Assembly: GCF_003427025.1 (NCBI RefSeq) | Contig: NZ_QVAI01000022.1 | Span: forward strand, 62,001 to 126,000 | Length of the DNA stretch: 64,000 nt | Direction: 5' to 3' | From: Jiangella endophytica | GTDB lineage: Bacteria > Actinomycetota > Actinomycetes > Jiangellales > Jiangellaceae | Shown here: piece by piece, positions 1 to 64,000 of the stretch | How positions within the stretch are numbered: the stretch's first letter is position 1 | Layout of the letters: every line of letters starts with the position of its first letter | Position numbers and translations under genes: made by a program | Notes under the pieces: model-generated | What the model saw: only the letters and a program-made list of their open reading frames with translations | What the model was told of the DNA's origin: nothing | Databases searched by the model: none

Positions 1-155
1 CGGCCACCGCGACGGTCAACCCGTTCTGGCAGTACCCGCAGTACGCGCAGATGGAGTCGGCCGTCGCGGAGCAGGTGCAGGCCGTCCTGGTGGGCAGCTC
101 GTCGCCGGCCGACGCGATGGCCGCGGCGGGAGAGGCGGTGCAGGCGCTGATCTGA
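1..155 (+). CDS. C-terminal end of an extracellular solute-binding protein (partial)
   Basis: Only the last ~50 codons are inside the window, reading from base 3 to the TGA at 153-155. The tail reads ...MAAAGEAVQALI, and the segment before it (VLVGSSSPADAMAAAGE) has the pattern that ends many family-1 sugar-binding lipoproteins of ABC importers, where a last helix of the type 'G..sp.eAl..aa..vq..l' closes the protein. That suits the secreted carbohydrate enzymes that follow. The identification rests on a short tail without domain context, so other binding-protein families remain possible. Codon use is the same as in its neighbours. Confidence 0.5.
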   Translation, partial: ATATVNPFWQYPQYAQMESAVAEQVQAVLVGSSSPADAMAAAGEAVQALI

Positions 156-235
156 TCCACCCCCTCCTCACTGCGTCACGGGGGGCGTAGCGGGGTGCCG
201 GTCCTCAATTCATCGACGCATCGAGGAGACCCACC

Positions 236-3200
236 ATGCCCCTGCACCATGCACGCCTGCCCCGACGCCGTTTCCTCAGCCTCGCCGCGGGAGCCGCGGC
301 CGGAGCCGCCGTGGGGGCGGGCGGACCCGCGGCCGCGGCAGCCGCGGCGGACGGCCGGCGGGTCGCCCTCGCCGGCGACCGCGTCGCGATCGAGTGGGTG
401 CGTGACGCCGGAGGCTGGGTGACCGGATCGGTCCGGGTCCGTGACGGCGCCGGCTGGCGGCCGGTGTTCACCCCGGCCGGCGGCTACGGGGTGCTGACGT
501 ACTCCGAGCCGGCGGCGCCGGACCGCGAGGCCGTGCGGCGCGCGCAGGCCGGTCGGTACCTCGACCTGCGGGCCCGCGAGGCGACGGCCGGCGACGGCAG
601 CGTCGAGTTCGCCTGCACGCACCCGAGCGGCGACCTGGTGGCGAGCTGGCGGCTGGACCCTGACTTCGGTGCGGACGTGCTGGTCGACCTGACGTGGACC
701 CCGCGGCGCGCCGGCTGGTACAGCCTGCCCAGCCCGACCCTGGCCACCGTCGCCGACGAGGACCTGGGCTGGGCGGTCGTGCCGGGGTACTGGACGTCGT
801 CGGTGCCGGCCGCCGACGCCGAGCAGAGCCGCTGGTTCAACCTCGGCGTCCCCGCGGTGCCGCTGCTGGCCGAGGAGCGCAGCGTCACGAGTCTGGTGGC
901 GGCCGTCGAGAGCGCGGGCGACGCCGCGACCATCGCCGTCGCGGCCGACCCGTCGCTGGCCCGCGACCCGTGGCCGGCCGATCGCTCCGAGCAGACGGTG
1001 TGGCAGGTGGGGTTGTCGCCGCGCGATCTCGGCGGCTTGCTGACGCCCACGCTGTTCTCGCCCGTGCTGGGGCAGCGCGGCTCCTGGCTGGAGGCCGGGC
1101 AGCCGGTCACGGTCACGTTCCGCTACGTCGTCACGGCCGGCGGCTGGCCGGAGGTCACCGAACACGTCACCACCGACGTCTACCGGCTGCCCGGCCGCGT
1201 GCCGCTGGCGCGCGCCACCGACTCGCTCTCGCACCGCATCAACCGGATGCACGACTTCCTGGTGACACCCGACTCGCGCTGGCACACCTGGGAGTTCGAC
1301 GGCATGACCCTGGGTGCCGAGAGCGGCAAGCTCTCCGACGTCGGCGCCATGTGGATGATGACGCGACTGACCGGCGACCCGGTGTTCGTGCACGACCGGC
1401 TGCCGTACGCGCGCAACTTCAAGCTGGGCCAGCAGCAGACCGCCGCGGGACCGTTCCAGGGCGCCGCGCTGGGGGAGTACTTCCGCGACGGGCGCTGGAT
1501 CAGCGAGATCGTGTGGGCCGGCCGCGAGGCCACCTACGGCCCCGACTACGTCTCGCCGATGATGACCACCTTCTACACGTTGGCCGACGACGGCAACATC
1601 GCGCTGTTCGACCCCGGGGACGCCGAGATCCGCGAGCGGCTGCGGCTGGGCGCCGAGCGGCTGCTGGAGTGGCAGCACGACGACGGCAGCTTCGACATCG
1701 GGTACCTGCGGGACCAGCCGGACCAGCGCAAGTACCCGGACCTGCCGGACCTGCGGGCCACCTGGTACGGGTTCGTGCCGGCGTTCTCCGTGCTGGGCGA
1801 CGATCGCTACCTCGAGGCGGCCCGCCGCGGCGCGGACTGGTTCATCGAGAACGCCGTGGACACCGGCAACTTCATCGGGGTCTGCGACGACGTCGGCCTG
1901 CTCCGCGACTTCCAGGTCGTGTTCGCCGCTCAGGCGCTGCTCGACCTGCACGACCTCACCGGCGAGCAGTCGTACCTGGACGCCGCGTTGCGGTGCGCCA
2001 CGTTCTACACGCTGCACCTCTACGACCACCCGGTGGCCGGCCGCGACCCGAAGACGTTCAACGGCGGCCCGGTCGAGGACTGGCAGCTCAGCCAGACCGG
2101 CCTGCCGTTCGAGCACGCCGGGTACGGCGGCAGCGTCAACGGCGCCGGCCCGATCCTGCTGACCAGCCACGCCGGCGCGTTCGTCCGCTTCCATCAGCTG
2201 ACCGGGCGGCGGCTGTTCCTCGACCTCGCCCGCGCCGCCGCCCGGGGCCGCGACGAGTGGGTGGGCGAGCTCTCCGGCATCCCGTCGTACTACTGGGCCG
2301 CCGGCAACGGCGGCTCGGCCGTCTTCCCATGGCACGGCTGGTGGCACATGGGCTGGCTGATGGACTACCTGCTGGCGGAGGCGCACCTGCGCACGGGCGG
2401 CGGCGTCGTGTTCCCGCACGGCTTCTGCACGGCCAAGGTCGGCTCGCACCGGCCCTACGGCTTCGCGCCGGGCACGATCCTGGGGCACGCCGCCGAGCTC
2501 TGGATGCCGCGGACACTGGTCACCGTCGACGACCCGGAGGTCGACTGGCTGACCGCGCGGTCCACCGACGGCGCTCGCCTGTTCCTCGTCGCGCTCAACG
2601 AGTCGCCCGAGCCGGTGACGACGACGGTGCGGCTGGACCCGCGCGGGCTGCTCGCGGGGCAGCGGGCCAGCTGGGGCGGCACCGACGTGCTGGCCGGCGA
2701 CGCCGCGGCCGGGGCGGACCCGGACACCTGGACGGTCCGGCTCGACGGCCACGGCGTCGCGGTGATCGCGGTCGGGACCACGCTGGAGCCCGACCCCGAG
2801 GGCCCGCGGCTGCGCCGGTTCGAGCTCAGCGGCTCCGACACCACACTGGCGCTGGCGTGGTCGTACTGGACCAGCACCACCACCTGGGCCGAGTGGCGGG
2901 TGAACGGCGGTGACTGGGCCGCGACAGCGCGGCAGGAGGGCCACGCGCTCACCGCGAGCATCGACCTGCGCGGCCTGCCCGCTCCGGCCACCGTCGAGGT
3001 GCGGGTGGCGGCCGAGACCGGCGGGGTCACCGGCTACTCCGACCCGCGGCGGTGGGAGATCCCGCGGCTGGGCCCCAACATCGCGCTCGGCCGTCCGGTC
3101 GAGGTGAGCTCCGTGTTCGGGCCGCAGTACCCGGGCACGAACCTGGTCGACGGCAACCGCACCGCGACCGCGAGCCGGTGGCTGTCCGCCGTCGGCGACA

Positions 3201-3505
3201 CCCTGCCGACGGCCACGATCACGCTGGCCGCGCCGACCACGCCGGCGTTGCTGCGGCTCTACACCGGGACCCTCGACGCGCAGATCGTCGTCGCCTGGAC
3301 CGTGCAGGCGCGGACCGCCGACGGCGGCTGGGCCGACATCGGCTCGGTCGAGGACAACCGGTCGTTGCGCCGCGACGTGCGCCTCGACCCGGTCAGCACC
3401 GATCAGCTCCGCCTGGTGATCACCGACCGCTCCCGCGACCAGGTCGACGTCGCCCGCATCTTCGAGGTCGAGATCTACGACGACGTGCAGTGGGAGGACC
3501 GGTGA
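236..3505 (+). CDS. Tat-exported (alpha/alpha)-barrel glycosidase-like protein with C-terminal discoidin domain
   Basis: 1089 aa. The start at 236 follows GAGGAG with good spacing. The N-terminus RRRFLSLAAG plus an alanine-rich stretch (about residues 8-40) is a twin-arginine signal peptide. Residues ~45-320 look like a beta-sandwich. Residues ~330-760 are rich in aromatics and paired helices (YGPDYVSPMMTTFYTL, WQHDDGSFDIGY, ATWYGFVPAFSVLGDDRYLEAA), typical of (alpha/alpha)6-barrel polysaccharide enzymes. Small beta domains follow, and the end (~945-1089, NIALGRPVEVSS...LVDGN) is an F5/8-type C discoidin-like carbohydrate-binding domain. I cannot place the barrel in a named GH or PL family or identify catalytic residues. 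With the upstream binding protein and the downstream GH31 fusion it probably acts outside the cell on plant or fungal polysaccharide (inference). Confidence 0.8.
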   Translation: MPLHHARLPRRRFLSLAAGAAAGAAVGAGGPAAAAAAADGRRVALAGDRVAIEWVRDAGGWVTGSVRVRDGAGWRPVFTPAGGYGVLTYSEPAAPDREAVRRAQAGRYLDLRAREATAGDGSVEFACTHPSGDLVASWRLDPDFGADVLVDLTWTPRRAGWYSLPSPTLATVADEDLGWAVVPGYWTSSVPAADAEQSRWFNLGVPAVPLLAEERSVTSLVAAVESAGDAATIAVAADPSLARDPWPADRSEQTVWQVGLSPRDLGGLLTPTLFSPVLGQRGSWLEAGQPVTVTFRYVVTAGGWPEVTEHVTTDVYRLPGRVPLARATDSLSHRINRMHDFLVTPDSRWHTWEFDGMTLGAESGKLSDVGAMWMMTRLTGDPVFVHDRLPYARNFKLGQQQTAAGPFQGAALGEYFRDGRWISEIVWAGREATYGPDYVSPMMTTFYTLADDGNIALFDPGDAEIRERLRLGAERLLEWQHDDGSFDIGYLRDQPDQRKYPDLPDLRATWYGFVPAFSVLGDDRYLEAARRGADWFIENAVDTGNFIGVCDDVGLLRDFQVVFAAQALLDLHDLTGEQSYLDAALRCATFYTLHLYDHPVAGRDPKTFNGGPVEDWQLSQTGLPFEHAGYGGSVNGAGPILLTSHAGAFVRFHQLTGRRLFLDLARAAARGRDEWVGELSGIPSYYWAAGNGGSAVFPWHGWWHMGWLMDYLLAEAHLRTGGGVVFPHGFCTAKVGSHRPYGFAPGTILGHAAELWMPRTLVTVDDPEVDWLTARSTDGARLFLVALNESPEPVTTTVRLDPRGLLAGQRASWGGTDVLAGDAAAGADPDTWTVRLDGHGVAVIAVGTTLEPDPEGPRLRRFELSGSDTTLALAWSYWTSTTTWAEWRVNGGDWAATARQEGHALTASIDLRGLPAPATVEVRVAAETGGVTGYSDPRRWEIPRLGPNIALGRPVEVSSVFGPQYPGTNLVDGNRTATASRWLSAVGDTLPTATITLAAPTTPALLRLYTGTLDAQIVVAWTVQARTADGGWADIGSVEDNRSLRRDVRLDPVSTDQLRLVITDRSRDQVDVARIFEVEIYDDVQWEDR

Positions 3506-3635
3506 GCGTCGTTCGTCCGAGTGGTTCGTGTCACGACCGGGCGACCTGGCAGGCCGCCGGGCCGCTCAGCCCCACCGAGGGCCAGGCGATGCTCGCCGTG
3601 GCGGCCCGATCCGACGAGGAAAGAGGAGGACAGTG

Positions 3636-6600
3636 ATGCGGAGAGGACTGCTGGCGGGTGTGGCCGGCTTCGTCGCCGGCGCGACGGCGGTGACCGGAGC
3701 GGCACTCCCGGCCGACGCGTCGGCGTCCGCGGCGCCGGGCCGCCCGGGGACCGTCACCGAGACCGCGGACAGCATCGTCCTGCGTGGTGACACCTACACC
3801 ATGACGATCGTCAAGGACGGCTTCCGGTACGGGTTCACCGACGCCGCGGGCCGGTCCACGCTGCCGGCGCACCCCGAGTCAGGCCTGCGCGTGGACGATG
3901 TCGACGCCGTCGGGACCGACCTCGTCAGCAACCCGAACGCGGCCACCGCCGTGCTCGACGTCGAGCTGGCCGGGGGCGAGACCGTGCGGGTGCACGTCCA
4001 CCCGTCCGCCAGGACCGTACGTATGACCGTCGACGGCGTCGAGGACGCCACCGTCGACCTGCGCACCGGTCCGGCGGGCCCGGCGTACGGCCTGGGCGAC
4101 TACGGCGCGCACGCCGACGGCCAGCCCGCCCAGGGCACGCCGTGCAGCGGCAACGTCGAGGCCCGCCCGACGCTCGAGCTGACCGGGATCGTGCTGGACA
4201 ACGTCACGAACCAGGGGTCGTGCAAGCGCTACATCAGCACGTTCACCGTGTTCCCCGCACAGGGGGTCGGACAGGTGCTGTTCGACGAGGGGCAGAAGCG
4301 GGTCGCCCTGACCGACACCGAGAACCGGCTGGGCGTCGCCGGTGTGGATCGCGTCGACGCCGTGCACTACTTCCTGGCCGGCGATCTGAAGCAGGTCTAC
4401 GCCGACTACCGCGACGCGCGGATCGAGCACGGCTACACCGACGTCGAGCCCCGGCCGGACCTGTTCGAGCTGGGCTGGGAGGCCTACGGCGCGCTGGCCT
4501 GGAACACCTACCAGTCCTCGGTCGAGGAGACCGTCCAGGGCTTCCTCGACCACGGCTACCCGCTGGGCTGGGGCGTCGTCGGATCCGGGTTCTGGCCCGG
4601 CCCGCGCGGACGCCCCACCGAGGGCACCACGAACAGCTTCGGCATGTGGGACGACACCGAGGAACCCGGCCGCGAGGACTCCCAGCCCGGGCTGCCGAAC
4701 CCGCGCTACCCCGACCCGGACCGCCTCAAGGCGCTGTTCGCGGACAACGACCTCGACCTGCTGCTGGGCGCCCGGAACAACTTCAAGGCGCTGCCGGCCG
4801 ACGGCGGCAACCACAACCCGGTGAACGACGGCACGTTCGTGGAGGAAGCCGCCGCAGCGGGTTTCCTCCTGGAGGACGCCGACGGCACGCCGACGGTCGT
4901 CACGCGTGCGCAGTTCCCCAGCGGCCCCAGCTACGTGCTCGACGGATCCGACGCCGACGCCGTCGACTGGTACGTCGAGCGGACCCGCGCCTGGGGCGTC
5001 GACGGGTGGAAGGAGGACACGATGCTCTACGCGCCGGACCTCCACCTGGACGGCAACTGGAACGCCGTGCAGTCCGCCCTCGCCGACGCCGGTGACCTGC
5101 TCATGGTGCGCAACGCCGCCTACTCCGTGCCGGGCGACATCATCCGCATCAACGACACCATCTACGGCACCGGTGAGGTGTTCCACGAGGACCCCGACCG
5201 GATGCCGGTGAACCTGCTGAACATGGCGGCCAGCGGCGCCGGGAACCTGTACCCCGACTACGTCGGCGGCACCCCCGGTCCCTCGCTGAGCGACCCGGCG
5301 TACATGGACTACTTCGTCCGCAACGCGCAGTTCAACGCGCTCACCCCCGTGCTGGCGTTCGGCAAAGGGCCGTGGGAGCTGGGCCGGGCCGACTACGCCG
5401 AGCAGGTACGCGACCTCGCGCTGTGGCACGACGCACTGCACCCGTACGTCTACGACGCCGTGCTCGACGGGTACGAGACCGGCTACCCGTCGGCCATGAC
5501 GCCGCTGCCCGTCGCCTACCCCGACGATCCCGCCACCTACGGCCTGGTGAACGACGAGACGCGGCAGTACGAGTGGATGTTCGGCGAGTCGCTGCTGGCC
5601 GCGCCGGTGTTCGGCGCCGACTTCGACACCGCCGTGGCCAGGGACGTGTACCTGCCCGAGGGCAGGTGGATCGACTACGAGACCGGTGCCGTGTTCGACG
5701 GCCCGCGCACGCTCGAGGACTACGCCATGGGCACCGACCGGGTGCCGGCGTTCGTCGGCGGCAAGGGCGTGCTCGTGACGCGCGACCGCGACGATGCCGG
5801 CGAGATCGCCGGCTTCGCCGCCGAGGTCTACCCGGTGGCGCGGGCCTCGCGGTTCGAGTGGACGGACGGGACGTCGGACAGCACGATCCTCAACGCGAAC
5901 ACCGGCTGGGACCCGCAGCGGCTGCGGGTCACCGACCGCACCACGGGCCAGGTCGTGTCGTTCGTCGTCGACGACGTCACCGGCGCGTTCCGGTTCCCGT
6001 TCGAGCCCGGACACGACTACGTGCTCAGCGGCGGCGGCCGGGCGGCGCACTCGCTGCCGGTGGAGTCGGCGGCGCCTGACGCGGCTCCGGCCGCGGTGAC
6101 GGCGGCCACCGGCACCGACGGCCAGGTCACCCTGAGCTGGGACCCGGTGCCCGGCGCCCGGGCGTACGTGGTGGAGGTGTCCGGCTCCGCGACCTGCGGC
6201 GACGGCCTGGCCGGCAGCACGACCGGCACGTCCCTGGGCCTCGGCGGCGTGGAACAGGCGGCCGGCACGTACACCGTCGCCGCGGTGAACGCCGTCGGCG
6301 CCGGGCCACACTCCGCTCCGGTGGTGGTCGCCGCGCCCGGCGGCGGCCCGGCGGTCGTCACGGTCACCGACGAGGGCACGCCGCCGACCTGCGATCCGCA
6401 GACACCGGCGTACGCCGAGACGGGCACCTGGGCCGGCAGCGCCCTGGCCGGGTTCGACGGTTCCAGGTCCCGCTTCAGCACGACGGACGGTTCCACGGCC
6501 ACCTGGTCCGCGCGACTGCCGGACGGCGGCTACGACGTCGCGGTCTGGTTCCCGCTGCACACCAACAGCGCGAAGGCGGCCACCTTCACGGTGTCGCATG

Positions 6601-7889
6601 CGGGCGGGCAGTCCGAGGTCGTGCTGGACCAGACGACGACCGGCGGCAGCTGGGTCTCACTCGGTGAGTACGAGTTCACCGCGGACCAGCTCGGCTCTGT
6701 CACGCTGACCGTCGGCGACGCCCCCGGAAACGCCCGGGGCGACGCCGTACGCTTCTCTCCGGTCGTGGCGGACCCGCCGCATCCCGGCACCGGCACCTGG
6801 ACGGCGTCGTCGTCGCTGCTGGAGGACGTGCGGATCGAGAACCAGACGGTCCGGATGGTCGTGCGCACCAGTGTCGGCGGCGACGACCTGCGGATCCGGC
6901 TCACCAACGCCTTCGGCCTCGGGCCGGTCACGTTCGGCGAGGTGAGCGTCGCGGAGCAGCAGGAGGGCGCCGCACTCGTCGACGGCAGCGCCCGGCCGGT
7001 GACGTTCGGCGGCCTGACGACGGTCACGGTGCCGGCGGGCGGCTCGGTCGTCAGCGACCCCGTACCCGGCAGCTGGCCCGCGGCCTCGGACGTCGTCGTC
7101 AGCGCGTACGTGCCCGGCTCGGTGGAGACGGTGACCGGGCATCTGCGGCCGTCGGCGACGACGTACCTGGCCGATGGCCGGCACACCGCCGAGACCGGGG
7201 GCGCGGCCTTCACCGATGAGCTGGTGCACTGGTTCTGGCTGGACCGGGTCTCGTTCGACCGCACCGAGGCGGCCGGCGCCGTCGTGTTCGTCGGCGACTC
7301 GCTGACCGACGGCGGCGGCGACGTGCCGGACACCAACCTGCGCTGGACCGATCACCTGGCCCGGCGGATCCTCCAGCTGCCGGTGGCCGAGCAGTCCGGC
7401 GTGCTCAACGCCGGCATGTCGGGCAACAGGATCCTGTTCGACGGCTACGGGCCGCGCACGCTGGACCGCCTGGACCGCGACGCCCTGGACCAGCCGGGCG
7501 TGCACACCGTGGTGCTGTTCCAGGGCATCAACGACGTCTCCCGCAGCGTGACCACGTCGGCGCCGCTGATCGAGGGGTACCGCGAGATCGCCGAGCGGGC
7601 GCACGCGCGCGGGCTGCGGCTGGTGGTCGGCACGCTCACCCCGTTCGGCGGAGCGGCGACTTACACACCGGCGAAGGAGACGGTGCGTCAGGAGGTCAAC
7701 GAGTTCCTGCGCACCGACGGCGGCTTCGACGGCGTCATCGACTTCGACGCCGCGCTGCGCGACCCGGCCGCACCGGAGCGACTGCTGCCGGCCTACGACA
7801 AGGGCGACCACCTGCACCCCAGCGACGCCGGGCGGGAACGGCTGGCCGAGGTGGTGGACCTCGCGCTTCTGGCACCGGTGACCCGCTGA
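3636..7889 (+). CDS. secreted GH31-type glycosidase fused to golvesin-like and SGNH/GDSL esterase domains
   Basis: 1417 aa from the ATG at 3636, chosen over upstream in-frame starts because AGAGGAGG lies just before it and a signal peptide (MRRGLLAGVAGFVAGATAV) begins there. Residues ~45-800 form a GH31-like catalytic part; DGWKED puts the likely nucleophile at D461, while the acid/base loop (YPDYVGG, D541) departs from the classical family motif. A fibronectin-III-like domain (~815-900) and a golvesin/CBM-like sandwich (~910-1045) follow. The C-terminal third is an SGNH hydrolase: GDSLT with S1222, block GIND, and DHLHPS giving D1391 and H1394. One polypeptide thus carries a glycosidase and a probable deacylase, suggesting an acylated glycan substrate (inference). 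Confidence 0.85.
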   Translation: MRRGLLAGVAGFVAGATAVTGAALPADASASAAPGRPGTVTETADSIVLRGDTYTMTIVKDGFRYGFTDAAGRSTLPAHPESGLRVDDVDAVGTDLVSNPNAATAVLDVELAGGETVRVHVHPSARTVRMTVDGVEDATVDLRTGPAGPAYGLGDYGAHADGQPAQGTPCSGNVEARPTLELTGIVLDNVTNQGSCKRYISTFTVFPAQGVGQVLFDEGQKRVALTDTENRLGVAGVDRVDAVHYFLAGDLKQVYADYRDARIEHGYTDVEPRPDLFELGWEAYGALAWNTYQSSVEETVQGFLDHGYPLGWGVVGSGFWPGPRGRPTEGTTNSFGMWDDTEEPGREDSQPGLPNPRYPDPDRLKALFADNDLDLLLGARNNFKALPADGGNHNPVNDGTFVEEAAAAGFLLEDADGTPTVVTRAQFPSGPSYVLDGSDADAVDWYVERTRAWGVDGWKEDTMLYAPDLHLDGNWNAVQSALADAGDLLMVRNAAYSVPGDIIRINDTIYGTGEVFHEDPDRMPVNLLNMAASGAGNLYPDYVGGTPGPSLSDPAYMDYFVRNAQFNALTPVLAFGKGPWELGRADYAEQVRDLALWHDALHPYVYDAVLDGYETGYPSAMTPLPVAYPDDPATYGLVNDETRQYEWMFGESLLAAPVFGADFDTAVARDVYLPEGRWIDYETGAVFDGPRTLEDYAMGTDRVPAFVGGKGVLVTRDRDDAGEIAGFAAEVYPVARASRFEWTDGTSDSTILNANTGWDPQRLRVTDRTTGQVVSFVVDDVTGAFRFPFEPGHDYVLSGGGRAAHSLPVESAAPDAAPAAVTAATGTDGQVTLSWDPVPGARAYVVEVSGSATCGDGLAGSTTGTSLGLGGVEQAAGTYTVAAVNAVGAGPHSAPVVVAAPGGGPAVVTVTDEGTPPTCDPQTPAYAETGTWAGSALAGFDGSRSRFSTTDGSTATWSARLPDGGYDVAVWFPLHTNSAKAATFTVSHAGGQSEVVLDQTTTGGSWVSLGEYEFTADQLGSVTLTVGDAPGNARGDAVRFSPVVADPPHPGTGTWTASSSLLEDVRIENQTVRMVVRTSVGGDDLRIRLTNAFGLGPVTFGEVSVAEQQEGAALVDGSARPVTFGGLTTVTVPAGGSVVSDPVPGSWPAASDVVVSAYVPGSVETVTGHLRPSATTYLADGRHTAETGGAAFTDELVHWFWLDRVSFDRTEAAGAVVFVGDSLTDGGGDVPDTNLRWTDHLARRILQLPVAEQSGVLNAGMSGNRILFDGYGPRTLDRLDRDALDQPGVHTVVLFQGINDVSRSVTTSAPLIEGYREIAERAHARGLRLVVGTLTPFGGAATYTPAKETVRQEVNEFLRTDGGFDGVIDFDAALRDPAAPERLLPAYDKGDHLHPSDAGRERLAEVVDLALLAPVTR

Positions 7890-7982
7890 CGTTTCTCGAT
7901 CGTCTCGGTCGCACCAGCATCTCCCCGGATCCTTCCGGGCCGGGCGACGAGCGATTCGTCGTCCCGCCCGCACCCCGGGGGC

Positions 7983-8246
7983 GTCGACGAGAGCAGAGCG
8001 ACGTACGAGTCGACCCGCGGCGAGATCGAGGCGGAGTGGGACCACACCGGCGACACCTTCGAGCTCGAGGTCACCGTTCCCGTCAACGCGACGGCGACCG
8101 TGCACGTCCCCACCTCGGATCCCGGCAGCATCACCGAAGGCAGGCGTCCGGCCGACCGCGCTGACGGTGTCCGGATCCTCGACGTCCGAGACGGATACGC
8201 CGTCTACGAGCTCGGATCAGGCCGGTACCGCTTCCGTTCTGAGCTC
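7983..8246 (+). pseudogene. relic of an alpha-L-rhamnosidase C-terminal domain
   Basis: An open stretch of ~88 codons without a start or native stop reads YESTRGEIEAEWDHTGDTF, then ELEVTVPVNATATVHVP, then DGYAVYELGSGRYRF. This order (G.I...W, vPvN.tAtVh.P, GsG.Y.F) is the signature of the last domain of bacterial GH78 alpha-L-rhamnosidases. No catalytic barrel precedes it: 7890-7982 shows nothing rhamnosidase-like, and past RFRSEL the frame runs into antisense of the next gene. It is best read as the surviving 3' end of a deleted gene, consistent with the adjoining secreted glycosidases. A short independent secreted domain is unlikely, because there is no start or ribosome-binding site. Confidence 0.7.
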
Positions 8247-8259
8247 TGGGCGGGCCGGG

Positions 8260-8286
8260 GCGCCGGACCTGCCCGAGGTCCGGCGC
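8260..8286 (-). terminator. hairpin terminator after the VirD4-like ATPase gene
   Basis: A perfect 11-bp stem (gcgccggacct / aggtccggcgc) with a 5-nt loop lies directly beyond the stop at 8288-8290 of the minus-strand gene. There is no clear U-tract, as is common in high-GC actinomycetes. Confidence 0.6.
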
Positions 8287-8287
8287 G

Positions 8288-9886
8288 TCAGGCCCGCAGG
8301 TTGATCAGCGTCGGGCCGGTGCGGGTGCCGTCGGAGCGGGACAGCGCGACGACGCAGTGGCCGGCCGGGATGCGGGTGACGATGTCGGAGACCGTCCACC
8401 GCGGCCGCTCGACCCGGCGCAGGTTGGTGCCCTTGGTGACGCCCCAGTTGCGGGTCTCGCCGTCGGAGCGGTTCCAGCCGCCGCGGCTGTCGCGGGAACT
8501 GCCGCTGGTGCGGGCCAGCCCGGTCGCCTCGCCCTGGCTGTAGCTGACCTCGGACACCCAGTGGTCGCCGAACCAGTCGGAGAAGACCTTGGCGTCGACG
8601 GGGTCGATGCCGCCGAACACCGCCTTGCACCCGACCGACCCGAACACCGTGGCCCGGACCTGCACGGGGAAGTCGCTGATGGTCTGCGCCAGCAGGATCA
8701 GCCCCGCGTTGTTCGAGCGCAGCTTCTGCACGCCCCGCGCGACGTAGTCGTCGACGAAGCGGCCGGCCTCGTCGATGGCGAGCGCCTTGAAGATGCCACG
8801 GTTGGTGTCGGGTGCGGACGTGACCTGCACGAACTGCGACACCACCAGCCGGGCCAGGATGCGGGTGGCGTCGGGGAACTCGGCCTCGGGCAGCGACACC
8901 CGCACCCGGAGCGGCTTGTTGATGTCGTGCATGCGGAAGGTGTTGTCGCGGTCGAACAGCTCCATCAGCCGCGGCCGGGCCAGCAGCTGGAACCGCTCGA
9001 CCAGCGACGCGGCGGGGTCGGCGTTGCGGGCCAGCTGGTCGCGGCGGCTGTCGAGCAGCGCCTTGGCCTCCTTGCCGTCCGGCCCGCGCAGGTTCGCCTT
9101 CACCTGGTCGGTCATGCCCTGCTCGGACCGCAGCAGCGCCAGCATCTCGCGGATCTTCGGCCACCGCCCGAACGCCAGGTGGAACGGCGCCAGGCACGCG
9201 TACAGCGCGTTGCGCGAGCCGTCCATGAAGTAGGCCATGTCGTCGGTGACGTACGGCGGCAGCATGGCGCTGGCCAGCCGGTCGGCTGCGGTGTCGGGGT
9301 GGTTGGTGCCGCCGTAGAGGTCGAACCCGGTGGTGGGGTTGAGGGGGTCGATGGTGACGTCGAACCAGCCCTGGTGGGCGAAGTCGTCGCCCTTGGGGTC
9401 GACGACGACCACGCTGGACTGCCCGGCCAGCGCCGACAGCGACAGGTGCTCGACGATCGGCAGCGCGAACCCGCGCGTCTTGCCCGACCCCGGCGGCCCG
9501 ATGACCAGCAGCGACGTGCGCAGGACGTCTTGGTCGATGCCGAAGTCCTGGGTCATGACGGTGTCGGCGTGGGGGTCCTGGACGGTGCGGCCGAGCCGGA
9601 CCTGTCCCAGCGTGAGGTTGTGCTTGGCCAGCCGCGGCACCGGGAGGTCGTGCAGCGCCGACGGGTGCGCCAGCGCCGCCGGGCCGTACCGCACGATCTC
9701 GTCGGCCAGCTGGGCCAGCGCCGTGGTGTCGTCGGCGCGGGCGTCGAGCGCGCCGACGATGCGGGCGGTGTCGACGTCGGACAGCCGGCCGTCCTGGACC
9801 AGCCGGTCCATGGCCACGGCGGCGTCGGGATGGGCGGCGCGCAGCACGTCCCACGGGGTCTCGCCGCGGCGTCGTCGGATCGGCAT
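8288..9886 (-). CDS. VirD4/TraG-like ATPase without membrane segment (T4SS coupling-protein family)
   Basis: 532 aa. The ATG at 9886 follows AGGAGA. The Walker A motif GPPGSGKT is at 130-137, VVVVDPKGDD at ~159-168 is typical of VirD4/TraG/TraD proteins, a second acidic motif LAIDEAGRF is at ~369-377, and LLAQT at ~398-402 matches the family's Gln-containing motif. Unlike classical coupling proteins there is no N-terminal transmembrane region; residues 1-100 are a soluble helical domain. The gene lies 8 nt downstream of an M48 protease gene, clearly in one operon, and no relaxase, VirB or plasmid gene is nearby. The role is unknown: it could be a DNA- or protein-pumping ATPase used on the chromosome, a remnant of a conjugative element, or an effector-handling ATPase. 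Confidence 0.85.
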   Translation of the reverse strand: MPIRRRRGETPWDVLRAAHPDAAVAMDRLVQDGRLSDVDTARIVGALDARADDTTALAQLADEIVRYGPAALAHPSALHDLPVPRLAKHNLTLGQVRLGRTVQDPHADTVMTQDFGIDQDVLRTSLLVIGPPGSGKTRGFALPIVEHLSLSALAGQSSVVVVDPKGDDFAHQGWFDVTIDPLNPTTGFDLYGGTNHPDTAADRLASAMLPPYVTDDMAYFMDGSRNALYACLAPFHLAFGRWPKIREMLALLRSEQGMTDQVKANLRGPDGKEAKALLDSRRDQLARNADPAASLVERFQLLARPRLMELFDRDNTFRMHDINKPLRVRVSLPEAEFPDATRILARLVVSQFVQVTSAPDTNRGIFKALAIDEAGRFVDDYVARGVQKLRSNNAGLILLAQTISDFPVQVRATVFGSVGCKAVFGGIDPVDAKVFSDWFGDHWVSEVSYSQGEATGLARTSGSSRDSRGGWNRSDGETRNWGVTKGTNLRRVERPRWTVSDIVTRIPAGHCVVALSRSDGTRTGPTLINLRA

Positions 9887-9894
9887 GGAGTCTC

Positions 9895-11004
9895 CTACGC
9901 GTTCTTCCGCAGGTAGGCGTCGAGTCGTTTGATGCGTGCCGCCAGCGCCGGGTGGGTGCTGAACAGCCGGGCCCGCAGCACGAAGTTGCGGCGGTCGTCG
10001 TCCATGCCCTGGCGCAGCCAGTCCTCGAACACCTCGATGAGCGCGTGCCCGTAACCGAGGTTGGCGGCGATGCGGTCGGCGCGGTACTCGCTGCGCCGGG
10101 CCAGCCAGGGCAGGATCAGCGGCGTCAGCACGATCAGCGCGACCGTCGGCGGCGCCCACGTCTGGCCGGACTGCACCGCCGTCACCATGAGCACCGTCAC
10201 GAAGAACACCACGAACAACAGCAGCGACCAGGTGATGACCTTCGCGATGAACGACGCCAGCGCCGGCATGCGCGCGACCACCGCGAACAGCATGGAGAAC
10301 ACCGCGACGACCAGCCGCAGCACCATGCGCAGCACCCGGGTGAGCAGCCGCGCCGGCACGGAGTACCAGTAGGCCAGCAGGTTGCTCCACGCGTGGCCGC
10401 CCAGGTGGTGGCCCAGCTCGTGCGCCAGCACCGCGGCCAGGTGGTGGTGCGGCATGGCCTCGAGCGTCTTGCGGGTGACGGTGACGATGTGCCCGGACGC
10501 GGCGTAGGCGTTCAGCGCGTCGCTGTCCTCGATGAACAGCTGGTACTTGCCGCCGTCGCGGCCGGCGGCGTGGTTGACCTCGTGCCAGGCGTGCTCGAGC
10601 CGGTCGCGCTCGCTGGGCGTGGGGCGGCGGGCGCGCAGGAAGAACCGGGCGACCCCCACCTCGACCGGCCGGTAGAAGATCAGCACACCGCTGGCCAGCC
10701 ACAGCACCATGCAGAGGATGGGCACGACGGTGGTGTTGCCGACGAGCGCGCCGATGCCCAGCCCCACCATGCCGACGACCGTGAGGCTGAACAGGAACCA
10801 CGGCAGCGCCAGGACCAGCGAGGCCAGCGTGGAGAGGTCGGCGGTGCGGCGGGTGCGCAGCGGCCGCGGGGTGGTGGTGTCGGACGACGTGGTGAAGCGC
10901 TGCCGCAGTCCGGTCAGGCCGGTGGCCGCGGGCGGTTCGGGGTCGTCGAAGCCGCCCGGTGGCCCGCTGGGCCGCACGCCGGATGTCCGGCCGTCGTCGC
11001 TCAT
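9895..11004 (-). CDS. M48-family integral membrane metallopeptidase (HtpX-like)
   Basis: 369 aa. The ATG at 11004 follows GGAGG. After a proline-rich cytoplasmic N-terminus there are two membrane helices (~60-84, ~91-112), then the zinc motif HELGH (195-199), further hydrophobic segments (~256-277, ~286-300) and the third metal ligand in SEYRAD (E306). The ending STHPALAARIKRLDAYL is the usual M48 tail. Members such as HtpX cleave misfolded or regulatory membrane proteins. Here the gene is the first of a two-gene operon with a VirD4-like ATPase, an unusual partner. It diverges from the small-ORF/amidase pair, with about 220 bp between the start codons. Confidence 0.88.
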   Translation of the reverse strand: MSDDGRTSGVRPSGPPGGFDDPEPPAATGLTGLRQRFTTSSDTTTPRPLRTRRTADLSTLASLVLALPWFLFSLTVVGMVGLGIGALVGNTTVVPILCMVLWLASGVLIFYRPVEVGVARFFLRARRPTPSERDRLEHAWHEVNHAAGRDGGKYQLFIEDSDALNAYAASGHIVTVTRKTLEAMPHHHLAAVLAHELGHHLGGHAWSNLLAYWYSVPARLLTRVLRMVLRLVVAVFSMLFAVVARMPALASFIAKVITWSLLLFVVFFVTVLMVTAVQSGQTWAPPTVALIVLTPLILPWLARRSEYRADRIAANLGYGHALIEVFEDWLRQGMDDDRRNFVLRARLFSTHPALAARIKRLDAYLRKNA

Positions 11005-11152
11005 CGCCGCCTCCGATGAACTCGTGATCTTCGATTACAGCGGCCGGCTGCCGGCCGCGCAACTGTGTAGGTCACCATATGGCCGTCCGGTGACAGGGTC
11101 GGGCCGGCCGGCCGAAATTAGCCGGCCGCGACGCGCCGAAGCGACATGATGC

Positions 11153-11179
11153 TTGACATGCGGTTCGTCAGGGTAGAAA
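11153..11179 (+). promoter_or_regulatory. candidate promoter for the small ORF / amidase pair
   Basis: A consensus TTGACA at 11153-11158 is followed after 15 nt by TAGAAA (11174-11179) in a locally AT-richer stretch, about 50 bp before the start at 11227. The spacer is short, so the -10 assignment is uncertain. Confidence 0.35.
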
Positions 11180-11226
11180 ACGATCATATCGTCCCTATGC
11201 ATCGTATTGACGGGAGGAGAGCGGTC

Positions 11227-11343
11227 ATGACAACCGCACAACGCGACTTCGACGTCGACGTCGACCCGTTCACCGCCGAGGACGGACGCGGCGAGATCGA
11301 GCCGCCATTGCCCGACGCGCCGGATCCGGGGCGGGAACCGTGA
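11227..11343 (+). CDS. 38-aa acidic small protein coupled to the amidase gene
   Basis: The ATG at 11227 follows GGGAGGAG at good distance. The ORF encodes 38 residues, strongly acidic in the middle (RDFDVDVDPFTAED) and proline-rich at the end (EPPLPDAPDPG), with no cysteine, signal peptide or membrane segment. Its TGA overlaps the GTG of the next gene by 4 nt, a translational-coupling arrangement that supports real expression. I recognise no family. It is not hydrophobic, so it is not an obvious holin. Possible roles are a regulator or partner of the amidase, or simply a leader ORF that positions ribosomes. Confidence 0.5.
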   Translation: MTTAQRDFDVDVDPFTAEDGRGEIEPPLPDAPDPGREP

Positions 11344-12032
11344 CCACCTACCTGCCCCGCTCGGCCTGGACGTCCACGGCGCGAGGCGGCGCCCAGCTGA
11401 CCGGCAACCAGCTCGTCGGCCTCGCCTGCCACTGGCCGGGCTCGACCACCGACGCCTACGGGGTCGAGACCGCCGATCGCGTCGCCGGACGGCTGCGCGG
11501 CTGGCGTGCCTACCACGTCGAGGACCGCGGCTGGTCCGACATCGGCTACAACTTCGCCATCGACCAGGCCGGACGCGTCTGGGACCTGCGTGGCTCCGCC
11601 CGCGTCGGCGCACACAGCGCCAGTCCGAGCAATCCCGACGCCAACCACGAGTTCGTCGGCGTGCTGTGCATCGTCGGCGACCGGGAGCGGCCGACATCGG
11701 CGATGTCCGCCGCGTTCTGGGACTTCCGCCGCGACGTGTTCCTCCGGCGCTGGCCCGGCCGCACCGACGTCCGCGGACATCGTGAGGTATCGGGTGCTCA
11801 GACCGCCTGCCCGGGCGACCCGGTGATCGAGTTGACCAACACTCCCGAGGAGACGGACATGACCCCGGAACAGGCCGCCATGCTCAACCAGGTCGCCCGC
11901 GACACCGCCTACATCCGCGAGCAGAACATCTCCATCGCTCGCGCGGTCGTGAAGCTCGCGACCGGCAGCGACGACATCACCGCGTCCGAGCTCAAGGCCG
12001 TGCAGGACGCCGCGGCAGGCAAGGACCGCTGA
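11340..12032 (+). CDS. N-acetylmuramoyl-L-alanine amidase, PGRP/amidase_2 type (endolysin-like)
   Basis: 230 aa with GTG start. The PGRP/T7-lysozyme fold is indicated by H31 in CHWPG, Y70 in [10 protein letters not shown]147 in RGHREVS and C157 in TACPGD, which match the zinc ligands and catalytic tyrosine. It would cleave the MurNAc-L-Ala bond of peptidoglycan. There is no signal peptide or transmembrane helix, as in phage endolysins that need a holin. The C-terminal ~60 residues ([22 protein letters not shown] onward) form a helical tail of the kind phage lysins carry. The gene overlaps the upstream 38-aa ORF and is closed by a strong hairpin. A domesticated prophage lysin is the likeliest origin; no other phage gene is seen. 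Confidence 0.82.
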
Positions 12033-12047
12033 GCCGGCGCCACGAGA

Positions 12048-12075
12048 TCCGGCCGGCGAATCCGCGCCGGCCGGA
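12048..12075 (+). terminator. hairpin terminator after the amidase
   Basis: A perfect 11-bp stem (tccggccggcg / cgccggccgga) with a 6-nt loop begins 15 bp after the amidase stop and ends before the next gene's start at 12111. Confidence 0.6.
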
Positions 12076-12110
12076 CCTGCCGGGCGGCGAGTCGCCTTAG
12101 GGTCGAAGAC

Positions 12111-13544
12111 GTGACCGAGATCCATGACCTGACGGCGCTGGAACTGGCCACGGCGGTTCGCCAGCGTGAGGTGTCACCGTCGCAGGTGGCCGACCACGCG
12201 CTCGAGCGGGCCGAACGGCTGGACCCGTCCATCGGCGCCTTCGTCACCCTGACCCCCGACCTCGCCCGCGAGCAGGCCGCCGAGGCCGAGATCCTGCTCA
12301 GGGAGGCCCGCTCCGGCGACGAGCTGCCGCCGCTCCTGGGCGTGCCGTGCCCCGTCAAGGACCTCGCGATGGTGGCCGGTGTGTCGTTCCGGTCCGGCAG
12401 CGCGGCCCTCGGCGATTTCGTCGCGCCCGCCGACGACGGCGTCGTCACGCTGCTGCGCCAGGCCGGCACGCTGATGATCGGCAAGACGAACACGCCGGAG
12501 TTCGGCCTGCCGCCGTACACCGAGCCCGACATCGCCCCGCCCGCCCGCACGCCGTGGGACACCACGCGGTCCGCCGGTGGGTCCAGCGGCGGCTCGGCGG
12601 CGGCGGTGGCGGCCGGCATCGCGCCCATCGCGCACGGCAGCGACGGCGGCGGCTCGATCCGCATCCCGGCCAGCGCCTGCGGGCTGGTCGGCCTCAAGCC
12701 CACGCGCGGGCGCGTCAGCCCCGGCCCTTATCGCCCCGAGGGCGCCGGCCTGGCGTCCAACGGCGTGCTCACCCGCGACGTGCGCGACACCGCGGCGCTG
12801 CTGGACGTGCTGTCGCAGAACTGGGCGGGCGACCTCCACGTGCTCGCGCCGCCGGAGACCAGCTTCCTCGACGCCTGCGAACGTGAGCCCGGGCGGCTGC
12901 GCGTCGGCCTGCTGACCTCCCCGGTCATCGTCGACGACGCGCCCGTCGACGACGCCTGCCTGACCGCCGTCGTCCGCACCGCGCGGCTGCTGGAGGACCT
13001 CGGGCACCAGGTCGAGCCGGCGGCGGTGCCGTTCACGGCCGAACGCTGGGACTCCTTCGCGGCGATCTGGTCGGTGCTGGCGCTGAGCGCGCCGGTCCCG
13101 CCGGAGCGCGAGCACCTCCTGCTGCCGCTGACCCGCTGGCTGCGCGAGAGGGGCCGCTCGGTCAGCGGCATCGAGTACGCGTCGGCGCTCGGGCTGATCC
13201 AGACGACGACGCGCGAGACGGCGGCCACCTGGGCGGCCTACGACGTCATCCTGAGCCCGACGCTGGCGCAGCTGCCGGCGCCGGTCGGCTCGCAGCGCGA
13301 CGACGCCGACCCGGCCGGCGACTTCGCCGCGCAGATGGCGTTCACGCCGTGGACCAGCGTCTGGAACCTCACCGGCTGGCCGGCCGTCAGCCTGCCGCTC
13401 GAGACGGCCGACGCCGACGGCGTGACGTTGCCGGTCGGCGTCATGCTGGGCGGGCGGCACGGCGCCGAGGAGACCCTGCTCTCGCTGGCCGCGCAGCTGG
13501 AGGCGGCCCGGCCGTGGCGCGACCGGAGACCGGCCACGTGGTGA
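12111..13544 (+). CDS. amidase-signature family enzyme
   Basis: 477 aa with GTG start. It has the full amidase-signature triad: K83 in PVKDL, cis-Ser S158 in [10 protein letters not shown], and nucleophile S182 in [13 protein letters not shown]. Family members hydrolyse carboxamides (fatty amides, aryl amides, 6-aminohexanoate dimer, Glu-tRNA amidation). Length is normal for a stand-alone amidase. No gatB or gatC lies alongside, so it is not the GatCAB subunit, and there is no signal peptide. The stop overlaps the GTG of the next gene (an F420-type oxidoreductase) by 4 nt, so the two are co-translated and may act on the same small molecule. Substrate unknown. Confidence 0.88.
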
Positions 13545-14380
13545 GCTTCGGCTACTTCCTGGTCCCCAATGCCGCCGACCCGCTGGTGCAGACCGCTGTC
13601 CTGGCCGAGTCGCTCGGGTTGCAGTACGTCGGCGTCCAGGACCACCCGTACCAGCGCCGGTTCGTCGACACCATCGCGCTGTCCGGGGCGATCCTCGCCG
13701 CGACGTCGACCCTGCGGGTCTTCCCCGACGTCGCCTGCCTGCCGCTGCGCCCGCCCGGCGTCCTCGCCAAGACCGCCGCGTCGCTGGACGTGCTGTCCGG
13801 CGGGCGGTTCGAGCTGGGCCTGGGCGCGGGCGCGTTCTGGGACGCGATCGAGGGCTACGGAGGCACTCGGCGGACGCCGGGGGAGGCGCTGGCGGCGCTC
13901 GGCGAGGCGATCGAGGTGACCCGCCTGCTGTGGAGCGGCGAGCGCGGGCTGCGCTTCGAGGGCGAGCACTACCACCTGCGCGGCGTGCACTCCGGCCCGC
14001 TGCCGGCGCACGACATCGGCATCTGGGTCGGCGCGTACGGGCCGCGGGCGCTGGCCCTGACCGGCCGCCTCGCCGACGGCTGGGTCCCGTCGGTCAACGC
14101 CGACGTCCTTCGGCGGCTGCCCGAGCTCAACGAACGGGTCGACGACGCCGCGATCGCCGCCGGCCGCGACCCGTCGGCCGTCCGCCGCGTCTTCAACGTC
14201 GGCGGCGCCATCACCGACGGCGTGTCCGAGGGCTACCTCGCCGGCCCGGTGGCGCAGTGGATCGACGAGCTGAGCGTGCTGGCGACCGAGCACCGCGCCG
14301 ACGTCCTGGTCTTCGGCGGACCGCCGTCGCAGCTGCGCACGTTCGCCGAGCAGGTCGTCCCCGCCGTCTCCGCCCCGTGA
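13541..14380 (+). CDS. luciferase-like (LLM class) F420-dependent oxidoreductase
   Basis: 279 aa from the GTG at 13541, which overlaps the amidase stop. The TIM-barrel LLM family is recognised by FPDVACLPLRPPGVLAKTAASLD, LSGGRFELGLGAG, GIWVGAYGPRALALTGRLADGW and the closing VVPAV. Actinobacterial members usually use F420 or FMN to oxidise or reduce small organic substrates. The GLGAGAFW segment is part of the cofactor-binding edge. Coupled translation with the amidase suggests a two-step degradation or detoxification reaction, but nothing in the sequence fixes the substrate. The gene ends 36 bp before a long inverted repeat that separates it from the convergent IclR gene. Confidence 0.85.
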   Translation: MSFGYFLVPNAADPLVQTAVLAESLGLQYVGVQDHPYQRRFVDTIALSGAILAATSTLRVFPDVACLPLRPPGVLAKTAASLDVLSGGRFELGLGAGAFWDAIEGYGGTRRTPGEALAALGEAIEVTRLLWSGERGLRFEGEHYHLRGVHSGPLPAHDIGIWVGAYGPRALALTGRLADGWVPSVNADVLRRLPELNERVDDAAIAAGRDPSAVRRVFNVGGAITDGVSEGYLAGPVAQWIDELSVLATEHRADVLVFGGPPSQLRTFAEQVVPAVSAP

Positions 14381-14416
14381 TCGTCAACCTGCGGCGGAGT
14401 ACCCCCGGATCGCAGG

Positions 14417-14512
14417 CTCTGAATGATCACGTTAAGCAGGGATACTCCCGCTTCACCAGGAATGCATGCCTGGCAGAGCGTGCAGAGCCCTCCTTAACGT
14501 GATCATTCAGAG
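14417..14512. repeat. 96-bp element with 20-bp perfect terminal inverted repeats
   Basis: Arms ctctgaatgatcacgttaag (14417-14436) and its exact complement (14493-14512) flank 56 bp that contain a smaller hairpin (ccagg...cctgg around 14457-14474). The arms are AT-rich against a very GC-rich background and lie between two convergent genes. It could be a bidirectional terminator or a MITE-like mobile repeat; no target-site duplication is obvious. Confidence 0.75.
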
Positions 14513-14517
14513 GGAGG

Positions 14518-15324
14518 TCAGCCGGGGAGCGCGGTCACCGTGGCGTGGTAGCCGAGGTTGGACGAGATCTGGTCGGCGTGCTCGATGGCGATCATGGCCA
14601 GCTCGTCCTGCCGGGCCGGCAGGTTCATGGCCGACAGCGGCCCCGACACCGACAGCGCGGCGATGACCTGGCCGGACCGGTCGCGGATCGGGGCGGCCAC
14701 GCAGGCCCGGCCGAACGCCAGCTCCTCCAGCTCGGTGGCGTAGCCGCGCGAGCGCACGTCCTGAAGCGCGCCGGACAGGTCGTCGAACGACGTGAGGGTG
14801 TGCGGGGTGTAGCGGGCGTACTGCTCGCCGAGCAGTGACCGGAGGTCGTCCGGTGGCAGCTCGCTGATCAGCGCCTTGCCCATGGCGGTGGCGTGCAGCG
14901 GGCCGCCGCGGCCGATCAGCGTGGACGGCCGCGGCGCGTTGACGCCCTCGAAGTGGCACAGATAGAACAGGCTGGCGTCGTGGCGCTCGGCGACGTTGAC
15001 GCCGAGGCCGAGCGACGCGGCGAGGTTCTGCGCGAGCTGGCGGGACTGCTGGTGCACCGGCGACTGGTTCAGTCCGATGCCGGCCAGCGTGATGACCCGC
15101 GGGCCGACGCCGTACAGCCCGCTGCGCCCGTGGTGGGTCAGGTAGCCGAGGTTGACCAGCGCGCCGACCAGCCGCGACACCGTCGACTGGCCCAGCCCGG
15201 TGGCCGTCACCAGTTCGGAGATGCGCCGTTCCGGGTGTTCCTCGGTGAACGCGGACAGCAGCGAGAGCGCGCGCTCGACGCTCTGGGTGCCGCCGGCGGA
15301 CTCGCGGGCTGCTACACGTGGCAC
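14518..15324 (-). CDS. IclR-family transcriptional regulator
   Basis: 268 aa starting at a GTG (15324) preceded by GGTGGGGA. Residues ~12-75 form the winged helix (QSVERALSLLSAFTEE, RISELVTATGLGQSTVSRLVGALVNLGYL). The C-terminal effector domain shows the family's GPLHATAMGKALIS, CVAAPIRDRSGQVIAALSVSGP and final amphipathic helix. IclR proteins respond to small metabolites and usually control adjacent catabolic genes. A 17-bp palindrome 33 bp upstream of its start suggests autoregulation. The gene follows pepN on the same strand with 68 bp between; no dedicated catabolic operon is directly attached, so its target is unclear. Confidence 0.92.
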   Translation of the reverse strand: MPRVAARESAGGTQSVERALSLLSAFTEEHPERRISELVTATGLGQSTVSRLVGALVNLGYLTHHGRSGLYGVGPRVITLAGIGLNQSPVHQQSRQLAQNLAASLGLGVNVAERHDASLFYLCHFEGVNAPRPSTLIGRGGPLHATAMGKALISELPPDDLRSLLGEQYARYTPHTLTSFDDLSGALQDVRSRGYATELEELAFGRACVAAPIRDRSGQVIAALSVSGPLSAMNLPARQDELAMIAIEHADQISSNLGYHATVTALPG

Positions 15325-15356
15325 GTCCTGATCCCCACCATCTTGCTCGGAACGGT

Positions 15357-15373
15357 CATCTACATGGTAGATG
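15357..15373. promoter_or_regulatory. palindromic operator candidate upstream of the IclR gene
   Basis: CATCTAC-ATG-GTAGATG is a perfect 7-bp inverted repeat with 3-nt spacing, between pepN's stop and the IclR start. Its size and position suit an IclR-family autoregulatory site (inference). Confidence 0.45.
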
Positions 15374-15392
15374 AAAGCCTGCACAAAACCCG

Positions 15393-17957
15393 TCAACCCG
15401 CCTGGCGATCGCGGTCCTGCGCACGCAGCGCGCGGTCGAGGTCGGCCAGGCCCTCGACGACGAGCCGGCGGGCGGCGTCGGGCAGCTCGGCGGTCTCGAG
15501 CCAGGTGCGCACCGTGGTGGCCGTGGCGGCGTCGGCGAGCAGCCGCGGGAACAGCCCGACGATGATCGCCTGCGCGCTCTCGTTGGTCCGCTCGTCCCAC
15601 ACCCGGGCGACGGCGTCGAGGTACGGCTGGACGTACGGCCGCAGCAGCTCGCGCTGCTCCGGGTGGGCGAAACCGCGCACCGTCGCCGACAGCAGGGCGT
15701 TGGGCAGCTCGTCGGACTCGACGGCGGCCTGCCAGGCCGCGGCCTTGGCCGCGTAGGACGGGACCGCGGCCCGCGCGTAGGCGGCCTGCCGCCGGCCGGT
15801 GGCGGTGTTGTCGCGCTCGAGCTCGGCGTCGATGTCGGCCGCACTGCCGACACCGAGAACGACCAGCCGCTGCAGCAGCGTCCACCGCAGATCGGTGTCG
15901 ACCACCAGACCCGGCAGCAGCGACTCGTCGCCGTCGAGCAGCGCCCGGATCTCCGCGACGTGCTCGTCGCTGGCCGCACCCGCCACCCAGGCCCGGGTGA
16001 AGGCCAGCTGGCGGTCGCTGCCGGCCTCGGCCGACCCGGCCAGCTGCCGCAGCGCCGCCGCCCAGCGCGACGACAGCACGATCCGGTTGGCCGGCCAGGC
16101 GTACAGCTCGATGGCCGCCCGGGCGGAGCTGAGCACGTGCTGCACCACGCCCATGGACGTCTCGCGGTCGATGCCGCCGAGCACCAGCTCGACGAACGAG
16201 CTGGCCGACATCTCGGCGTCGCGCAGCATGTCGGTGGCCGCGGTCCAGCACAGGGCCCGCGGCAGCGGGTCGAGCGACCCGATGGAGCGCACCACCGTCG
16301 CCAGCGAGCGGTCGTCGAGGCGCACCTTCGCGAACGTGAGGTCGTCGTCGTTGACCAGCAGCAGGTCGGGCTGCGTCTCGCCACGCAGCTCGGCGATCTC
16401 GGTGCGCGGGCCGTCGACGTCGAGCTCGACCCGGCGCCGCCGCACCAACCGGCCGTCGTCGTCGTAGTCGTACAGCCCGACGGCGGCGCGGTGCGACCGG
16501 ACGACCGGGTGCTCGGCCGCGGCGGTCTGCTCGACCACCACCGAGGTGAAGGTGCCGGAGCTGTCGACGGTGACCACCGGGCGCAGCGTGTTGACGCCGG
16601 CCGTGCGCAGCCACTGCTCGTTCCACGCCGACAGGTCGCGGCCGCTGGTGCGCTCGAGATGCGCGAACAGATCGGTGAGCGAGGTGTTGCCCCACGCGTG
16701 CTCGGCGAAGTAGGCGCGGACGCCCTCGAGGAACGCGTCGCGGCCGACCCACGCGACCAGCTGCTTGAGCACGCTGGCGCCCTTGGCGTAGGTGATGCCG
16801 TCGAAGTTGACCTCGACGTCCTCGAGGTCGCGGATGTCGGCGGAGATCGGGTGCGTCGACGGCAGCTGGTCCTGGCGCAGCGCCCACAGCTTCTCGGTGA
16901 CGGCGAACGTCGTCCAGCCGTCGGTCCAGCGGGTCGCCTCGGACAGCGACAGCACCGACGCCCAGGTGGCGAACGACTCGTTCAGCCACAGGTCGTCCCA
17001 CCAGCGCATGGTGACGAGGTCGCCGAACCACATGTGCGCCATCTCGTGCAGGATCGTCTCGGCCCGGCGCTCGTACGCGGCGTCGGTGACGCGGCTGCGG
17101 AAGACGTAGTCCTCGTGGTGGGTGACGGCGCCGGCGTTCTCCATGGCGCCGGCGTTGAACTCGGGCACGAACAGCTGGTCGTACTTCGCGAACGGGTAGG
17201 CCAGCCCGAAGACGTCCTCGAAGAACGCGAAGCCGCGGCTGGTGACGTCGAACAGCTCGTCGGCGTCGAGGTGCTCGGCCAGCGACTTGCGGCAGTACAG
17301 CGCCAATGGAATGGGGCCAGCATCGTCGTCCTGCTTACGGACGTACTCGGAGCGCTCGACGTGGTACGGACCGGCGATGATCGCCGTCACGTAGGTCGAC
17401 AGCCGCGGCGTCGGCTCGAACGTCCAGCGCCGCTTGCCGTTGCTGGACCGGCCGCGCTTGCCGGGCGAGTTCGACACGACCTCCCAGTGGGCCGGCGCGT
17501 CGACCAGGAACGTCACTTCCGCCTTGAGATCGGGCTGCTCGAAGCACGCGTAGACGCGGCGGGCGTCGGCCACCTCGAACTGCGAGTAGAGGTAGACCTC
17601 GTCGTCGACCGGGTCGACGAACCGGTGTAGCCCTTCGCCGGTGTGCATGTAGGCGGCGTCGGCGACGACCTTGACCTCGTTCTCGCTGGTCAGGCCGGTG
17701 AGCCGGATGCGGTTGCCGTCGAACACGTCGGCGGGGTCGAGCGCCGTGCCGTTGAGCACGACCTCGTGCACCGTGGGCGCGATGAAGTCGAGCCAGGTTT
17801 GCGCGCCCTCGGTGGCGGCGAACGTCGCCGTCGTGGTCGACCCGAACGTGGTCTCGTCGCGGGTGAGATCCAGTTCGACGGTGTACCGCACCGACGCGGG
17901 GTCGACGACAGACGCGCGTTCGCGTGCCTCGTCGCGGGTCAGGTTCGTGCCAGACAT
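15393..17957 (-). CDS. pepN: aminopeptidase N, M1 family
   Basis: 854 aa, the usual length for actinobacterial PepN. It carries the exopeptidase motif GAMEN (270-274), the zinc motif HEMAH (304-308) and the third ligand E327 in NESFA, spaced as in the family, and removes N-terminal residues from peptides in the cytoplasm. The start ATG at 17957 gives the conserved N-terminus NLTRDEARERA. It diverges from the nitroreductase-like gene at 18158. The same neighbour pair is Rv2467/Rv2466c in M. tuberculosis, where the order continues to rpiB and a Nei-type glycosylase, exactly as here. No sequence anomaly seen. Confidence 0.97.
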   Translation of the reverse strand: MSGTNLTRDEARERASVVDPASVRYTVELDLTRDETTFGSTTTATFAATEGAQTWLDFIAPTVHEVVLNGTALDPADVFDGNRIRLTGLTSENEVKVVADAAYMHTGEGLHRFVDPVDDEVYLYSQFEVADARRVYACFEQPDLKAEVTFLVDAPAHWEVVSNSPGKRGRSSNGKRRWTFEPTPRLSTYVTAIIAGPYHVERSEYVRKQDDDAGPIPLALYCRKSLAEHLDADELFDVTSRGFAFFEDVFGLAYPFAKYDQLFVPEFNAGAMENAGAVTHHEDYVFRSRVTDAAYERRAETILHEMAHMWFGDLVTMRWWDDLWLNESFATWASVLSLSEATRWTDGWTTFAVTEKLWALRQDQLPSTHPISADIRDLEDVEVNFDGITYAKGASVLKQLVAWVGRDAFLEGVRAYFAEHAWGNTSLTDLFAHLERTSGRDLSAWNEQWLRTAGVNTLRPVVTVDSSGTFTSVVVEQTAAAEHPVVRSHRAAVGLYDYDDDGRLVRRRRVELDVDGPRTEIAELRGETQPDLLLVNDDDLTFAKVRLDDRSLATVVRSIGSLDPLPRALCWTAATDMLRDAEMSASSFVELVLGGIDRETSMGVVQHVLSSARAAIELYAWPANRIVLSSRWAAALRQLAGSAEAGSDRQLAFTRAWVAGAASDEHVAEIRALLDGDESLLPGLVVDTDLRWTLLQRLVVLGVGSAADIDAELERDNTATGRRQAAYARAAVPSYAAKAAAWQAAVESDELPNALLSATVRGFAHPEQRELLRPYVQPYLDAVARVWDERTNESAQAIIVGLFPRLLADAATATTVRTWLETAELPDAARRLVVEGLADLDRALRAQDRDRQAG

Positions 17958-18006
17958 GACCTTGATCCTGGCAGAACATCCGCCTCCGTGCTGGCTGTGA
18001 GCCCGG

Positions 18007-18032
18007 GGAATCGACCGCGCCTTCCCGGGGTT
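18007..18032 (+). promoter_or_regulatory. sigma-R/SigH-type promoter of the nitroreductase-like gene
   Basis: GGAAT (18007-18011), an 18-nt spacer, and GTT (18030-18032) match the disulphide-stress sigma factor consensus GGAAT-N18-GTT of Streptomyces SigR and mycobacterial SigH. It reads toward the gene at 18158 and leaves a leader of about 120 nt. The mycobacterial homologue Rv2466c is known to be SigH-controlled. Confidence 0.7.
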
Positions 18033-18063
18033 GCCCAGATCGAGACCTCATCGACACAGAATC

Positions 18064-18124
18064 GCTGCCGACTGGCGTCAGACCCTCGCGGTCGGCGCCG
18101 CCCCTATTGCTGCCGACTGGCGTC
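18064..18124 (+). repeat. two 16-bp direct repeats in the nitroreductase leader
   Basis: gctgccgactggcgtc occurs at 18064-18079 and 18109-18124, 45 bp apart start to start, between the predicted promoter and the start codon. The second copy runs into the palindrome gtcggccgac. Confidence 0.7.
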
Positions 18125-18157
18125 GGCCGACCACCCCCATGATGAAGGGCACCCCCC

Positions 18158-18766
18158 ATGAGCGAGACCACCCCCGTCGATTTCTGGTTCGACCCGATCT
18201 GCCCGTGGGCGTGGATGACGTCGCGCTGGATGATGCAGGTCGAGCAGGTCCGGCCCGTCGACGTGACGTGGCACGTGATGTCGCTGTCGTACCTCAACGC
18301 CGAGCGTGACCTCGGCGAGAAGTACAACAAGCTGATGGCCGACAGCTGGGCGCCCGTGCGCGTCATCACCGCGGCGAAGGAACTGCACGGCCAGCAGTGG
18401 GTGAAGCCGCTCTACGACGCCATGGGCACGCGCTTCCACCCGGGTCACGAGCGCGACCGCGGCAAGGTCATCGCCGCCGCCCTCGACGAGGTGGGGCTGC
18501 CGGCGTCGCTGGCCGCCCACGGCGACACCGGCGACTTCGACGCCGCGGTGAAGGAGAGCCACCACGCCGGGATGGACCAGGTCGGCACCGAGGTCGGCAC
18601 GCCGGTCATCGCGGTCGAGGGCTACGCGTTCTTCGGCCCGGTCCTGTCGCCCGCGCCCAAGGGCGACGAAGCCGGCCGGGTCTGGGACGGCGTGCGGGCG
18701 CTGGCCTCGTACGACGGCTTCTTCGAGCTCAAGCGGACGCGTACCCGCGAGCCCGTCTTCGACTGA
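18158..18766 (+). CDS. Rv2466c-like mycothiol-dependent nitroreductase / DsbA-fold protein with CPWA active site
   Basis: 202 aa. FWFDPICPWAW (9-19), SLSYLNAERDL, HHAGMDQVGTEVGTP, AFFGPVLSPAP and FFELKRTRTREPVFD align along the whole length with M. tuberculosis Rv2466c, a thioredoxin-fold enzyme that uses mycothiol and activates nitro prodrugs. Rv2466c has CPWC; here the second cysteine is alanine (C15, A18), leaving a single thiol. Family knowledge says the first cysteine forms the mixed disulphide with mycothiol, so activity may persist by a monothiol route (inference). The start at 18158 has only a weak ribosome-binding site. It is preceded by a sigma-R-type promoter and followed closely by rpiB and nei2, the M. 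tuberculosis order. Confidence 0.9.
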   Translation: MSETTPVDFWFDPICPWAWMTSRWMMQVEQVRPVDVTWHVMSLSYLNAERDLGEKYNKLMADSWAPVRVITAAKELHGQQWVKPLYDAMGTRFHPGHERDRGKVIAAALDEVGLPASLAAHGDTGDFDAAVKESHHAGMDQVGTEVGTPVIAVEGYAFFGPVLSPAPKGDEAGRVWDGVRALASYDGFFELKRTRTREPVFD

Positions 18767-18793
18767 CCCTCGCCATACGGCAGACTGACGGCC

Positions 18794-19273
18794 ATGCGCG
18801 TCCACGTCGGCTCCGACCATGCCGGGTACGAAGTCAAGAACCGCCTCGTCGAGTTGCTGCGCGACGGCGGCCACGAGGTCGTCGACCACGGCCCGTTCGT
18901 CTACGACGAGCTGGACGACTACCCGACGTTCTGCTTGCGGGCCGGCGAGGGCGTGGCGGCCGACGACGGCAGCCTCGGCGTCGTCATCGGCGGCTCCGGC
19001 AACGGCGAGCAGATCGCCGCCAACAAGGTGAAGGGCATCCGGTCCGCGCTCGCGTGGTCCGACGAGACCGCACGGCTGGCCCGCGAGCACAACGACGCCC
19101 GGGTGCTGGCCGTCGGCGCCCGCATGCACCCGTTCGACGACATCGCGACGTTCGTGCGGACGTTCCTGGACACGCCGTTCTCCGGCAGCGAGCGCCACGC
19201 CCGCCGCATCGCGATGCTCAGCCGCTACGAGGCTGACGGCGAGCTTCCTCCGCTGCCGGCGCCGGCCGACTAG
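18794..19273 (+). CDS. rpiB: ribose-5-phosphate isomerase B (RpiB/LacAB family)
   Basis: 159 aa. SDHAGYEVKNRL at the N-terminus, the anion-binding and catalytic loop GGSGNGEQIAANK, and HNDARVLAVGARM are all diagnostic. In the mycobacterial type the catalytic base is a glutamate in GNGE rather than the cysteine of E. coli RpiB, and this protein follows the mycobacterial pattern. It interconverts ribose 5-phosphate and ribulose 5-phosphate in the pentose phosphate pathway. It starts 27 bp after the nitroreductase-like gene and is probably co-transcribed from the same sigma-R-type promoter. Confidence 0.95.
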   Translation: MRVHVGSDHAGYEVKNRLVELLRDGGHEVVDHGPFVYDELDDYPTFCLRAGEGVAADDGSLGVVIGGSGNGEQIAANKVKGIRSALAWSDETARLAREHNDARVLAVGARMHPFDDIATFVRTFLDTPFSGSERHARRIAMLSRYEADGELPPLPAPAD

Positions 19274-19436
19274 CCCGGGGCGGCAGCGGGGTCTTCCCGA
19301 TGCGCTCGAGGGCGGCCTCGATGTCGGCGGCGACCGGCCGGGACACGTCCCGGGCACGTAGCGCCCGCGACACGCCGACCTGGGAGCGCCGGTCGACCTG
19401 GTCGAGCTTGCGGACGCCCTTCTCACGATCGTTCAC
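19218..19436 (-). CDS. possible 72-aa basic small protein between rpiB and nei2
   Basis: A GTG-initiated minus-strand frame encodes a basic, helix-prone peptide beginning MNDREKGVRKLDQVDRRSQV and continuing RALRARDVSRPVAADIEAALER. Third-position G/C bias is strong over most of its length, and it fills an otherwise empty 178-bp gap, which favours a real gene. Against it, no Shine-Dalgarno precedes the GTG, and its last ~19 codons overlap the 3' end of rpiB on the other strand. I have an unverified impression of a small conserved actinobacterial protein at this position. Function unknown. Confidence 0.45.
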   Translation of the reverse strand: MNDREKGVRKLDQVDRRSQVGVSRALRARDVSRPVAADIEAALERIGKTPLPPRASRPAPAAEEARRQPRSG

Positions 19437-19450
19437 AGGAAGGACGGTAC

Positions 19451-20260
19451 GTGCCCGAGGGCCATACGATCCACCGCTTGGCCGGCCTGCTGTCCGACGT
19501 GTTCGGCGGTCGCGACGTCGGTGTGTCCAGCCCGCAGGGTCGTTTCGCCGCCGGTGCCGCGGTCGTCACCGGGTCCCGGCTGGAGGGCGCGCGGGCGCAC
19601 GGGAAGCACCTGTTCATCGGGTTCGCCGGCCGGCGGTGGGTGCACGTGCACCTCGGGCTGTACGGGAAGTTCGACGTGGTCGCGGCGCCGGCCCCGGACG
19701 GCCCCGTCCGGGGTGAGGTGCGGATGCGGCTGGCGACGGCGGGCGCGCACGCCGATCTGCGCGGGCCGACCCGGTGCGAGGTGGTCGGCGACGCCGAGAA
19801 GGCCGCCGTCGAGGCCCGGCTCGGCCCGGACCCGCTGCGCGGCGACGACCCCGCGGCCGCGCTGGCCCGCATCGGGCGCAGCCGGTCGCCGATCGGCGTG
19901 CTGCTGATGGATCAGGCGGTCGTGGCCGGCGTGGGCAACGTGTACCGCGCGGAGTCGCTGTTCCGGGCCGGCGTCGATCCGTCGCGGGCCGGGTCGTCGG
20001 TACCGCCGTCGACGCTGCGGGAGATCTGGGACGACCTCGCCGGGCTGATGCGGCTGGGCGTGAAGTCGGGCCGCATCGACACCGTCCGGCCCGAGCACGA
20101 GCCCGAGGCGATGGGCCGTCCGCCCCGGGTCGACGACCATGGCGGCGAGGTGTACGTCTACCGGCGATCGGGGCAGCCGTGCCTGGTCTGCGACACGCCC
20201 GTCGCGGCCGGAAGAGCGGCGGCCAGAAACCTGTTCTGGTGCCCGAACTGCCAGCATTGA
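19451..20260 (+). CDS. nei2: Fpg/Nei-family DNA glycosylase (endonuclease VIII type)
   Basis: 269 aa from a GTG after AGGAAGG. The N-terminus PEGHTIHR carries the catalytic proline and glutamate of the Nei branch. GKHLFIGF and HLGLYGKF belong to the N-terminal beta-sandwich, and GVGNVYRAESLFRAGVDP is the helix-two-turn-helix. The C-terminus holds a four-cysteine zinc finger (CLVCD...WCPNC). It removes oxidised pyrimidines and nicks the abasic site. Position after rpiB equals Rv2464c in M. tuberculosis. Linkage to a sigma-R-type promoter would place it in an oxidative-stress unit, although a 178-bp gap means it may also have its own promoter. Confidence 0.93.
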   Translation: MPEGHTIHRLAGLLSDVFGGRDVGVSSPQGRFAAGAAVVTGSRLEGARAHGKHLFIGFAGRRWVHVHLGLYGKFDVVAAPAPDGPVRGEVRMRLATAGAHADLRGPTRCEVVGDAEKAAVEARLGPDPLRGDDPAAALARIGRSRSPIGVLLMDQAVVAGVGNVYRAESLFRAGVDPSRAGSSVPPSTLREIWDDLAGLMRLGVKSGRIDTVRPEHEPEAMGRPPRVDDHGGEVYVYRRSGQPCLVCDTPVAAGRAAARNLFWCPNCQH

Positions 20261-20325
20261 CGCGCCCTCGCAGGCAATTCTGTGTGATCTTCCTCCCACG
20301 CTCTCTTTGCCGCTAGGGTCCTCGT

Positions 20326-21432
20326 GTGACGACCCGATCGGCTGGCGTGCTCGGGCTTGCCGGGGCGTTCTTCGGCGGGCGTCCGGCCAGTGCGCTGACG
20401 CGGCGGCTCCTCCGCGAGCCGGTCGTCATGGCCGTCCTGCTCGCCTCCACCCTGCTGCTCGGGCTGTCGATGGTGCAGTGGGAGTCGATCGTCCCGGCCA
20501 TCGCACTGGTGCTCCCGCTGCTGTTCGGCGGGCTGTTCGTGCCGCCGCGGGCACTCACCTGGCTGGTCGGCACCGTCGCGTTCTGCCTCATCGCCGGCGG
20601 CATCGTCATCGGCGGCGGCCAGACCTTCGCCGCCGTCACCGTCGTCGTCGGCATCACCGCGGTCGTCTCGCTGGGCCTGGCCCGGTCGCGGGCCCGGCTC
20701 GGGCTGCAGGGCACCATGGGCGAGTCGATGCTCGTCGACCTGCGCGACCGCCTGGCCGCCCAGGGCCGCATGCCGCCGCTCGGGCGGGGCTGGCAGATCG
20801 ACCTCAAGCACCACGCCGCCGAGCGGTCCAGCTTCTCCGGCGACTTCGCCGTCGCCTCGCGGTCCACCGACGGGCGGGTACTCGAGCTGGCGCTGGTCGA
20901 CGTGTCCGGCAAGGGACACAACGCCGGGACCCGCGCGCTGCTGCTGTCCGGCGCGTTCGGCGGGCTGCTGGGGTCGCTGCCGCCCGGCCAGTTCCTGCCC
21001 GCCGCCAACGCGTACCTGCTGCGGCAGCGCTGGCCCGAGGGGTTCGCGACCGCCGTCCACCTCGTCGTCGACCTCACCACCGGTGAGTACGAGGTCCGCT
21101 CGGCCGGCCATCCACCCGCCATCCATTTCCACGCCGGCTCCGGCCGCTGGGCCACCCTCGACACCGAGGGTGGCCTGCTCGGCGTCTACGAGCAGAAGCA
21201 CTACGAGCCCGTCACCGGGCGCATGCGGCCCGGTGACGCGCTCATGCTCTACACCGACGGGCTGGTCGAGGCGCCGCGGCGCGACCTGTCCGACGGCATC
21301 GACAAGCTGCAGGGCGAGGCCGAACGGCTGGTGGCACACGGCTTCGACGGCGGCGCACAGAAGCTCATCAACGCCGTCGCCTCCTCCGACGCCGACGACC
21401 GCGCCCTGCTGCTGTTGCTGCGCACGATCTGA
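20326..21432 (+). CDS. membrane-anchored SpoIIE-type PP2C serine/threonine phosphatase
   Basis: 368 aa with GTG start. After a short N-terminus four hydrophobic helices (about residues 30-125) anchor the protein. Residues ~130-368 are a SpoIIE/PP2C domain: FSGDF, LALVDVSGKGHNAG, AVHLVVDLTTGEYEVRSAGHPPA, GLLGVYE and DALMLYTDGLVEA supply the metal-binding acids. Such proteins dephosphorylate anti-anti-sigma factors or other regulators. No sensor domain (PAS/GAF) or STAS/anti-sigma partner is adjacent, so the target is unknown. It is the first gene after the pepN-nei2 block and is convergent with the Rid gene. Confidence 0.9.
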   Translation: MTTRSAGVLGLAGAFFGGRPASALTRRLLREPVVMAVLLASTLLLGLSMVQWESIVPAIALVLPLLFGGLFVPPRALTWLVGTVAFCLIAGGIVIGGGQTFAAVTVVVGITAVVSLGLARSRARLGLQGTMGESMLVDLRDRLAAQGRMPPLGRGWQIDLKHHAAERSSFSGDFAVASRSTDGRVLELALVDVSGKGHNAGTRALLLSGAFGGLLGSLPPGQFLPAANAYLLRQRWPEGFATAVHLVVDLTTGEYEVRSAGHPPAIHFHAGSGRWATLDTEGGLLGVYEQKHYEPVTGRMRPGDALMLYTDGLVEAPRRDLSDGIDKLQGEAERLVAHGFDGGAQKLINAVASSDADDRALLLLLRTI

Positions 21433-21440
21433 GTCATGCC

Positions 21441-22091
21441 TCAGCGCTTCTTCGAGTAGGCCGCCACCACCTCGATCTCGACCAGCCAGCCGCCGACCGG
21501 CAGCGTGTCGACCTCGAGGTTCGTCCGCGACGGCCGGGTGGCGTTGGCGAACTCGACCGGCGCGTAGGCGGGGATCACCTCGCCGGTCTGCCGGTTCACG
21601 TTGGCCACCCACTTGCGGTAGGCGCGGTTCCAGCCGTTGTAGTCGGCGCGCGCGGCGCCGGGCGGGGCCTCCAGGTAGATGCGCATGCTGATGATGTCGG
21701 CCAGGGTGAGTCCCTGCGACTCCAGGTTCTCCCTGATGCGGGCCATCGCGTTCATGCCCTGGGCCTCGGTCACGGTGACGCCGGTGGGCAGCACCCCGCC
21801 GGGGAACTGGGCCGGGTCGATGTAGCGCTCGGGTGTCCCGCCCGGCGCGGCGGTGTTGAGCGCGCTCGGGCCGATGCCGCTGGAGAAGTAGAGCGGCACC
21901 TGGTTGCCGACGGCGACGCCGTTGGCGATGAACGGGTCGGGCGCCTGCTCGGGCGCGGCGATGTTGAACCGCACCTCCTGCGGGCGGGGCGCGCCGAGGC
22001 CGGTGACGGCGACGACGCTGCCGGTGATCGCGAGCGTGCTCAGGCTGGATACGACGGCGACGACGGTCAGCCGGCGGGTGGGTCTGCGCAT
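21441..22091 (-). CDS. exported Rid-family (RidA/YjgF) protein
   Basis: 216 aa. The ATG at 22091 follows CAGGAG. An N-terminal export signal (MRRPTRRLTVVAVVSSLSTLAITGSVVAVTG) precedes a Rid domain recognised by MNAMARIRENLESQGLTLADIISMRIYL and the end SRTNLEVDTLPVGGWLVEIEVVA, where the conserved arginine and glutamate of active Rid proteins are present. Rid proteins hydrolyse reactive enamine/imine intermediates. Most are cytoplasmic; this one has a signal and lies 17 bp downstream of an exported flavin amine oxidase, which produces exactly such imines. Its proposed role is clearing the oxidase product outside the membrane (inference). Confidence 0.85.
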   Translation of the reverse strand: MRRPTRRLTVVAVVSSLSTLAITGSVVAVTGLGAPRPQEVRFNIAAPEQAPDPFIANGVAVGNQVPLYFSSGIGPSALNTAAPGGTPERYIDPAQFPGGVLPTGVTVTEAQGMNAMARIRENLESQGLTLADIISMRIYLEAPPGAARADYNGWNRAYRKWVANVNRQTGEVIPAYAPVEFANATRPSRTNLEVDTLPVGGWLVEIEVVAAYSKKR

Positions 22092-22108
22092 GGGGGTGCT
22101 CCTGGGGG

Positions 22109-23725
22109 TCAGGCCGCGGTGGCGGCGACGCGCTCGTGCAGGGCGGTGACGACCTGGCGGGCGGACTCGAAGGCGCCGGCCTGCCAGGCGATGAGGTAGC
22201 TGAGGTGGTCGCCGGCGAAGTAGGTGCGCCCGTCCGGACGCAGCAGCTGGTCGTACGCGGCGCCGCGGCCGCCCGGCCAGTTCACCCAGCCGCCGAGGCT
22301 GTACTGCTCCTTCGGCCAGGCGATGGAGATCGACGTCTCCAGCTCGTCGCGGTACCTCGTGCCGTGGATCTTGACACCCTGCGCGACCGCACGCTCCTCG
22401 CGGGCGGCGACCGGGAGGTCGGTGTACGAGCCCGAGTAGTAGCCGACGACGACGCCCTTGCGGCCGAGGAACCCGGACGATGGGTACCAGATGCCGGAGA
22501 CGTCCATGTTCGTCGCGGTGATGCCGCCGAAGATCTTGTCGTCCTCCTCCCACCAGCGCCGGCCGTACTGCAGGCCGATCTTCCCGGTGTTCGCGCCGGT
22601 CGGCACCGCGAGCGCGTCCTTCGTCGCCTGGCTGAAGTTGGTGGGGATGCTCTTGAGCACCATCGGCGGGATGGTCGCGACGCAGTAGTCGGCGTCGATC
22701 GTCCGGGTCCGGCCGTTGAGCCGGTAGCTGACGCGCACGCCGTCGGGCCCGTTCGCGATCTGCGTGACCGGCGCGTTGTAGGTGATGCGCCGTTTGCCGC
22801 CGACGGCCGCGGCGAGCGCGGCGCTGATGCGGTCCATGCCGCCGACCGGCTGCCACATCATCATCGCCTGGTCGAAGCCGAACTCGAACGCGAACCGGGT
22901 GCCGAACCGGCTCTGCAGGATCGCCGACATCGACGGCGGCGTCCCCACCACGCCCGCGTCGTGCCCCGCCCCCGGGGCGTCGACGTAGCCCCGGCGGCTG
23001 TTGCCGGCGTAGCGGCCGCCGGACAGCCCGCCGAGGCTGTTCGCCAGCTCCACGACCCGCTCGGCGTCGTCGGCGGTGAGCAGCTGGTCGAGGGCGCCCT
23101 GGTTGGCCGCCTGGGCCAGCAGTTCGGACACGTAGCCGTAGACGTCGGCCTTGGCCTGCCGGTGCGTGACGGCCGTGCCGGCCAGCTCGCCGTAGTCGGT
23201 GCCGCCGGTGTTCTCGTGGAAGTACAGGCTCTCGGCGTTGGCGTTCACCAGCGCCTCGATCGGGACGCCCAGCTCGCGGCAGTAGTCCAGTGTCACGTGG
23301 TGGTTCGGGATGCGGGCCGGGCCGGCGTTGAAGTACTGGCCCTCGTCGAACCGGCACACCTGGGTCACGCCGTCGGTGTCCGTCAGCCGGTCGCCGCGCC
23401 TGACGGTCTTCGCCCGGCCGCCGGGCCGGTCGCGCGCCTCCAGGACGGTGCAGTCGTAGCCGGCCTTGCCCAGCTCGTACGCCGCGGTGAGTCCGGCGGT
23501 GCCGGCCCCGAGGATGACCACCTTCGTGCCGCGGCCTCGGGCGGAGTCGGGCAGATCGGCGGCGCTCGGCGGGGCGAAGCCGGGCGTCGCGGCCTCGGCG
23601 GGTGTGGCGAACAGTCCGAGCGCCTCCATGCTGCCGTAGAGCGCCGAAGCGCCTCCGACGACGCCGACGCGGGTGAGGAAGCTGCGCCTGGTCTGTGGGT
23701 GCGGTGTACCGGCGGTGGTGGTCAA
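22109..23725 (-). CDS. Tat-exported flavin amine oxidase (L-amino-acid/monoamine oxidase family)
   Basis: 538 aa. The start is a TTG at 23725, fixed by a perfect AAGGAGG six bases upstream and by the twin-arginine signal RRSFLTRVGVVGGASAL right after it. The FAD dinucleotide fold is at ~69-100 (VVILGAGTAGLTAAYELG, EARDRPGGRA); the C-terminal FAD contact is TYFAGDHLSYLIAWQAGAFES. Overall architecture matches bacterial L-amino-acid oxidases and monoamine oxidases, giving imine, H2O2 and ammonia. It is co-transcribed with the Rid gene and lies ~100 bp downstream of a TetR gene on the same strand. Confidence 0.9.
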   Translation of the reverse strand: MTTTAGTPHPQTRRSFLTRVGVVGGASALYGSMEALGLFATPAEAATPGFAPPSAADLPDSARGRGTKVVILGAGTAGLTAAYELGKAGYDCTVLEARDRPGGRAKTVRRGDRLTDTDGVTQVCRFDEGQYFNAGPARIPNHHVTLDYCRELGVPIEALVNANAESLYFHENTGGTDYGELAGTAVTHRQAKADVYGYVSELLAQAANQGALDQLLTADDAERVVELANSLGGLSGGRYAGNSRRGYVDAPGAGHDAGVVGTPPSMSAILQSRFGTRFAFEFGFDQAMMMWQPVGGMDRISAALAAAVGGKRRITYNAPVTQIANGPDGVRVSYRLNGRTRTIDADYCVATIPPMVLKSIPTNFSQATKDALAVPTGANTGKIGLQYGRRWWEEDDKIFGGITATNMDVSGIWYPSSGFLGRKGVVVGYYSGSYTDLPVAAREERAVAQGVKIHGTRYRDELETSISIAWPKEQYSLGGWVNWPGGRGAAYDQLLRPDGRTYFAGDHLSYLIAWQAGAFESARQVVTALHERVAATAA

Positions 23726-23827
23726 GACTGGCCTCCTTGTCGGTCCGCCCGGACGGGGGTGCCGGGCGCGCAGAGGCAGTCTCGGGAGTGGTGGTTATGT
23801 CCTGATTTCGGGCGAGTTAGCGCGTGA

Positions 23828-24430
23828 TCACCGCGTGCTCAGCGCGTCCCAGCCCGCCATCGTCAGGTCGACCGTTCGCAGCAGGGCCGGGCGGCCGGCG
23901 CCCTCGAGCGCCCGGACCGCAAGCCCCTGCACCTGGGCGTCGTAGTACTGCGCCAGGGTGTCGATGTCGTCCGACGGCAGCGGCTCGCCGGCCGCCTCGG
24001 CGGTGCGTAGTCGCGTGCGCAGCGCGGCCAGCCGGTCGCGCCGGCTGCGCTCGAGGTAGGTCGCGACCGTGGTGTCGGACGGCGGGCAGCTCAGTGTGGC
24101 GCGGGTGAGCAGGCAGCCGCGCGGCCCGCCCCGTTTCGTGAACAGCGCGACGTTCTGGCGCAGCAGCGCCTCGACGCCGCCCCGCGCCGTGGGCGCCTCG
24201 GCCAGCGCCGTGCCGGGCCGGCCGCCGTCGCGCTCCTGGTAGCGGTCGGCCGCCGCGCAGAACAGCGACGCCTTGGAGCCGAACGCCGCGTACAGGCTGG
24301 GGGAGGCGATGCCCAGGGCGTCGGTGAGGTCGGCGATCGAGGTGTCCTGGTAGCCGCGGGTCCAGAACAGCCGCATGGCGCGGTCGAGTGCTGCGTCGCG
24401 GTCGAACCCGCGTGGCCGGCCCCGTCCCAT
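23828..24430 (-). CDS. TetR-family repressor
   Basis: 200 aa from the ATG at 24430, chosen because AAGGAGG precedes it; an upstream in-frame start would add ten residues and lacks a site. GRPRGFDRDAALDRAMRLFWTRGYQDTSIADLTDALGIASPSLYAAFGSKASLF is the classical TetR N-terminal helix-turn-helix, and the C-terminal ligand domain is of the AcrR/YcdC-like type. It diverges from a cupin gene, and the intergenic region carries two copies of a 16-bp operator-like sequence, one before each gene. That is good evidence it represses both itself and the cupin gene, and possibly the downstream oxidase-Rid unit by read-through. Confidence 0.9.
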   Translation of the reverse strand: MGRGRPRGFDRDAALDRAMRLFWTRGYQDTSIADLTDALGIASPSLYAAFGSKASLFCAAADRYQERDGGRPGTALAEAPTARGGVEALLRQNVALFTKRGGPRGCLLTRATLSCPPSDTTVATYLERSRRDRLAALRTRLRTAEAAGEPLPSDDIDTLAQYYDAQVQGLAVRALEGAGRPALLRTVDLTMAGWDALSTR

Positions 24431-24448
24431 CGGGTGGCGCCTCCTTTC

Positions 24449-24464
24449 TGTGTCGATCACTACA
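24449..24464. promoter_or_regulatory. TetR operator copy 1
   Basis: TGTGTCGATCACTACA lies just upstream of the TetR gene's ribosome-binding site. It matches copy 2 at 12 of 16 positions, including the whole block CACTACA. Confidence 0.5.
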
Positions 24465-24472
24465 TTAACCCC

Positions 24473-24503
24473 TTGACGCCGCCTGCCGACGTCGGCTTAT
24501 TCT
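24473..24503 (+). promoter_or_regulatory. promoter of the cupin gene
   Basis: TTGACG (24473-24478) and TTATTC/TATTCT (24497-24503) are spaced 18-19 nt and end against the operator copy at 24503-24518, 30-60 bp before the cupin start. The overlap fits repression by the divergent TetR protein. Confidence 0.5.
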
Positions 24504-24518
24504 GTAGCGACCACTACA
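24503..24518. promoter_or_regulatory. TetR operator copy 2
   Basis: TGTAGCGACCACTACA is an inverted repeat (TGTAG...CTACA) covering the expected transcription start of the cupin gene. Confidence 0.55.
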
Positions 24519-24532
24519 AAAAGGAGTGCGAC

Positions 24533-24928
24533 ATGTCCGGCGTGACCAAGGTGAGCAGCCACGACGACCTCGAGTGGTACCGCCGCTTCGACCAGGACCT
24601 GCGGCTGGCCGACGCGATCGACCAGCGCCACGATGCCGCCATGACGGTCGGCTTCGCCCGCTACGGCGCGGGCGAGTCGAATCCGTGGACGGTCTCGTAC
24701 GACGAGGCGCTGATCGTCACGCGGGGCCGGTTCAGCGTCGAGAGCGGCGGCGCCGTCACCACGGCGACCGCCGGTCAGGTCATCTACCTGCGCGCCGGTA
24801 CCGACCTGGTCTACCGCGCCGACGAGGAGAGCGAGGTGGTCTACGTGTCGCACCCGCACTGGATGGCGGCCACCGAGAGCTCGCCGCACGCCGGCCGGCT
24901 GGCCGAGTTCCAGCCCGTGCCGAGTTGA
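24533..24928 (+). CDS. small cupin protein (EutQ-like)
   Basis: 131 aa from the ATG at 24533 after AAAAAGGAG; upstream codons in the same frame cross the promoter and operator and are not coding. A single beta-barrel is indicated by WTVSYDEALIVTRGRFSVESGG, AGQVIYLRAGTDLVYRADEESEVVYVSHPHW. This resembles the cupin half of ethanolamine-utilisation EutQ proteins and small quorum-type cupins. No other eut gene is present. It is under apparent control of the divergent TetR repressor, so it may bind, isomerise or detoxify the ligand sensed by that repressor. Substrate and activity unknown. Confidence 0.85.
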   Translation: MSGVTKVSSHDDLEWYRRFDQDLRLADAIDQRHDAAMTVGFARYGAGESNPWTVSYDEALIVTRGRFSVESGGAVTTATAGQVIYLRAGTDLVYRADEESEVVYVSHPHWMAATESSPHAGRLAEFQPVPS

Positions 24929-25298
24929 CGGCGGTTGTCGTGAACGTGCGTTCACGCTGCCGGGGCTGAGCCACCTCATCGTCCAGCCCGACGCGGCAGT
25001 TCTCCCGCCCCACGAGGCATGCACGCCTCGTGATGCACCAGAACGCCACATGATGGCCCGTCTCCCTGACGGCTGCTCAGAGCATTGGCGGCAGCGGACC
25101 GCAACCTGCGGCCTCCGGTGACCACCGCCGGCTCCGGCGAGCCCGGGCGCAACCCACCAGTCGACCGGGGTGCGGAACCTCGCTCGGACGCACTCATCCC
25201 GCAGCTTCTTGGGTGTTGTATGTGAGAGCAGTCGCCGTTCGTCGTCATGGTGAGGGCGGCACCAGGCCGCCCGCGACGACCCGCGGAGGGGGATCGAC
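24929..25298. other. 370-bp intergenic region with one strong hairpin
   Basis: No gene could be supported here on either strand; short open frames lack ribosome-binding sites and family resemblance. A perfect 8-bp hairpin (CACGAGGC-atgcac-GCCTCGTG, 25011-25032) lies about 85 bp after the cupin stop and may end its transcript. The last ~80 bp, less GC-rich around 25210-25235, probably hold the promoter of the DGPF/ECF42 pair, but I could not define its elements. Confidence 0.5.
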
Positions 25299-25652
25299 AT
25301 GCAGTATCTGCTGCTGATCTACAGCGAGCCGGCCACGGAGCTGCCGGCTCAGGACCAGATGGACGCCGAGATGGCCGAGTGGTTCGCCTACGACGAGGCC
25401 ATCCGCAAGTCCGGCGTCTACGTCGACGGCAACGCGCTCGAGCCGACGCGCACCGCCACCACGCTGCGCCTGAAGGACGGCGAGCGGGTGGTCACCGACG
25501 GGCCGTTCGCGGAGACCCGGGAGGTGCTCGGCGGCTACTACCTGGTCGACGTGCCCGACCTCGACACCGCGCTCGACTGGGCGGCGCGGTGCCCCGGCGC
25601 GAGGTACGGGTCCATGGAGATCCGGCCGATCACGGTGTTCGACCGGGGCTGA
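25299..25652 (+). CDS. YCII/DGPF-domain protein
   Basis: 117 aa. MQYLLLIYSEP at the start and the motif TDGPFAETREVLGGYYLVDV identify the DGPF (YCII-related) family, a ferredoxin-like dimer of unknown chemistry. It lies 3 bp upstream of an ECF sigma factor of the type known as ECF42, and DGPF genes are the characteristic neighbours and reported targets of ECF42 factors. A standard ribosome-binding site (GGAGGGGG) precedes the ATG. Its reaction is not known. Confidence 0.93.
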   Translation: MQYLLLIYSEPATELPAQDQMDAEMAEWFAYDEAIRKSGVYVDGNALEPTRTATTLRLKDGERVVTDGPFAETREVLGGYYLVDVPDLDTALDWAARCPGARYGSMEIRPITVFDRG

Positions 25653-25655
25653 CGG

Positions 25656-26939
25656 GTGAGCGGGTGGGCGGCCGGCCCCGCCGAGGCGGTCTTCCGTGAG
25701 GAATGGGGCCGGCTGCTCGCCACACTCGTCCGCTGGCTCGGCGACTTCGACCTGGCGGAGGAGGTCGCGGCCGACGCCATCGCCGCCGCCGTCGAACGCT
25801 GGCCGGTCGACGGCGTGCCGGACCGGCCGGGCGCGTGGCTGCTGACGACGGCGCGCCGGCGGGCGGTCGACCTCCTGCGGCGGCGGCAGAACTACGCGGC
25901 CAAGCTGGCGGTGCTCAAGATCGAGGCCGAGCGCGACGAGCTGGCCCGGTTGTCGCAACCGGCGGCCGACGCCGGGCCCGATGTCATCGGCGACGACCGG
26001 CTGCGGCTGTTCTTCACCTGCTGCCACCCCGCGCTGAGCGCCGAGGCGCGGGTCGCCTTGACGCTGCGGTACCTGGCCGGGTTGTCGACGGCGCAGGTGG
26101 CGCGGGCGTTCCTGGTGCCCGAGGGGACGATGTCGCAGCGGCTGGTGCGGGCGAAGCAGAAGATCGGCGCGGCCGGCATCCCGTACCGTGTCCCGTCGGC
26201 GACCGAGCTGCCGGGCCGGCTGCCGGCCGTGCTGAGCGTCGTCTACGTCGTGTTCACCGAGGCCTACGCGGCCAGCAACGGCGCCGCGCTGATCCGCCCC
26301 GAGCTGGCCGACGAGGCGATCCGGCTGGCCCGCATCCTGCACCGGCTGCTCCCGGCCGAACCCGAGGTGACGGGCCTGCTCGCGCTGCTCCTCCTCGTCG
26401 ACGCCCGCCGCGAGGCCCGCGTGGACGCCGCCGGTGATCTCGTGCTGCTGGAGGACCAGGACCGGACGCTCTGGGACGACGCCAGGATCGCCGAGGGCGC
26501 CGCCCTGGTCCTCGACGCGCTGCGGCGCCGGCCGCCCGGCCCCTACGCACTGCAGGCCGCCATCGCCGCCGTCCACGACGAAGCCCCCTCGGCCGGCGCG
26601 ACCGACTGGAAGCAGATCGTCGGCCTGTACGACGTGCTGCGCGCGACCGCGCCGTCCCCGGTCGTCGACCTCAACCGCGCCGTCGCCATCGCGATGGCCC
26701 ATGGCCCGGCGGCCGGCCTCGCCCTGCTGGACGACCTGGCGGCGGCGGGCACGCTCGACCGCTTCCATCCGCTGCACGCCGCCCGCGGCCGGCTGCTGGA
26801 CCGGCTGGACCGTCCGGCGGAGGCGGTCGGGGCGTACCGGCGCGCGATCGGCCTCTGTGGCAACGACGCGGAACGGGCCTTCCTGCTGCGCTGCCTCACC
26901 GCCGCCGAGCAGCGCGCCGCCCCGCCCCGCGCCCGCTGA
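25656..26939 (+). CDS. ECF RNA polymerase sigma factor, ECF42 type, with C-terminal extension
   Basis: 427 aa with GTG start. Residues ~8-80 are sigma region 2 (FDLAEEVAADAIAAAVERWP, PGAWLLTTARRRAVDLLRRR), ~105-165 region 4 (LRLFFTCCHPALSAEARVALTLRYLAGLSTAQVARAFLVPEGTMSQRLVRAKQKI). About 240 further residues form a helical, TPR-like domain (LHRLLPAEPEVTGLLALLLL, WKQIVGLYDVL, ALLDDLAAAGTL). ECF42 proteins lack a classical anti-sigma factor, and the C-terminal extension is thought to control them. Adjacent DGPF gene, same operon. The stimulus is unknown. Confidence 0.92.
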   Translation: MSGWAAGPAEAVFREEWGRLLATLVRWLGDFDLAEEVAADAIAAAVERWPVDGVPDRPGAWLLTTARRRAVDLLRRRQNYAAKLAVLKIEAERDELARLSQPAADAGPDVIGDDRLRLFFTCCHPALSAEARVALTLRYLAGLSTAQVARAFLVPEGTMSQRLVRAKQKIGAAGIPYRVPSATELPGRLPAVLSVVYVVFTEAYAASNGAALIRPELADEAIRLARILHRLLPAEPEVTGLLALLLLVDARREARVDAAGDLVLLEDQDRTLWDDARIAEGAALVLDALRRRPPGPYALQAAIAAVHDEAPSAGATDWKQIVGLYDVLRATAPSPVVDLNRAVAIAMAHGPAAGLALLDDLAAAGTLDRFHPLHAARGRLLDRLDRPAEAVGAYRRAIGLCGNDAERAFLLRCLTAAEQRAAPPRAR

Positions 26940-26948
26940 GCCGGCGTG

Positions 26949-27623
26949 TCACGCCGAGGGGCCGGGAGCGTCGACGAGCTGCCAGCGGCCACCGTCGCGG
27001 CCTTCGCGGCGCCGGCGCAGCCAGCGGTCGCCGAGCACACCGGCGACGACGCCGCCGGCCACCGCCGGCAGCACCCAGGTCGCCGCGTCGAGCGCGCCGC
27101 CGTCGGCCGGTGGCGTCGCCGCGGCGGCGACCTGGCCGGCCGCCTCGTCCGGCTCCTCCGCGACCGGCCGGGCCCCGGTCCGCCCCATCAGCCCCAGTTC
27201 GGCCAGGAGGTCCGCGAGCGCCTCCGGGTCGCCGGGCCGGTGCCAGACGCCCTCGTCGTCGAACGCGATCGGCCCGGCGCCCATCGACTGCGTCGTGTGC
27301 ACCCACTCCGGCAGACCCTCGCCGTCCAGCGTGATGCGGTCGACTCGCCACGGCTGCACGTCGTGGACCAGCCAGGTGACGACGATCTGGTCGCCGCCGA
27401 TGCCGGGCGGCGCGCCCGCGCGGCCCGTTTCGGCCCGCGGCTCGAGGCCGACCTGCGACATGAGCGTCGTGTACGCCTCGTTCGTCGCGTACAGGGACGC
27501 GGTCCGGCCGGTGGCCGGCGACACCACCAGCACGCTGGTGGGTCCGCCGGCCGACGCGGGCGCGGAGGCGAACAGGACGGCGCCGAGGGTGAGGACGACG
27601 GCGGCCAGACGAGCGATGCGCAT
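26949..27623 (-). CDS. secreted, C-terminally anchored protein of unknown function in an ECF sigma operon
   Basis: 224 aa. The N-terminal signal peptide MRIARLAAVVLTLGAVLFASAPASAGG is followed by an extracytoplasmic domain (LVVSPATGRTASLYATNEAY, QIVVTWLVHDVQPWRVDRI, GVWHRPGDPEALADLLAELG). A single C-terminal membrane helix (about 180-198, TWVLPAVAGGVVAGVLG) and a short arginine-rich tail end the protein. I recognise no named domain. It is the last gene of a three-gene unit after an ECF sigma factor and a membrane protein resembling an anti-sigma factor (49 bp gap), so it is likely part of the signal or response at the envelope. Confidence 0.75.
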   Translation of the reverse strand: MRIARLAAVVLTLGAVLFASAPASAGGPTSVLVVSPATGRTASLYATNEAYTTLMSQVGLEPRAETGRAGAPPGIGGDQIVVTWLVHDVQPWRVDRITLDGEGLPEWVHTTQSMGAGPIAFDDEGVWHRPGDPEALADLLAELGLMGRTGARPVAEEPDEAAGQVAAAATPPADGGALDAATWVLPAVAGGVVAGVLGDRWLRRRREGRDGGRWQLVDAPGPSA

Positions 27624-27672
27624 GACGGCTCCAGCTGGTGGGTGGTCGTTGCCTCGTCTACACCGGCCGGGC

Positions 27673-28413
27673 TCAGCCGGTTCCCAGCGCCGACGCGGCG
27701 ATCTCGACGGCGCGGTCGCGGCCGGCGGCGCCCTCCAGCCGGAAGGTCACGCCGTCGTCGACCCACACCAGCGTCGGCCCGGCGACGCGCGCCGACTCCG
27801 TCCGCTCGGTGCCGTCGGGCGCCAGCAGGACGAGGTCGTGCGGCGTGCCGAACCACCAGGCGTCGCGGCCTTCGACGGTGAGCATGGTCGCCGTCGAGCC
27901 GAGCACCGCCGTCTTGACGTACAGCGGCGACAGCGGGTCCGCCACCTGGTCCAGCCGGACCGTCCCGGCGCCGGAGCCCCAGGTCAGCGACAGCACGCGG
28001 TGGTCGGCCGACGCCTCGACGCCGTCGGGCGGGCCGAGCACGGGCGGCACGACGGGCGTCAGCCCGGTCAGCTCGGCGGCCGCGTCGAGCGAGAGTCCCG
28101 CGGGCGCCTCCGGCGGCGCCGACGCCGACGGCTGCGAGGGTCCGGGCCGGACGGCGACCGCGCCGATCCCGAGCCACTCGCCGACGGCGGCCCGCACCGG
28201 CGGCGTCAGCCCGAGCGCCACCAGCACCGCGACCACGACGACCGCCAGCCGGCGACCTCGCGGCCGCCACGGAGCGCGGGCGGGTTCCGGAGTGGTCCGC
28301 AGCCGATCCAGCACCGCGGTCGCGACGTCGGCCGGCGCGGGCGCGGAGTCGTCCAGCGCCGAGCCGAGCGAACGGCCGAGGGTGCGCAGCTCGCGGTCGA
28401 GGGCGTCATCCAT
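27673..28413 (-). CDS. membrane protein, probable anti-sigma factor for the adjacent ECF sigma
   Basis: 246 aa. The first ~52 residues are cytoplasmic and helical (DDALDRELRTLGRSLGSAL, ADVATAVLDRLRTT), then one membrane helix (~53-72, RLAVVVVAVLVALGLTPPVRA) and a ~170-aa external beta-rich domain (LTWGSGAGTVRLDQVADP, AWWFGTPHDLVLLAPDGTER). Its start overlaps the ECF gene's stop by 8 nt, the standard layout of a sigma/anti-sigma pair. There is no zinc-binding HxxxCxxC motif, so if it is an anti-sigma factor it is not of the ZAS type. The external domain would sense the envelope signal (inference). Confidence 0.7.
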   Translation of the reverse strand: MDDALDRELRTLGRSLGSALDDSAPAPADVATAVLDRLRTTPEPARAPWRPRGRRLAVVVVAVLVALGLTPPVRAAVGEWLGIGAVAVRPGPSQPSASAPPEAPAGLSLDAAAELTGLTPVVPPVLGPPDGVEASADHRVLSLTWGSGAGTVRLDQVADPLSPLYVKTAVLGSTATMLTVEGRDAWWFGTPHDLVLLAPDGTERTESARVAGPTLVWVDDGVTFRLEGAAGRDRAVEIAASALGTG

Positions 28414-29017
28414 GGTCCACCTCCTGGGCCTGCGTGGGCGCCAGCTGGGTCCGCAGCCGGCGCAGCGCCCGGTGCAGCCGCGACTTCACCGTGCCGCGCG
28501 GCCAGCCGAGCACCGTCGCCGTCTCCTCCTCGTCGAGGTCGAGCAGGTACCGGCAGACGACGACCCGCCGCTGCGGCTCGGGCAGCACCCGCAGCGCGGC
28601 CAGCAACTCCGCGCGCCGCTCCGTCGTCAGTGCCGTCGCCGCGGGGTCGTCGGCGGCGACGGCCGCCGCTGCCCCGTCGAGGACGAACGAGCGGTCCGCC
28701 GCCGCCCGGTACCGGCGGGCCGCCCGGGTGGCGTTGCGGGCCTCGTTGAGCACGATCCGCAGCAGCCACGGCCGGAACGGCGCGCCGTCGCGGAACGTGG
28801 CGATGGTCCGGTACGCCTTGACGAACGCCAGTTGGACGACGTCGTCCGCGTCGGGCCCGGCACCGGCCAGGACGGCGAGCCGGCGGGCGTCGGCGGCGTG
28901 CCGGCGCACGAGGACGGCGTACGCGTCGGCGTCCCCGGCGCGCACGCGGGCGATGGCGTCCTGCTCGGTCTGGTCGGCGATGGGTCGGTCCCCGTCCGTC
29001 GTCGTTCTGCCGTTCAT
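28406..29017 (-). CDS. ECF-family RNA polymerase sigma factor
   Basis: 203 aa. Region 2 is at ~20-90 (AIARVRAGDADAYAVLVRRHA, DADDVVQLAFVKAYRTIATF, FRPWLLRIVLNEARN), region 4 at ~130-190 (RRAELLAALRVLPEPQRRVVVCRYLLDLDEEETATVLGWPRGTVKSRLHRALRRLR). It directs RNA polymerase to stress or envelope promoters. It is translated with overlap into the membrane protein behind it and shares a 46-bp divergent gap with purC, so its promoter must lie at or inside that gap. The start at 29017 lacks a clear Shine-Dalgarno, and leaderless translation is possible. Confidence 0.92.
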   Translation of the reverse strand: MNGRTTTDGDRPIADQTEQDAIARVRAGDADAYAVLVRRHAADARRLAVLAGAGPDADDVVQLAFVKAYRTIATFRDGAPFRPWLLRIVLNEARNATRAARRYRAAADRSFVLDGAAAAVAADDPAATALTTERRAELLAALRVLPEPQRRVVVCRYLLDLDEEETATVLGWPRGTVKSRLHRALRRLRTQLAPTQAQEVDHG

Positions 29018-29063
29018 ACACCGCGCGGGCCGCCGGGGTTCCCGGCTGTGCTAGAACGGCGCC

Positions 29064-29906
29064 GTGCAGCTACTTCACAAGGGCAAGGTCCGCGACGTCT
29101 ACTCCGACCGGCCGGGCGAGGTGATCCTCGTGGCGTCGGACCGCGTCTCGGTCTACGACGTCGTGCTGCCGACGCCGATCCCCGACAAGGGGAAGGTGCT
29201 GACGTCGCTCTCGCTCTGGTGGTTCGACCAGCTCGCCGACATCGTCCCCAACCACGTCATCTCCGCCGACGACGTGCCGGACGAGTGGCGCGGCCGGGCC
29301 ATCCGCTGCCGTCAGGTCGAGATCGTCCCGGTCGAGTGCGTCGCCCGCGGCTACCTGGCCGGGTCCGGCTGGACGTCGTACCAGGAGTCCGGAGCCGTGT
29401 CCGGGGTCGAGCTGCCGCCGGGGCTGGTCGAGGGCGACCGGCTGCCGGAGCCGATCTTCACCCCCACCACGAAGACGCCGCCGGAGCTCGGCCACGACGA
29501 GCCCATGACCTACGCCGAGGTCGGCGCGCAGGTCGGCGAGTCGCTGGCGGCGCGGCTGCGCGACACCACGCTGACGCTGTACCGGCGGGCGGCCGAGCTC
29601 ATGGAGCAGCGCGGCGTCCTGCTCGTCGACACCAAGGTCGAGTTCGGTCTGGCGCCCGACGGCACCCTGCTGCTGGCCGACGAGGTCATCACGCCCGACT
29701 CGTCCCGCTTCTGGCAGGCGTCGCAGTGGGCCCCCGGCCGACGCCAGGTCTCCTACGACAAGCAGGTCGTGCGCGACTGGGCGCAGGACCTCGGCACCTG
29801 GGACAAGACCCCGCCCGGCCCGGCCGTCCCCGCCGACGTCGTCGAGAAGACCCGCGGCGTCTACATCGAGATGTACGAGCGCATCACCGGCCGCGCCTGG
29901 GCGTAG
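29064..29906 (+). CDS. purC: phosphoribosylaminoimidazole-succinocarboxamide synthase (SAICAR synthase)
   Basis: 280 aa with GTG start. LLHKGKVRDVY, VASDRVSVYDVVLPTPIPDKG, EIVPVECVARGYLAGSGW, IFTPTTK, LVDTKVEFGL and DEVITPDSSRFW are the family's signature segments for ATP, CAIR and aspartate binding. The enzyme makes SAICAR in de novo purine synthesis. It is a housekeeping gene standing alone between regulatory and accessory genes; no other pur gene is in the window. The stop is 3 bp from the convergent AlkD-like gene. Confidence 0.97.
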   Translation: MQLLHKGKVRDVYSDRPGEVILVASDRVSVYDVVLPTPIPDKGKVLTSLSLWWFDQLADIVPNHVISADDVPDEWRGRAIRCRQVEIVPVECVARGYLAGSGWTSYQESGAVSGVELPPGLVEGDRLPEPIFTPTTKTPPELGHDEPMTYAEVGAQVGESLAARLRDTTLTLYRRAAELMEQRGVLLVDTKVEFGLAPDGTLLLADEVITPDSSRFWQASQWAPGRRQVSYDKQVVRDWAQDLGTWDKTPPGPAVPADVVEKTRGVYIEMYERITGRAWA

Positions 29907-29909
29907 CCC

Positions 29910-30611
29910 CTAGCGCAGCGACCGGTAGTGCTCGCGCCGGTCCGGCTCGAGGTGCTCGACGGCGTAGCGGAGCATGACGCGCGGCATGGCGGCGGCGTGG
30001 CGGTCGAGGAAGGCGAGCAGCCGGTCGCGGTCCTTGTCGCCGGCCGCCCGCAACCAGCCGCCGGCCGCCTTGTGGACGAGGTCCTCGGGGTCGTCCAGCA
30101 GCAGCTCGGCAATGGCGAACGTGTCGTCGACGTCGCCGTTCCTGATGAAGTGGGCGGTTGCCGCGATGGCCGTCCGCCGCTCCCAGCGGTTCTCCGACCG
30201 GGCCAGCTCGTACAGCACGTCGCGCGGCCGGTCGGCCAGGTAGCCGCCGACGACGTACGGCGCCGCGAGGTCGACCAGGTCCCAGTTGTCGATGCGGTCG
30301 TGGCGGCGCAGGTACAGCTCGTACAGCTCGCGGCGCCGGTCGTCCGGGGTGCGCTTGCGGCGGGCCTGCTTGTCCATGACGCTCAGCGCGCCGGCGCGCA
30401 GCTCGTGGACGTCGGACTCCAGCAGCCGTTCCAGCTCTGCCGGCGGGAGCTCGATGAACTCCTTGGCCAGCGCGAACACCGTCCCCATACGCACGCCCAG
30501 GAACACGCCGCTGGTGCCGTCCTTGAAGTAGCGCTGGATCTTGAGCAGTTCGTCGTCGGACTGGTGCTCGCGCAGCCGCCGTTCGAACTCACCGGCGTCG
30601 ATGTCGGCCAT
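29910..30611 (-). CDS. AlkD-family DNA alkylation repair protein
   Basis: 233 aa. The HEAT-like repeat glycosylase family is recognised by LLKIQRYFKDGTSGVFLGVRMG, ALSVMDKQARRK, IDNWDLVDLAAPYVVG and AAGGWLRAAG. The tryptophan and aspartate in DNWDLVD are the residues AlkD-type enzymes use on the damaged base. Expected role is excision of N3- or N7-alkylated purines in the cytoplasm. The ATG at 30611 has no strong ribosome-binding site. Convergent with purC; not part of an evident operon. Confidence 0.9.
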   Translation of the reverse strand: MADIDAGEFERRLREHQSDDELLKIQRYFKDGTSGVFLGVRMGTVFALAKEFIELPPAELERLLESDVHELRAGALSVMDKQARRKRTPDDRRRELYELYLRRHDRIDNWDLVDLAAPYVVGGYLADRPRDVLYELARSENRWERRTAIAATAHFIRNGDVDDTFAIAELLLDDPEDLVHKAAGGWLRAAGDKDRDRLLAFLDRHAAAMPRVMLRYAVEHLEPDRREHYRSLR

Positions 30612-30636
30612 GGCGCATCGTAACCGTGCGCGCCGG

Positions 30637-31671
30637 TCAGCCCAGCGCGGCGGGGTTGACCAGGCCCGGCGGCCGGTCGCCGGACAGGAAGGCCGACACG
30701 GCGGCGGCGCCCAGCTCGGCGGCGCGGTGCGCGGTCTGCCGTGTCGCTCCGGCGAGATGCGGCGTCATGACCACGCGGTCCGAGCGCAGCAACGGCCAGT
30801 CCGCGGGCGGCGGCTCGGCCGGGAAGACGTCGAAGCCGGCGCCGGCCAGGTGGCCGCTGTCCAGCGCCGCCGCCAGGGCGTCGTAGTCGACGAGGCCGCC
30901 ACGGGCGGAGTTGACGAGGTAGCCGCCGGGCCGCATCGCCGCCAGCGCGGCCGCGTCGATCATCCGGGTGGTCTCGGGCGTGAGCCGCGCGTGCAGGCTG
31001 ACGACGTCGCTGCGCGACAGCAGCTCGTCGAGGCCGACCAGCGCGACCCCGTCAGGCAACGAACCGGGCTCCGCGAACGGGTCGCTGACCAGCACGTTCG
31101 CGTCGAACGCTTGCAGCATGCGGGCCACTCGCCGGCCGATCGCGCCGTACCCGACCAGCCCGACCGTCGACCCGCCCAGCTCCAGCCCGCACTCGTCGTA
31201 CGCGTAGAGGTCGCTGCGCCACTCGCCGGCCGCGACCGTGCCGTGGATGCGCGGGATGGCCCGCACAGTGCTCAGGATCAGCGTCAGCGCGTGTTCGGCG
31301 GCGGCGACGGCGTTGCGGCCCGGGGTGTTGCAGACCAGCACCCCGCGCTCGGTGCACGCGTCGACGTTGACGTTCACCGGCCCGCCGCGGGTGCACACGA
31401 CCAGCCGCAACGACGGCGCCGCGGCCAGCACGCGCGCCGTCACCGGCGCCATCTGCGTGACGATCACCTCGGCGTCGCCGGCCAGCGCGACCAGCTCGTC
31501 CTCGACGTCGGAGGCCTCGTCGACCTCGGCGACCGGGCCGAACGGGACGAGCGGCCAGGGCAGCTCGAGCGTCCGGACGTCCAGGTCCGCTCCGCCGGCG
31601 GCCGTGCGCAGCCGATCGGCCAGCAGGTCGTTGCGGACGAAGTGATCCCCGGCCAGCAGGATCCGGCTCAT
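30637..31671 (-). CDS. NAD-dependent D-2-hydroxyacid dehydrogenase family protein
   Basis: 344 aa from the ATG at 31671, which follows GGAAGGGA and overlaps the kinase stop by 4 nt. VGLVGYGAIGRRVARM is the Rossmann dinucleotide site, VNSARGGLVD holds the catalytic arginine, and VMTPHLAGAT holds the catalytic histidine. The family reduces 2-oxo acids or oxidises D-2-hydroxy acids (phosphoglycerate, glycerate, lactate). It is the last gene of a five-gene operon with two FGGY kinases, so it probably acts on a sugar-acid or glycerate-type intermediate (inference). Length and residues are normal. Confidence 0.9.
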   Translation of the reverse strand: MSRILLAGDHFVRNDLLADRLRTAAGGADLDVRTLELPWPLVPFGPVAEVDEASDVEDELVALAGDAEVIVTQMAPVTARVLAAAPSLRLVVCTRGGPVNVNVDACTERGVLVCNTPGRNAVAAAEHALTLILSTVRAIPRIHGTVAAGEWRSDLYAYDECGLELGGSTVGLVGYGAIGRRVARMLQAFDANVLVSDPFAEPGSLPDGVALVGLDELLSRSDVVSLHARLTPETTRMIDAAALAAMRPGGYLVNSARGGLVDYDALAAALDSGHLAGAGFDVFPAEPPPADWPLLRSDRVVMTPHLAGATRQTAHRAAELGAAAVSAFLSGDRPPGLVNPAALG

Positions 31672-33122
31672 GCGTTCCCTTCCGATGCGTGTGCCCAGGT
31701 GTCGCGCGCGGCGGCGACCCGGTCGAGGTAGGCGGCGAAACCGTCGTCGTAGTGCGCCCGGTGCGGGGCCGACGGCTCGACGGTGTGCGCGGGGATCGGC
31801 CAGCCGGGCGACTCGCCCCGCGCTTCCAGCGCCGACAGCACCGCGCCGTAGGCGCCGGCCTGTGGCACGTCGACGACGTCGAGCGGGCGGCCGAGCACGT
31901 CGGCGAAGAGCTGCGTCCATGCCGCGCTCTGGGCGCCGCCGCCGCAGACGGCCAGCCGCCCGGTCAGCCCGGCCGCGTCGAAACAGTGCCGGGCCGCGTA
32001 CGCCAGCCCTTCGCACAGGGCCCGGACCAGGTCGGCCGGCGACGTCGCGAGGTGCAGCCCGTCGAACCGGCCGCGGGCGGACGCCTCGACGAACGGCGCC
32101 CGCTCGCCCGACGCCGACCAGTACGGCAGCACGGTCACGCCGCGGGCGCCAGGCGGCGACTGCGCCAGCAGGTCCGCGAGCGCCGACACCGGCGCGCCGA
32201 TCAGCTGCAGCAGCCAGTCCAGCGACGCCGTGCCGACCATGGCCGGCATCGCCCGGATCCAGCGCTGCGGCTGCCACGTCGCCAGCAGCAGGCCGGCGCG
32301 GTGCGGGATCGGTCCCGGGCCCGACGTGACGACCTGGCAGGCCAGGGTGGTCCCGATGATCAGCAGGCCGTCGCCCGGCGTGACCGTGCCGCTGCCGCGG
32401 GCGGACGCGAGCAGGTCGTACGGCCCGGCGCTCACCGTCGTCCCGGCCGGCAGCCCGAGCGCGCTCGCCGCGGCGTCCGTCAGCCCGGCCGCCGGACCGC
32501 CCGGCCCGACGACCGGCGGCAGCAGCTCGCGCCGGTGCTCCAGCCCGGTGAGCCGCAGGACCTCGCCGGACCACTCGCGCGTCCGCGGGTCGAGGAACGG
32601 GTACGACGCGTCCGACACGTCGACGGCGCGGACGCCGGTGATCCGCTGGAACACCGTCCCGACGCAGTGCGTGGCGGTCGCCGCGCGGTCGAGCACGTCC
32701 GGCTCGTCGCGGTCGAGCGCGGCCAGGATCGCGGCCGACGCGCCGGGGAAGATCATGCCGCCGTTGCGGGCGAGGACGGCGTCGGCGGTGCCGTCGCGGT
32801 CCCACCGGCGGACGACGTCGGCGGCGCGGCCGTCCAGCCAGGACGCCGCCGGCCGCACCGGGACCCCGTCGGCGTCGGCCAGCCAGCAGCCGTCGCCCTG
32901 GCCGGTCATCGCGACCAGCTCCGGCGGGCCGGGCAGCTGGGTGGCGACGGCGCGGACCACGGTGGTCACGGACGCGACGACGGCCTCGGCGTCCTGCTCG
33001 ACCCGGCCGCCGGCACCGTGCGCCAGCTCCGTCGGCACGCTGTGCACGCACAGCTCGGCGCCGTCGTCGCCGTACCCGACGGCCTTGGTCAGCGTGGTGC
33101 CGATGTCGACGCCGATGTACAT
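31668..33122 (-). CDS. FGGY-family carbohydrate kinase A (xylulokinase-like)
   Basis: 484 aa. The ATG follows GAGGAGG. The N-terminal phosphate-1 loop GVDIGTTLTKAVGYGDDG and the C-terminal FGGY signature CGGGAQSAAWTQLFADVLGRPL identify an actin-fold sugar kinase; substrate-side motifs VAMTGQGDGCWL and SWLDGRAADVVRRW are nearest to xylulokinase/L-xylulokinase-type proteins by eye. It phosphorylates a sugar or polyol with ATP. It overlaps the downstream dehydrogenase gene by 4 nt and follows a DeoR gene by 15 nt. A second, clearly different FGGY kinase is encoded upstream in the same operon. Confidence 0.9.
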   Translation of the reverse strand: MYIGVDIGTTLTKAVGYGDDGAELCVHSVPTELAHGAGGRVEQDAEAVVASVTTVVRAVATQLPGPPELVAMTGQGDGCWLADADGVPVRPAASWLDGRAADVVRRWDRDGTADAVLARNGGMIFPGASAAILAALDRDEPDVLDRAATATHCVGTVFQRITGVRAVDVSDASYPFLDPRTREWSGEVLRLTGLEHRRELLPPVVGPGGPAAGLTDAAASALGLPAGTTVSAGPYDLLASARGSGTVTPGDGLLIIGTTLACQVVTSGPGPIPHRAGLLLATWQPQRWIRAMPAMVGTASLDWLLQLIGAPVSALADLLAQSPPGARGVTVLPYWSASGERAPFVEASARGRFDGLHLATSPADLVRALCEGLAYAARHCFDAAGLTGRLAVCGGGAQSAAWTQLFADVLGRPLDVVDVPQAGAYGAVLSALEARGESPGWPIPAHTVEPSAPHRAHYDDGFAAYLDRVAAARDTWAHASEGNA

Positions 33123-33137
33123 GCCGCCTCCTCGCGG

Positions 33138-33923
33138 TCAGGGGGTGTCGAGCGGTGCGACGTGGACGTTCACGCGGCGTTCGCGCAGCGCCCGGACGAC
33201 CTCGGGCGGCGTGCCGCCGTCGACCACCAGGTCGTCGAAGTCGGTGAGCGGCGCCAGCTGGTGCAGCGCGGTGCCGCCGAGCTTGGTGTGGTCCATGAGC
33301 AGCACCCTGCGCGTCGCCGAGCGCATCATCGCCCGCTTGACCAGCACGATCTCCTGCTCCTGGTGGTAGGTCAGCCCGCCCGACGCCGCCGACGTCGACG
33401 TCAGCAGCACGTCGGCGCGCAGCGACTCGATCGCCTCGATGCACGGCACGCCCAGGAAGGAGTCGTGCGTCGGGTAGTACTCGCCGCCCAGGGAGATCAG
33501 CCGGACCCGGTCGGAGCGGCTCATGGTGTTGATGACCTGCAGGAAGTTGGTGATGACGGTGAGCGGCGCCGCGTCGGCGAGCAGCTCCGCCACGCCGAGC
33601 GTCGTCGTCGAGTCGTCCAGCATGACCGCCATGCCCGGCTCGACCAGCGTGCGCGCATAGCGGGCGATGGCGGCCTTCTCGGCCCGCGCGGTGCGCAGCC
33701 GGTAGGCGACGTTGCTCTCGAACACACTGGACGGCTGCGCGCTGACGCCGCCGTGGAACTTGCGGACGACGCCCTGGCGCTCGAGCTCGTCGAGGTCGCG
33801 GTGGACGGTCATGAGGCTGACGCCGAACGTCTCGGCCAGCTGGCTCGCGGTGACCGAGCCCTCGCGCAGCACGTGATCGGCGATGCGGTCCTGGCGGGCG
33901 CTGCGCGTCGTCCGGGCGGTCAT
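33138..33923 (-). CDS. DeoR/GlpR-family regulator 1
   Basis: 261 aa. The helix-turn-helix SVTASQLAETFGVSLMTVHRDLDELERQGVVRK (~22-55) is followed by the sugar-phosphate sensing domain (MAVMLDDSTTTLGVAELLADAAPLTVITNFLQV, LISLGGEYYPTHDSFLG, RRVLLMDHTKLG). It overlaps the histidine phosphatase gene by 4 nt. The segment after the HTH, VRKFHGGVSAQPSSVFES, is almost identical in the second DeoR protein at 36266, so the two are paralogues and probably recognise related operators. Such regulators respond to phosphorylated sugars made by the local kinases. Confidence 0.93.
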   Translation of the reverse strand: MTARTTRSARQDRIADHVLREGSVTASQLAETFGVSLMTVHRDLDELERQGVVRKFHGGVSAQPSSVFESNVAYRLRTARAEKAAIARYARTLVEPGMAVMLDDSTTTLGVAELLADAAPLTVITNFLQVINTMSRSDRVRLISLGGEYYPTHDSFLGVPCIEAIESLRADVLLTSTSAASGGLTYHQEQEIVLVKRAMMRSATRRVLLMDHTKLGGTALHQLAPLTDFDDLVVDGGTPPEVVRALRERRVNVHVAPLDTP

Positions 33924-34528
33924 CGGGGCGCCTGGTTGTAGTGGTCGAGCATGACGGCGGACGGGCCGAAGCTCAGCTGCGTGGTGGCGGTCGGGTCCGG
34001 GCCGCGCAACACGGTGCGGTAGGCGCGCAGCGGGATGCCGGTGAGCCGGCAGACGACCAGGCGCATCAGGGTGTTGTGACAGACGACGAGCACGCGCTGG
34101 CCGGGGTGCCGGGCCGCGATCTCGCGCAGCGCCCGCTCCGCCCGGCCGGCGGCCGCCTCGGGGTGCTCGCCGCCGGGCAGGTGGTGGGCGACGGGGTCGC
34201 GCACGAACGCCTCGGCGGCGTCGGGGTCGGTGGTGCGCAGCTCGGCGAGCGTGCGGCCCTCGGCGTGACCGAAGTCGAGCTCGCGCAGACGTGCGTCGAC
34301 GCGGACCTCCAGCCCGGTCGCGTCGGCGACGGCGCCGGCGGTCTGGCGGGCACGGAGCAGGTCGGACGCGTAGAGGGCGTCCGGCGGATGCTCCTTCGCG
34401 TGGGCGGCGAGGACCTCGGCCTGCGCCTGGCCGACCTCGTCGATGCCGATGTCGCTGGAGCCGGTGTAGCGGTTGCCCTCGTGCCAGGGCGTGCGGCCGT
34501 GCCGGGCCAGCGTGATGGTCGTCGTCAT
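33920..34528 (-). CDS. histidine phosphatase (phosphoglycerate-mutase-like)
   Basis: 202 aa. LARHGRTPWHEGNRY carries the phospho-accepting histidine (H10), LYASDLLRARQTA and RLRELDFGHAEG the supporting arginine and acid, and VVCHNTLMRLV the second catalytic histidine. The family dephosphorylates sugar phosphates, nucleotides or cofactors. It overlaps both neighbours by 4 nt (kinase B before, DeoR after), so it is an integral member of the operon; a phosphatase between two sugar kinases suggests removal of an over-phosphorylated or toxic sugar phosphate (inference). Confidence 0.9.
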   Translation of the reverse strand: MTTTITLARHGRTPWHEGNRYTGSSDIGIDEVGQAQAEVLAAHAKEHPPDALYASDLLRARQTAGAVADATGLEVRVDARLRELDFGHAEGRTLAELRTTDPDAAEAFVRDPVAHHLPGGEHPEAAAGRAERALREIAARHPGQRVLVVCHNTLMRLVVCRLTGIPLRAYRTVLRGPDPTATTQLSFGPSAVMLDHYNQAPR

Positions 34529-36099
34529 GGGGTGTACCTGCTGCTCAGCCGCTGCGCGGCGGTCGTCGGTGTGCTGCCTGTGGACGGTGCCGCCTCGTCC
34601 GCGTCGTCGAGGTAGCCGCGCCGGGTGAGCTCGGCGACCAGCCGGTCGTAGCCTTCGGCCAGCCGTTCGTGCGCGTCGGCCCGCGGCTCGACGACCGCGC
34701 GCCGGCCGACCATGGCCGCCGCGCGCTGCGTGACCGTGACCCCGGGCGCGTCGACGCGATGCCCGGCGGCCGACGCGAGGACGGCCATGCCGAACGCGGG
34801 CTCCGGGGTCCGCGGGATGACCAGCGGCCGGCCGAGCACGTCGGCGCGCAGCTGGTTCCAGTAGTCGCTTCGCGTACCACCACCGGTGATACGGATATCA
34901 CCGTCGACGGGAGCTCCGAGCGCGGCGAGCCGCTCGAAGCACAGGCGCTCGACGTAGGCGACGCCCTGGACGACGGCGGCGTATCGCTCCGCCCGCGACG
35001 ACGTGGCGCCGAGCTCGAACCGGGTCGCGTCGGGCCGGACGAACGGGAACCGCTCGCCGCGCGCCGTCAGCGGGTAGATGACGGCGCCCGCGGGCTCGTA
35101 GCGCCGGCCGGCCGCGGCGGCGAGCGCGTCGAGGTCGTCGTCGGCGAACTCGCCGGCGACGGCGCCCGCCCCGACGTTGGAGGCGCCGCCGGGCAGCCAG
35201 CCGCCGTCGGGGTGCCGGTGGCTGTAGACCGCCCCGGCGGGATCGTCGATGAGCGTGGGCGAGACGCCCTTGAGCACCAGTGTCGTGCCGAGGACGGAGT
35301 TCCACGAGCCGGGGGTCAGCGCGCCGGCGGCGATCTGCGCCGCGCACCCGTCCGTCATGCCCGCGACGATGGGGGTGCCGGCCGCGATGCCGGTGTGCGC
35401 GGCGGCCGCGTGCGTGACGGTGCCCAGCGTGCTGCCCGGCGCGACGACCTCGGGGAGCGTCGCGGGGTCGACGCCCGCCGCGCCGAGGAGGCGCTCGTCC
35501 CAGCGGCGGCCGGCGACGTCGTAGCCGGACTTCAGCGCGTGGCTGCTGTCGGTGTCGACGCGATGCCCGACCAGTGCCGCGGCGATGACGTCGGCGCTGT
35601 GGGCGACGTAGCGGCCGGACAGCCCGGTGGTCGTGTGGTGCCGGAACAGCCAGTCGATCTTCGGCAGCGCCCACGACAGCTGCACGGCGGTGCCCGAGCC
35701 CGCGGATCCGTCCGCCTCGGCCAACCGGCGCTTCAGGCGGGCCAGTTCGTCGACCGCGCGCGCGTCGTCGTACATGAGCGCGGGGGTGAGCGGAGCGCCC
35801 CGGTCGTCGCCGAGCAGGACGGTGCCGGATGTGCTGCACACGGCGACCGCGCCGACGGGGGCCGATCGGCACGCCGGCGGCAGCTCGCCGAACGCCTGCC
35901 GCGACGCCTCGCCGACGGCCTCCCACCACTGGTGCGGATCCTGCTCGTGCCGGCGGCCGGCGTCGCTGCGCCGATGGCTGGTCAGCCTGGCGGAACCGAG
36001 CGCCAGCACCTGGCCGGTGTCGTCGGCGAGGAGGACGCGCACGCTCTGGGTCCCGAGGTCGATGCCCACCCAGATGACGTCCGCCGACCTCGGATCCAT
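34525..36099 (-). CDS. FGGY-family carbohydrate kinase B
   Basis: 524 aa from the ATG at 36099. A GTG two codons upstream (36105) sits at better distance from GAGG and may be the real start. VGIDLGTQSVRVLLADDTG is the phosphate-1 loop, AVAVCSTSGTVLLGDDRG and MYDDARAVDELARLKRRL are substrate-side segments, and TGGGTRSDYWNQLRADVLGRPL is the C-terminal FGGY signature. It is the first gene of the minus-strand operon and diverges from DeoR 2, with two GATAAC-type operator sequences just upstream of its start. Substrate not determinable by eye; ribulokinase, xylulokinase and polyol-kinase activities are all possible. Confidence 0.9.
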   Translation of the reverse strand: MDPRSADVIWVGIDLGTQSVRVLLADDTGQVLALGSARLTSHRRSDAGRRHEQDPHQWWEAVGEASRQAFGELPPACRSAPVGAVAVCSTSGTVLLGDDRGAPLTPALMYDDARAVDELARLKRRLAEADGSAGSGTAVQLSWALPKIDWLFRHHTTTGLSGRYVAHSADVIAAALVGHRVDTDSSHALKSGYDVAGRRWDERLLGAAGVDPATLPEVVAPGSTLGTVTHAAAAHTGIAAGTPIVAGMTDGCAAQIAAGALTPGSWNSVLGTTLVLKGVSPTLIDDPAGAVYSHRHPDGGWLPGGASNVGAGAVAGEFADDDLDALAAAAGRRYEPAGAVIYPLTARGERFPFVRPDATRFELGATSSRAERYAAVVQGVAYVERLCFERLAALGAPVDGDIRITGGGTRSDYWNQLRADVLGRPLVIPRTPEPAFGMAVLASAAGHRVDAPGVTVTQRAAAMVGRRAVVEPRADAHERLAEGYDRLVAELTRRGYLDDADEAAPSTGSTPTTAAQRLSSRYTP

Positions 36100-36139
36100 A
36101 TGCACCCCGTCGCCTCGATGTCTGTGCGTCCTGACGCAC

Positions 36140-36178
36140 GTTATCGCATAGATAACACAACTGACTGTTAAAGATAAC
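36140..36178. promoter_or_regulatory. paired GATAAC operator sequences between the divergent operons
   Basis: GTTATCGCATAGATAAC (36140-36156) is a perfect 6-bp palindrome with a 5-nt spacer. A related site, GTTAAAGATAAC, follows at 36167-36178. The stretch is far more AT-rich than its surroundings and lies between kinase B and DeoR 2, where both promoters must be. It is a likely DeoR binding region. Confidence 0.6.
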
Positions 36179-36265
36179 CTATCGTGCGATGCAGTGGGGC
36201 GGTTCGTCCGGCGGAGTCGTGAGGCGTGACGCCCCAACGTCCGGCCGCTGCGCCAGACTGTTCGC

Positions 36266-37075
36266 ATGACGCCGCCCACCCGTCCAGCCGACCCGCCGTC
36301 GCGGCGCTCGCTCGCCCGCGACGCGCGCCAGCAGGCCATCGTGTCGCACGTGGTCGCCCATGGGGTCGCCACGGTCAGCGAGCTGACCGAGCTGACCGGG
36401 GCGAGCGTCATGACGGTCCACCGTGACCTCGACGAACTGGCCCGGCGTGGCGTCGTGCGCAAGTTCCACGGCGGTGTGTCGGCGCAGCCGTCGACGGTGT
36501 TCGAGAGCAGTTCCGAGTACCGGGTCCGGGTGCAGGTCAAGGAGAAGGAGTCGCTGGCGACGGCCGCGCTGGGCATGATCGAGCCGGGGATGTCGATCAT
36601 GCTCGACACCTCGACGACGAACCTGTTCGTCGCCCGCCGGCTGGGCGAGCTGCGGCTCGGGCCGCTGACGGTGGTGACGAACTACCTACCCATCATGCAG
36701 GCGCTCAAGACGATGCCCGACATCCACCTGATCGGCGTCGGCGGCGACTACAACGCCACGCACGACGCCTTCCTCGGCCTGAGCGCGATCGAGGCGATCG
36801 GCGCCCTGACCACCGACATCGTCTTCCTGAGTACGTCGGCCATGACCATCTCGACCACCTATCACCAGGAACCCGAGATCGTCACCGTGAAGCGCGCCAT
36901 GATGGCCGCCGGCCGGCGGCGCGTGCTGTTGATGGACCCCACGAAGCTGAACCGCACCGCGCTGCACCGCCTCGCGCCGACGTCGGACTTCGACCAGCTG
37001 GTGGTCAACGCCGACGCGGGCGACCGCCTGCTGTCCGAGCTGGGCGAGCACGCCACCGTGGTGCCCGCGAGCTGA
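36266..37075 (+). CDS. DeoR/GlpR-family regulator 2
   Basis: 269 aa. The HTH (TVSELTELTGASVMTVHRDLDELARRGVVRK, ~37-67) is followed by the sensing domain (MSIMLDTSTTNLFVARRLG, LIGVGGDYNATHDAFLG, RRVLLMDPTKLNRTALHRL). VRKFHGGVSAQPSTVFES and many later segments match DeoR 1 at 33138, indicating duplication. It diverges from the kinase operon and stands upstream of the ABC importer genes, an ideal place to control both. Its N-terminus is ~15 residues longer than DeoR 1; the ATG at 36266 has no strong ribosome-binding site, so a later start is possible. Confidence 0.92.
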   Translation: MTPPTRPADPPSRRSLARDARQQAIVSHVVAHGVATVSELTELTGASVMTVHRDLDELARRGVVRKFHGGVSAQPSTVFESSSEYRVRVQVKEKESLATAALGMIEPGMSIMLDTSTTNLFVARRLGELRLGPLTVVTNYLPIMQALKTMPDIHLIGVGGDYNATHDAFLGLSAIEAIGALTTDIVFLSTSAMTISTTYHQEPEIVTVKRAMMAAGRRRVLLMDPTKLNRTALHRLAPTSDFDQLVVNADAGDRLLSELGEHATVVPAS

Positions 37076-37184
37076 GCCCGCCGCGCCGCCCGAACCGCCC
37101 GGAATCACCGCGGAACCGGCCCCGATCCGCCACGAATCCGGCCGGTCACGGAGTGGTCGCCGAGCGGCCGCTTGCAGTTCATCT

Positions 37185-37224
37185 CTTCGTGGAAGTTAAG
37201 TCTATCGTTCTTCGTGTTAAGTCT
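37185..37224 (+). promoter_or_regulatory. direct-repeat operator upstream of the ABC importer
   Basis: CTTCGTG occurs at 37185-37191 and 37210-37216, and GTTAAGTCT at 37195-37203 and 37216-37224. The second pair is offset by 21 bp, two helical turns. The AT-rich block lies 50-90 bp before the first permease gene and is probably a regulator site overlapping its promoter. Confidence 0.5.
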
Positions 37225-37275
37225 GTTACGGTCACTCGCACAGTCGAAGATGACCGTCACGTCGGGAGGGCGTTC

Positions 37276-38280
37276 GTGACCACCACCACCGCCGCCCGGC
37301 GGGGCCAGGACGACGCGGGCGCCGACGGCGCCGCGGCCGCCACCAGCGGCAGCGGCGGCCCCGGGTCCACGGCCCGCCGGCGCCGCCGCGGCCCGCACCA
37401 CTGGCGCCGTCGCCGCAAGGAATACTCGCTGTTCCTGCTGATGATCTCGCCGAATCTGCTGATCATCGGCACCTTCGACTACTGGCCGGTCATCTACAAC
37501 GCCTGGCTGAGCCTGACCCGCTGGAACATGATCTCCGGCGCACCGCGCTACGTGGGGCTGCAGAACTACGAGAACCTGTTCACCAGCTCGAGCTTCCACG
37601 GGATCCTGCTGAACACGCTGACGTTCAGCGCGGCGATCGTGGTCGGCAGCGTGGTGCTGGGGCTCGCGCTGGCGCTGCTGTTCGACCAGAAGCTGCGCGG
37701 CCGAGGGCTCGTCCGGACCGTGGCGTTCGCCCCGCACATCGTCAGCGGCGCCGCCGTCGCGACGTTGTGGCTGTTCATCTTCGACCCGGCGTACGGGCTG
37801 TCGCGGGTGGTGCTGGATCCGTTCGGGATCGAGTCGCCGAGATGGGTGAACGACGCCGACTGGGCCTTGATCGCGCTGGTCATCGCGTACCTGTGGAAGG
37901 GCATCGGGTTCGTCGCGATCGTCTACCTCGCCGGGCTGCAGAACCTCCCGGAGGAGCTCTACGAGGCGGCCAAGCTCGACGGCGCCGGCACGTGGACGAC
38001 GTTCCGGCGGATCACGCTGCCGCTGCTGTCGCCGGTGACGTTCTTCGTGCTGGTCACGTCGATCATCGGCACCTTCCAGGCCTACGACATGATCGCCGTC
38101 CTCACCGGGGGAGGGCCGGGCGACGCCACGACGACCCTGTCGTGGTTCGTGTACCAGCAGGGCTTCCGCGCCTCCGACGCCGGCACCGCCGCCGCGGCCG
38201 CCATGCTGCTGTTCGTCATCCTGCTCGTCGTCACGGGCCTGCAGACCAGGTTCGTCCAGCGCAAGGTGCATTACACATGA
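37276..38280 (+). CDS. ABC importer permease, MalF/UgpA type
   Basis: 334 aa from the GTG at 37276, which follows GGGAGGG; upstream in-frame codons cross the operator repeats and are excluded. A long basic cytoplasmic N-terminus (ARRRRRGPHHWRRRRKEY) precedes six membrane helices. The EAA loop contacting the ATPase is LPEELYEAAKLDGAGTWTTFRRITLP. It pairs with the MalG-type permease that overlaps it by 4 nt and with the binding protein at 39137. No ATPase gene is in the operon, so it must share a multi-sugar ATPase (MsmK/UgpC type) encoded elsewhere. Confidence 0.93.
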   Translation: MTTTTAARRGQDDAGADGAAAATSGSGGPGSTARRRRRGPHHWRRRRKEYSLFLLMISPNLLIIGTFDYWPVIYNAWLSLTRWNMISGAPRYVGLQNYENLFTSSSFHGILLNTLTFSAAIVVGSVVLGLALALLFDQKLRGRGLVRTVAFAPHIVSGAAVATLWLFIFDPAYGLSRVVLDPFGIESPRWVNDADWALIALVIAYLWKGIGFVAIVYLAGLQNLPEELYEAAKLDGAGTWTTFRRITLPLLSPVTFFVLVTSIIGTFQAYDMIAVLTGGGPGDATTTLSWFVYQQGFRASDAGTAAAAAMLLFVILLVVTGLQTRFVQRKVHYT

Positions 38281-39101
38281 CCGCCGCACGGCTGCGACGG
38301 GTGCTGCTGTACGCCGGCCTGGTGGCCGTCGGGCTGCTGTTCATCGGCCCGTTGTACTGGCTGTTCTCGTCTGCTCTCAAAGAACCGGGTGACATCTACC
38401 AGTTCCCCCCGCGCTGGCTGCCCAGCTGGCACGTCGAGAACTTCGCCGAGGCCTGGCGGGCCGCGCCGTTCGGCGACTTCTTCGTCAACTCGCTGATCGT
38501 CACCGCGGGCGGCGCCACGATCAAGCTGGTCAACGCGACGCTCACGGCGTACGCGTTCGTGTTCCTGCGCTTCCCGTACAAGAACGTGATCTTCCTGGTG
38601 ATGCTCGGCGCCCTGATGGTGCCGAACAACGTGACGCTGATCGTCAACTACATCACCGTGTCGAACCTCGGCTGGGTGAACACCTACCTGGGCCTCATCG
38701 TGCCCAGTGCCGGTTCGGTGTTCGGCATGTTCCTGCTGCGGCAGTACATGCTCACGCTGCCCGGCGACATCGTCGAGGCGGCGCGCGTCGACGGCGCGGG
38801 GCACCTGCGCATCATGTGGCAGGTCGTGCTGCCGATGTGCAAGCCGATGCTGGTCACCGTCGGGATCATCGCGATCGTCGACATGTGGAACGACTTCATC
38901 TGGCCGCTCATCGTCACCAACACCGTCGAGATGCGGACGCTGCCCATCGGACTGCTCTACCTGCGCTCCACCGAGGGCTACTCGAACTGGGGCGCGATCA
39001 TGGCCGGCACGGTGATGGTCGCACTCCCGATGCTCATCCTCTTCCTGGTCGCCCAGCGGCAGATCACCCGCGGGCTGACCGGCGGGGCCGTCAAGGGCTG
39101 A
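38277..39101 (+). CDS. ABC importer permease, MalG/UgpE type
   Basis: 274 aa. Start ATG overlaps the previous stop by 4 nt. Six membrane helices are predicted, with the EAA loop LPGDIVEAARVDGAGHLRIMWQVVLPMCKP, and segments LLFIGPLYWLFSSALKEP and WNDFIWPLIVTNTVEMRTLPIGL that are typical of the MalG/UgpE partner. It forms the membrane channel with the preceding permease and imports the ligand of the binding protein 35 bp downstream. No anomaly. Confidence 0.93.
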   Translation: MTAARLRRVLLYAGLVAVGLLFIGPLYWLFSSALKEPGDIYQFPPRWLPSWHVENFAEAWRAAPFGDFFVNSLIVTAGGATIKLVNATLTAYAFVFLRFPYKNVIFLVMLGALMVPNNVTLIVNYITVSNLGWVNTYLGLIVPSAGSVFGMFLLRQYMLTLPGDIVEAARVDGAGHLRIMWQVVLPMCKPMLVTVGIIAIVDMWNDFIWPLIVTNTVEMRTLPIGLLYLRSTEGYSNWGAIMAGTVMVALPMLILFLVAQRQITRGLTGGAVKG

Positions 39102-39136
39102 CCCCCGCCCGCGAGTCACGAAAGGACGCTCCGACC

Positions 39137-40543
39137 ATGCGACACCGCACCGTTCTGCGCCCCTCCCGACCGAGCCGGCGCGACTTCCTCTCCATGGCGG
39201 CGGCCGCCGGCGTCGCCGTACCCCTGCTCGGCTGCGCGGGCGGCGTCACCGACGACGGCGGCAGCGGCGACGACACCTCCGACCCGGGCGGCAACCTCGA
39301 CCAGGTCGACGTCAGCCCGCCGTCGCAGTACGCCGGGCGCGTCAACGTCGCCATGTGGAGCGCGATGGGCGGCGTCAACGGCGAGGCGCTCGCCGCGCTG
39401 GTGGACAAGTTCAACCAGTCGCAGGAGGACATCTACGCCGAGGTGCAGTTCCAGGGCGCGTACGCCGAGTCCGCGCCGAAGCTCACCGCGGCGCTGCGGG
39501 CCGGCGCCGTCCCGGACGTGATGATGCTCGCCGACACGTTCTGGGGCCGGTTCCTCATCAACGACGCCCTCGAGCCGCTGAACGATTACTTCGACGACGA
39601 GTTCGGCCGCGACGACTACGTCGAGGCGCTCTTCGACGAAGGGCTGGTCGGCGACGAGCTGTACTGGCTCTCGTTCGGCCGCAGCACGCCGCTGTTCTAC
39701 TACAACAAGAACGTGTTCCAGCAGATCGGCCTGCCCGACCGCGGCCCCGAGACCTGGACGGAGCTGCGCGAGTGGTCGTCGGCCATCTCCGAGCTCAGCG
39801 TCAACGGCCAGCCGCTCAAGGCGCACGCCTTCACCGGCGACGACGACTGGCAGTTCATGGCCTCGGTCTGGCAGTTCGGCGGCCGGCTGTCTGAGGGCCT
39901 GGACGTCACCATCGACTCCGGTGGCGCCGTCGACGCGGCCCGCTGGCACCAGCAGTACATCTTCGAGGACGGCTACGGGTACCTCGCGCAGGCGTCCGGC
40001 ACCGACTTCGGCACCGGCGTGGTCGCGACCACGATCACGTCGACCGGCGGGCTGCGCGGCATCTACGAGGCCTCCGCGACCGCCGGGTTCGAGGTCGGCA
40101 CCGCTTTCCTGCCGCAGGAGGTGGCCAGTGGCGTCCCGACCGGCGGCATGGGCTTCTCGCTGCTCAAAGGGGCTGCACAGGAGCGCAAGGATGCCGCGTT
40201 CCAGCTGCTGAAGTTCCTCGGGCAGCCGGAGAACGCCGCCGAGTGGACGCTCGCGACCGGCTACCTGCCGATCGTCAAGGCGTCGATGGACGTCCCCGAA
40301 CTGGCGCAGACGCTGGCCAGCGACCCGAACTTCAACGTCGCCGTCGAGCAGCTCCCGGAGGCGCAGGGCAGCGACGCGATCCGTTCCTACCTGCCCAACG
40401 GCACCGACATCATCATCAGCGGCCTGCAGCGCATCTACAGCGACGGCAGCGAGGATCCGCAGGACGTGTTCGACGAGGTCGCGGAGCAGCTGCGGCAGGG
40501 CGTCGAGGACATCCGGCCCGGCTACGAGAAGTACTTCGGCTGA
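39137..40543 (+). CDS. ABC importer substrate-binding lipoprotein, UgpB-like
   Basis: 468 aa. The ATG follows GAAAGGA. Twin-arginine signal SRRDFLSMAAAAGVA and lipobox LLGC make it a Tat-exported lipoprotein. The mature part is a family-1 binding protein; PTGGMGFSLLKGA and LLKFLGQPENAAEW...TGYLPIVKASMD correspond to the C-terminal lobe pattern of UgpB, the sn-glycerol-3-phosphate/glycerophosphodiester-binding protein. The next gene encodes a UgpQ-like phosphodiesterase, which supports a glycerophosphodiester ligand. Residues that bind the phosphate were not checked by alignment, so another sugar or polyol remains possible. Confidence 0.85.
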   Translation: MRHRTVLRPSRPSRRDFLSMAAAAGVAVPLLGCAGGVTDDGGSGDDTSDPGGNLDQVDVSPPSQYAGRVNVAMWSAMGGVNGEALAALVDKFNQSQEDIYAEVQFQGAYAESAPKLTAALRAGAVPDVMMLADTFWGRFLINDALEPLNDYFDDEFGRDDYVEALFDEGLVGDELYWLSFGRSTPLFYYNKNVFQQIGLPDRGPETWTELREWSSAISELSVNGQPLKAHAFTGDDDWQFMASVWQFGGRLSEGLDVTIDSGGAVDAARWHQQYIFEDGYGYLAQASGTDFGTGVVATTITSTGGLRGIYEASATAGFEVGTAFLPQEVASGVPTGGMGFSLLKGAAQERKDAAFQLLKFLGQPENAAEWTLATGYLPIVKASMDVPELAQTLASDPNFNVAVEQLPEAQGSDAIRSYLPNGTDIIISGLQRIYSDGSEDPQDVFDEVAEQLRQGVEDIRPGYEKYFG

Positions 40544-41250
40544 TGGACCTGAGCGTGTGCGCGCACCGCGGCTCGCCGTCGGTGGTGCCGGAGAACACCA
40601 TCGGGTCGTTCCTGCAAGCGGTCGACGAGGGCGCCGACGAGGTCGAGCTGGACCTGCGGCTGTCGGCCGACGGACGGCTGGTCGTCATGCACGACGCCAC
40701 CGTCGACCGGACGACGGACGGCACCGGCGCCGTCGCGGAGCTGACGTTGCGTGAGCTCCAGGCGCTCGACGCCGGCGGCGGCGCGCGGATCCCGTCCTTC
40801 GAGGAGGTGCTGGACGGCGTCGGCCCGCGGCTACGCCTGCAGGTGGAGATCAAGGCGCCGGAAGCGGTCGGCCCGCTCGCCGAACTGCTGCGCGACCGCC
40901 CCGGCGACCTCGCCCGCATCTCGCCGTGCTGCTTCGACCCGGACGTCGTCGCCGAGCTGGTCCGGCTGTTCCCGGACGCGCCGGTCGGGCTGATCGCGTC
41001 CGGCGGGTCGGCCGAGTCGCTCGACCGGGCCGTCGAGCTGGGTGCGTCGCGCGTGCTGTTCGGCTGGTCCGGCACCGACCGCGCGCTGGTCGAGAGGGCG
41101 CAGTCGCATGGCCTGGAGTTCAGCGTCTGGCTGGTCAACACGCCGGAGCAGCTTCGCGACGCTCAGGCGCTCGGCGTCGACGGGTTCACGACGGACGAGA
41201 CGGCGGCGATCGTGGAAGAGCTCGTGCGGGCGGAGGAGGCGGCATCATGA
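40543..41250 (+). CDS. glycerophosphodiester phosphodiesterase, UgpQ-like
   Basis: 235 aa. Its ATG overlaps the binding-protein stop by one base. The active-site set is visible: H8 and R9 in AHRGSPSVVPENT, E35 and D37 in VELDLR, and H50 in VVMHDATVDRTT; EVEIKAP and GVDGFTTDE complete the TIM barrel. It hydrolyses glycerophosphodiesters to glycerol 3-phosphate and an alcohol. There is no signal peptide, so like UgpQ it acts on the imported substrate. Its place directly behind a UgpB-like importer is strong context for that role. Confidence 0.93.
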   Translation: MDLSVCAHRGSPSVVPENTIGSFLQAVDEGADEVELDLRLSADGRLVVMHDATVDRTTDGTGAVAELTLRELQALDAGGGARIPSFEEVLDGVGPRLRLQVEIKAPEAVGPLAELLRDRPGDLARISPCCFDPDVVAELVRLFPDAPVGLIASGGSAESLDRAVELGASRVLFGWSGTDRALVERAQSHGLEFSVWLVNTPEQLRDAQALGVDGFTTDETAAIVEELVRAEEAAS

Positions 41251-42326
41251 CGGAACTCTCGCGGCGGACGTTCGTCCGGCTCGGCGGTGCGGCGGCGGGC
41301 GCCGGAGTGCTGGCGGCGACGGGGTCGACGACAGCGACGGCGGCAGCGGCGGCCGGCCGGGGCGGGGCGCCGGCGCGGACGCCGTCGTTCGGGCTGACCG
41401 AGCCGGCCGAGCCGTTCTTCGTCAACGTCGGCCTGCACGACCAGCGGACCATCATGCAGTCGTTCGCCGTCGACAGCACCGGCCGGCATGTGTACGTCGT
41501 GCAGATCACCCAGGGCGGCACCATCCTCCCCGGCGACGCGCCCGGTGACGAGGAGTACGCCCGCCGCGCCGCCCGTGGCGACCTCACGTTGTCGAAGCTG
41601 GACCTCGCCGGGAACCTGCTCGGGCACATGTACCTCAAGCGGTTCGGGCACGGCGTCGCGATCGGCGTCGAGCGGACCGGCCGCGACGTGCACCTGTGGA
41701 CCGAGGTCGACGCCGTCACCGAAGGCGCCAGCGGGTGGGGGACCCGGCTGCTGCGGTTCCCGTTCGCCGACGGTGCGGTCATCGACGCCGACGCGACGCC
41801 GGGCCTGCAGCGGCGCGAGTTGCTGCCCGGCGTCGACCGCACCACCTGCAACGTCGACCCCGTCCACCGGACGCTGGTCATGCGGTACCGCCGCGACGGC
41901 GCGTTCCGGTTCGCGCTCTTCGACCTCGACGACGTGCGCCGCGAGCGGCCCGCGTACGAGCCGATCGCCGACGTCGCCCAGCCGGACGTGCTCAGCGGCG
42001 GGCCGGTGTTCCAGGGTTACGCGACGTACGGGCGTGACCTCTACCTCTTCGACGGGCAGATCTACAGCGCGACGAACCCGCCGGAGGGGAAGGGCAACGC
42101 GCACCTGACGCGGGTCGACTGGCGGACCGGCGGCGTCGAGGAGCGCGTGCGCACGATCGACGGGCACGAGCTGCACCGCCGCGAGCCCGAGGGCCTCGGC
42201 GTCTGGCTCGAGACGCCTGGGCGACGGCCGACGGCGCGGCTGGGGTTCGCCTTCGGGACCAGCGTCACCGCCGACCCCGACGACGACCGGCTCTGCACGA
42301 TCCTGACGAAGTCGCTCGGCGGGTAG
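41247..42326 (+). CDS. Tat-exported TagC-like beta-propeller protein
   Basis: 359 aa. ATG overlaps the phosphodiesterase stop by 4 nt. Signal SRRTFVRLGGAAAGAGVLAATG is a Tat signal. The body, with AVDSTGRHVYVVQI, LTLSKLDLAGNLLGHMYLKRFGHGVAIGVE, DVHLWTEVD and CNVDPVHRTLVMRYR, matches actinobacterial proteins annotated as teichoic acid biosynthesis protein C, a phage receptor-binding-like propeller fold. Catalytic residues are not obvious; it may bind or cleave glycerol-phosphate polymers. Translational coupling to a UgpQ-like gene and importer suggests it works outside the cell on the polymer that yields the imported fragment (inference). Confidence 0.75.
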   Translation: MTELSRRTFVRLGGAAAGAGVLAATGSTTATAAAAAGRGGAPARTPSFGLTEPAEPFFVNVGLHDQRTIMQSFAVDSTGRHVYVVQITQGGTILPGDAPGDEEYARRAARGDLTLSKLDLAGNLLGHMYLKRFGHGVAIGVERTGRDVHLWTEVDAVTEGASGWGTRLLRFPFADGAVIDADATPGLQRRELLPGVDRTTCNVDPVHRTLVMRYRRDGAFRFALFDLDDVRRERPAYEPIADVAQPDVLSGGPVFQGYATYGRDLYLFDGQIYSATNPPEGKGNAHLTRVDWRTGGVEERVRTIDGHELHRREPEGLGVWLETPGRRPTARLGFAFGTSVTADPDDDRLCTILTKSLGG

Positions 42327-42345
42327 CCGGCTGCTGCACCGTCGA

Positions 42346-42756
42346 TCAGGGCAGTACGGCGGTCGCCTCGATCTCGATCAGCTGACCCGGGAACGCCAGC
42401 GCGGCCACGCCGACCAGCGTGGCCGCGGGCGGGCCGTCGGGCCGGACGACGACGTCGCCGGCGGCGACCAGGCCCACGCGCACCTGCTCGAGGCTGTGCT
42501 CGTTGTAGCCGGCCACGAAGATGCCGAGCCGGACGACGTCGGCGAACGTGGCGCCGGCCGCCGCGAGCGCCGTCGCCACGTTGCGCAGCGTCTGCTCGGT
42601 CTGGGCGGCGAGGTCGCCCGCGCCGACCAGGGTGCCGTCGGCGTCGCACGGCACCTGACCGGCGACGACGACCTGGCGCGAGCCGGTGGCGACGACGACC
42701 TGGGAGTAGGCCGGGGCCTGGGGGAGACCGGGCGGGTTGATCAGCTCCATGGGCAT
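42346..42756 (-). CDS. Rid-family protein lacking the catalytic arginine
   Basis: 136 aa. [60 protein letters not shown] and the end [12 protein letters not shown] identify the RidA/YjgF family. Where active RidA proteins have an RPART-type segment the sequence reads PPAAT, so the arginine that binds the imino-acid carboxylate is missing, unlike the exported Rid protein at 21441. It is probably one of the Rid subfamilies without classical 2-aminoacrylate deaminase activity. Single gene, divergent from the YnfA gene. Confidence 0.9.
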
Positions 42757-42827
42757 GGCGGGAGCCTACGGCCGGCCACCGACAACGTCGGCGATCGCCG
42801 GCGGGGACCGCCTCTAGGGTGGCGGCC

Positions 42828-43163
42828 ATGACCGTCGCCCGTTCGATCGCGCTGTTCCTGCTCGCCGCCGTCGCCGAGATCGGCGGCGCCTGGCTGGTCT
42901 GGCAGGGCGTGCGCGAGCACCGCGGCCTGCTGTGGACCGGCCTGGGCGTGATCGCGCTCGGCCTGTACGGGTTCGTCGCTACGCTGCAGCCCGACGCGCA
43001 CTTCGGCCGGGTCCTGGCGGCGTACGGTGGCGTGTTCGTCGCCGGCTCGCTGGCCTGGGCGATGATCGCCGACGGCTTCCGGCCGGACCGCTACGACGTG
43101 ATCGGCGCGGCGATCTGCATCGTCGGCGTCGCGATCATCATGTACGCGCCTCGTCCCGCGTGA
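42828..43163 (+). CDS. YnfA/UPF0060 family membrane protein
   Basis: 111 aa from the ATG at 42828. Four membrane helices cover nearly all of it: [63 protein letters not shown] and [31 protein letters not shown] and [12 protein letters not shown] are the family hallmarks. YnfA proteins resemble small-multidrug-resistance transporters. The 3' end overlaps the convergent acetyltransferase gene by 26 bp. Confidence 0.93.
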
Positions 43164-43680
43164 GCTCGTAGATGGTCTCGAGGCCGTCCTCGTCGTCCCA
43201 CTGCTCGCCCACCTCGACGAACCCGAACTGCGCCACGAGGTTGCGCGAGGCCAGGTTCGTCGGACTGACACTGGCGCGGACGACGCGCACCTGCGGGTCG
43301 TGGGCGGCGCGGTCGAGCATCACCTCCAGCGCGGCCCGGGCGTACCCTCGGCGGCGGTGCGCCGGGTCGATCGCGTAGCCGACCTCGACCCGGCCGTCGT
43401 GGTCGGGCGGGCCGTGAAACCCGGCGTGTCCCACGGCGACCTGGCGGTCGTCGTCCCAGACGATGCCGGTGATCCAGGCGGCGCTGGCGGGGTCGGTGGC
43501 GATCTGCTCGCTGCGCATGCGCCACACACTGCTCCAGTGCGAGCCGGCGCAGTACGGCGTCAGCTCGACCGGCGACTCCTGGTTGGCCGTGACGATGTCG
43601 CCGTCGGCGAGGGCCGTCAGCGCCGCCTTGTTCAGCTGCACGATGCTGATGTGCTTCGGGTCGGTCATCACTTCGGTCAT
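43138..43680 (-). CDS. GNAT-family N-acetyltransferase (RimJ/RimL-like)
   Basis: 180 aa. [28 protein letters not shown] is the acetyl-CoA pyrophosphate loop (RRRGYA), and [27 protein letters not shown] is the second half typical of the RimJ/RimL branch. Substrate unknown; an N-terminal residue or small amine is usual. Two in-frame ATGs (43680 and 43668) lie without clear ribosome-binding sites, so the first four residues are uncertain. It ends inside the 3' end of the YnfA gene. Confidence 0.9.
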
Positions 43681-43742
43681 CGGGGCACATCGTGCTCGCC
43701 GCGACGCCGGAACACAAGGCGGCGCGTTGCGGAGTCGCCGGA

Positions 43743-44534
43743 TCAGGCGCCGGCGGGCAGCGGCTCGCCGGTCTCGAGCAGCGTCTTGAGGCTCGCGATC
43801 AGCTCCGGCCAGCCGCCGCTGACATCCTGGAGGACCTGGCTGCCCGGTTCGAAGCCGTCGTGGACGACGGTGAGCCGGACCAGCTCGCCGCGCTGCTCCA
43901 GCTCGAACGTCACCCTGGACCGCTGCTCCTTCGCCGTCGCCGCCACCTTCTCGGGGTCGAGCCCGTGCGCGGCGGCGAACTCGGGCGTGAACGTGTGCCA
44001 GGTGTAGGCGAGACGCCGGTAGGGCTCGGCCTCGAGCACCCGCTGCTCGTCGTCGGCGATCGTCGCGCCGGCCTCGTGCCAGACCATCGCCGAGCCTGCC
44101 CGCCAGTCGGTGTCGAACGTGGCGCCCCAGTAGCGGCTGGTGAACGCGTTGTCCGTCAGCGCCTGCCAGAGCTTCTCCGGCGTGGTCCTGATGAACGTGG
44201 TGTACGTGAACTCGGTGCTGCTCATGGGGGCCTCCAATGCGGTCTTGAGGTCGGCGAGCGCCTGCACGCGCCCGCGGTGGTACCGGCTGATCCAGCGGTC
44301 GGCGATCGCGTTGATCGGCTCGGCGTTGAGGAAGTGGTGCTTCTCGCGGCCGCGCTTCTCGGTGGTGACGAGGCCGGCCGCCTCGAGGACGGCGAGGTGC
44401 TTGCTGACCGACTGACGGGCCATGTCCAGGCCGGCGCACAACTGGCGCAACGTCTGGCCGTTGCCACGGTTCAGGCTGTCCAGCAGCGCCCGGCGGCTCG
44501 GATCCGCCAGCGCCCGGAACACGTCGTCGTCCAT
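43743..44534 (-). CDS. ArsR-type HTH fused to an SRPBCC (AHSA1-like) domain
   Basis: 263 aa in one continuous frame. Residues ~1-100 are an ArsR winged helix (DDDVFRALADPSRRALLDSLNRGNGQTLRQLCAGLDMARQSVSKHLAVLEAAGLV). An internal methionine at ~104 begins an SRPBCC/START-like domain (TYTTFIRTTPEKLWQALTDNAFTSRYWGATF, WHEAGATI, GGWPELIASLKTLLETGE). Elsewhere these are often two overlapping genes; the fusion makes a one-component sensor in which the hydrophobic cavity could bind the ligand controlling DNA binding. Three palindromes lie directly upstream of the start. Confidence 0.9.
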   Translation of the reverse strand: MDDDVFRALADPSRRALLDSLNRGNGQTLRQLCAGLDMARQSVSKHLAVLEAAGLVTTEKRGREKHHFLNAEPINAIADRWISRYHRGRVQALADLKTALEAPMSSTEFTYTTFIRTTPEKLWQALTDNAFTSRYWGATFDTDWRAGSAMVWHEAGATIADDEQRVLEAEPYRRLAYTWHTFTPEFAAAHGLDPEKVAATAKEQRSRVTFELEQRGELVRLTVVHDGFEPGSQVLQDVSGGWPELIASLKTLLETGEPLPAGA

Positions 44535-44552
44535 GGGTCCTCATCGCTGGAT

Positions 44553-44608
44553 AGGCAGCTGATCGGCTGCCTTTTATGGTTCGACCATAGGCAGCCGTTC
44601 GGCTGCAT
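44553..44608. promoter_or_regulatory. cluster of three operator palindromes upstream of the ArsR-SRPBCC gene
   Basis: AGGCAGC-tgatcg-GCTGCCT (44553-44572), TATGGT-tcg-ACCATA (44575-44589) and AGGCAGC-cgttcg-GCTGCAT (44589-44608). The two GGCAGC repeats are 36 bp apart and bracket the AT-rich middle palindrome, just before the gene start at 44534. Autoregulation is likely. Confidence 0.65.
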
Positions 44609-44631
44609 GTCAACCGTCGGGCGTCAGATGG

Positions 44632-45066
44632 TCATCGAGGCGGATCGGCCCTGAGGTGCGCGGCGATGACCGTGTTGGTGCTCAGGACGTGCTGGACGAG
44701 CTCGCGGAAGTCGTCGAGGCGGGGATGGCGCGCGGCCTCGTCGCTGCTCAGCTTCCGGCCGAACAGCGCCGCCGCGTCGAAGGAGGCGGCCGCGGGCATG
44801 AGCTGGACCGCCGGTCCGGGCTGGCCGGGCACCGGGCCGATGCGGCAGCCGAACGTCACGTGGTCGCTGTGGTCGTCGCCCTCCCAGGTGCCGAACACGG
44901 CGTCGAGCAGCACGTCGTTGCCGTCGTGGTGGTGGCAGCTGGCGTAGAAGACGGCGTACGGGGAGCCGTCGCGGTGGACGAAGCCGGTGACGCGGCGGAA
45001 CGGCTGGGCGCAGTCGGGGCAACGGTGCTCGGCGATCTGCAGGTTCGGCGCGGTCGTCAGGCTCAC
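44632..45066 (-). CDS. conserved hypothetical protein with N-terminal zinc-ribbon-like motif
   Basis: 144 aa from a GTG at 45066 after GGGAGG; a longer frame reaching 45159 has an arginine-rich, non-coding-like extension. The N-terminus has HRCPDCAQPFRRVTGFVHRDG and YASCHHHDGND, a set of Cys and His residues that could bind one metal ion. FGTWEGDDHSDHVTFGCRIGP follows, and the C-terminus is helical. I do not recognise the family. It has its own short transcription unit after the ArsR-SRPBCC promoter region, on the same strand but upstream of it. Confidence 0.7.
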   Translation of the reverse strand: MSLTTAPNLQIAEHRCPDCAQPFRRVTGFVHRDGSPYAVFYASCHHHDGNDVLLDAVFGTWEGDDHSDHVTFGCRIGPVPGQPGPAVQLMPAAASFDAAALFGRKLSSDEAARHPRLDDFRELVQHVLSTNTVIAAHLRADPPR

Positions 45067-45422
45067 CGGCGCATCCTCCCATCGCGACGTGAACGCCCGA
45101 TGCCGCCGCCTTGGCCTGGGTGCGCCGGCAACGGCCGGTCGTCGTGAGCCTTGGGCCATCGCGGCATGAGAGGGACGGGACCGGAGCCGCCCAGCTCGAC
45201 GGGCGCCGGTTCGACCCCAGTGCCGGCGGTCGATCCGGGGCGTCTCGTGGTCGACGGCGGCGAGCTGGTGTCGTGGGCTCGTGTGCGCCGTCGGCTGATG
45301 CGCGGCAGTCGTCGGCTAGTACTCGAGTCGTAGATCGTGATCTTCATCGTGCTGTTCCCCGTTGCCGGCTTGGCCGCAGGTAGCCGACGTGAGAGATGCC
45401 GGGTCATGGCAGGCTCTATGCC
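45067..45422. other. 356-bp region without a confident gene
   Basis: A possible 55-codon frame runs from ATG 45166 to TAG 45333 (ending SWARVRRRLMRGSRRLVLES). It has moderate third-position bias but no ribosome-binding site or recognisable homology, so I do not call it a gene with confidence. The rest holds one copy of the GATCGTGATCTTCA repeat (45333-45346). Confidence 0.4.
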
Positions 45423-45965
45423 ATGACCGCGCCGAAGCCGCCGAGACCGCTGACCAGGCGCGGCAGGGTGTTGATCTGGTTCATGATCGTGTTCGTTGCC
45501 ATGGTCGGCGTCGGCGGTGGCGGCGCCCTGATCGCCGAGGGGCTGAATGGTCGTGACGCTCAGGCCGACGGCCCGGTCGGCTCACTCACCCCCACGGACC
45601 GTGACTGTGGCAGGGACAGCTGCGCGTGGATCGGCGAGTTCGTCAGCGAGGACGGCACGATCACTCGGACCGGCGTCCTGTTGAGCGACGCCGAACGGAC
45701 CCGCCACGGCGACCCGATGCCGGCGAGGATCGACAACGTGCGCCTGCACGACGACGCTGGCCGGCCGACCGCCTACACCGTCGACTACAACCCGGGCCCG
45801 AGGATGGCCGCCGGTGTGTTCGTGCTGATGTTCGGCCTGGTGATGGCTGCGTTGATGGTACGGAGCGTCAGGCGCTACAAGCGCCCGGCAGCACCTCCTG
45901 AACCGGCTGCGAGTGACACCACCCCGCCGGCACAGGCTTAGCTCCGGCGTGGATCGTGATCTTCA
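45333..45965 (+). repeat. two copies of an intergenic repeat flanking the membrane-protein gene
   Basis: GATCGTGATCTTCA occurs at 45333-45346 and 45952-45965, same orientation, each followed by similar sequence including GTTC and GCCGGC within the next 40 bp. The copies lie just before and just after the gene at 45423-45941. Confidence 0.5.
45423..45941 (+). CDS. small two-helix membrane protein of unknown function
   Basis: 172 aa from the ATG at 45423; an upstream in-frame start at 45396 is possible. Helix 1 is at ~18-42 (VLIWFMIVFVAMVGVGGGGALIA). An external loop of ~75 residues contains a cysteine pair (RDCGRDSCAW) likely to form a disulphide. Helix 2 is at ~127-146 (AAGVFVLMFGLVMAALMV) with a basic cytoplasmic tail rich in proline and alanine. 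The layout resembles DUF3592-type proteins, but I cannot confirm that. Flanked by copies of a short repeat; no operon partners. Confidence 0.7.
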   Translation: MTAPKPPRPLTRRGRVLIWFMIVFVAMVGVGGGGALIAEGLNGRDAQADGPVGSLTPTDRDCGRDSCAWIGEFVSEDGTITRTGVLLSDAERTRHGDPMPARIDNVRLHDDAGRPTAYTVDYNPGPRMAAGVFVLMFGLVMAALMVRSVRRYKRPAAPPEPAASDTTPPAQA

Positions 45966-46143
45966 CGGTCCGCTGGTGGTTCGTCGCCGGCACGGGTCAG
46001 CGCCGTAGACCTCGTCGCCGGGCACCCCGGCCCTGGTCAGACGTTCGCTGGAGTGGTCCACGACCTCGGCAGAGACAAGGCGCGGTCGATGAACGCGTGC
46101 CCGGCATCGGTGGCGTAGGTCAGACTTGACGGGTCACAAGACC

Positions 46144-46159
46144 CCCGCTGAGCTGCGGG
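46144..46159 (-). terminator. hairpin after tRNA-Gly
   Basis: CCCGC-tgagct-GCGGG just beyond the 3' end of the minus-strand tRNA, followed on that strand by GTCTTGT, a weak U-rich run. Confidence 0.45.
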
Positions 46160-46165
46160 ATGTGG

Positions 46166-46236
46166 AGCGGGTGACGGGAATCGAACCCGCATGACCAGCT
46201 TGGAAGGCTGGGGCTCTGCCATTGAGCTACACCCGC
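46166..46236 (-). tRNA. tRNA-Gly (anticodon TCC)
   Basis: On the minus strand the 7-bp acceptor GCGGGTG/CACCCGC, D-arm GCTCAATGGCAGAGC, anticodon stem CCAGC/GCTGG with loop CTTCCAA (anticodon TCC) and T-arm CGGGTTCGATTCCCG are all intact. Discriminator is U; CCA is not encoded. Confidence 0.97.
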
Positions 46237-46299
46237 GCAGGGCCAAGAAGCCCGTGGCACAGAGTACCCTGTGATCTGGCCTAGACTTGTCCGGGCACC

Positions 46300-46375
46300 C
46301 GGGGCGTAGCGTAGTGGCTAGCGCGCCTGCTTTGGGAGCAGGAGATCGCAGGTTCGAGTCCTGTCGCCCCGACCA
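46300..46375 (+). tRNA. tRNA-Pro (anticodon TGG), CCA encoded
   Basis: Acceptor CGGGGCG/CGCCCCG, anticodon stem CCTGC/GCAGG with loop TTTGGGA (anticodon TGG) and T-arm GCAGGTTCGAGTCCTGT are complete, and the gene ends with encoded CCA. It lies 69 bp upstream of tig on the same strand and could share its transcript. Confidence 0.97.
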
Positions 46376-46444
46376 GCCCGCGTTCGCAACAGGCAGCATC
46401 GTTGCGTTCGTGCCGCAGACCACCCACACAGGAGACACGAGAGC

Positions 46445-47905
46445 GTGAAGAGCGTCGTCGAGACCCTCAACCCGACCAAGATCCGGCTCGCGGTCGAGGT
46501 TCCCTTCGCCGAGCTTGAGTCGAACATCCAGTCCGCCTACAAGCGGATCGCCGCCCAGGTCACGGTGCCGGGCTTCCGCAAGGGCAAGGTCCCGCCGATG
46601 GTCATCGACCAGCGCATCGGCCGGCCGGCGGTGCTGGAAGAGGCCGTCAACGAGGCGATTCCGCAGCTGTACCAGGACGCGATGCGCGAGAACGAGCTGA
46701 CGCCGCTGGCGCAGCCCGAGATCGACCAGCCGCAGTTCGGCGAGGGCGAGGACCTCAAGTTCACCGCCGAGGTGACGGTGAAGCCGAAGATCGAGCTGCC
46801 CGAGTGGGAGGGCCTGGAGGTCCAGGTCGACGACCTCGAGGTGGCCGACGACGACATCAGCGGGCGCATCGACGAGCTGCGGGCGCGATTCGGCACCCTG
46901 GTGACGGTCGAGCGGGCCGCCGCCGACGGCGACTTCGTGCAGATCGACCTCAACGCTACGGACGGCGGCGAGCCGGTCGAGGGCGGCCAGGCCAGCGGCG
47001 TCTCTTACCAGATCGGCCGCGGCGGCATGGTCGACGGCCTGGACGAGGCCCTGGCGGACCTCACCGCGGGCGAGTCGAAGACGTTCAAGACGACGCTCGT
47101 CGGCACCCACGAGGGTGAAGAGGTCGACGTCGAGGTCACGGTCAACGCCGTCAAGGAGCAGCAGCTGCCCGAGCTGGACGACGAGTTCGCCCAGCTGGCC
47201 AGCGAGTTCGACACCCTCGACGAGCTGCGCGACGACATCCGCCAGCAGGCGCTGAACAGCAAGCGCATCGAGCAGGCCATGTCCGCCCGCGACAAGGTGC
47301 TCGAGCAGCTCCTCGCGAACGCCGGCGACATCCCGCTGCCCGAGGAGCTCATCGCCCAGCAGGTCGAGGAGCACCTGGCCGACGGTCACGGCGACGACGA
47401 CCACCGGGCCGACTTCGAGAAGCAGATGCGCGGCAACCTCACCCAGCAGTTCGTCCTCGACGAGCTGGTGAAGTCCGAGAACATCGAGGTCTCGCAGGAC
47501 GAGCTCAGCTCGTACATCATCCAGCAGGCCATGCGTTCGCGCATCGACCCGAACCAGCTCGCCCAGCAGCTGGTCGACCAGGGCAACCTGCCGGCCGTCG
47601 TCGCCGACGTCGCGCGCGGCAAGGCGCTGGCCCTCGCCGTCGAGAAGGCGAAGGTCACCGACGCCTCCGGCAACGAGGTCGAGCTGAACCGCCTGCGCGA
47701 GGACGGCACCCTGGCCGACCCGAGCGAGCTCGAGGGCGTCCCCGCCCCGGCGGTCGACGGCTCGTTCGAGTTCGCCGAGCTCGACGAGGAGCAGCAGGCC
47801 GACGCGGCGGAGGCCGGCACCGAGCAGGCCGATGCCGAGGCCGCCGATGCCGAGGTGGCCGATGCCGAGGCGGAAGATGCCAAGGCGGACGAGAAGAAGG
47901 CCTGA
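46445..47905 (+). CDS. tig: trigger factor, ribosome-associated chaperone and peptidyl-prolyl isomerase
   Basis: 486 aa with GTG start. The ribosome-docking signature GFRKGKVP is at ~45-52, the FKBP-type isomerase domain at ~150-245 ([48 protein letters not shown]), and the helical chaperone domain fills the rest. The end ([23 protein letters not shown] onward) is a low-complexity acidic, alanine-rich tail encoded by short GAxGCC repeats, longer than in E. coli but common in actinobacteria. It binds nascent chains at the exit tunnel. It precedes clpP1-clpP2-clpX, a widely conserved order, with a strong terminator between. Confidence 0.97.
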
Positions 47906-47931
47906 CGGCCGGACCACAGCACGAGCACGCA

Positions 47932-47967
47932 GATCAGGTGACCATGCCCACGGCTGGTCACCTGATC
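47932..47967 (+). terminator. strong terminator after tig
   Basis: A perfect 13-bp stem (gatcaggtgacca / tggtcacctgatc) with a 10-nt loop, followed by GCGTTT, starts 27 bp after the tig stop. It separates tig from the clp genes transcriptionally. Confidence 0.85.
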
Positions 47968-47998
47968 GCGTTTACGCACCATATGGACTCGCCGCGCA

Positions 47999-48012
47999 CG
48001 CCGTCAGCGAAC
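47999..48012 (+). promoter_or_regulatory. candidate ClgR box upstream of clpP1
   Basis: CGCCGTCAGCGAAC fits the actinobacterial ClgR motif CGCYNANRGCGWWS at all but one position, about 115 bp before the clpP1 start. ClgR activates clpP1P2 in Streptomyces, Corynebacterium and Mycobacterium. Confidence 0.45.
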
Positions 48013-48128
48013 ACGGGCCATGCGGCGGATGGTCGCCGCGGCCTTTGTGGTTAGTGTCGTTGGCACCACGAAGAAGCAAGAAGTCTCATACGGTCTCGAC
48101 GACCTGTAGTAGCCCCAAGGAGATCACG

Positions 48129-48770
48129 GTGAGCACACGCCCCGAGACGTCGGGCCCGTCCCTCATTCAGGCCCATTCCCCGACGCCGACCATCGGTGGT
48201 GGTCTGGACGACCACATCTACAACCGGCTGCTGCGGGAGCGCATCATCTTCCTCGGCTCCGAGGTCCGCGACGAGAACGCCAACGCCATCTGCGCGCAGC
48301 TGCTGCTGCTGGCGGCCGAGGACCCCGACCGCGACATCAACCTCTACATCAACTCGCCCGGTGGCTCGGTGTCGGCCGGTATGGCCATCTACGACACCAT
48401 GCAGTACGTGAAGCCCGACGTCGTCACGCTGGCGATGGGCTTTGCCGCCTCGATGGGCCAGTTCCTGCTGACGGCGGGCGCGCCCGGCAAGCGGTACGCG
48501 CTGCCGCACGCCCGCATCCTCATGCACCAGCCGTCCGGCGGCATGGGCGGCTCGGCCAGCGACATTCGCATCCAGGCCGAGGCGATGCTGCGCACCAAGC
48601 GCGAGATGGCCGAGCTGATCGCGCACCACACCGGCCAGACGGTCGAGCGCATCGAGGCCGACTCCGACCGCGACCGCTACTTCACGCCGCAGGAGGCGCT
48701 CGAGTACGGCTTCGTCGACCACGTGGTCGAGAGCGCCTCGCAGGTCTCCCAGGGCGGCGGCACGGCCTGA
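48129..48770 (+). CDS. clpP1: ATP-dependent Clp protease proteolytic subunit 1
   Basis: 213 aa from the GTG at 48129, fixed by AAGGAG seven bases upstream; the longer frame upstream crosses the terminator and ClgR box. The catalytic triad is visible: serine in [11 protein letters not shown], histidine in [12 protein letters not shown], aspartate in [33 protein letters not shown] is the oxyanion-side segment. ClpP1 combines with ClpP2 into a mixed tetradecamer loaded by ClpX or ClpC in actinobacteria. clpP2 follows after 45 bp. Confidence 0.97.
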
Positions 48771-48815
48771 CGCCGCCAACGACACCGAGCGACCACCCCG
48801 ACAGAGGAGACCCCA

Positions 48816-49421
48816 GTGAACTACTACATCCCGCAGTGGGAGGAGCGCACGTCCTACGGCTTCCGGCGGATCGACCCGTTCGGCAAGCTGTTCGAGGAGC
48901 GCATCATCTTCCTCGGCACGCCCATCACCGACGACGTCGCCAACGCCGTCATGGCGCAGCTGATCTGCCTGGAGTCGATGGAGCCCGACCGCGACATCGA
49001 GATCTACATCAACTCGCCCGGTGGCTCGTTCACGGCGATGACGACGATCTACGACACCATGCAGTTCATCAAGCCGGACGTCCGGACGGTCTGCATGGGC
49101 CAGGCGGCGTCCGCGGCGGCCGTCCTGCTGGCGGCCGGCGCCCCCGGCAAGCGGCTGGCGGTGCCGAACGCGCGCATCCTCATCCACCAGCCCTACACCG
49201 AGGGCACCTACGGCCAGGCCAGCGACATCGAGATCCAGGCGAACGAGATCCTGCGCATGCGCTCGCTGCTGGAGAAGATGCTCTCCGACCACTCCGGCCG
49301 CAGCCTCGAGCAGGTGCGCAACGACATCGAGCGCGACAAGATCCTGACCACGCAGGAGGCCATCGACTACGGCCTGGTCGACAACTTCACCGCCTCGCGC
49401 AAGGCCAGCCTGGTCGGCTGA
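48816..49421 (+). CDS. clpP2: ATP-dependent Clp protease proteolytic subunit 2
   Basis: 201 aa with GTG start after GAGGAG. Triad: serine in [12 protein letters not shown], histidine in [14 protein letters not shown], aspartate in [12 protein letters not shown]. The [13 protein letters not shown] segment is characteristic of the ClpP2 branch and differs from ClpP1's [10 protein letters not shown], consistent with two functionally distinct rings. A 14-bp hairpin just after the stop probably ends most clpP1P2 transcripts before clpX. Confidence 0.97.
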
Positions 49422-49430
49422 CCTCGCACC

Positions 49431-49464
49431 GATCGGGTCCGGCGGCGACGCGCCGGACCCGATC
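49431..49464 (+). terminator. terminator between clpP2 and clpX
   Basis: A perfect 14-bp stem (gatcgggtccggcg / cgccggacccgatc) with a 6-nt loop begins 10 bp after the clpP2 stop. clpX therefore probably also has its own promoter in 49465-49600. Confidence 0.8.
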
Positions 49465-49492
49465 CGCTCTCCGGGTGCCCGTTTGTCCACCA

Positions 49493-49506
49493 GACGTTGT
49501 AACGTC
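49493..49506. promoter_or_regulatory. palindrome in the clpX promoter region
   Basis: GACGTTGTAACGTC, 6-bp arms with a 2-nt centre, about 105 bp before the clpX start and after the clpP2 terminator. It could be a regulator site; no known factor is assigned. Confidence 0.3.
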
Positions 49507-49610
49507 GAAGGCAACGCAGGGCTCGCGAGAGCCGGCGATACGCACGACGTCGATCCGCGACGTGGGTCTGCACGGCCGAGATCGCAACCGTAGACGGAAG
49601 GACGTACCGC

Positions 49611-50906
<1,296 letters not shown>

Positions 50907-50959
50907 CGTTTGGCCGATCCGACGAACACGGCGGGCCGGGCCTGCGGTTGAATCCGCCC

Positions 50960-52531
50960 ATGAGCGAGACACTCGTCCTGCGTGGCGGCACTGTGTTCGA
51001 CGGCCTCGGCTCGCCCGGCGCACCAGCCGACGTCGTCGTGGCCGACGGCGTCATCCGGGCCGTCGCGCCCGGTGCGGCCGTCGACGAGACCGGCGCCCGG
51101 GTCGTCGACTGCACCGGCCGGTACGTCGCGCCCGGCTTCGTCGACGCCCACTCGCACAGCGACATGGTGCCGCTGATGGACGACCCGCAGCCGTTCAAGC
51201 TGTTGCAGGGCGTCACGACGGAGGTGGCCGGTAACTGCGGGTTCAGCTTCGCCCCGCTGGACGACGACTCCGCGGCCATCGTCCAGGCGATGTACGGCGA
51301 GCTGGGCTGCGACATCCCGCCGCCGTCCGGCTCCTTCGGCGCGTTCCTGGAGCGCGTCGAGCGGCACGGCCCCACCAACCACCTGGCCTACCTCGTCGGC
51401 CACCACACGCTGCGGCTCACGGCCAACGGCGCCGGCGACGAGCTGCGTCCCGGTGCGGTCGAGCACATGCAGCGCCTGGCCGCCGAGGCGTTCGAGGCCG
51501 GCGCCGTCGGCTTCTCCACCGGCCTGATCTATCCGCCGGGCTGCTTCGCCGAGCGGCCCGAGCTGGAGGCGATCGCGCGCGTCGCCGGCGCCTACGGCCG
51601 CACCTACGCCACCCACATGCGCGACGAGGGCCGCTACGTCGAGGACGCCATCGACGAGGCGGTGGCCGTCGCCAGGGCCGGCGGTGTGCGGCTGCAGATC
51701 TCGCACTGCAAGGCCGCCGGGCGGGCCGCGCACGGCAAGAGCGCCGCGCTGCTGGAACGGATCGAGGCGGCCCGGCTGGCCGGCGTCGACGTCATGGGCG
51801 ACCAGTACCCGTACCTCGCCGGCGGGACGGTGCTGCTCGCGCTGCTGCCGAACCGCGCGGCCGAGGGCGGCGCCGCGGCCATGACCACGCGGCTGGCCGA
51901 CCCCGCGTACCGGGTCGGGCTGCGGGCCGACGCCGAGCGCGGCGACCCGGGCGACGGCATGTGGGCCAACACGACGCCCGCGCAGGTCATCGTCACCGGG
52001 CACCGCGACCACGACGCCGTCGGCCGCACCGTCGCCGACCTGGCGGCCCAACGGGCCGCCGACCCGTTCGACACGCTCTGTGACCTCGTCGTCGACGATC
52101 CGGCCGCCATGATCGTCGTCGAGATGATGGCCGAGCCGGACGTGCGGGCGATCATGGCCAGCCCGCTGGTCGGCATCGGCTCGGACAACGGCCCGCCCAT
52201 GGGGTTGCAGCACCCACGCACCTACGGCTGCTTCCCGCGGTTGCTGGGCACCTACGTCCGCGACGAGAACGTGCTGACCTGGGAAGAGGCCATCCGCAAG
52301 GCGACCTCGCTGATCGCCCGCCAGTTCGGGCTGGCCGGCCGCGGCGTGCTGCTGCCCGGCGCGCACGCCGACGTCACCGTCTTCGACCCGGAGCGCATCG
52401 GCCACGCCGGCAGCTACACCGACCCGGCCGTGACGCCGGACGGCGTCGACACGGTCGTGCTGGGCGGCCGGGTGGTCGTCGACGGCGGCGGCTTCACCGG
52501 CGAGCGGGCCGGGCGGGTGCTGCGCGCCTGA
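50960..52531 (+). CDS. N-acyl-D-amino-acid deacylase (D-aminoacylase) family amidohydrolase
   Basis: 523 aa from the ATG at 50960. [10 protein letters not shown] carries the first metal histidines, NCGFSFAP the metal-bridging cysteine region, ISHCKAAG a further histidine, and [10 protein letters not shown] the catalytic aspartate. [15 protein letters not shown] and HADVTVFDP are typical of the D-aminoacylase branch of the amidohydrolase superfamily. It hydrolyses N-acyl-D-amino acids (or N-acyl-D-Glu/Asp). It is the first of nine same-strand genes, with a 115-bp gap to the dipeptide importer. Stereospecificity is family knowledge, not visible here. Confidence 0.9.
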
Positions 52532-52532
52532 G

Positions 52533-52550
52533 CGTCGGTACGGACCGACG
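52533..52550 (+). terminator. small hairpin after the deacylase gene
   Basis: CGTCGGT-acgg-ACCGACG directly after the TGA. It is weak and may only attenuate read-through into the importer operon. Confidence 0.35.
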
Positions 52551-52646
52551 AGTTCCGCGGCCCGGGGTCGTCGGATCGGACAAAGACGCGAGCCGGGCCA
52601 CGGGGCCAGGCTGTGCGGACCACCTGCTCTCCTGAAGGAGTTGGTC

Positions 52647-54245
52647 ATGCGCATCGCCCCAGCGCTCGCCGCGGCCCTCGCTCTGCTCCTCGCGGCCTGC
52701 GGCGGCTCCGACGGCGGAGACGGTCCCAGCGAGGCGGGCGGCAACGCCGAACCCGCCGTCGACGGGACGTTCACCACCGCGGTCGCCGCCGACCCGGGCA
52801 ACCTGCACCCGCATCTGACGGTGCTCGCGGCGACCCGCGCCATCGACAACTACCTGTACGACAAGCTGGTCTACTTCACCACCGACGGCGAGGAACTGCC
52901 GTGGCTGGCGGAGTCGTGGGAGGTCACGCCGGAGTCCGTGACGTACACGCTGCGCGACGGCGTCACCTGCTCCGACGGCACGCCGCTGACGGCCACCGAC
53001 GTGGCGGCGAACTTCCAGTTCGTGGTCGACGAGGCGAACGTGTCGCCGGTGCGGGGTGTGCTGATCCCGCCGGTGCTGACCGCGACCGCCGACGACGCCG
53101 CCCGCACCGTCACGCTCACCGCGCCGTCGCCGGACCCGTTCCTGCTGCAGAGCACCGGCGAGCTGTTCATCGTCTGCAAGGCCGGCCTGGACGACCCGTC
53201 GTTGCTGGAGGAGGCCGGCATCGGCACCGGGATGTTCGAGCTGACCGACGTGGTCCGCGACGACCACTACACGTTCCAGCGCCGCGACGACTACACGTGG
53301 GGCCCGGACGGCGCCACCGCCGACGAGCCCGGCACGCCGGCCACGGTGAACATCCGTGTCATCGCGAACGAGTCGACGGCGGCGAACCTGCTGCTCTCCG
53401 GCGAGCTGGACGCCGCCTCCGTCGTCGGCCCGGACCGGCAGCGGCTCGAGCAGAGCTACGAGCAGCTGACCATGCGGGCGGTCGTCGGTGAGCTGTTCCT
53501 CAACCAGGCGGCGGGCAACCCCGGCGCCGACGACGCCGTCCGTGCGGCGCTGGCCCAGGCCCTCGACTACGACGAGCTGATGTCGGTGATCACCGGCGGC
53601 TACGGACAGCGCTCGGAGTCGCTGGCCATCATCGATCCGCTGGTCTGCCGCTACGACGCCGTCGACGGGCAGCTGCCGGCACCGGACGCCGAGGCGGCCG
53701 CGACCGCCCTCGACGACGCCGGCTGGACGGCCGGGTCGGACGGCGTGCGCGGCAAGGACGGCACCCGCCTGGAACTGGAGCTGATCTACAACAGCACCCG
53801 CGGCGACACCACGGCCGCGGCGGCCGAGCTGATCGCGTCGACGTGGACCGAGCTGGGCGTCGCGGCGACCACCCGCGGCCTGCCGCCGACGGAGTACAAC
53901 GAGGTGGTCTTCGGCACCGGGTCGTGGGGCGCCGCGCTGCTGCCGGTGAACCTGCGGCTGCCCAGCCAGATGGTGCCGTTCCTGTCCGGCGCGACGCCGG
54001 CCGACGGCGGGGTGAACCTCGCCTCGATCGACAACCCGGACTACGCCGCCGCCGTCGCCGAGGCGATGACGCTGCCCGGCCAGGAGGGCTGCGACAAGTG
54101 GATGGAGGCGGAGCAGGCGCTGTTCGCCGCGAACGACGTGCTGCTCTTCGCCGACGAGACCATCCCGCTGTTCCTGGACGGTGTCACGGTCGAACGTGGT
54201 GGTGACGGCCCGATTCCGGCGACGATCCGGTTGTCGGCCTCGTGA
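52647..54245 (+). CDS. peptide-type ABC importer substrate-binding lipoprotein (SBP family 5)
   Basis: 532 aa. The ATG at 52647 follows GAAGGAG; a TTG two codons upstream is less likely. Signal peptide [18 protein letters not shown] ends in the lipobox cysteine. The mature part is a family-5 binding protein: [70 protein letters not shown] and [15 protein letters not shown]. These bind di- or oligopeptides, nickel or similar ligands. Its stop overlaps the first permease gene by 4 nt. Confidence 0.93.
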
Positions 54246-55249
54246 CGGCTCCCGTCGCCGCACCGCCCGCGCCCACGCGGACCCGGGTGTCCGCGTGGGC
54301 CGGCAACCCCTGGGCCGGTTTCCTGTTCCGCCGCCTGGGCCGGTTGCTGGTGTCGCTCGCGGTTCTGGTGACGCTCGCGTTCGGGATGATCCACCTGATC
54401 CCCGGCGACCCCGTGCGGGCGGCGCTCGGCGTCACCGCGCCGCCGGACCTCGTGGACGCGCGACGGGAGGCGCTCGGGCTGAACGACCCGCTCGGCACGC
54501 AGTTCGTGAACTACGTCCGGGCGCTGTTCTCCGGCGACCTGGGCGTCTCGATGACGTCCGGGGTGCCGGTGTCGGACACGATCGGCCAGCGGCTGCCGGC
54601 CACCGCGAGCCTCGCCATCGTGGCGTTCGTCGTGGTGATGCTGGCCGCGATCCCGCTCGGCCTGGCCATGGCGGTGCTCACCCGGGGCGGGCGGCGGCGC
54701 GGCGCGGAGCTCGGGTTCACCTCCACCAGCGCGGTGGTCGCGGCGATCCCGGAGTTCCTGCTGGCCGTGGGGCTGGTGTTCGTGTTCGGCGTATCGCTCG
54801 GCTGGCTCCCGGTGGCCGGGCGGGGCGGCGGGTCGTCGTACGTGCTGCCGGTGCTGGCACTGTCGCTCGGGCCGGCGCTGCTGATGGCCCGCATCGTCCG
54901 CGTCGAGGCGCTCGCGGTGATGGACGAGGACTTCGTCCGCACCGCCCGGGCCAAGCGGCTGCCGCCGCTGCGGGTGTACGTGCGCCACGTCTTCCCGAAC
55001 GCGCTCACCTCGACGCTGACCATCGGCGGCCTGCTGCTCAGCGGCATGATCGTCGGCACCGTTCTGGTCGAGAACGTGTTCGCCTGGCCCGGCATGGGGA
55101 TGACGATCGTCTCCTCGATCCTGGCCAAGGACTATCCGGTCGTCCAGGGCATCGTGCTGGTCTACGGCGCCGCGGTGCTGCTGGTGAACCTCGTCGTCGA
55201 CGTGCTGCTGGCGGTCGCCGACCCGCGCTCGACCATCCGGGAGGGCTGA
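54242..55249 (+). CDS. peptide-type ABC importer permease, DppB/OppB type
   Basis: 335 aa with GTG start overlapping the binding-protein stop. RRLGRLLVSLAVLVTLAFGMIHLIPGDPVRAALG is the N-terminal OppB segment. Six helices follow, and the coupling loop is DEDFVRTARAKRLPPLRVYVRHVFPNAL, the EAA motif of this family. GTVLVENVFAWPGMGM is another hallmark. It pairs with the permease half of the next protein. The stop and the next ATG share one base (TGATG). Confidence 0.94.
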   Translation: MTAPVAAPPAPTRTRVSAWAGNPWAGFLFRRLGRLLVSLAVLVTLAFGMIHLIPGDPVRAALGVTAPPDLVDARREALGLNDPLGTQFVNYVRALFSGDLGVSMTSGVPVSDTIGQRLPATASLAIVAFVVVMLAAIPLGLAMAVLTRGGRRRGAELGFTSTSAVVAAIPEFLLAVGLVFVFGVSLGWLPVAGRGGGSSYVLPVLALSLGPALLMARIVRVEALAVMDEDFVRTARAKRLPPLRVYVRHVFPNALTSTLTIGGLLLSGMIVGTVLVENVFAWPGMGMTIVSSILAKDYPVVQGIVLVYGAAVLLVNLVVDVLLAVADPRSTIREG

Positions 55250-57147
55250 TGGGACGCGAACAGTGGCGGGCCGCGCTGCGCAACCCGGTCGGCGCGGTCG
55301 CGGCGGGCCTGCTGGTGCTGCTGGCGATCCTCGCGATCGTCGCGCCGATCCTCTGGGGCGACGCGGCCGAGGAGACCGACCCGGCGGCGCTGTCGCAGGG
55401 CTCGACGTCGGAGCATCCGCTGGGCACCGACGCGCTCGGCCGCGACATCCTGCTGCGGGTCCTGGTCGCGACACGCTACTCGCTCGGGCTCGCGCTGCTG
55501 GCCACCGCGATCTGTGTCACCGCCGGGGTCGTCCTGGGCGTGCTGCCGGCGGTGCTCGGACGGCGGGCCGGCCGGCTGGTGACGGCGGCGGTGAACCTGG
55601 CGGTCGCGTTCCCCGGTCTGCTGCTGGCGCTGTTCTTCGCGGTGATCTTCGGGGTCGGCGCCCGCGGCGCCGTACTCGCGATCGCGCTGGCCGGCGCGCC
55701 GTCGTTCGCCCGGCTGGTGCAGACGAACGTGGCCGCGGTGGCCGGACGGGACTACGTGGCGGCCGCACGGGTGGCGGGGGTGGGCCGGTTCCGGCTGATC
55801 GCCCGGCACCTGCTCCCGAACATCGGCGAGCCCCTGGTCGTCAACGCCACCGTCATGGCGGGCACCGCGCTGCTGTCGTTCGCCGGGCTGTCGTTCCTGG
55901 GTCTGGGCGTGCAGCCGCCGGCCTACGACTGGGGCCGGCTGCTCGGCGAGGGGCTGGACCGCATCTACATCAATCCGGCCGCGGCACTCGCGCCCGGCGT
56001 CGCCGTCGTCGTCGCCGGACTCGCGTTCACCCTGCTCGGCGAGTCGATCGCTCAGGTGGTCGGCGTGCGGGCGGTGCGCCGCCGGCGCGCACCCGAGACC
56101 GAGCCGGCGATGACGGCGGCGGCCGCCGAGCCCGACGGGGACGCCGTCCTCGCCGCCGACGACCTGCGGGTCGCGTTCCCCGCGCGCGACGGCGGCTGGA
56201 CGCATCCCGTCGACGGCGTCAGCCTCACCGTCCGCCGCGGCGAGACCGTGGGCATCGTCGGCGAGTCCGGCTCGGGCAAGAGCCTCACCGCGCTCGCCGT
56301 GGCCCAGCTCGCGCCGGACGCCGCGCACGTCACCGCCGGGCGGCTGGAGGTGGCCGGCGTCGCGCCGCTCGGCCGCACCGGCGCCGAGGTGCGCGACCTG
56401 CTCGGCACCCGGGTCGCGATGGTGTTCCAGGACCCGATGACCTCGTTCAACCCGTCGATGCGCGTCGGCCGGCAGTTGGCCGAGGTGACCCGGGTGCACG
56501 AGCGGCAGGGCAAGCGAGCCGCCCTGGCCCGCGCCGTCGACCGGCTGCGCACCGTCCGCGTCCCGGCGCCGGAGCGGCGGGCGCACCAGTACCCGCACGA
56601 GTTCTCCGGCGGCATGCGCCAGCGGGCGATGATCGCGATGGGCCTGATGAGCACGCCGGAGCTGATCATCGCCGACGAGCCGACCACAGCGCTCGACGTC
56701 ACCGTACAGCGGCAGGTGCTCCGGCTGCTCAAGGACGTGCAGGCCGAGACCGGCGCGGCCGTCGTGCTGATCTCACACGACATCGCCGTCGTCGCCCAGC
56801 TGTGCGAGCGGGTCGTCGTCATGTACGCGGGGCGGGTGGTCGAGGAGCTGCCGGTCGGGCGGCTCGGCGCGGCCGCGCACCCGTACACGCGCGCACTGCT
56901 GGCCTCCGTCCCCGACCTCGCGACCGACCGCGACCGGCCGCTGGCCACCATCGCGGGCCGCCCGCCGGACCCCGCGGACCGGCCCGAGGGCTGCGCCTTC
57001 GCGCCGCGCTGCGACTTCGCCGACGACGCATGCCGGGTGCGGCCCGGGCTGTCCGCCGTCGCGCCGGACCAGCGGGCCGCCTGCTGGCACCCGCGCAGCC
57101 GGCCGCTGGACCTGACGCTGGACGCCGTCACGGGAGGCCAGGCATGA
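55249..57147 (+). CDS. fused DppC-type permease and DppD-type ATPase
   Basis: 632 aa, one uninterrupted frame. Residues ~1-280 are an OppC/DppC permease (HPLGTDALGRDILLRVLVATRYSLG, coupling loop DYVAAARVAGVGRFRLIARHLLPN). A short linker (RRRRAPETEPAMTAAAAEP) leads to an OppD-type ATPase from ~300: Walker A GESGSGKS, Q-loop VFQDPMTSFNPSM, signature FSGGMRQR, Walker B LIIADEPTTALD. The C-terminal cysteines in CAFAPRCDFADDAC belong to the usual OppD iron-sulphur-type tail. An internal methionine in the linker has no Shine-Dalgarno, so a separate ATPase is unlikely. Such fusions occur in actinobacteria. Confidence 0.93.
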   Translation: MGREQWRAALRNPVGAVAAGLLVLLAILAIVAPILWGDAAEETDPAALSQGSTSEHPLGTDALGRDILLRVLVATRYSLGLALLATAICVTAGVVLGVLPAVLGRRAGRLVTAAVNLAVAFPGLLLALFFAVIFGVGARGAVLAIALAGAPSFARLVQTNVAAVAGRDYVAAARVAGVGRFRLIARHLLPNIGEPLVVNATVMAGTALLSFAGLSFLGLGVQPPAYDWGRLLGEGLDRIYINPAAALAPGVAVVVAGLAFTLLGESIAQVVGVRAVRRRRAPETEPAMTAAAAEPDGDAVLAADDLRVAFPARDGGWTHPVDGVSLTVRRGETVGIVGESGSGKSLTALAVAQLAPDAAHVTAGRLEVAGVAPLGRTGAEVRDLLGTRVAMVFQDPMTSFNPSMRVGRQLAEVTRVHERQGKRAALARAVDRLRTVRVPAPERRAHQYPHEFSGGMRQRAMIAMGLMSTPELIIADEPTTALDVTVQRQVLRLLKDVQAETGAAVVLISHDIAVVAQLCERVVVMYAGRVVEELPVGRLGAAAHPYTRALLASVPDLATDRDRPLATIAGRPPDPADRPEGCAFAPRCDFADDACRVRPGLSAVAPDQRAACWHPRSRPLDLTLDAVTGGQA

Positions 57148-58115
57148 GGGAGCTGTCGTTCGAGGGCACGACGGTCCGGTTCGGGACCGGCCGCTCGGCG
57201 CTGACCGCGGTCGACGGCGTCGACCTGGTCGTCCCGCAGGGCCAGGTCGTCGGGCTGGTCGGCGAGTCCGGCTCGGGCAAGTCGACGCTGGCCAAGGCCG
57301 CCGTCGGGCTGGTCCCGACGACCGGCGGCGAGATCCGGCTGGACGGCGCCCCGCTGCGGACCGGACGCGACCGGCGCAGGCTGCAACTGGTGTTCCAGGA
57401 CCCGCACGCCTCGCTGGACCCGCGGATGACCATCGGGGAGTCGATCTCCGAGGCGCTGCCCGGCCGGCGTCGCCGCTCCGCCAGGGCCGCGGAGGTGGCC
57501 CGGCTGCTGGAGCTGGTCGGGCTGGACCCGGCCCGGGCGAAGTCGCTGCCGTCGGGGATGTCCGGCGGGCAGCGCCAGCGGGTCGCGCTGGCCCGGGCGC
57601 TGGCCGCCGAGCCCGAGGTGGTGCTGGCCGACGAGATCACCTCGGCGTTGGACGTCTCGGTGCAGGGCTCGGTCCTCAACCTGGTCCGTGACCTGCAGCG
57701 CGAGCTCGGCCTGACGATGTTGTTCATCTCGCACAACCTGTCGGTGGTGCGCTACGTCAGCGACGTCATCGCGGTCATGTACCTCGGCCGCATCGTCGAG
57801 GCCGGCCCGGCCGACGCGGTGCTGTCCGCGCCGCGGCACCCGTACACCCGCACGCTGCTGGACGCGGCGCCGGCGTTCGGCGTCGCGCTGGACGACCCCG
57901 TCCCCGCCGACGACCAGCGCCTGGACACCGAGGCGCCGTCGCCGCACGACCCGCCGCCGGGCTGCCGGTTCCACCGTCGCTGCCCGATCGGCCCGCTGAC
58001 CCGGCCGGAGCGCACGATCTGCGCCGAGACCGACCCGCAGTCCGGCGCGGCAGACCGTCCGCACCGGGCCGCCTGCCACTTCGCCGCCGAGATCCTGGAG
58101 GTGCCGGCCCCGTGA
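57144..58115 (+). CDS. peptide-type ABC importer ATPase, DppF/OppF type
   Basis: 323 aa. ATG overlaps the previous stop by 4 nt. Walker A is GESGSGKS, Q-loop VFQDPHASLDPRM, signature MSGGQRQR, Walker B VVLADEITSALD, H-loop LFISHNLSVV. The tail CRFHRRCPI...TICAETDP carries the oligopeptide-transporter C-terminal cysteines. The Walker B line has EITSALD where most members read EPTSALD, a small departure unlikely to affect catalysis. Together with the fused ATPase it forms the asymmetric nucleotide-binding pair. Confidence 0.94.
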   Translation: MRELSFEGTTVRFGTGRSALTAVDGVDLVVPQGQVVGLVGESGSGKSTLAKAAVGLVPTTGGEIRLDGAPLRTGRDRRRLQLVFQDPHASLDPRMTIGESISEALPGRRRRSARAAEVARLLELVGLDPARAKSLPSGMSGGQRQRVALARALAAEPEVVLADEITSALDVSVQGSVLNLVRDLQRELGLTMLFISHNLSVVRYVSDVIAVMYLGRIVEAGPADAVLSAPRHPYTRTLLDAAPAFGVALDDPVPADDQRLDTEAPSPHDPPPGCRFHRRCPIGPLTRPERTICAETDPQSGAADRPHRAACHFAAEILEVPAP

Positions 58116-61100
58116 CATCCGAGCAGACCCGACCACCGACCCCGGACGACGTTCTCGCCCTGGCCGTTCCCGCCGAGCCCGCGCTGTCGCCCGACGGCAC
58201 GCGCGTGGCCTACGTGCTGAAGGGCAGCGACGCCGAGGCCGACGAGAACGTGTCGTCGCTGTGGCTGGTCGAGACGGGCGGCGGGGAACCGCGGCGGCTC
58301 ACCCACGGGCGGGCGGACGCGTCGCCCGCGTGGTCGCCGGACGGTTCGTCGCTGGCCTTTCTCCGAGCGGCCGACGGGCCGCCGCAGCTGTGGCTGCTGC
58401 CGCTGGCCGGCGGCGAACCGGCCGCGCTGACCGACCTGCCGAAGGGCGCCGGCGCGCCGGTGTGGAGCCCGGACGGCACCCGTATCGCGTTCGCGGCCGT
58501 CGTCGACACCACGGGGCAGCAGGACACCGACCCGATCGTGCTGGACCGGCTCGGCTACAAGGCCGACGGCGCCGGGCTGCTGCGCGGCCTGCGTCAGCAC
58601 GTGCACGTGGTCGACGTCGCGACCGGCACGACGACGCGGCTCACCGAGGGCGACTGGAGCGCCGGGGCGCCGGCGTGGTCGCCGGACGGCGCGCGGCTGG
58701 CGTTCTCGGCCGCGACGTCCGCTGACGCCGACCTGACGATGGAGTCCTCTGTCTACGTGATGCCGGCCGACGGCGGGCCGCTGGGCGACCCCGTCGGAGA
58801 GCTGCGCGCCGCCGGCCCGGTGACGTGGACCCGGGACGGCGGCGCGCTGGTGGTCGTGGGCATGGCGCGGGCGGCCGTCGGGCACCAACGGCTGTACCGC
58901 GTCCCGCTGGACGGCGGCCCGGCGGTTGATCTCACCGCGGACCTGGACCGCAACGTCATGCCCGGCGGGCCCGGCTACCCAGGCGGGCTGCCGCAGCTCG
59001 CCGGCGACGGGAGCACCGTCGTGTTCTGCGCCCGGGACCGCGGCTGCACGCACGTCTACGCCGCCGCCGTGGACGGGGGACCGGTGCGGCCGCTGCTCGG
59101 CGGCGCCGGCCGAGTCGTATCCGGGCTGTCCGTCGCGGGGGAGCGCGCCGCTCTCGTCGTCGCCGGGCCGGGGTCCTACGGCGAGGTCGCGCTGGCCGAC
59201 GTCGGGACCGGCGCCGAGACGACGCTGACCGCGCACTCGCCGGCCGACTTGGCGCTGCCGGTCGCGGAGGAGCGGGTCTTCACCGTCTCCGACGGCACCG
59301 AGGTGCACGGCTGGCTGCTCCGCCCGGCCGGCGCCGGCACGGGCCGGCCGGGGCCGCTGCTGCTGGACATCCACGGCGGCCCGCACAACGCGTGGAGCCC
59401 GGCGCCCGACGTCGGGCACTCGTACCACCAGCAGCTGGTCCGGCAGGGCTGGGCGGTGCTGCTGCTCAACCCGCGGGCCAGCGACGGCTACGGCGAGGCG
59501 TTCTTCACCGCCGCCGTCGGCCGGTGGGGACTGGCCGACGAGCGCGACTTCCTGGAGCCGCTGGACCAGCTGGTCGCCGAGGGCGTCGCCGACCCGGACC
59601 GGCTGGCCGTCACCGGGTACAGCTACGGCGGCTTCATGACCTGCTGGCTGACCGGCCGGACGGACCGCTTCGCCGCCGCGATCCCGGGCGGCTCGCTGAC
59701 CGACCTCACCAGCTTCGCCGGCACGTCCGACGCCGGGCACTACCTGGCGGCGTTCGAGACCGCCGTCCCGTTCGCCGACCCCGAGCGCGCCGCCGCGCAG
59801 TCGCCGTACACGAACGTCGCCGCGGTGACGACGCCGACGCTGCTGCTGCACGGCCTGAACGACGACCGCTGCCCGCCGGAGCAGGCCGAACAGTGGTTCG
59901 CCGCGCTGCGCGCCCGCGGCGTGCCGGCCCGGCTCGTGCTCTACCCGGGTGCGTCGCACCTGTTCATCCTGGCCGGGCGCCCGTCGCACCGGCTCGACTA
60001 CGCCCGCCGGATCGTCGACTGGGTCACGCAGTACACGTCGAAGAAGGAGAGCCCGATGACGAGCATCACCGCACCGACCCTCGACCGCGACCACTGGCAG
60101 CGGCGGCTGGCCGAGCTGGCCGATCGCTACCGCGTCCCCGGCGCCGCCCTGGGCATCGCCCGCGGCGACGAGACCCTGGAGCTGGCGCACGGCGTCACGA
60201 ACGTCGACACCGGCGTCGAGGCGACTCCCGACACGCTGTTCCAGATCGGCTCCATCACCAAGGTGTGGACGGCGACGGTCGTCATGGCGCTCGCCGACGC
60301 GGGCAAGCTGGACCTCGACGAGCCGGTCGTCACGTACCTGCCGGAGCTGCGGCTGGCCGACGAGGACGCCACGGCGCGGGTCACCATGCGGCACCTGCTG
60401 ACGCACACCAGCGGCATCGACGGCGACTTCTTCCTCGACACCGGCCGCGGCGACGACTGCCTGGAGAAGTACGTCGCGGCGCTGGCCGGGCTGCCGCTCA
60501 ACCACCCGCTCGGCGCGACGTGGTCGTACTGCAACTCCGGGTTCACCACCGCCGGCCGGGTGATCGAGAAGCTCACCGGCCAGACCTGGGACACCGCGAT
60601 GCGTGAGCTCCTCTACACGCCGCTCGGGCTGACCCACACGGTCACCCTGCCCGACGACGCGCTGCTCTACCGGACCGCCGTCGGGCACGTGCACGAGGAG
60701 GACGAGCCGTACCGGCGCGCGCCGATCTGGGTGCTGCCGCGGTCGGCCGGACCGGCAGGGCTGATCACCGCCACCGTCGCCGACGTGCTGACGTTCGCCC
60801 GGATGCACCTGGCCGGGGGTGTGGCCGCCGACGGCACCCGCGTGCTGGCCGAGAGCACGGCCGCCGCCATGCGGGACGAGCAGGTCAGGCTGCCCGACCC
60901 CTACACGCTGGCCGACTCGTGGGGACTGGGCTGGTTCCGGCTGGACTGGAACGGCACCCGGCTGTTCGGGCACGACGGCAACACCATCGGACAGTCCGCG
61001 TTCCTGCGGGTGCTGCCGGACCAGGATGTCGCCGTCACGCTGCTCACCAACGGCGGGCACACCCGCGACCTGTACGAGACGCTGATCCGGGAGATCTGCC

Positions 61101-61438
61101 GCGACGTCGCCGGCGTCGAGATGGCCACGCCGCTGTCCCCGCCGGCCGAGCCGGTCGAGGCCGACATCGCCCCGCACGTGGGCACCTACGAGCGCACCAG
61201 CGTCCGGCTCGACGTCTGGCAGGCCGAGACCGGGCCGAAGCTGCGGATGACGATGACCCGCGACGTGGCCGGGCTGGACGAGGAGCCGAAGGAGCTGGAC
61301 CTCGTGCCCGTGCGGGACGGGCTGTACGTGACCCGCTTGCCCGGCAACGAGACGTGGACGCCGGTGACGTTCTACCAGCTGGCCGACGGGTCGCCGTACG
61401 TGCATCTCGGGGTCCGCGCGACGCCGAAGGTCGCCTGA
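58112..61438 (+). CDS. fusion of S9 prolyl-oligopeptidase-like peptidase and beta-lactamase-fold serine hydrolase
   Basis: 1108 aa with GTG start overlapping dppF. Residues ~1-380 form a WD40/TolB-like propeller (repeated AWSPDG). Residues ~385-646 are the S9 alpha/beta hydrolase: GYSYGGFM holds the serine, NDDRCPPEQ the aspartate, GASHLF the histidine. Where S9 enzymes normally stop (RRIVDWVTQYT) the frame continues through SKKESP into a second enzyme, ~649-1108, of the class C beta-lactamase/D-aminopeptidase fold: SITK (catalytic serine and lysine), YCNSGF and HDGNT. A Shine-Dalgarno and ATG at the junction allow separate synthesis of the second half. No signal peptide; both activities are cytoplasmic. 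Confidence 0.88.
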   Translation: MTSEQTRPPTPDDVLALAVPAEPALSPDGTRVAYVLKGSDAEADENVSSLWLVETGGGEPRRLTHGRADASPAWSPDGSSLAFLRAADGPPQLWLLPLAGGEPAALTDLPKGAGAPVWSPDGTRIAFAAVVDTTGQQDTDPIVLDRLGYKADGAGLLRGLRQHVHVVDVATGTTTRLTEGDWSAGAPAWSPDGARLAFSAATSADADLTMESSVYVMPADGGPLGDPVGELRAAGPVTWTRDGGALVVVGMARAAVGHQRLYRVPLDGGPAVDLTADLDRNVMPGGPGYPGGLPQLAGDGSTVVFCARDRGCTHVYAAAVDGGPVRPLLGGAGRVVSGLSVAGERAALVVAGPGSYGEVALADVGTGAETTLTAHSPADLALPVAEERVFTVSDGTEVHGWLLRPAGAGTGRPGPLLLDIHGGPHNAWSPAPDVGHSYHQQLVRQGWAVLLLNPRASDGYGEAFFTAAVGRWGLADERDFLEPLDQLVAEGVADPDRLAVTGYSYGGFMTCWLTGRTDRFAAAIPGGSLTDLTSFAGTSDAGHYLAAFETAVPFADPERAAAQSPYTNVAAVTTPTLLLHGLNDDRCPPEQAEQWFAALRARGVPARLVLYPGASHLFILAGRPSHRLDYARRIVDWVTQYTSKKESPMTSITAPTLDRDHWQRRLAELADRYRVPGAALGIARGDETLELAHGVTNVDTGVEATPDTLFQIGSITKVWTATVVMALADAGKLDLDEPVVTYLPELRLADEDATARVTMRHLLTHTSGIDGDFFLDTGRGDDCLEKYVAALAGLPLNHPLGATWSYCNSGFTTAGRVIEKLTGQTWDTAMRELLYTPLGLTHTVTLPDDALLYRTAVGHVHEEDEPYRRAPIWVLPRSAGPAGLITATVADVLTFARMHLAGGVAADGTRVLAESTAAAMRDEQVRLPDPYTLADSWGLGWFRLDWNGTRLFGHDGNTIGQSAFLRVLPDQDVAVTLLTNGGHTRDLYETLIREICRDVAGVEMATPLSPPAEPVEADIAPHVGTYERTSVRLDVWQAETGPKLRMTMTRDVAGLDEEPKELDLVPVRDGLYVTRLPGNETWTPVTFYQLADGSPYVHLGVRATPKVA
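60041..60058 (+). other. internal ribosome-binding site and start codon inside the S9 / beta-lactamase fusion
   Basis: AAGAAGGAGAGCCCGATG: a near-perfect Shine-Dalgarno placed 7 nt before an in-frame ATG (60056-60058), exactly at the domain junction. It would give a free 460-aa beta-lactamase-fold protein (60056-61438) in addition to the full fusion. It probably marks where two genes merged by loss of a stop codon. Confidence 0.6.
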
Positions 61439-61442
61439 CGCT

Positions 61443-62273
61443 GTGGGGGAGGTCGAGGGGGAGCTGCGCGACGCGTTCGCGGCGGCCGGCGTGACCGGGT
61501 TCCTGCACGCGACCGACCTCGCCTCGGGTGCCGAGGCGGGCGTCGATCCGGACGCCCCGGTCGTCACCGCGAGCGTGTTCAAGATCCCGGTGCTGGTCGA
61601 GCTGTGCCGGCAGTTCGCCGCCGGCGAGCGGGCGCACACCGACCGAATGCGCGTGCCGGCCGGCGGGCGGACGCTCGGCCCGACCGGTCTGTCGGTGATG
61701 CTCGACGACGCGGACCTGTCGTTGCGCGACGTCGCGTACCTGATGATGAGCGTCAGCGACAACCACGCGACGGACGCGCTCATGGCGCTGCTCGGCCGCG
61801 AGCGCATCAACGCCGGCATGGCGGCGCTCGGACTGCCCGGGACGGTGCTCGAGGAGGACTGCGCCGGACTGTTCCGCATCATCGAGGCGGACGGCCTCGG
61901 CGGGGTGCTGGACCCCGAGACGACCAACCGCAGCACACCGCGTGAGACGACGACGCTGCTGCGCCGGATCTGGACCGCCGACGGATTGCCGGAACAGGCC
62001 TGCGCCGAGGCCCGCAGAATCATGGGACTTCAGGTCTGGCCGCACCGGCTCACCTCCGGCTTTCCGGACGATGATGTGAAGGTGAGCGGCAAGACCGGCA
62101 CGTTGTCGCACGTGCGCAACGAGGTGGGCGTCGTCGAGTACCCCGACGGCGCGGCGTACGCGGTCGCGGTGTTCCTGCGGCTGCCCGGGCCTGCGTTCCG
62201 CAACCCGGCGGCCGACGCCGTCATCGGCACGGCCGCGCGGATCGCCGTCGACCACCTGCGGGCGGCCCGATGA
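61443..62273 (+). CDS. cytoplasmic class A beta-lactamase-like serine hydrolase (PenP family)
   Basis: 276 aa from the GTG at 61443, 4 bp after the fusion gene. SVFK (S44, K47), SVSDNHATD (the SDN element) and VSGKTGTLS (the KTG element) are all in order. There is no signal peptide, and I see no clear equivalent of the deacylation glutamate (ExxN) of true class A beta-lactamases, so antibiotic hydrolysis is doubtful. Proteins of this type often serve as peptidases or esterases. Its setting between peptidases suggests action on imported peptides. The stop overlaps the next ATG by 4 nt. Confidence 0.85.
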   Translation: MGEVEGELRDAFAAAGVTGFLHATDLASGAEAGVDPDAPVVTASVFKIPVLVELCRQFAAGERAHTDRMRVPAGGRTLGPTGLSVMLDDADLSLRDVAYLMMSVSDNHATDALMALLGRERINAGMAALGLPGTVLEEDCAGLFRIIEADGLGGVLDPETTNRSTPRETTTLLRRIWTADGLPEQACAEARRIMGLQVWPHRLTSGFPDDDVKVSGKTGTLSHVRNEVGVVEYPDGAAYAVAVFLRLPGPAFRNPAADAVIGTAARIAVDHLRAAR

Positions 62274-63409
62274 GCGGCGTCGCGGCGATGACGGCCGACC
62301 TGCGGACGCTGGTCGAGTGCGAGTCGCCGTCGGCCGACCGCGCGGCGGTGGCGACGTCCGCGGACGTCGTCGCCGACCTCGGCGAGCGGCTGACCGGCGC
62401 GGCGCCCGAGCGCATCGTCGTCGACGGGAGGACGCACCTGCGCTGGCGGTTCGGACCGCCCGGTGTGCTCCTGCTGGGCCACCACGACACCGTCTGGCCG
62501 GTCGGCTCGCTGGCCGAGCACCCGTGGCGGGTCGAGGACGGGCGCGCCTACGGGCCGGGTTGCTTCGACATGAAGGCCGGGCTGGTGCAGTTGTTCCACT
62601 CGCTCTCGGGGTTGTCGTCGCTCGACGGGATCACCGTGCTGGTCACCGGCGACGAGGAGCTGGGCGCGCTGACGTCGCGGCCGCTGCTGCACGAGGAGGC
62701 GGCCCGGGCCGACGCGGCGTTCGTGCTGGAGGCCTCCGCCGACGGCGGCGCCCTGAAGACCGCGCGCAAGGGCGTCGCCTGGTACGAGGTGCGGGTCACC
62801 GGCCGGGCGGCGCACGCCGGGCTGGAACCGTGGAACGGTGTCAACGCAGTGGTCGAGCTGGCGCACCAGGTGCTGGCGATCGCCGCGCTGGACCGCGGGC
62901 CCGACGGCGCCACCGTCACACCCACCCTGACCGCCGCCGGCACCACCGCGAACACCGTGCCCGCGACGGCGTCCGTGCACGTCGACGCACGGGTTCCGAC
63001 CGCGGAGGAGCTGCGGCGGGTCGACGACGGCCTGTTCGCGCTCGCGCCGCGGCTGACCGGCGCCGAGGTCGACGTGGTCCGCGGGCCGCGGCACCCGCCG
63101 TTCGAGCCGTCGTCGTCGGCCGCGCTGTACGCGCTGGCGTGCTCGGTGGCGGAGCGGCTCGGGCTGGGTCCGCTGGCGTCGGCGCACGTGGGCGGCGCCT
63201 CGGACGGCAACATCGTCGCCGGCGACGGCACCCCGACGCTGGACGGGCTGGGCGCCGTCGGTGCCGGGGCGCACGCGCCGGGTGAGTACGTCCTCGTCGA
63301 CGAGCTGCCACGGCGGGCCGCACTGCTCGCCGGGCTGGTCGACGCCGTCCGCGACGGCTCGTCGTCCAGCACGAACCCGGACGCCGCGGATCGGACCGGA
63401 CGACCATGA
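62270..63409 (+). CDS. M20-family metallopeptidase (carboxypeptidase G2-like)
   Basis: 379 aa. LLLGHHDTVWPVGS holds the first zinc histidine and the aspartate, GPGCFDMKAGLVQ the bridging aspartate, and TGDEELGAL the catalytic and metal glutamates. RAAHAGLEPWNGVNAVVELAHQVL is the dimerisation-domain signature of the glutamate-carboxypeptidase branch. It removes C-terminal residues or opens acylated amino acids. Overlaps of 4 nt with both neighbours place it firmly in the operon. Metal ligands are complete, so it should be active. Confidence 0.93.
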   Translation: MSGVAAMTADLRTLVECESPSADRAAVATSADVVADLGERLTGAAPERIVVDGRTHLRWRFGPPGVLLLGHHDTVWPVGSLAEHPWRVEDGRAYGPGCFDMKAGLVQLFHSLSGLSSLDGITVLVTGDEELGALTSRPLLHEEAARADAAFVLEASADGGALKTARKGVAWYEVRVTGRAAHAGLEPWNGVNAVVELAHQVLAIAALDRGPDGATVTPTLTAAGTTANTVPATASVHVDARVPTAEELRRVDDGLFALAPRLTGAEVDVVRGPRHPPFEPSSSAALYALACSVAERLGLGPLASAHVGGASDGNIVAGDGTPTLDGLGAVGAGAHAPGEYVLVDELPRRAALLAGLVDAVRDGSSSSTNPDAADRTGRP

Positions 63410-64000
63410 CCAGCGTCCCGGAGCGGAGGATCATCGACGACATGGCTGCTCAGCCCGCCACCGTCGCCCGCCTGACCATCCGTGAGCTGTCCGCGCTCAG
63501 CGAGCTCGAGGACGTCTACGCGCTGTTCGACCGCATCTGGCAGCCGGACCGGTCCAACCCGCCCGTCACCGTCGAGCACCTGCGCGCGCTCACCCACGCC
63601 GGCAACTACCTCGCCGGCGCCTTCGACGGCGACGAGCTGATCGGGGCCTGCGTCGGGTTCTTCGCCGCGCCGCCGGGCCGGTCGCTGCATTCGCACGTCG
63701 CCGGCGTCTCGTCCGCCGCCCGCGGCCGGCACGTCGGGTTCGCGCTCAAGGCGCACCAGCGCGAGTGGGCGCTGGAGCGCGGGCTCAGTGAGATCACCTG
63801 GACATTCGACCCGCTGGTGCGCCGCAACGCTTACTTCAACCTGGCCAAGCTGCAGGCCCGGCCGGGCGACTACCTGGTCGACTTCTACGGCGACATGGAC
63901 GACGCCATCAACGGCGGGCAGGGCAGCGACCGGCTGCTGATGCGCTGGCGGCTGGACGCGCCGGAGGTGGTGGCGGCCTGCGCGGCCGGTGGCGGCACCG
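63406..64000 (+). CDS. GNAT-superfamily acetyltransferase-like protein (partial, runs off the window)
   Basis: The first 198 codons are present from the ATG at 63406, which overlaps the M20 stop; an internal ATG at 63442 is an alternative start. LTIRELSALSELEDVYALFDRIWQ, SHVAGVSSAARGRHVGFALKAHQREWALERG and ITWTFDPLVRRNAYFNLAKL match the COG3375-type predicted acetyltransferases, in which RGRHVG takes the acetyl-CoA loop position. It is the last visible member of the cluster, and the 3' end is missing. Substrate unknown; acetylation of an amino acid or peptide product would fit the neighbours (inference). Confidence 0.88.
   Translation, partial: MTSVPERRIIDDMAAQPATVARLTIRELSALSELEDVYALFDRIWQPDRSNPPVTVEHLRALTHAGNYLAGAFDGDELIGACVGFFAAPPGRSLHSHVAGVSSAARGRHVGFALKAHQREWALERGLSEITWTFDPLVRRNAYFNLAKLQARPGDYLVDFYGDMDDAINGGQGSDRLLMRWRLDAPEVVAACAAGGGT

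Follow-up and report, generated by a model that had tools for sequence, protein, structure and literature searches.

The window, by which is meant the whole stretch of 64,000 nucleotides analysed here, from a soil actinomycete, carries two divergent operons that have about an even chance of forming an inducible scavenging system, in which a glycerophosphodiester would be imported and cleaved in the cytosol, the sugar or polyol released would pass to a kinase pathway, and a secreted propeller would serve as polymer binder. Import and cleavage, already proposed in the sequence-only reading, are supported by a residue-level test of the binding-protein pocket with controls, together with the phosphodiesterase encoded beside it, as judged from sequence; teichoic acid is a plausible source of the imported compound.

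Two divergent operons

Six genes lie on the + strand, at the positions and in the single direction described earlier, and coordinates and Pfam matches agree on this point. The overlaps that had been claimed for most junctions are found at three of five (UgpA/UgpE, 4 bp; binding protein/GDPD, 1 bp; GDPD/propeller, 4 bp), whereas UgpE and the binding protein are separated by a 35-bp gap, and DeoR1 and UgpA by 200 bp that contain a separate conserved block. The limits of 36266-42326 proved too narrow: the locus extends further and includes a divergent operon of five − strand genes (30637-36105), the catabolic half, which had been missed. The features are as follows.

30637..31671, − strand: HADH, D-isomer-specific 2-hydroxyacid dehydrogenase (NCBIfam PGDH-type matches; conserved position)
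31668..33122, − strand: FGGY2, sugar kinase, xylulokinase/gluconokinase-like (Pfam FGGY_N/FGGY_C)
33138..33923, − strand: DeoR2, DeoR-family regulator (DeoRC, 142 bits)
33920..34528, − strand: HisP, histidine phosphatase, branch 1 (His_Phos_1, 181 bits)
34525..36105, − strand: FGGY1, sugar kinase that opens the divergent operon (Pfam FGGY_N/FGGY_C)
36140..36180, no strand: candidate operator block, in the gap that separates the two operons (by-eye block and pattern match)
36266..37075, + strand: DeoR1, DeoR-family regulator (Pfam DeoRC, 139 bits)
37190..37232, no strand: conserved block upstream of ugpA, with repeated GTTAAGTCT (by-eye conservation and pattern match)
37276..38280, + strand: UgpA-like permease (Pfam BPD_transp_1, 91 bits)
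38277..39101, + strand: UgpE-like permease (Pfam BPD_transp_1, 62 bits)
39137..40543, + strand: UgpB-like Tat lipoprotein, predicted glycerophosphodiester binder (Pfam SBP_bac_8, 120 bits)
40543..41250, + strand: GDPD, UgpQ-like, predicted cytosolic glycerophosphodiester phosphodiesterase (PF03009, 135 bits)
41247..42326, + strand: Tat-exported five-bladed propeller, kin of phage receptor-binding proteins (PF21311, Phage_RBD_prop, 49 bits)

HADH and FGGY2 also overlap, by 4 bp. The start of the UgpA-like gene, a GTG downstream of GGGAGG, was chosen in this analysis, and FGGY1 has two candidate starts (GTG 36105 or ATG 36099). The gene order is kept in seven other Jiangella genomes, as far as their contigs extend, at 67-97% protein identity, which argues that the locus is not a product of chance.

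Judged by eye, the block at 37190-37232 is near-identical in all eight Jiangella stretches and in locus L139, and a related block occurs at 36140-36180 in the Jiangella stretches. When one mismatch is allowed, GTTAANNNTATC matches the window twice (36167-36178, with one mismatch, and 37195-37206), both times in intergenic DNA at the two promoters; five of 100 shuffled controls also reach two matches. A search with the degenerate operator pattern GTTANNNNATAAC gave no match.

Importer, phosphodiesterase and kinase cassette

The best NCBIfam models for the two permeases are UgpA (181 bits vs an equivalog cut-off of 335) and UgpE (164 vs 297), neither cut-off being reached, and the same holds for the binding protein against UgpB (104 vs 411). 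The binding protein carries SRRDF and a lipobox, LLGC, and its best solved relatives are two structures of M. tuberculosis UgpB (6r1b and 4mfi, E 5e-61), a binder of glycerophosphodiesters, among them glycerophosphocholine. The pocket was scored on two Tyr and two Ser (phosphate), a Gly, an Arg and an Asp/Glu (glycerol) and one Trp of the Trp clamp, with positions taken from the residue numbering of the M. tuberculosis protein. All eight tested residues are kept (Y109, D133, S183, W238, S302, G337, Y376 and R416), while the controls, 29 of the 88 other binding-protein matches in the genome (89 with the window's own), keep at most five. A plain sugar importer was set aside, since the pocket test speaks against it. 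The residues here agree in kind with the phosphate and glycerol ligands of UgpB (PMC12718374). Position 205 of the M. tuberculosis protein aligns to a gap in the Jiangella protein, so that the head-group side of the pocket differs between the two. Among the genes listed at the locus there is no UgpC ATPase; five MalK-type ATPases are encoded elsewhere in the genome.

GDPD belongs to its family by a wide score (135 bits vs the PF03009 gathering cut-off of 23.6), shares the motifs HRG, ELDL and MHD with 9f49, and has no signal peptide evident in its sequence; against the NCBIfam UgpQ model PRK09454 it scores 103 bits, below the equivalog cut-off of 264. In its CUT1 permeases with UgpA and UgpE as best models, its Tat-type lipoprotein with the eight pocket residues, and its GDPD beside the importer, the locus resembles the Ugp uptake systems of M. 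tuberculosis (UgpB) and C. glutamicum (ugp-glpQ). It differs from them in the scores below equivalog cut-offs, the lack of an ATPase in the operon, the DeoR genes, the extra propeller, the divergent kinase cassette and the altered head-group side of the pocket.

Both kinases contain the two FGGY domains (Pfam), which places them in that kinase family. The nearest solved relative of FGGY1 is 5htn (E 6.5e-48), the SePSK kinase; SePSK has D-ribulose activity. The nearest solved chain to FGGY2 is 5vm1, and its score against TIGR01312 is 211 bits vs a cut-off of 380. A reading of kinase specificity from sequence was set aside, and the SePSK relationship is treated as a lead. HADH reaches 238 bits in its best NCBIfam match, below the cut-off of every model listed.

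The cassette FGGY1-HisP-FGGY2-HADH-DeoR is complete in 19 of 26 other actinobacterial loci examined; both kinases and the histidine phosphatase are present in all 26, and a DeoR relative in 21. Of 393 genomes sampled across the class, 41 have FGGY1 itself. Outside the family, just five of 25 genomes have GDPD next to the cassette (G316, whose stretch ends about 227 bases past FGGY2, was scored as lacking it), and in four genomes, all of one genus, it follows FGGY2 immediately. Where importers were examined at related cassettes, they are of the CUT2 or MFS type, or CUT1 systems whose binding proteins keep 0-3 of the eight pocket residues (the Pfam scan covered the CUT2 genes of L254 and the CUT1 genes of L249, and the rest were grouped with these by similarity); the cassette itself is thus not tied to glycerophosphodiesters. 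No name for it was found, nor did a literature search for FGGY with glycerophosphodiester and DeoR return anything. In the Jiangella locus, the divergent catabolic half suggests that the cell goes on to consume the released alcohol, which would be a sugar or polyol.

The propeller and its distribution

The last gene of the + strand encodes a protein with a Tat export motif (SRRTFVR) that scores 49.3 bits vs the PF21311 cut-off of 23.7; 27 of 29 aligned family members match PF21311 at E 0.01 (alignment A1 was made without L070, the start of which could not be fixed). All solved proteins specifically related to the propeller are phage receptor-binding proteins, which take the top seven places in Foldseek, the top five in VIA (Z 23.4-18.7 vs 15.7 for the next fold) and the matches of the profile search (E 1.8e-26 to 1e-10). 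Among them are those of the S. aureus phages phi11 and 80alpha, described as binders of teichoic acid; the ligand site of the phi11 propeller was modelled, not crystallised. It is through this homology that the propeller may be linked to teichoic acid. Its own structure model is of modest confidence (mean pLDDT 62.8).

With the propellers of phi11, 80alpha, P68 and NF5 it shares the fold and a conserved Q, GHG, W, R, QG and E-x-E. Unlike them, it is a stand-alone, Tat-exported cell protein, too short for a stem and tower, it sits among metabolic genes, and its family has a nearly invariant W-x-E at which the phage proteins differ. The B. subtilis control genome has a match to PF21311, in a gene that the search did not name. 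Nothing relevant was found in the literature on TagC with propeller or phage tail, and no mention of tagC was found in PMC2885750. Two annotated actinomycete copies are labelled 'Tat pathway signal sequence domain protein' and 'hypothetical protein', and a copy on a Streptomyces plasmid is followed downstream by a polymorphic toxin gene. A prophage remnant was rejected, since the neighbours of the propeller that were identified, both in the window and in G217, a genome from outside the order, include no tail gene.

The expectation that the propeller would accompany ugp-type genes holds within the order and largely fails beyond it. Of the 22 genomes of the order, 13 have both the propeller and the UgpB-type binding protein, and nine have neither of the two (absence of the binding protein meaning none at E 1e-60). 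In all 13, the propeller lies beside ugp-type genes and within 7.4 kb of GDPD; in the five Phytoactinopolyspora genomes it is 0.2-7.4 kb away on the opposite strand and so is not in the GDPD operon. G011 and G013 lack the UgpA and UgpE orthologues, the binding protein, DeoR1 and the propeller, and retain GDPD and the kinase cassette side by side, a pattern which implies that the propeller goes with the uptake step; a different pair of CUT1 permeases (33-34%) lies at a distance of 5-6 kb in both genomes. The class-wide searches scored the best 3-5 candidates per genome, weak propeller matches (the second place in G006, and G015; E 3e-4 and 9e-4) were dropped, and a gene caller that missed overlapped genes was used for orientation only.

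Outside the order, 16 of 17 propeller loci have no GDPD, binding protein, DeoR or UgpA relative within 20 kb; one of these, L066, has at a distance of 5-9 kb an FGGY kinase (31%) and a 2-hydroxyacid dehydrogenase (42%). Only G217 has GDPD or DeoR nearby, next to an importer without the UgpB pocket: one strand carries a binding protein, permeases, a metallophosphoesterase, the propeller, DeoR and GDPD, and HADH-FGGY2-FGGY1-HisP lies about 10.4 kb from the propeller. This propeller groups with Bacillus phage-type propellers (100/100), apart from the order's own group, and the arrangement was found in G217 only, in a survey of 60 genomes from its genus and 150 from the family. L073 was itself among the sequences behind the DeoR, UgpA and FGGY neighbourhood profiles, as was L066 for FGGY, which inflates the E-values of these three at those loci; the GDPD and binding-protein profiles were built without either locus, and the neighbour genes of both were also found without profiles.

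CDP-glycerol glycerophosphotransferases (PF04464) are found in none of the 22 genomes of the order, two of which are under 90% complete. The host is therefore unlikely to recycle classical wall teichoic acid of its own, and this reading was rejected, a verdict confined to that polymer type; the absence fits the earlier suggestion that the polymer may come from other bacteria. Literature searches returned broad taxonomy only for Jiangella with teichoic acid, and no title on actinomycete teichoic-acid scavenging.

Proposed mechanism and alternatives

Sequence evidence establishes the genes, the pocket residues, the export signals, the membership of the propeller in one family with phage receptor proteins and the conserved linkage. 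The substrate, direction of flow, regulation and propeller role that we infer for the locus would combine in the following way. Outside the membrane, the secreted propeller would hold a phosphodiester glycopolymer near the cell, most likely one from other bacteria that resembles teichoic acid, and the UgpB-type lipoprotein would bind a glycerophosphodiester and deliver it to the UgpA/UgpE-like channel, for which a shared MalK-type ATPase, encoded at another place in the genome, would supply the energy. Cytosolic GDPD would yield glycerol 3-phosphate and an alcohol, presumably a sugar or polyol, which the two FGGY kinases, the histidine phosphatase and the 2-hydroxyacid dehydrogenase would feed into central metabolism, and one or both DeoR proteins would be repressors sensing a phosphorylated intermediate.

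A somewhat unlikely alternative is that the system draws carbon and phosphate from glycerophosphodiesters of decayed membranes (glycerophosphocholine, -inositol or -glycerol), the propeller having a separate role and being merely co-transcribed. The nearest solved relative of the binding protein is, after all, a glycerophosphocholine binder, and the available text of PMC7866108 describes a C. glutamicum cluster in which glpQ is linked to the ugp operon, which serves glycerophosphodiesters and answers to phosphate limitation; beside this plainer cluster, phosphate supply from phospholipids would be the simpler purpose. Most propeller genes elsewhere lack such neighbours, and the Phytoactinopolyspora copy is on the opposite strand. 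However, choline or ethanolamine would suit the kinase cassette less well than a sugar or polyol does, genomes of the order have either both propeller and importer or neither of them, and in G217 a propeller of another branch also adjoins DeoR, GDPD and a phosphoesterase.

That the propeller is instead an enzyme, cutting or trimming the polymer outside the cell to yield the imported diester, appears improbable. Five-bladed propellers are common among carbohydrate enzymes (GH43 and GH62 in the VIA rows), and eight polar residues (Q71, Q86, H135, E153, R213, Q256, E313 and E315) are conserved across 90% or more of the family; of these E153 alone differs in the phage proteins compared, but the other seven are also present in the P68, NF5 and phi11 receptor proteins, G217 has N at the E153 position, and the literature presents the phi11 and 80alpha proteins as binders. 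It is very improbable that the propeller is a phage adhesin or decoy that was domesticated, has no metabolic role and stands in the Jiangella operon by neutral accident: the 16 isolated loci outside the order and the toxin gene behind the Streptomyces plasmid copy would suit it, whereas the linkage kept in 13 of 13 genomes, the 4-bp overlap with GDPD in the window and the like setting of a distant propeller in G217 argue against it.

A broader and rather doubtful proposal is that on at least two occasions Actinobacteria took over a teichoic-acid receptor propeller from phages and came to secrete it for capture in a pathway that feeds on phosphodiester polymers, harvesting the wall teichoic acid of other Gram-positives and burning its glycerol phosphate and sugar or polyol. 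Through the Jiangella locus, one copy of the propeller is connected with a specific route of uptake and catabolism whose substrates can be tested. If the scavenging reading of this locus is true, the propeller would be a natural teichoic-acid binder, wall polymers would serve as food, and the locus would offer a setting for finding the substrate of the kinase cassette.

Organization of the two divergent operons

The locus belongs to a host genome of 7.85 Mb and consists of two operons that diverge from each other:

36266-42326, plus strand: operon for DeoR1, UgpA-like and UgpE-like permeases, a binding protein, GDPD (UgpQ-like phosphodiesterase) and a propeller (predicted five-bladed)
30637-36105, minus strand: cassette of FGGY1, the histidine phosphatase HisP, DeoR2, FGGY2 and the 2-hydroxyacid dehydrogenase HADH

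Open reading frames and family matches in the window place the six plus-strand genes where the sequence-only reading had put them, on the same strand; three of the five junctions overlap, and 200 bp separate DeoR1 from UgpA. Twin-arginine signals can be read in the sequences of the binding protein and the propeller, and the former additionally carries a lipobox; GDPD has no evident signal in its sequence, so cytosolic action is expected. The cassette lies directly upstream on the minus strand, in the order listed, with 4-bp overlaps at three of its four junctions.

This gene order is kept, up to contig ends, in the seven other propeller-bearing Jiangella loci (the contig of one, L049, stops inside DeoR2). 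Two Jiangella genomes (G011 and G013) are without DeoR1, orthologues of UgpA and UgpE, the UgpB-type protein and the propeller; in both, GDPD directly adjoins the cassette on its FGGY1 side, and another CUT1 permease pair (33–34%) lies 5–6 kb away. GDPD and the cassette therefore form one unit, and the propeller belongs with uptake. Upstream of ugpA, a block with repeated GTTAAGTCT is near-identical, by eye, in all eight Jiangella stretches and one from Phytoactinopolyspora, and a related block was seen, likewise by eye, between the divergent operons; the conserved blocks fit a predicted joint control of both operons by the DeoR pair.

Binding protein and importer

Among solved structures, the binding protein is closest to the UgpB chains of M. 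tuberculosis (E 5e-61 to 5e-55), and E. coli UgpB comes after them (E 8e-27). When eight pocket positions of M. tuberculosis UgpB were mapped by alignment, all eight proved identical in the window protein, as in all 13 orthologues from Jiangella and Phytoactinopolyspora (window included), while the best of 29 further SBP_bac_8 proteins from this genome has five (L144) and the others at most three. The M. tuberculosis protein, whose structure was solved with glycerophosphocholine, is described as possibly binding other glycerophosphodiesters (PMC8603345). For the Phaeobacter UgpB, a 2025 paper describes two Tyr and two Ser as phosphate ligands, Gly, Arg and Glu as ligands of the glycerol hydroxyls and a clamp made of two Trp, and reports the Tyr and Ser residues as strictly kept in the glycerophosphocholine binder and not in glucose binders (PMC12718374). 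Residue 205 of M. tuberculosis UgpB aligns to a gap in the window protein, and the pocket side holding the head group therefore differs.

The operon contains no ATPase gene, and five MalK-type ATPases are encoded elsewhere in the genome, as would be expected if one ATPase served several importers, which is MsiK-type sharing. Genome-wide, the SBP_bac_8 family has 89 matches versus five to the MalK OB-fold family, so that binding-protein importers are very numerous in this strain and may share few ATPases. The L144 gene (G000:C67:161347-162285) adjoins a GDPD match (C67:160870-161070), which suggests a second glycerophosphodiester importer.

The kinase cassette in other genomes

A search for FGGY1 relatives at E 1e-60 gave matches in 41 of 393 genomes, and stretches of 14–20 kb were fetched for all 25 loci outside the family and for G001. 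In these 26 loci FGGY1 is always accompanied by HisP and FGGY2, by HADH in 23 and by DeoR in 21; all five genes are present in 19. Across actinomycetes (L245-L264, L270-L275 and 30637-36105 of the window) the cassette recurs with different importers where examined: CUT2 type in six loci (L254 scanned, the others grouped by similarity), CUT1 with MalK-type ATPases (L249 scanned), and MFS in L257.

A GDPD lies near the cassette in five of the 25 loci outside the family: that of G217 and those of G300, G347, G076 and G228, where it stands directly behind FGGY2 and which all belong to genus g24, presumably Streptomyces. The 7.85-Mb host genome itself has 15 GDPD places, some of which share a gene; at this density, chance alone would give about one such case among 25 loci of 20 kb, and the four g24 cases may represent one event. 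Given this partial association and the varied importers, the cassette appears to be a pathway for a sugar or polyol, with a glycerophosphodiester as an occasional entry point. The solved structure nearest to FGGY1 is that of SePSK, a kinase active on D-ribulose, and this relationship would fit ribitol-derived carbon. In the window, the cassette probably uses the alcohol released by GDPD.

The propeller: relatives, distribution and possible role

The propeller matches PF21311 (Phage_RBD_prop), as do 27 of the 29 members of its aligned family. Against all solved chains, the family profile retrieved five sequences as specific matches, each of a phage receptor-binding protein (two of P68, and those of NF5, phi11 and 80alpha; E 1.8e-26 to 1e-10), and the first match past them has E 0.11. 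With an AlphaFold model built from 8 sequences (mean pLDDT 62.8, pTM 0.70), Foldseek placed phi11, 80alpha and NF5 chains on top (E 1e-13 to 4e-11), other propellers starting at E 1.3e-6; VIA gave Z of 23.4, 23.2, 22.8, 22.8 and 18.7 for the phage proteins versus 15.7 for the next. Among viral predicted structures the best was the neck appendage protein of Bacillus phage GA-1 (E 2e-9). In the printed alignments, read by eye, Q71, Q86, H135, W151, R213, Q256, E313 and E315 of the propeller are shared with P68, NF5 and phi11, and E153 is not.

The fold of GDPD, like that of the propeller, is found on phage tails: among the solved structures closest to GDPD are GP-PDE domains from a protein that carries the label ORF58, and GDPD also matches PHROG families made up of phage tail and structural proteins. 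A plasmid of Streptomyces sp. NBC_01727 (L211, 7962-16271) carries a Tat-type propeller gene and, behind it in the same direction, a gene with a polymorphic toxin-type HINT domain.

The expected co-occurrence of propeller and ugp-type genes holds within Jiangellales and largely breaks down beyond it. Strong propellers (E <=1e-160) and UgpB-type proteins (E 1e-60) occur in the same 13 of 22 genomes of the order, and the remaining nine have neither at these thresholds. The propeller follows GDPD on the same strand in 8/8 propeller-bearing Jiangella (window included); in Phytoactinopolyspora (5/5) the two genes are on opposite strands, 186 to 7358 bases apart, with a ROK regulator and a GH36 alpha-galactosidase between them in L055. 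Those two genes flank one side of the propeller in L055 and L057-L059 (scanned in L055 only), and on its other side several of these loci show, by eye, genes resembling those for sugar isomerases and oxidoreductases. In the class sample the propeller is found at E 1e-5 in 27 of 393 genomes, and of 17 loci outside the order (20-kb stretches) only L073, from G217, has relatives of GDPD, DeoR, the binding protein or UgpA; L066 has FGGY and 2-hydroxyacid dehydrogenase genes 5–9 kb from its propeller.

In G217, one strand carries an alpha-L-rhamnosidase, a binding protein (three of the eight UgpB pocket residues), two permeases, a TIGR03767-type metallophosphoesterase (247 bits; the model requires 331), an exported PF21311 protein with a borderline twin-arginine motif (TRKEF), DeoR (53% identical to DeoR1) and GDPD (39%); HADH-FGGY2-FGGY1-HisP lie on the other strand, 10.4 kb from the propeller start. 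In a 36-row, midpoint-rooted tree, its propeller clusters with a pair of Bacillus phage-type propellers (100/100; end branches 0.66-1.15, and odd composition in two of these three rows), apart from the order's group (100/100), and is therefore a propeller of another branch in a like setting. Among 60 genomes of the genus and 150 sampled from the family, the arrangement was found in G217 itself only.

Taken together, the locus likely imports glycerophosphodiesters and cleaves them in the cytosol, as had been proposed. The proposal that the propeller binds or degrades a glycerol-phosphate polymer fares differently in its two halves. Phage phi11 is reported to require GlcNAc on wall teichoic acid, and its propeller cavity could hold GlcNAc in a site that is modelled, soaking having failed (PMC4901313); the 80alpha paper restates this site as suggested (PMC7048315), and the depositors of a homologous tail fibre from a Bacillus phage annotated it as 'tail fiber, WTA interaction'. 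Binding of a teichoic-acid-like polymer is a plausible, still tentative, role for the propeller of the locus; degradation by the propeller is unlikely.

Glycerophosphodiesterases that act on such polymers are known, since GlpQ of B. subtilis breaks down unsubstituted wall teichoic acid from the free end; in the abstract of that paper it is not tied to an importer and a propeller (PMC7086022). According to a review, the ugp operon of C. glutamicum is linked to glpQ and responds to phosphate limitation, and S. coelicolor has no ugp cluster (PMC7866108). No description of such a locus was found in the open-access papers searched. It is best placed with Ugp-type scavenging systems, as a new variant.
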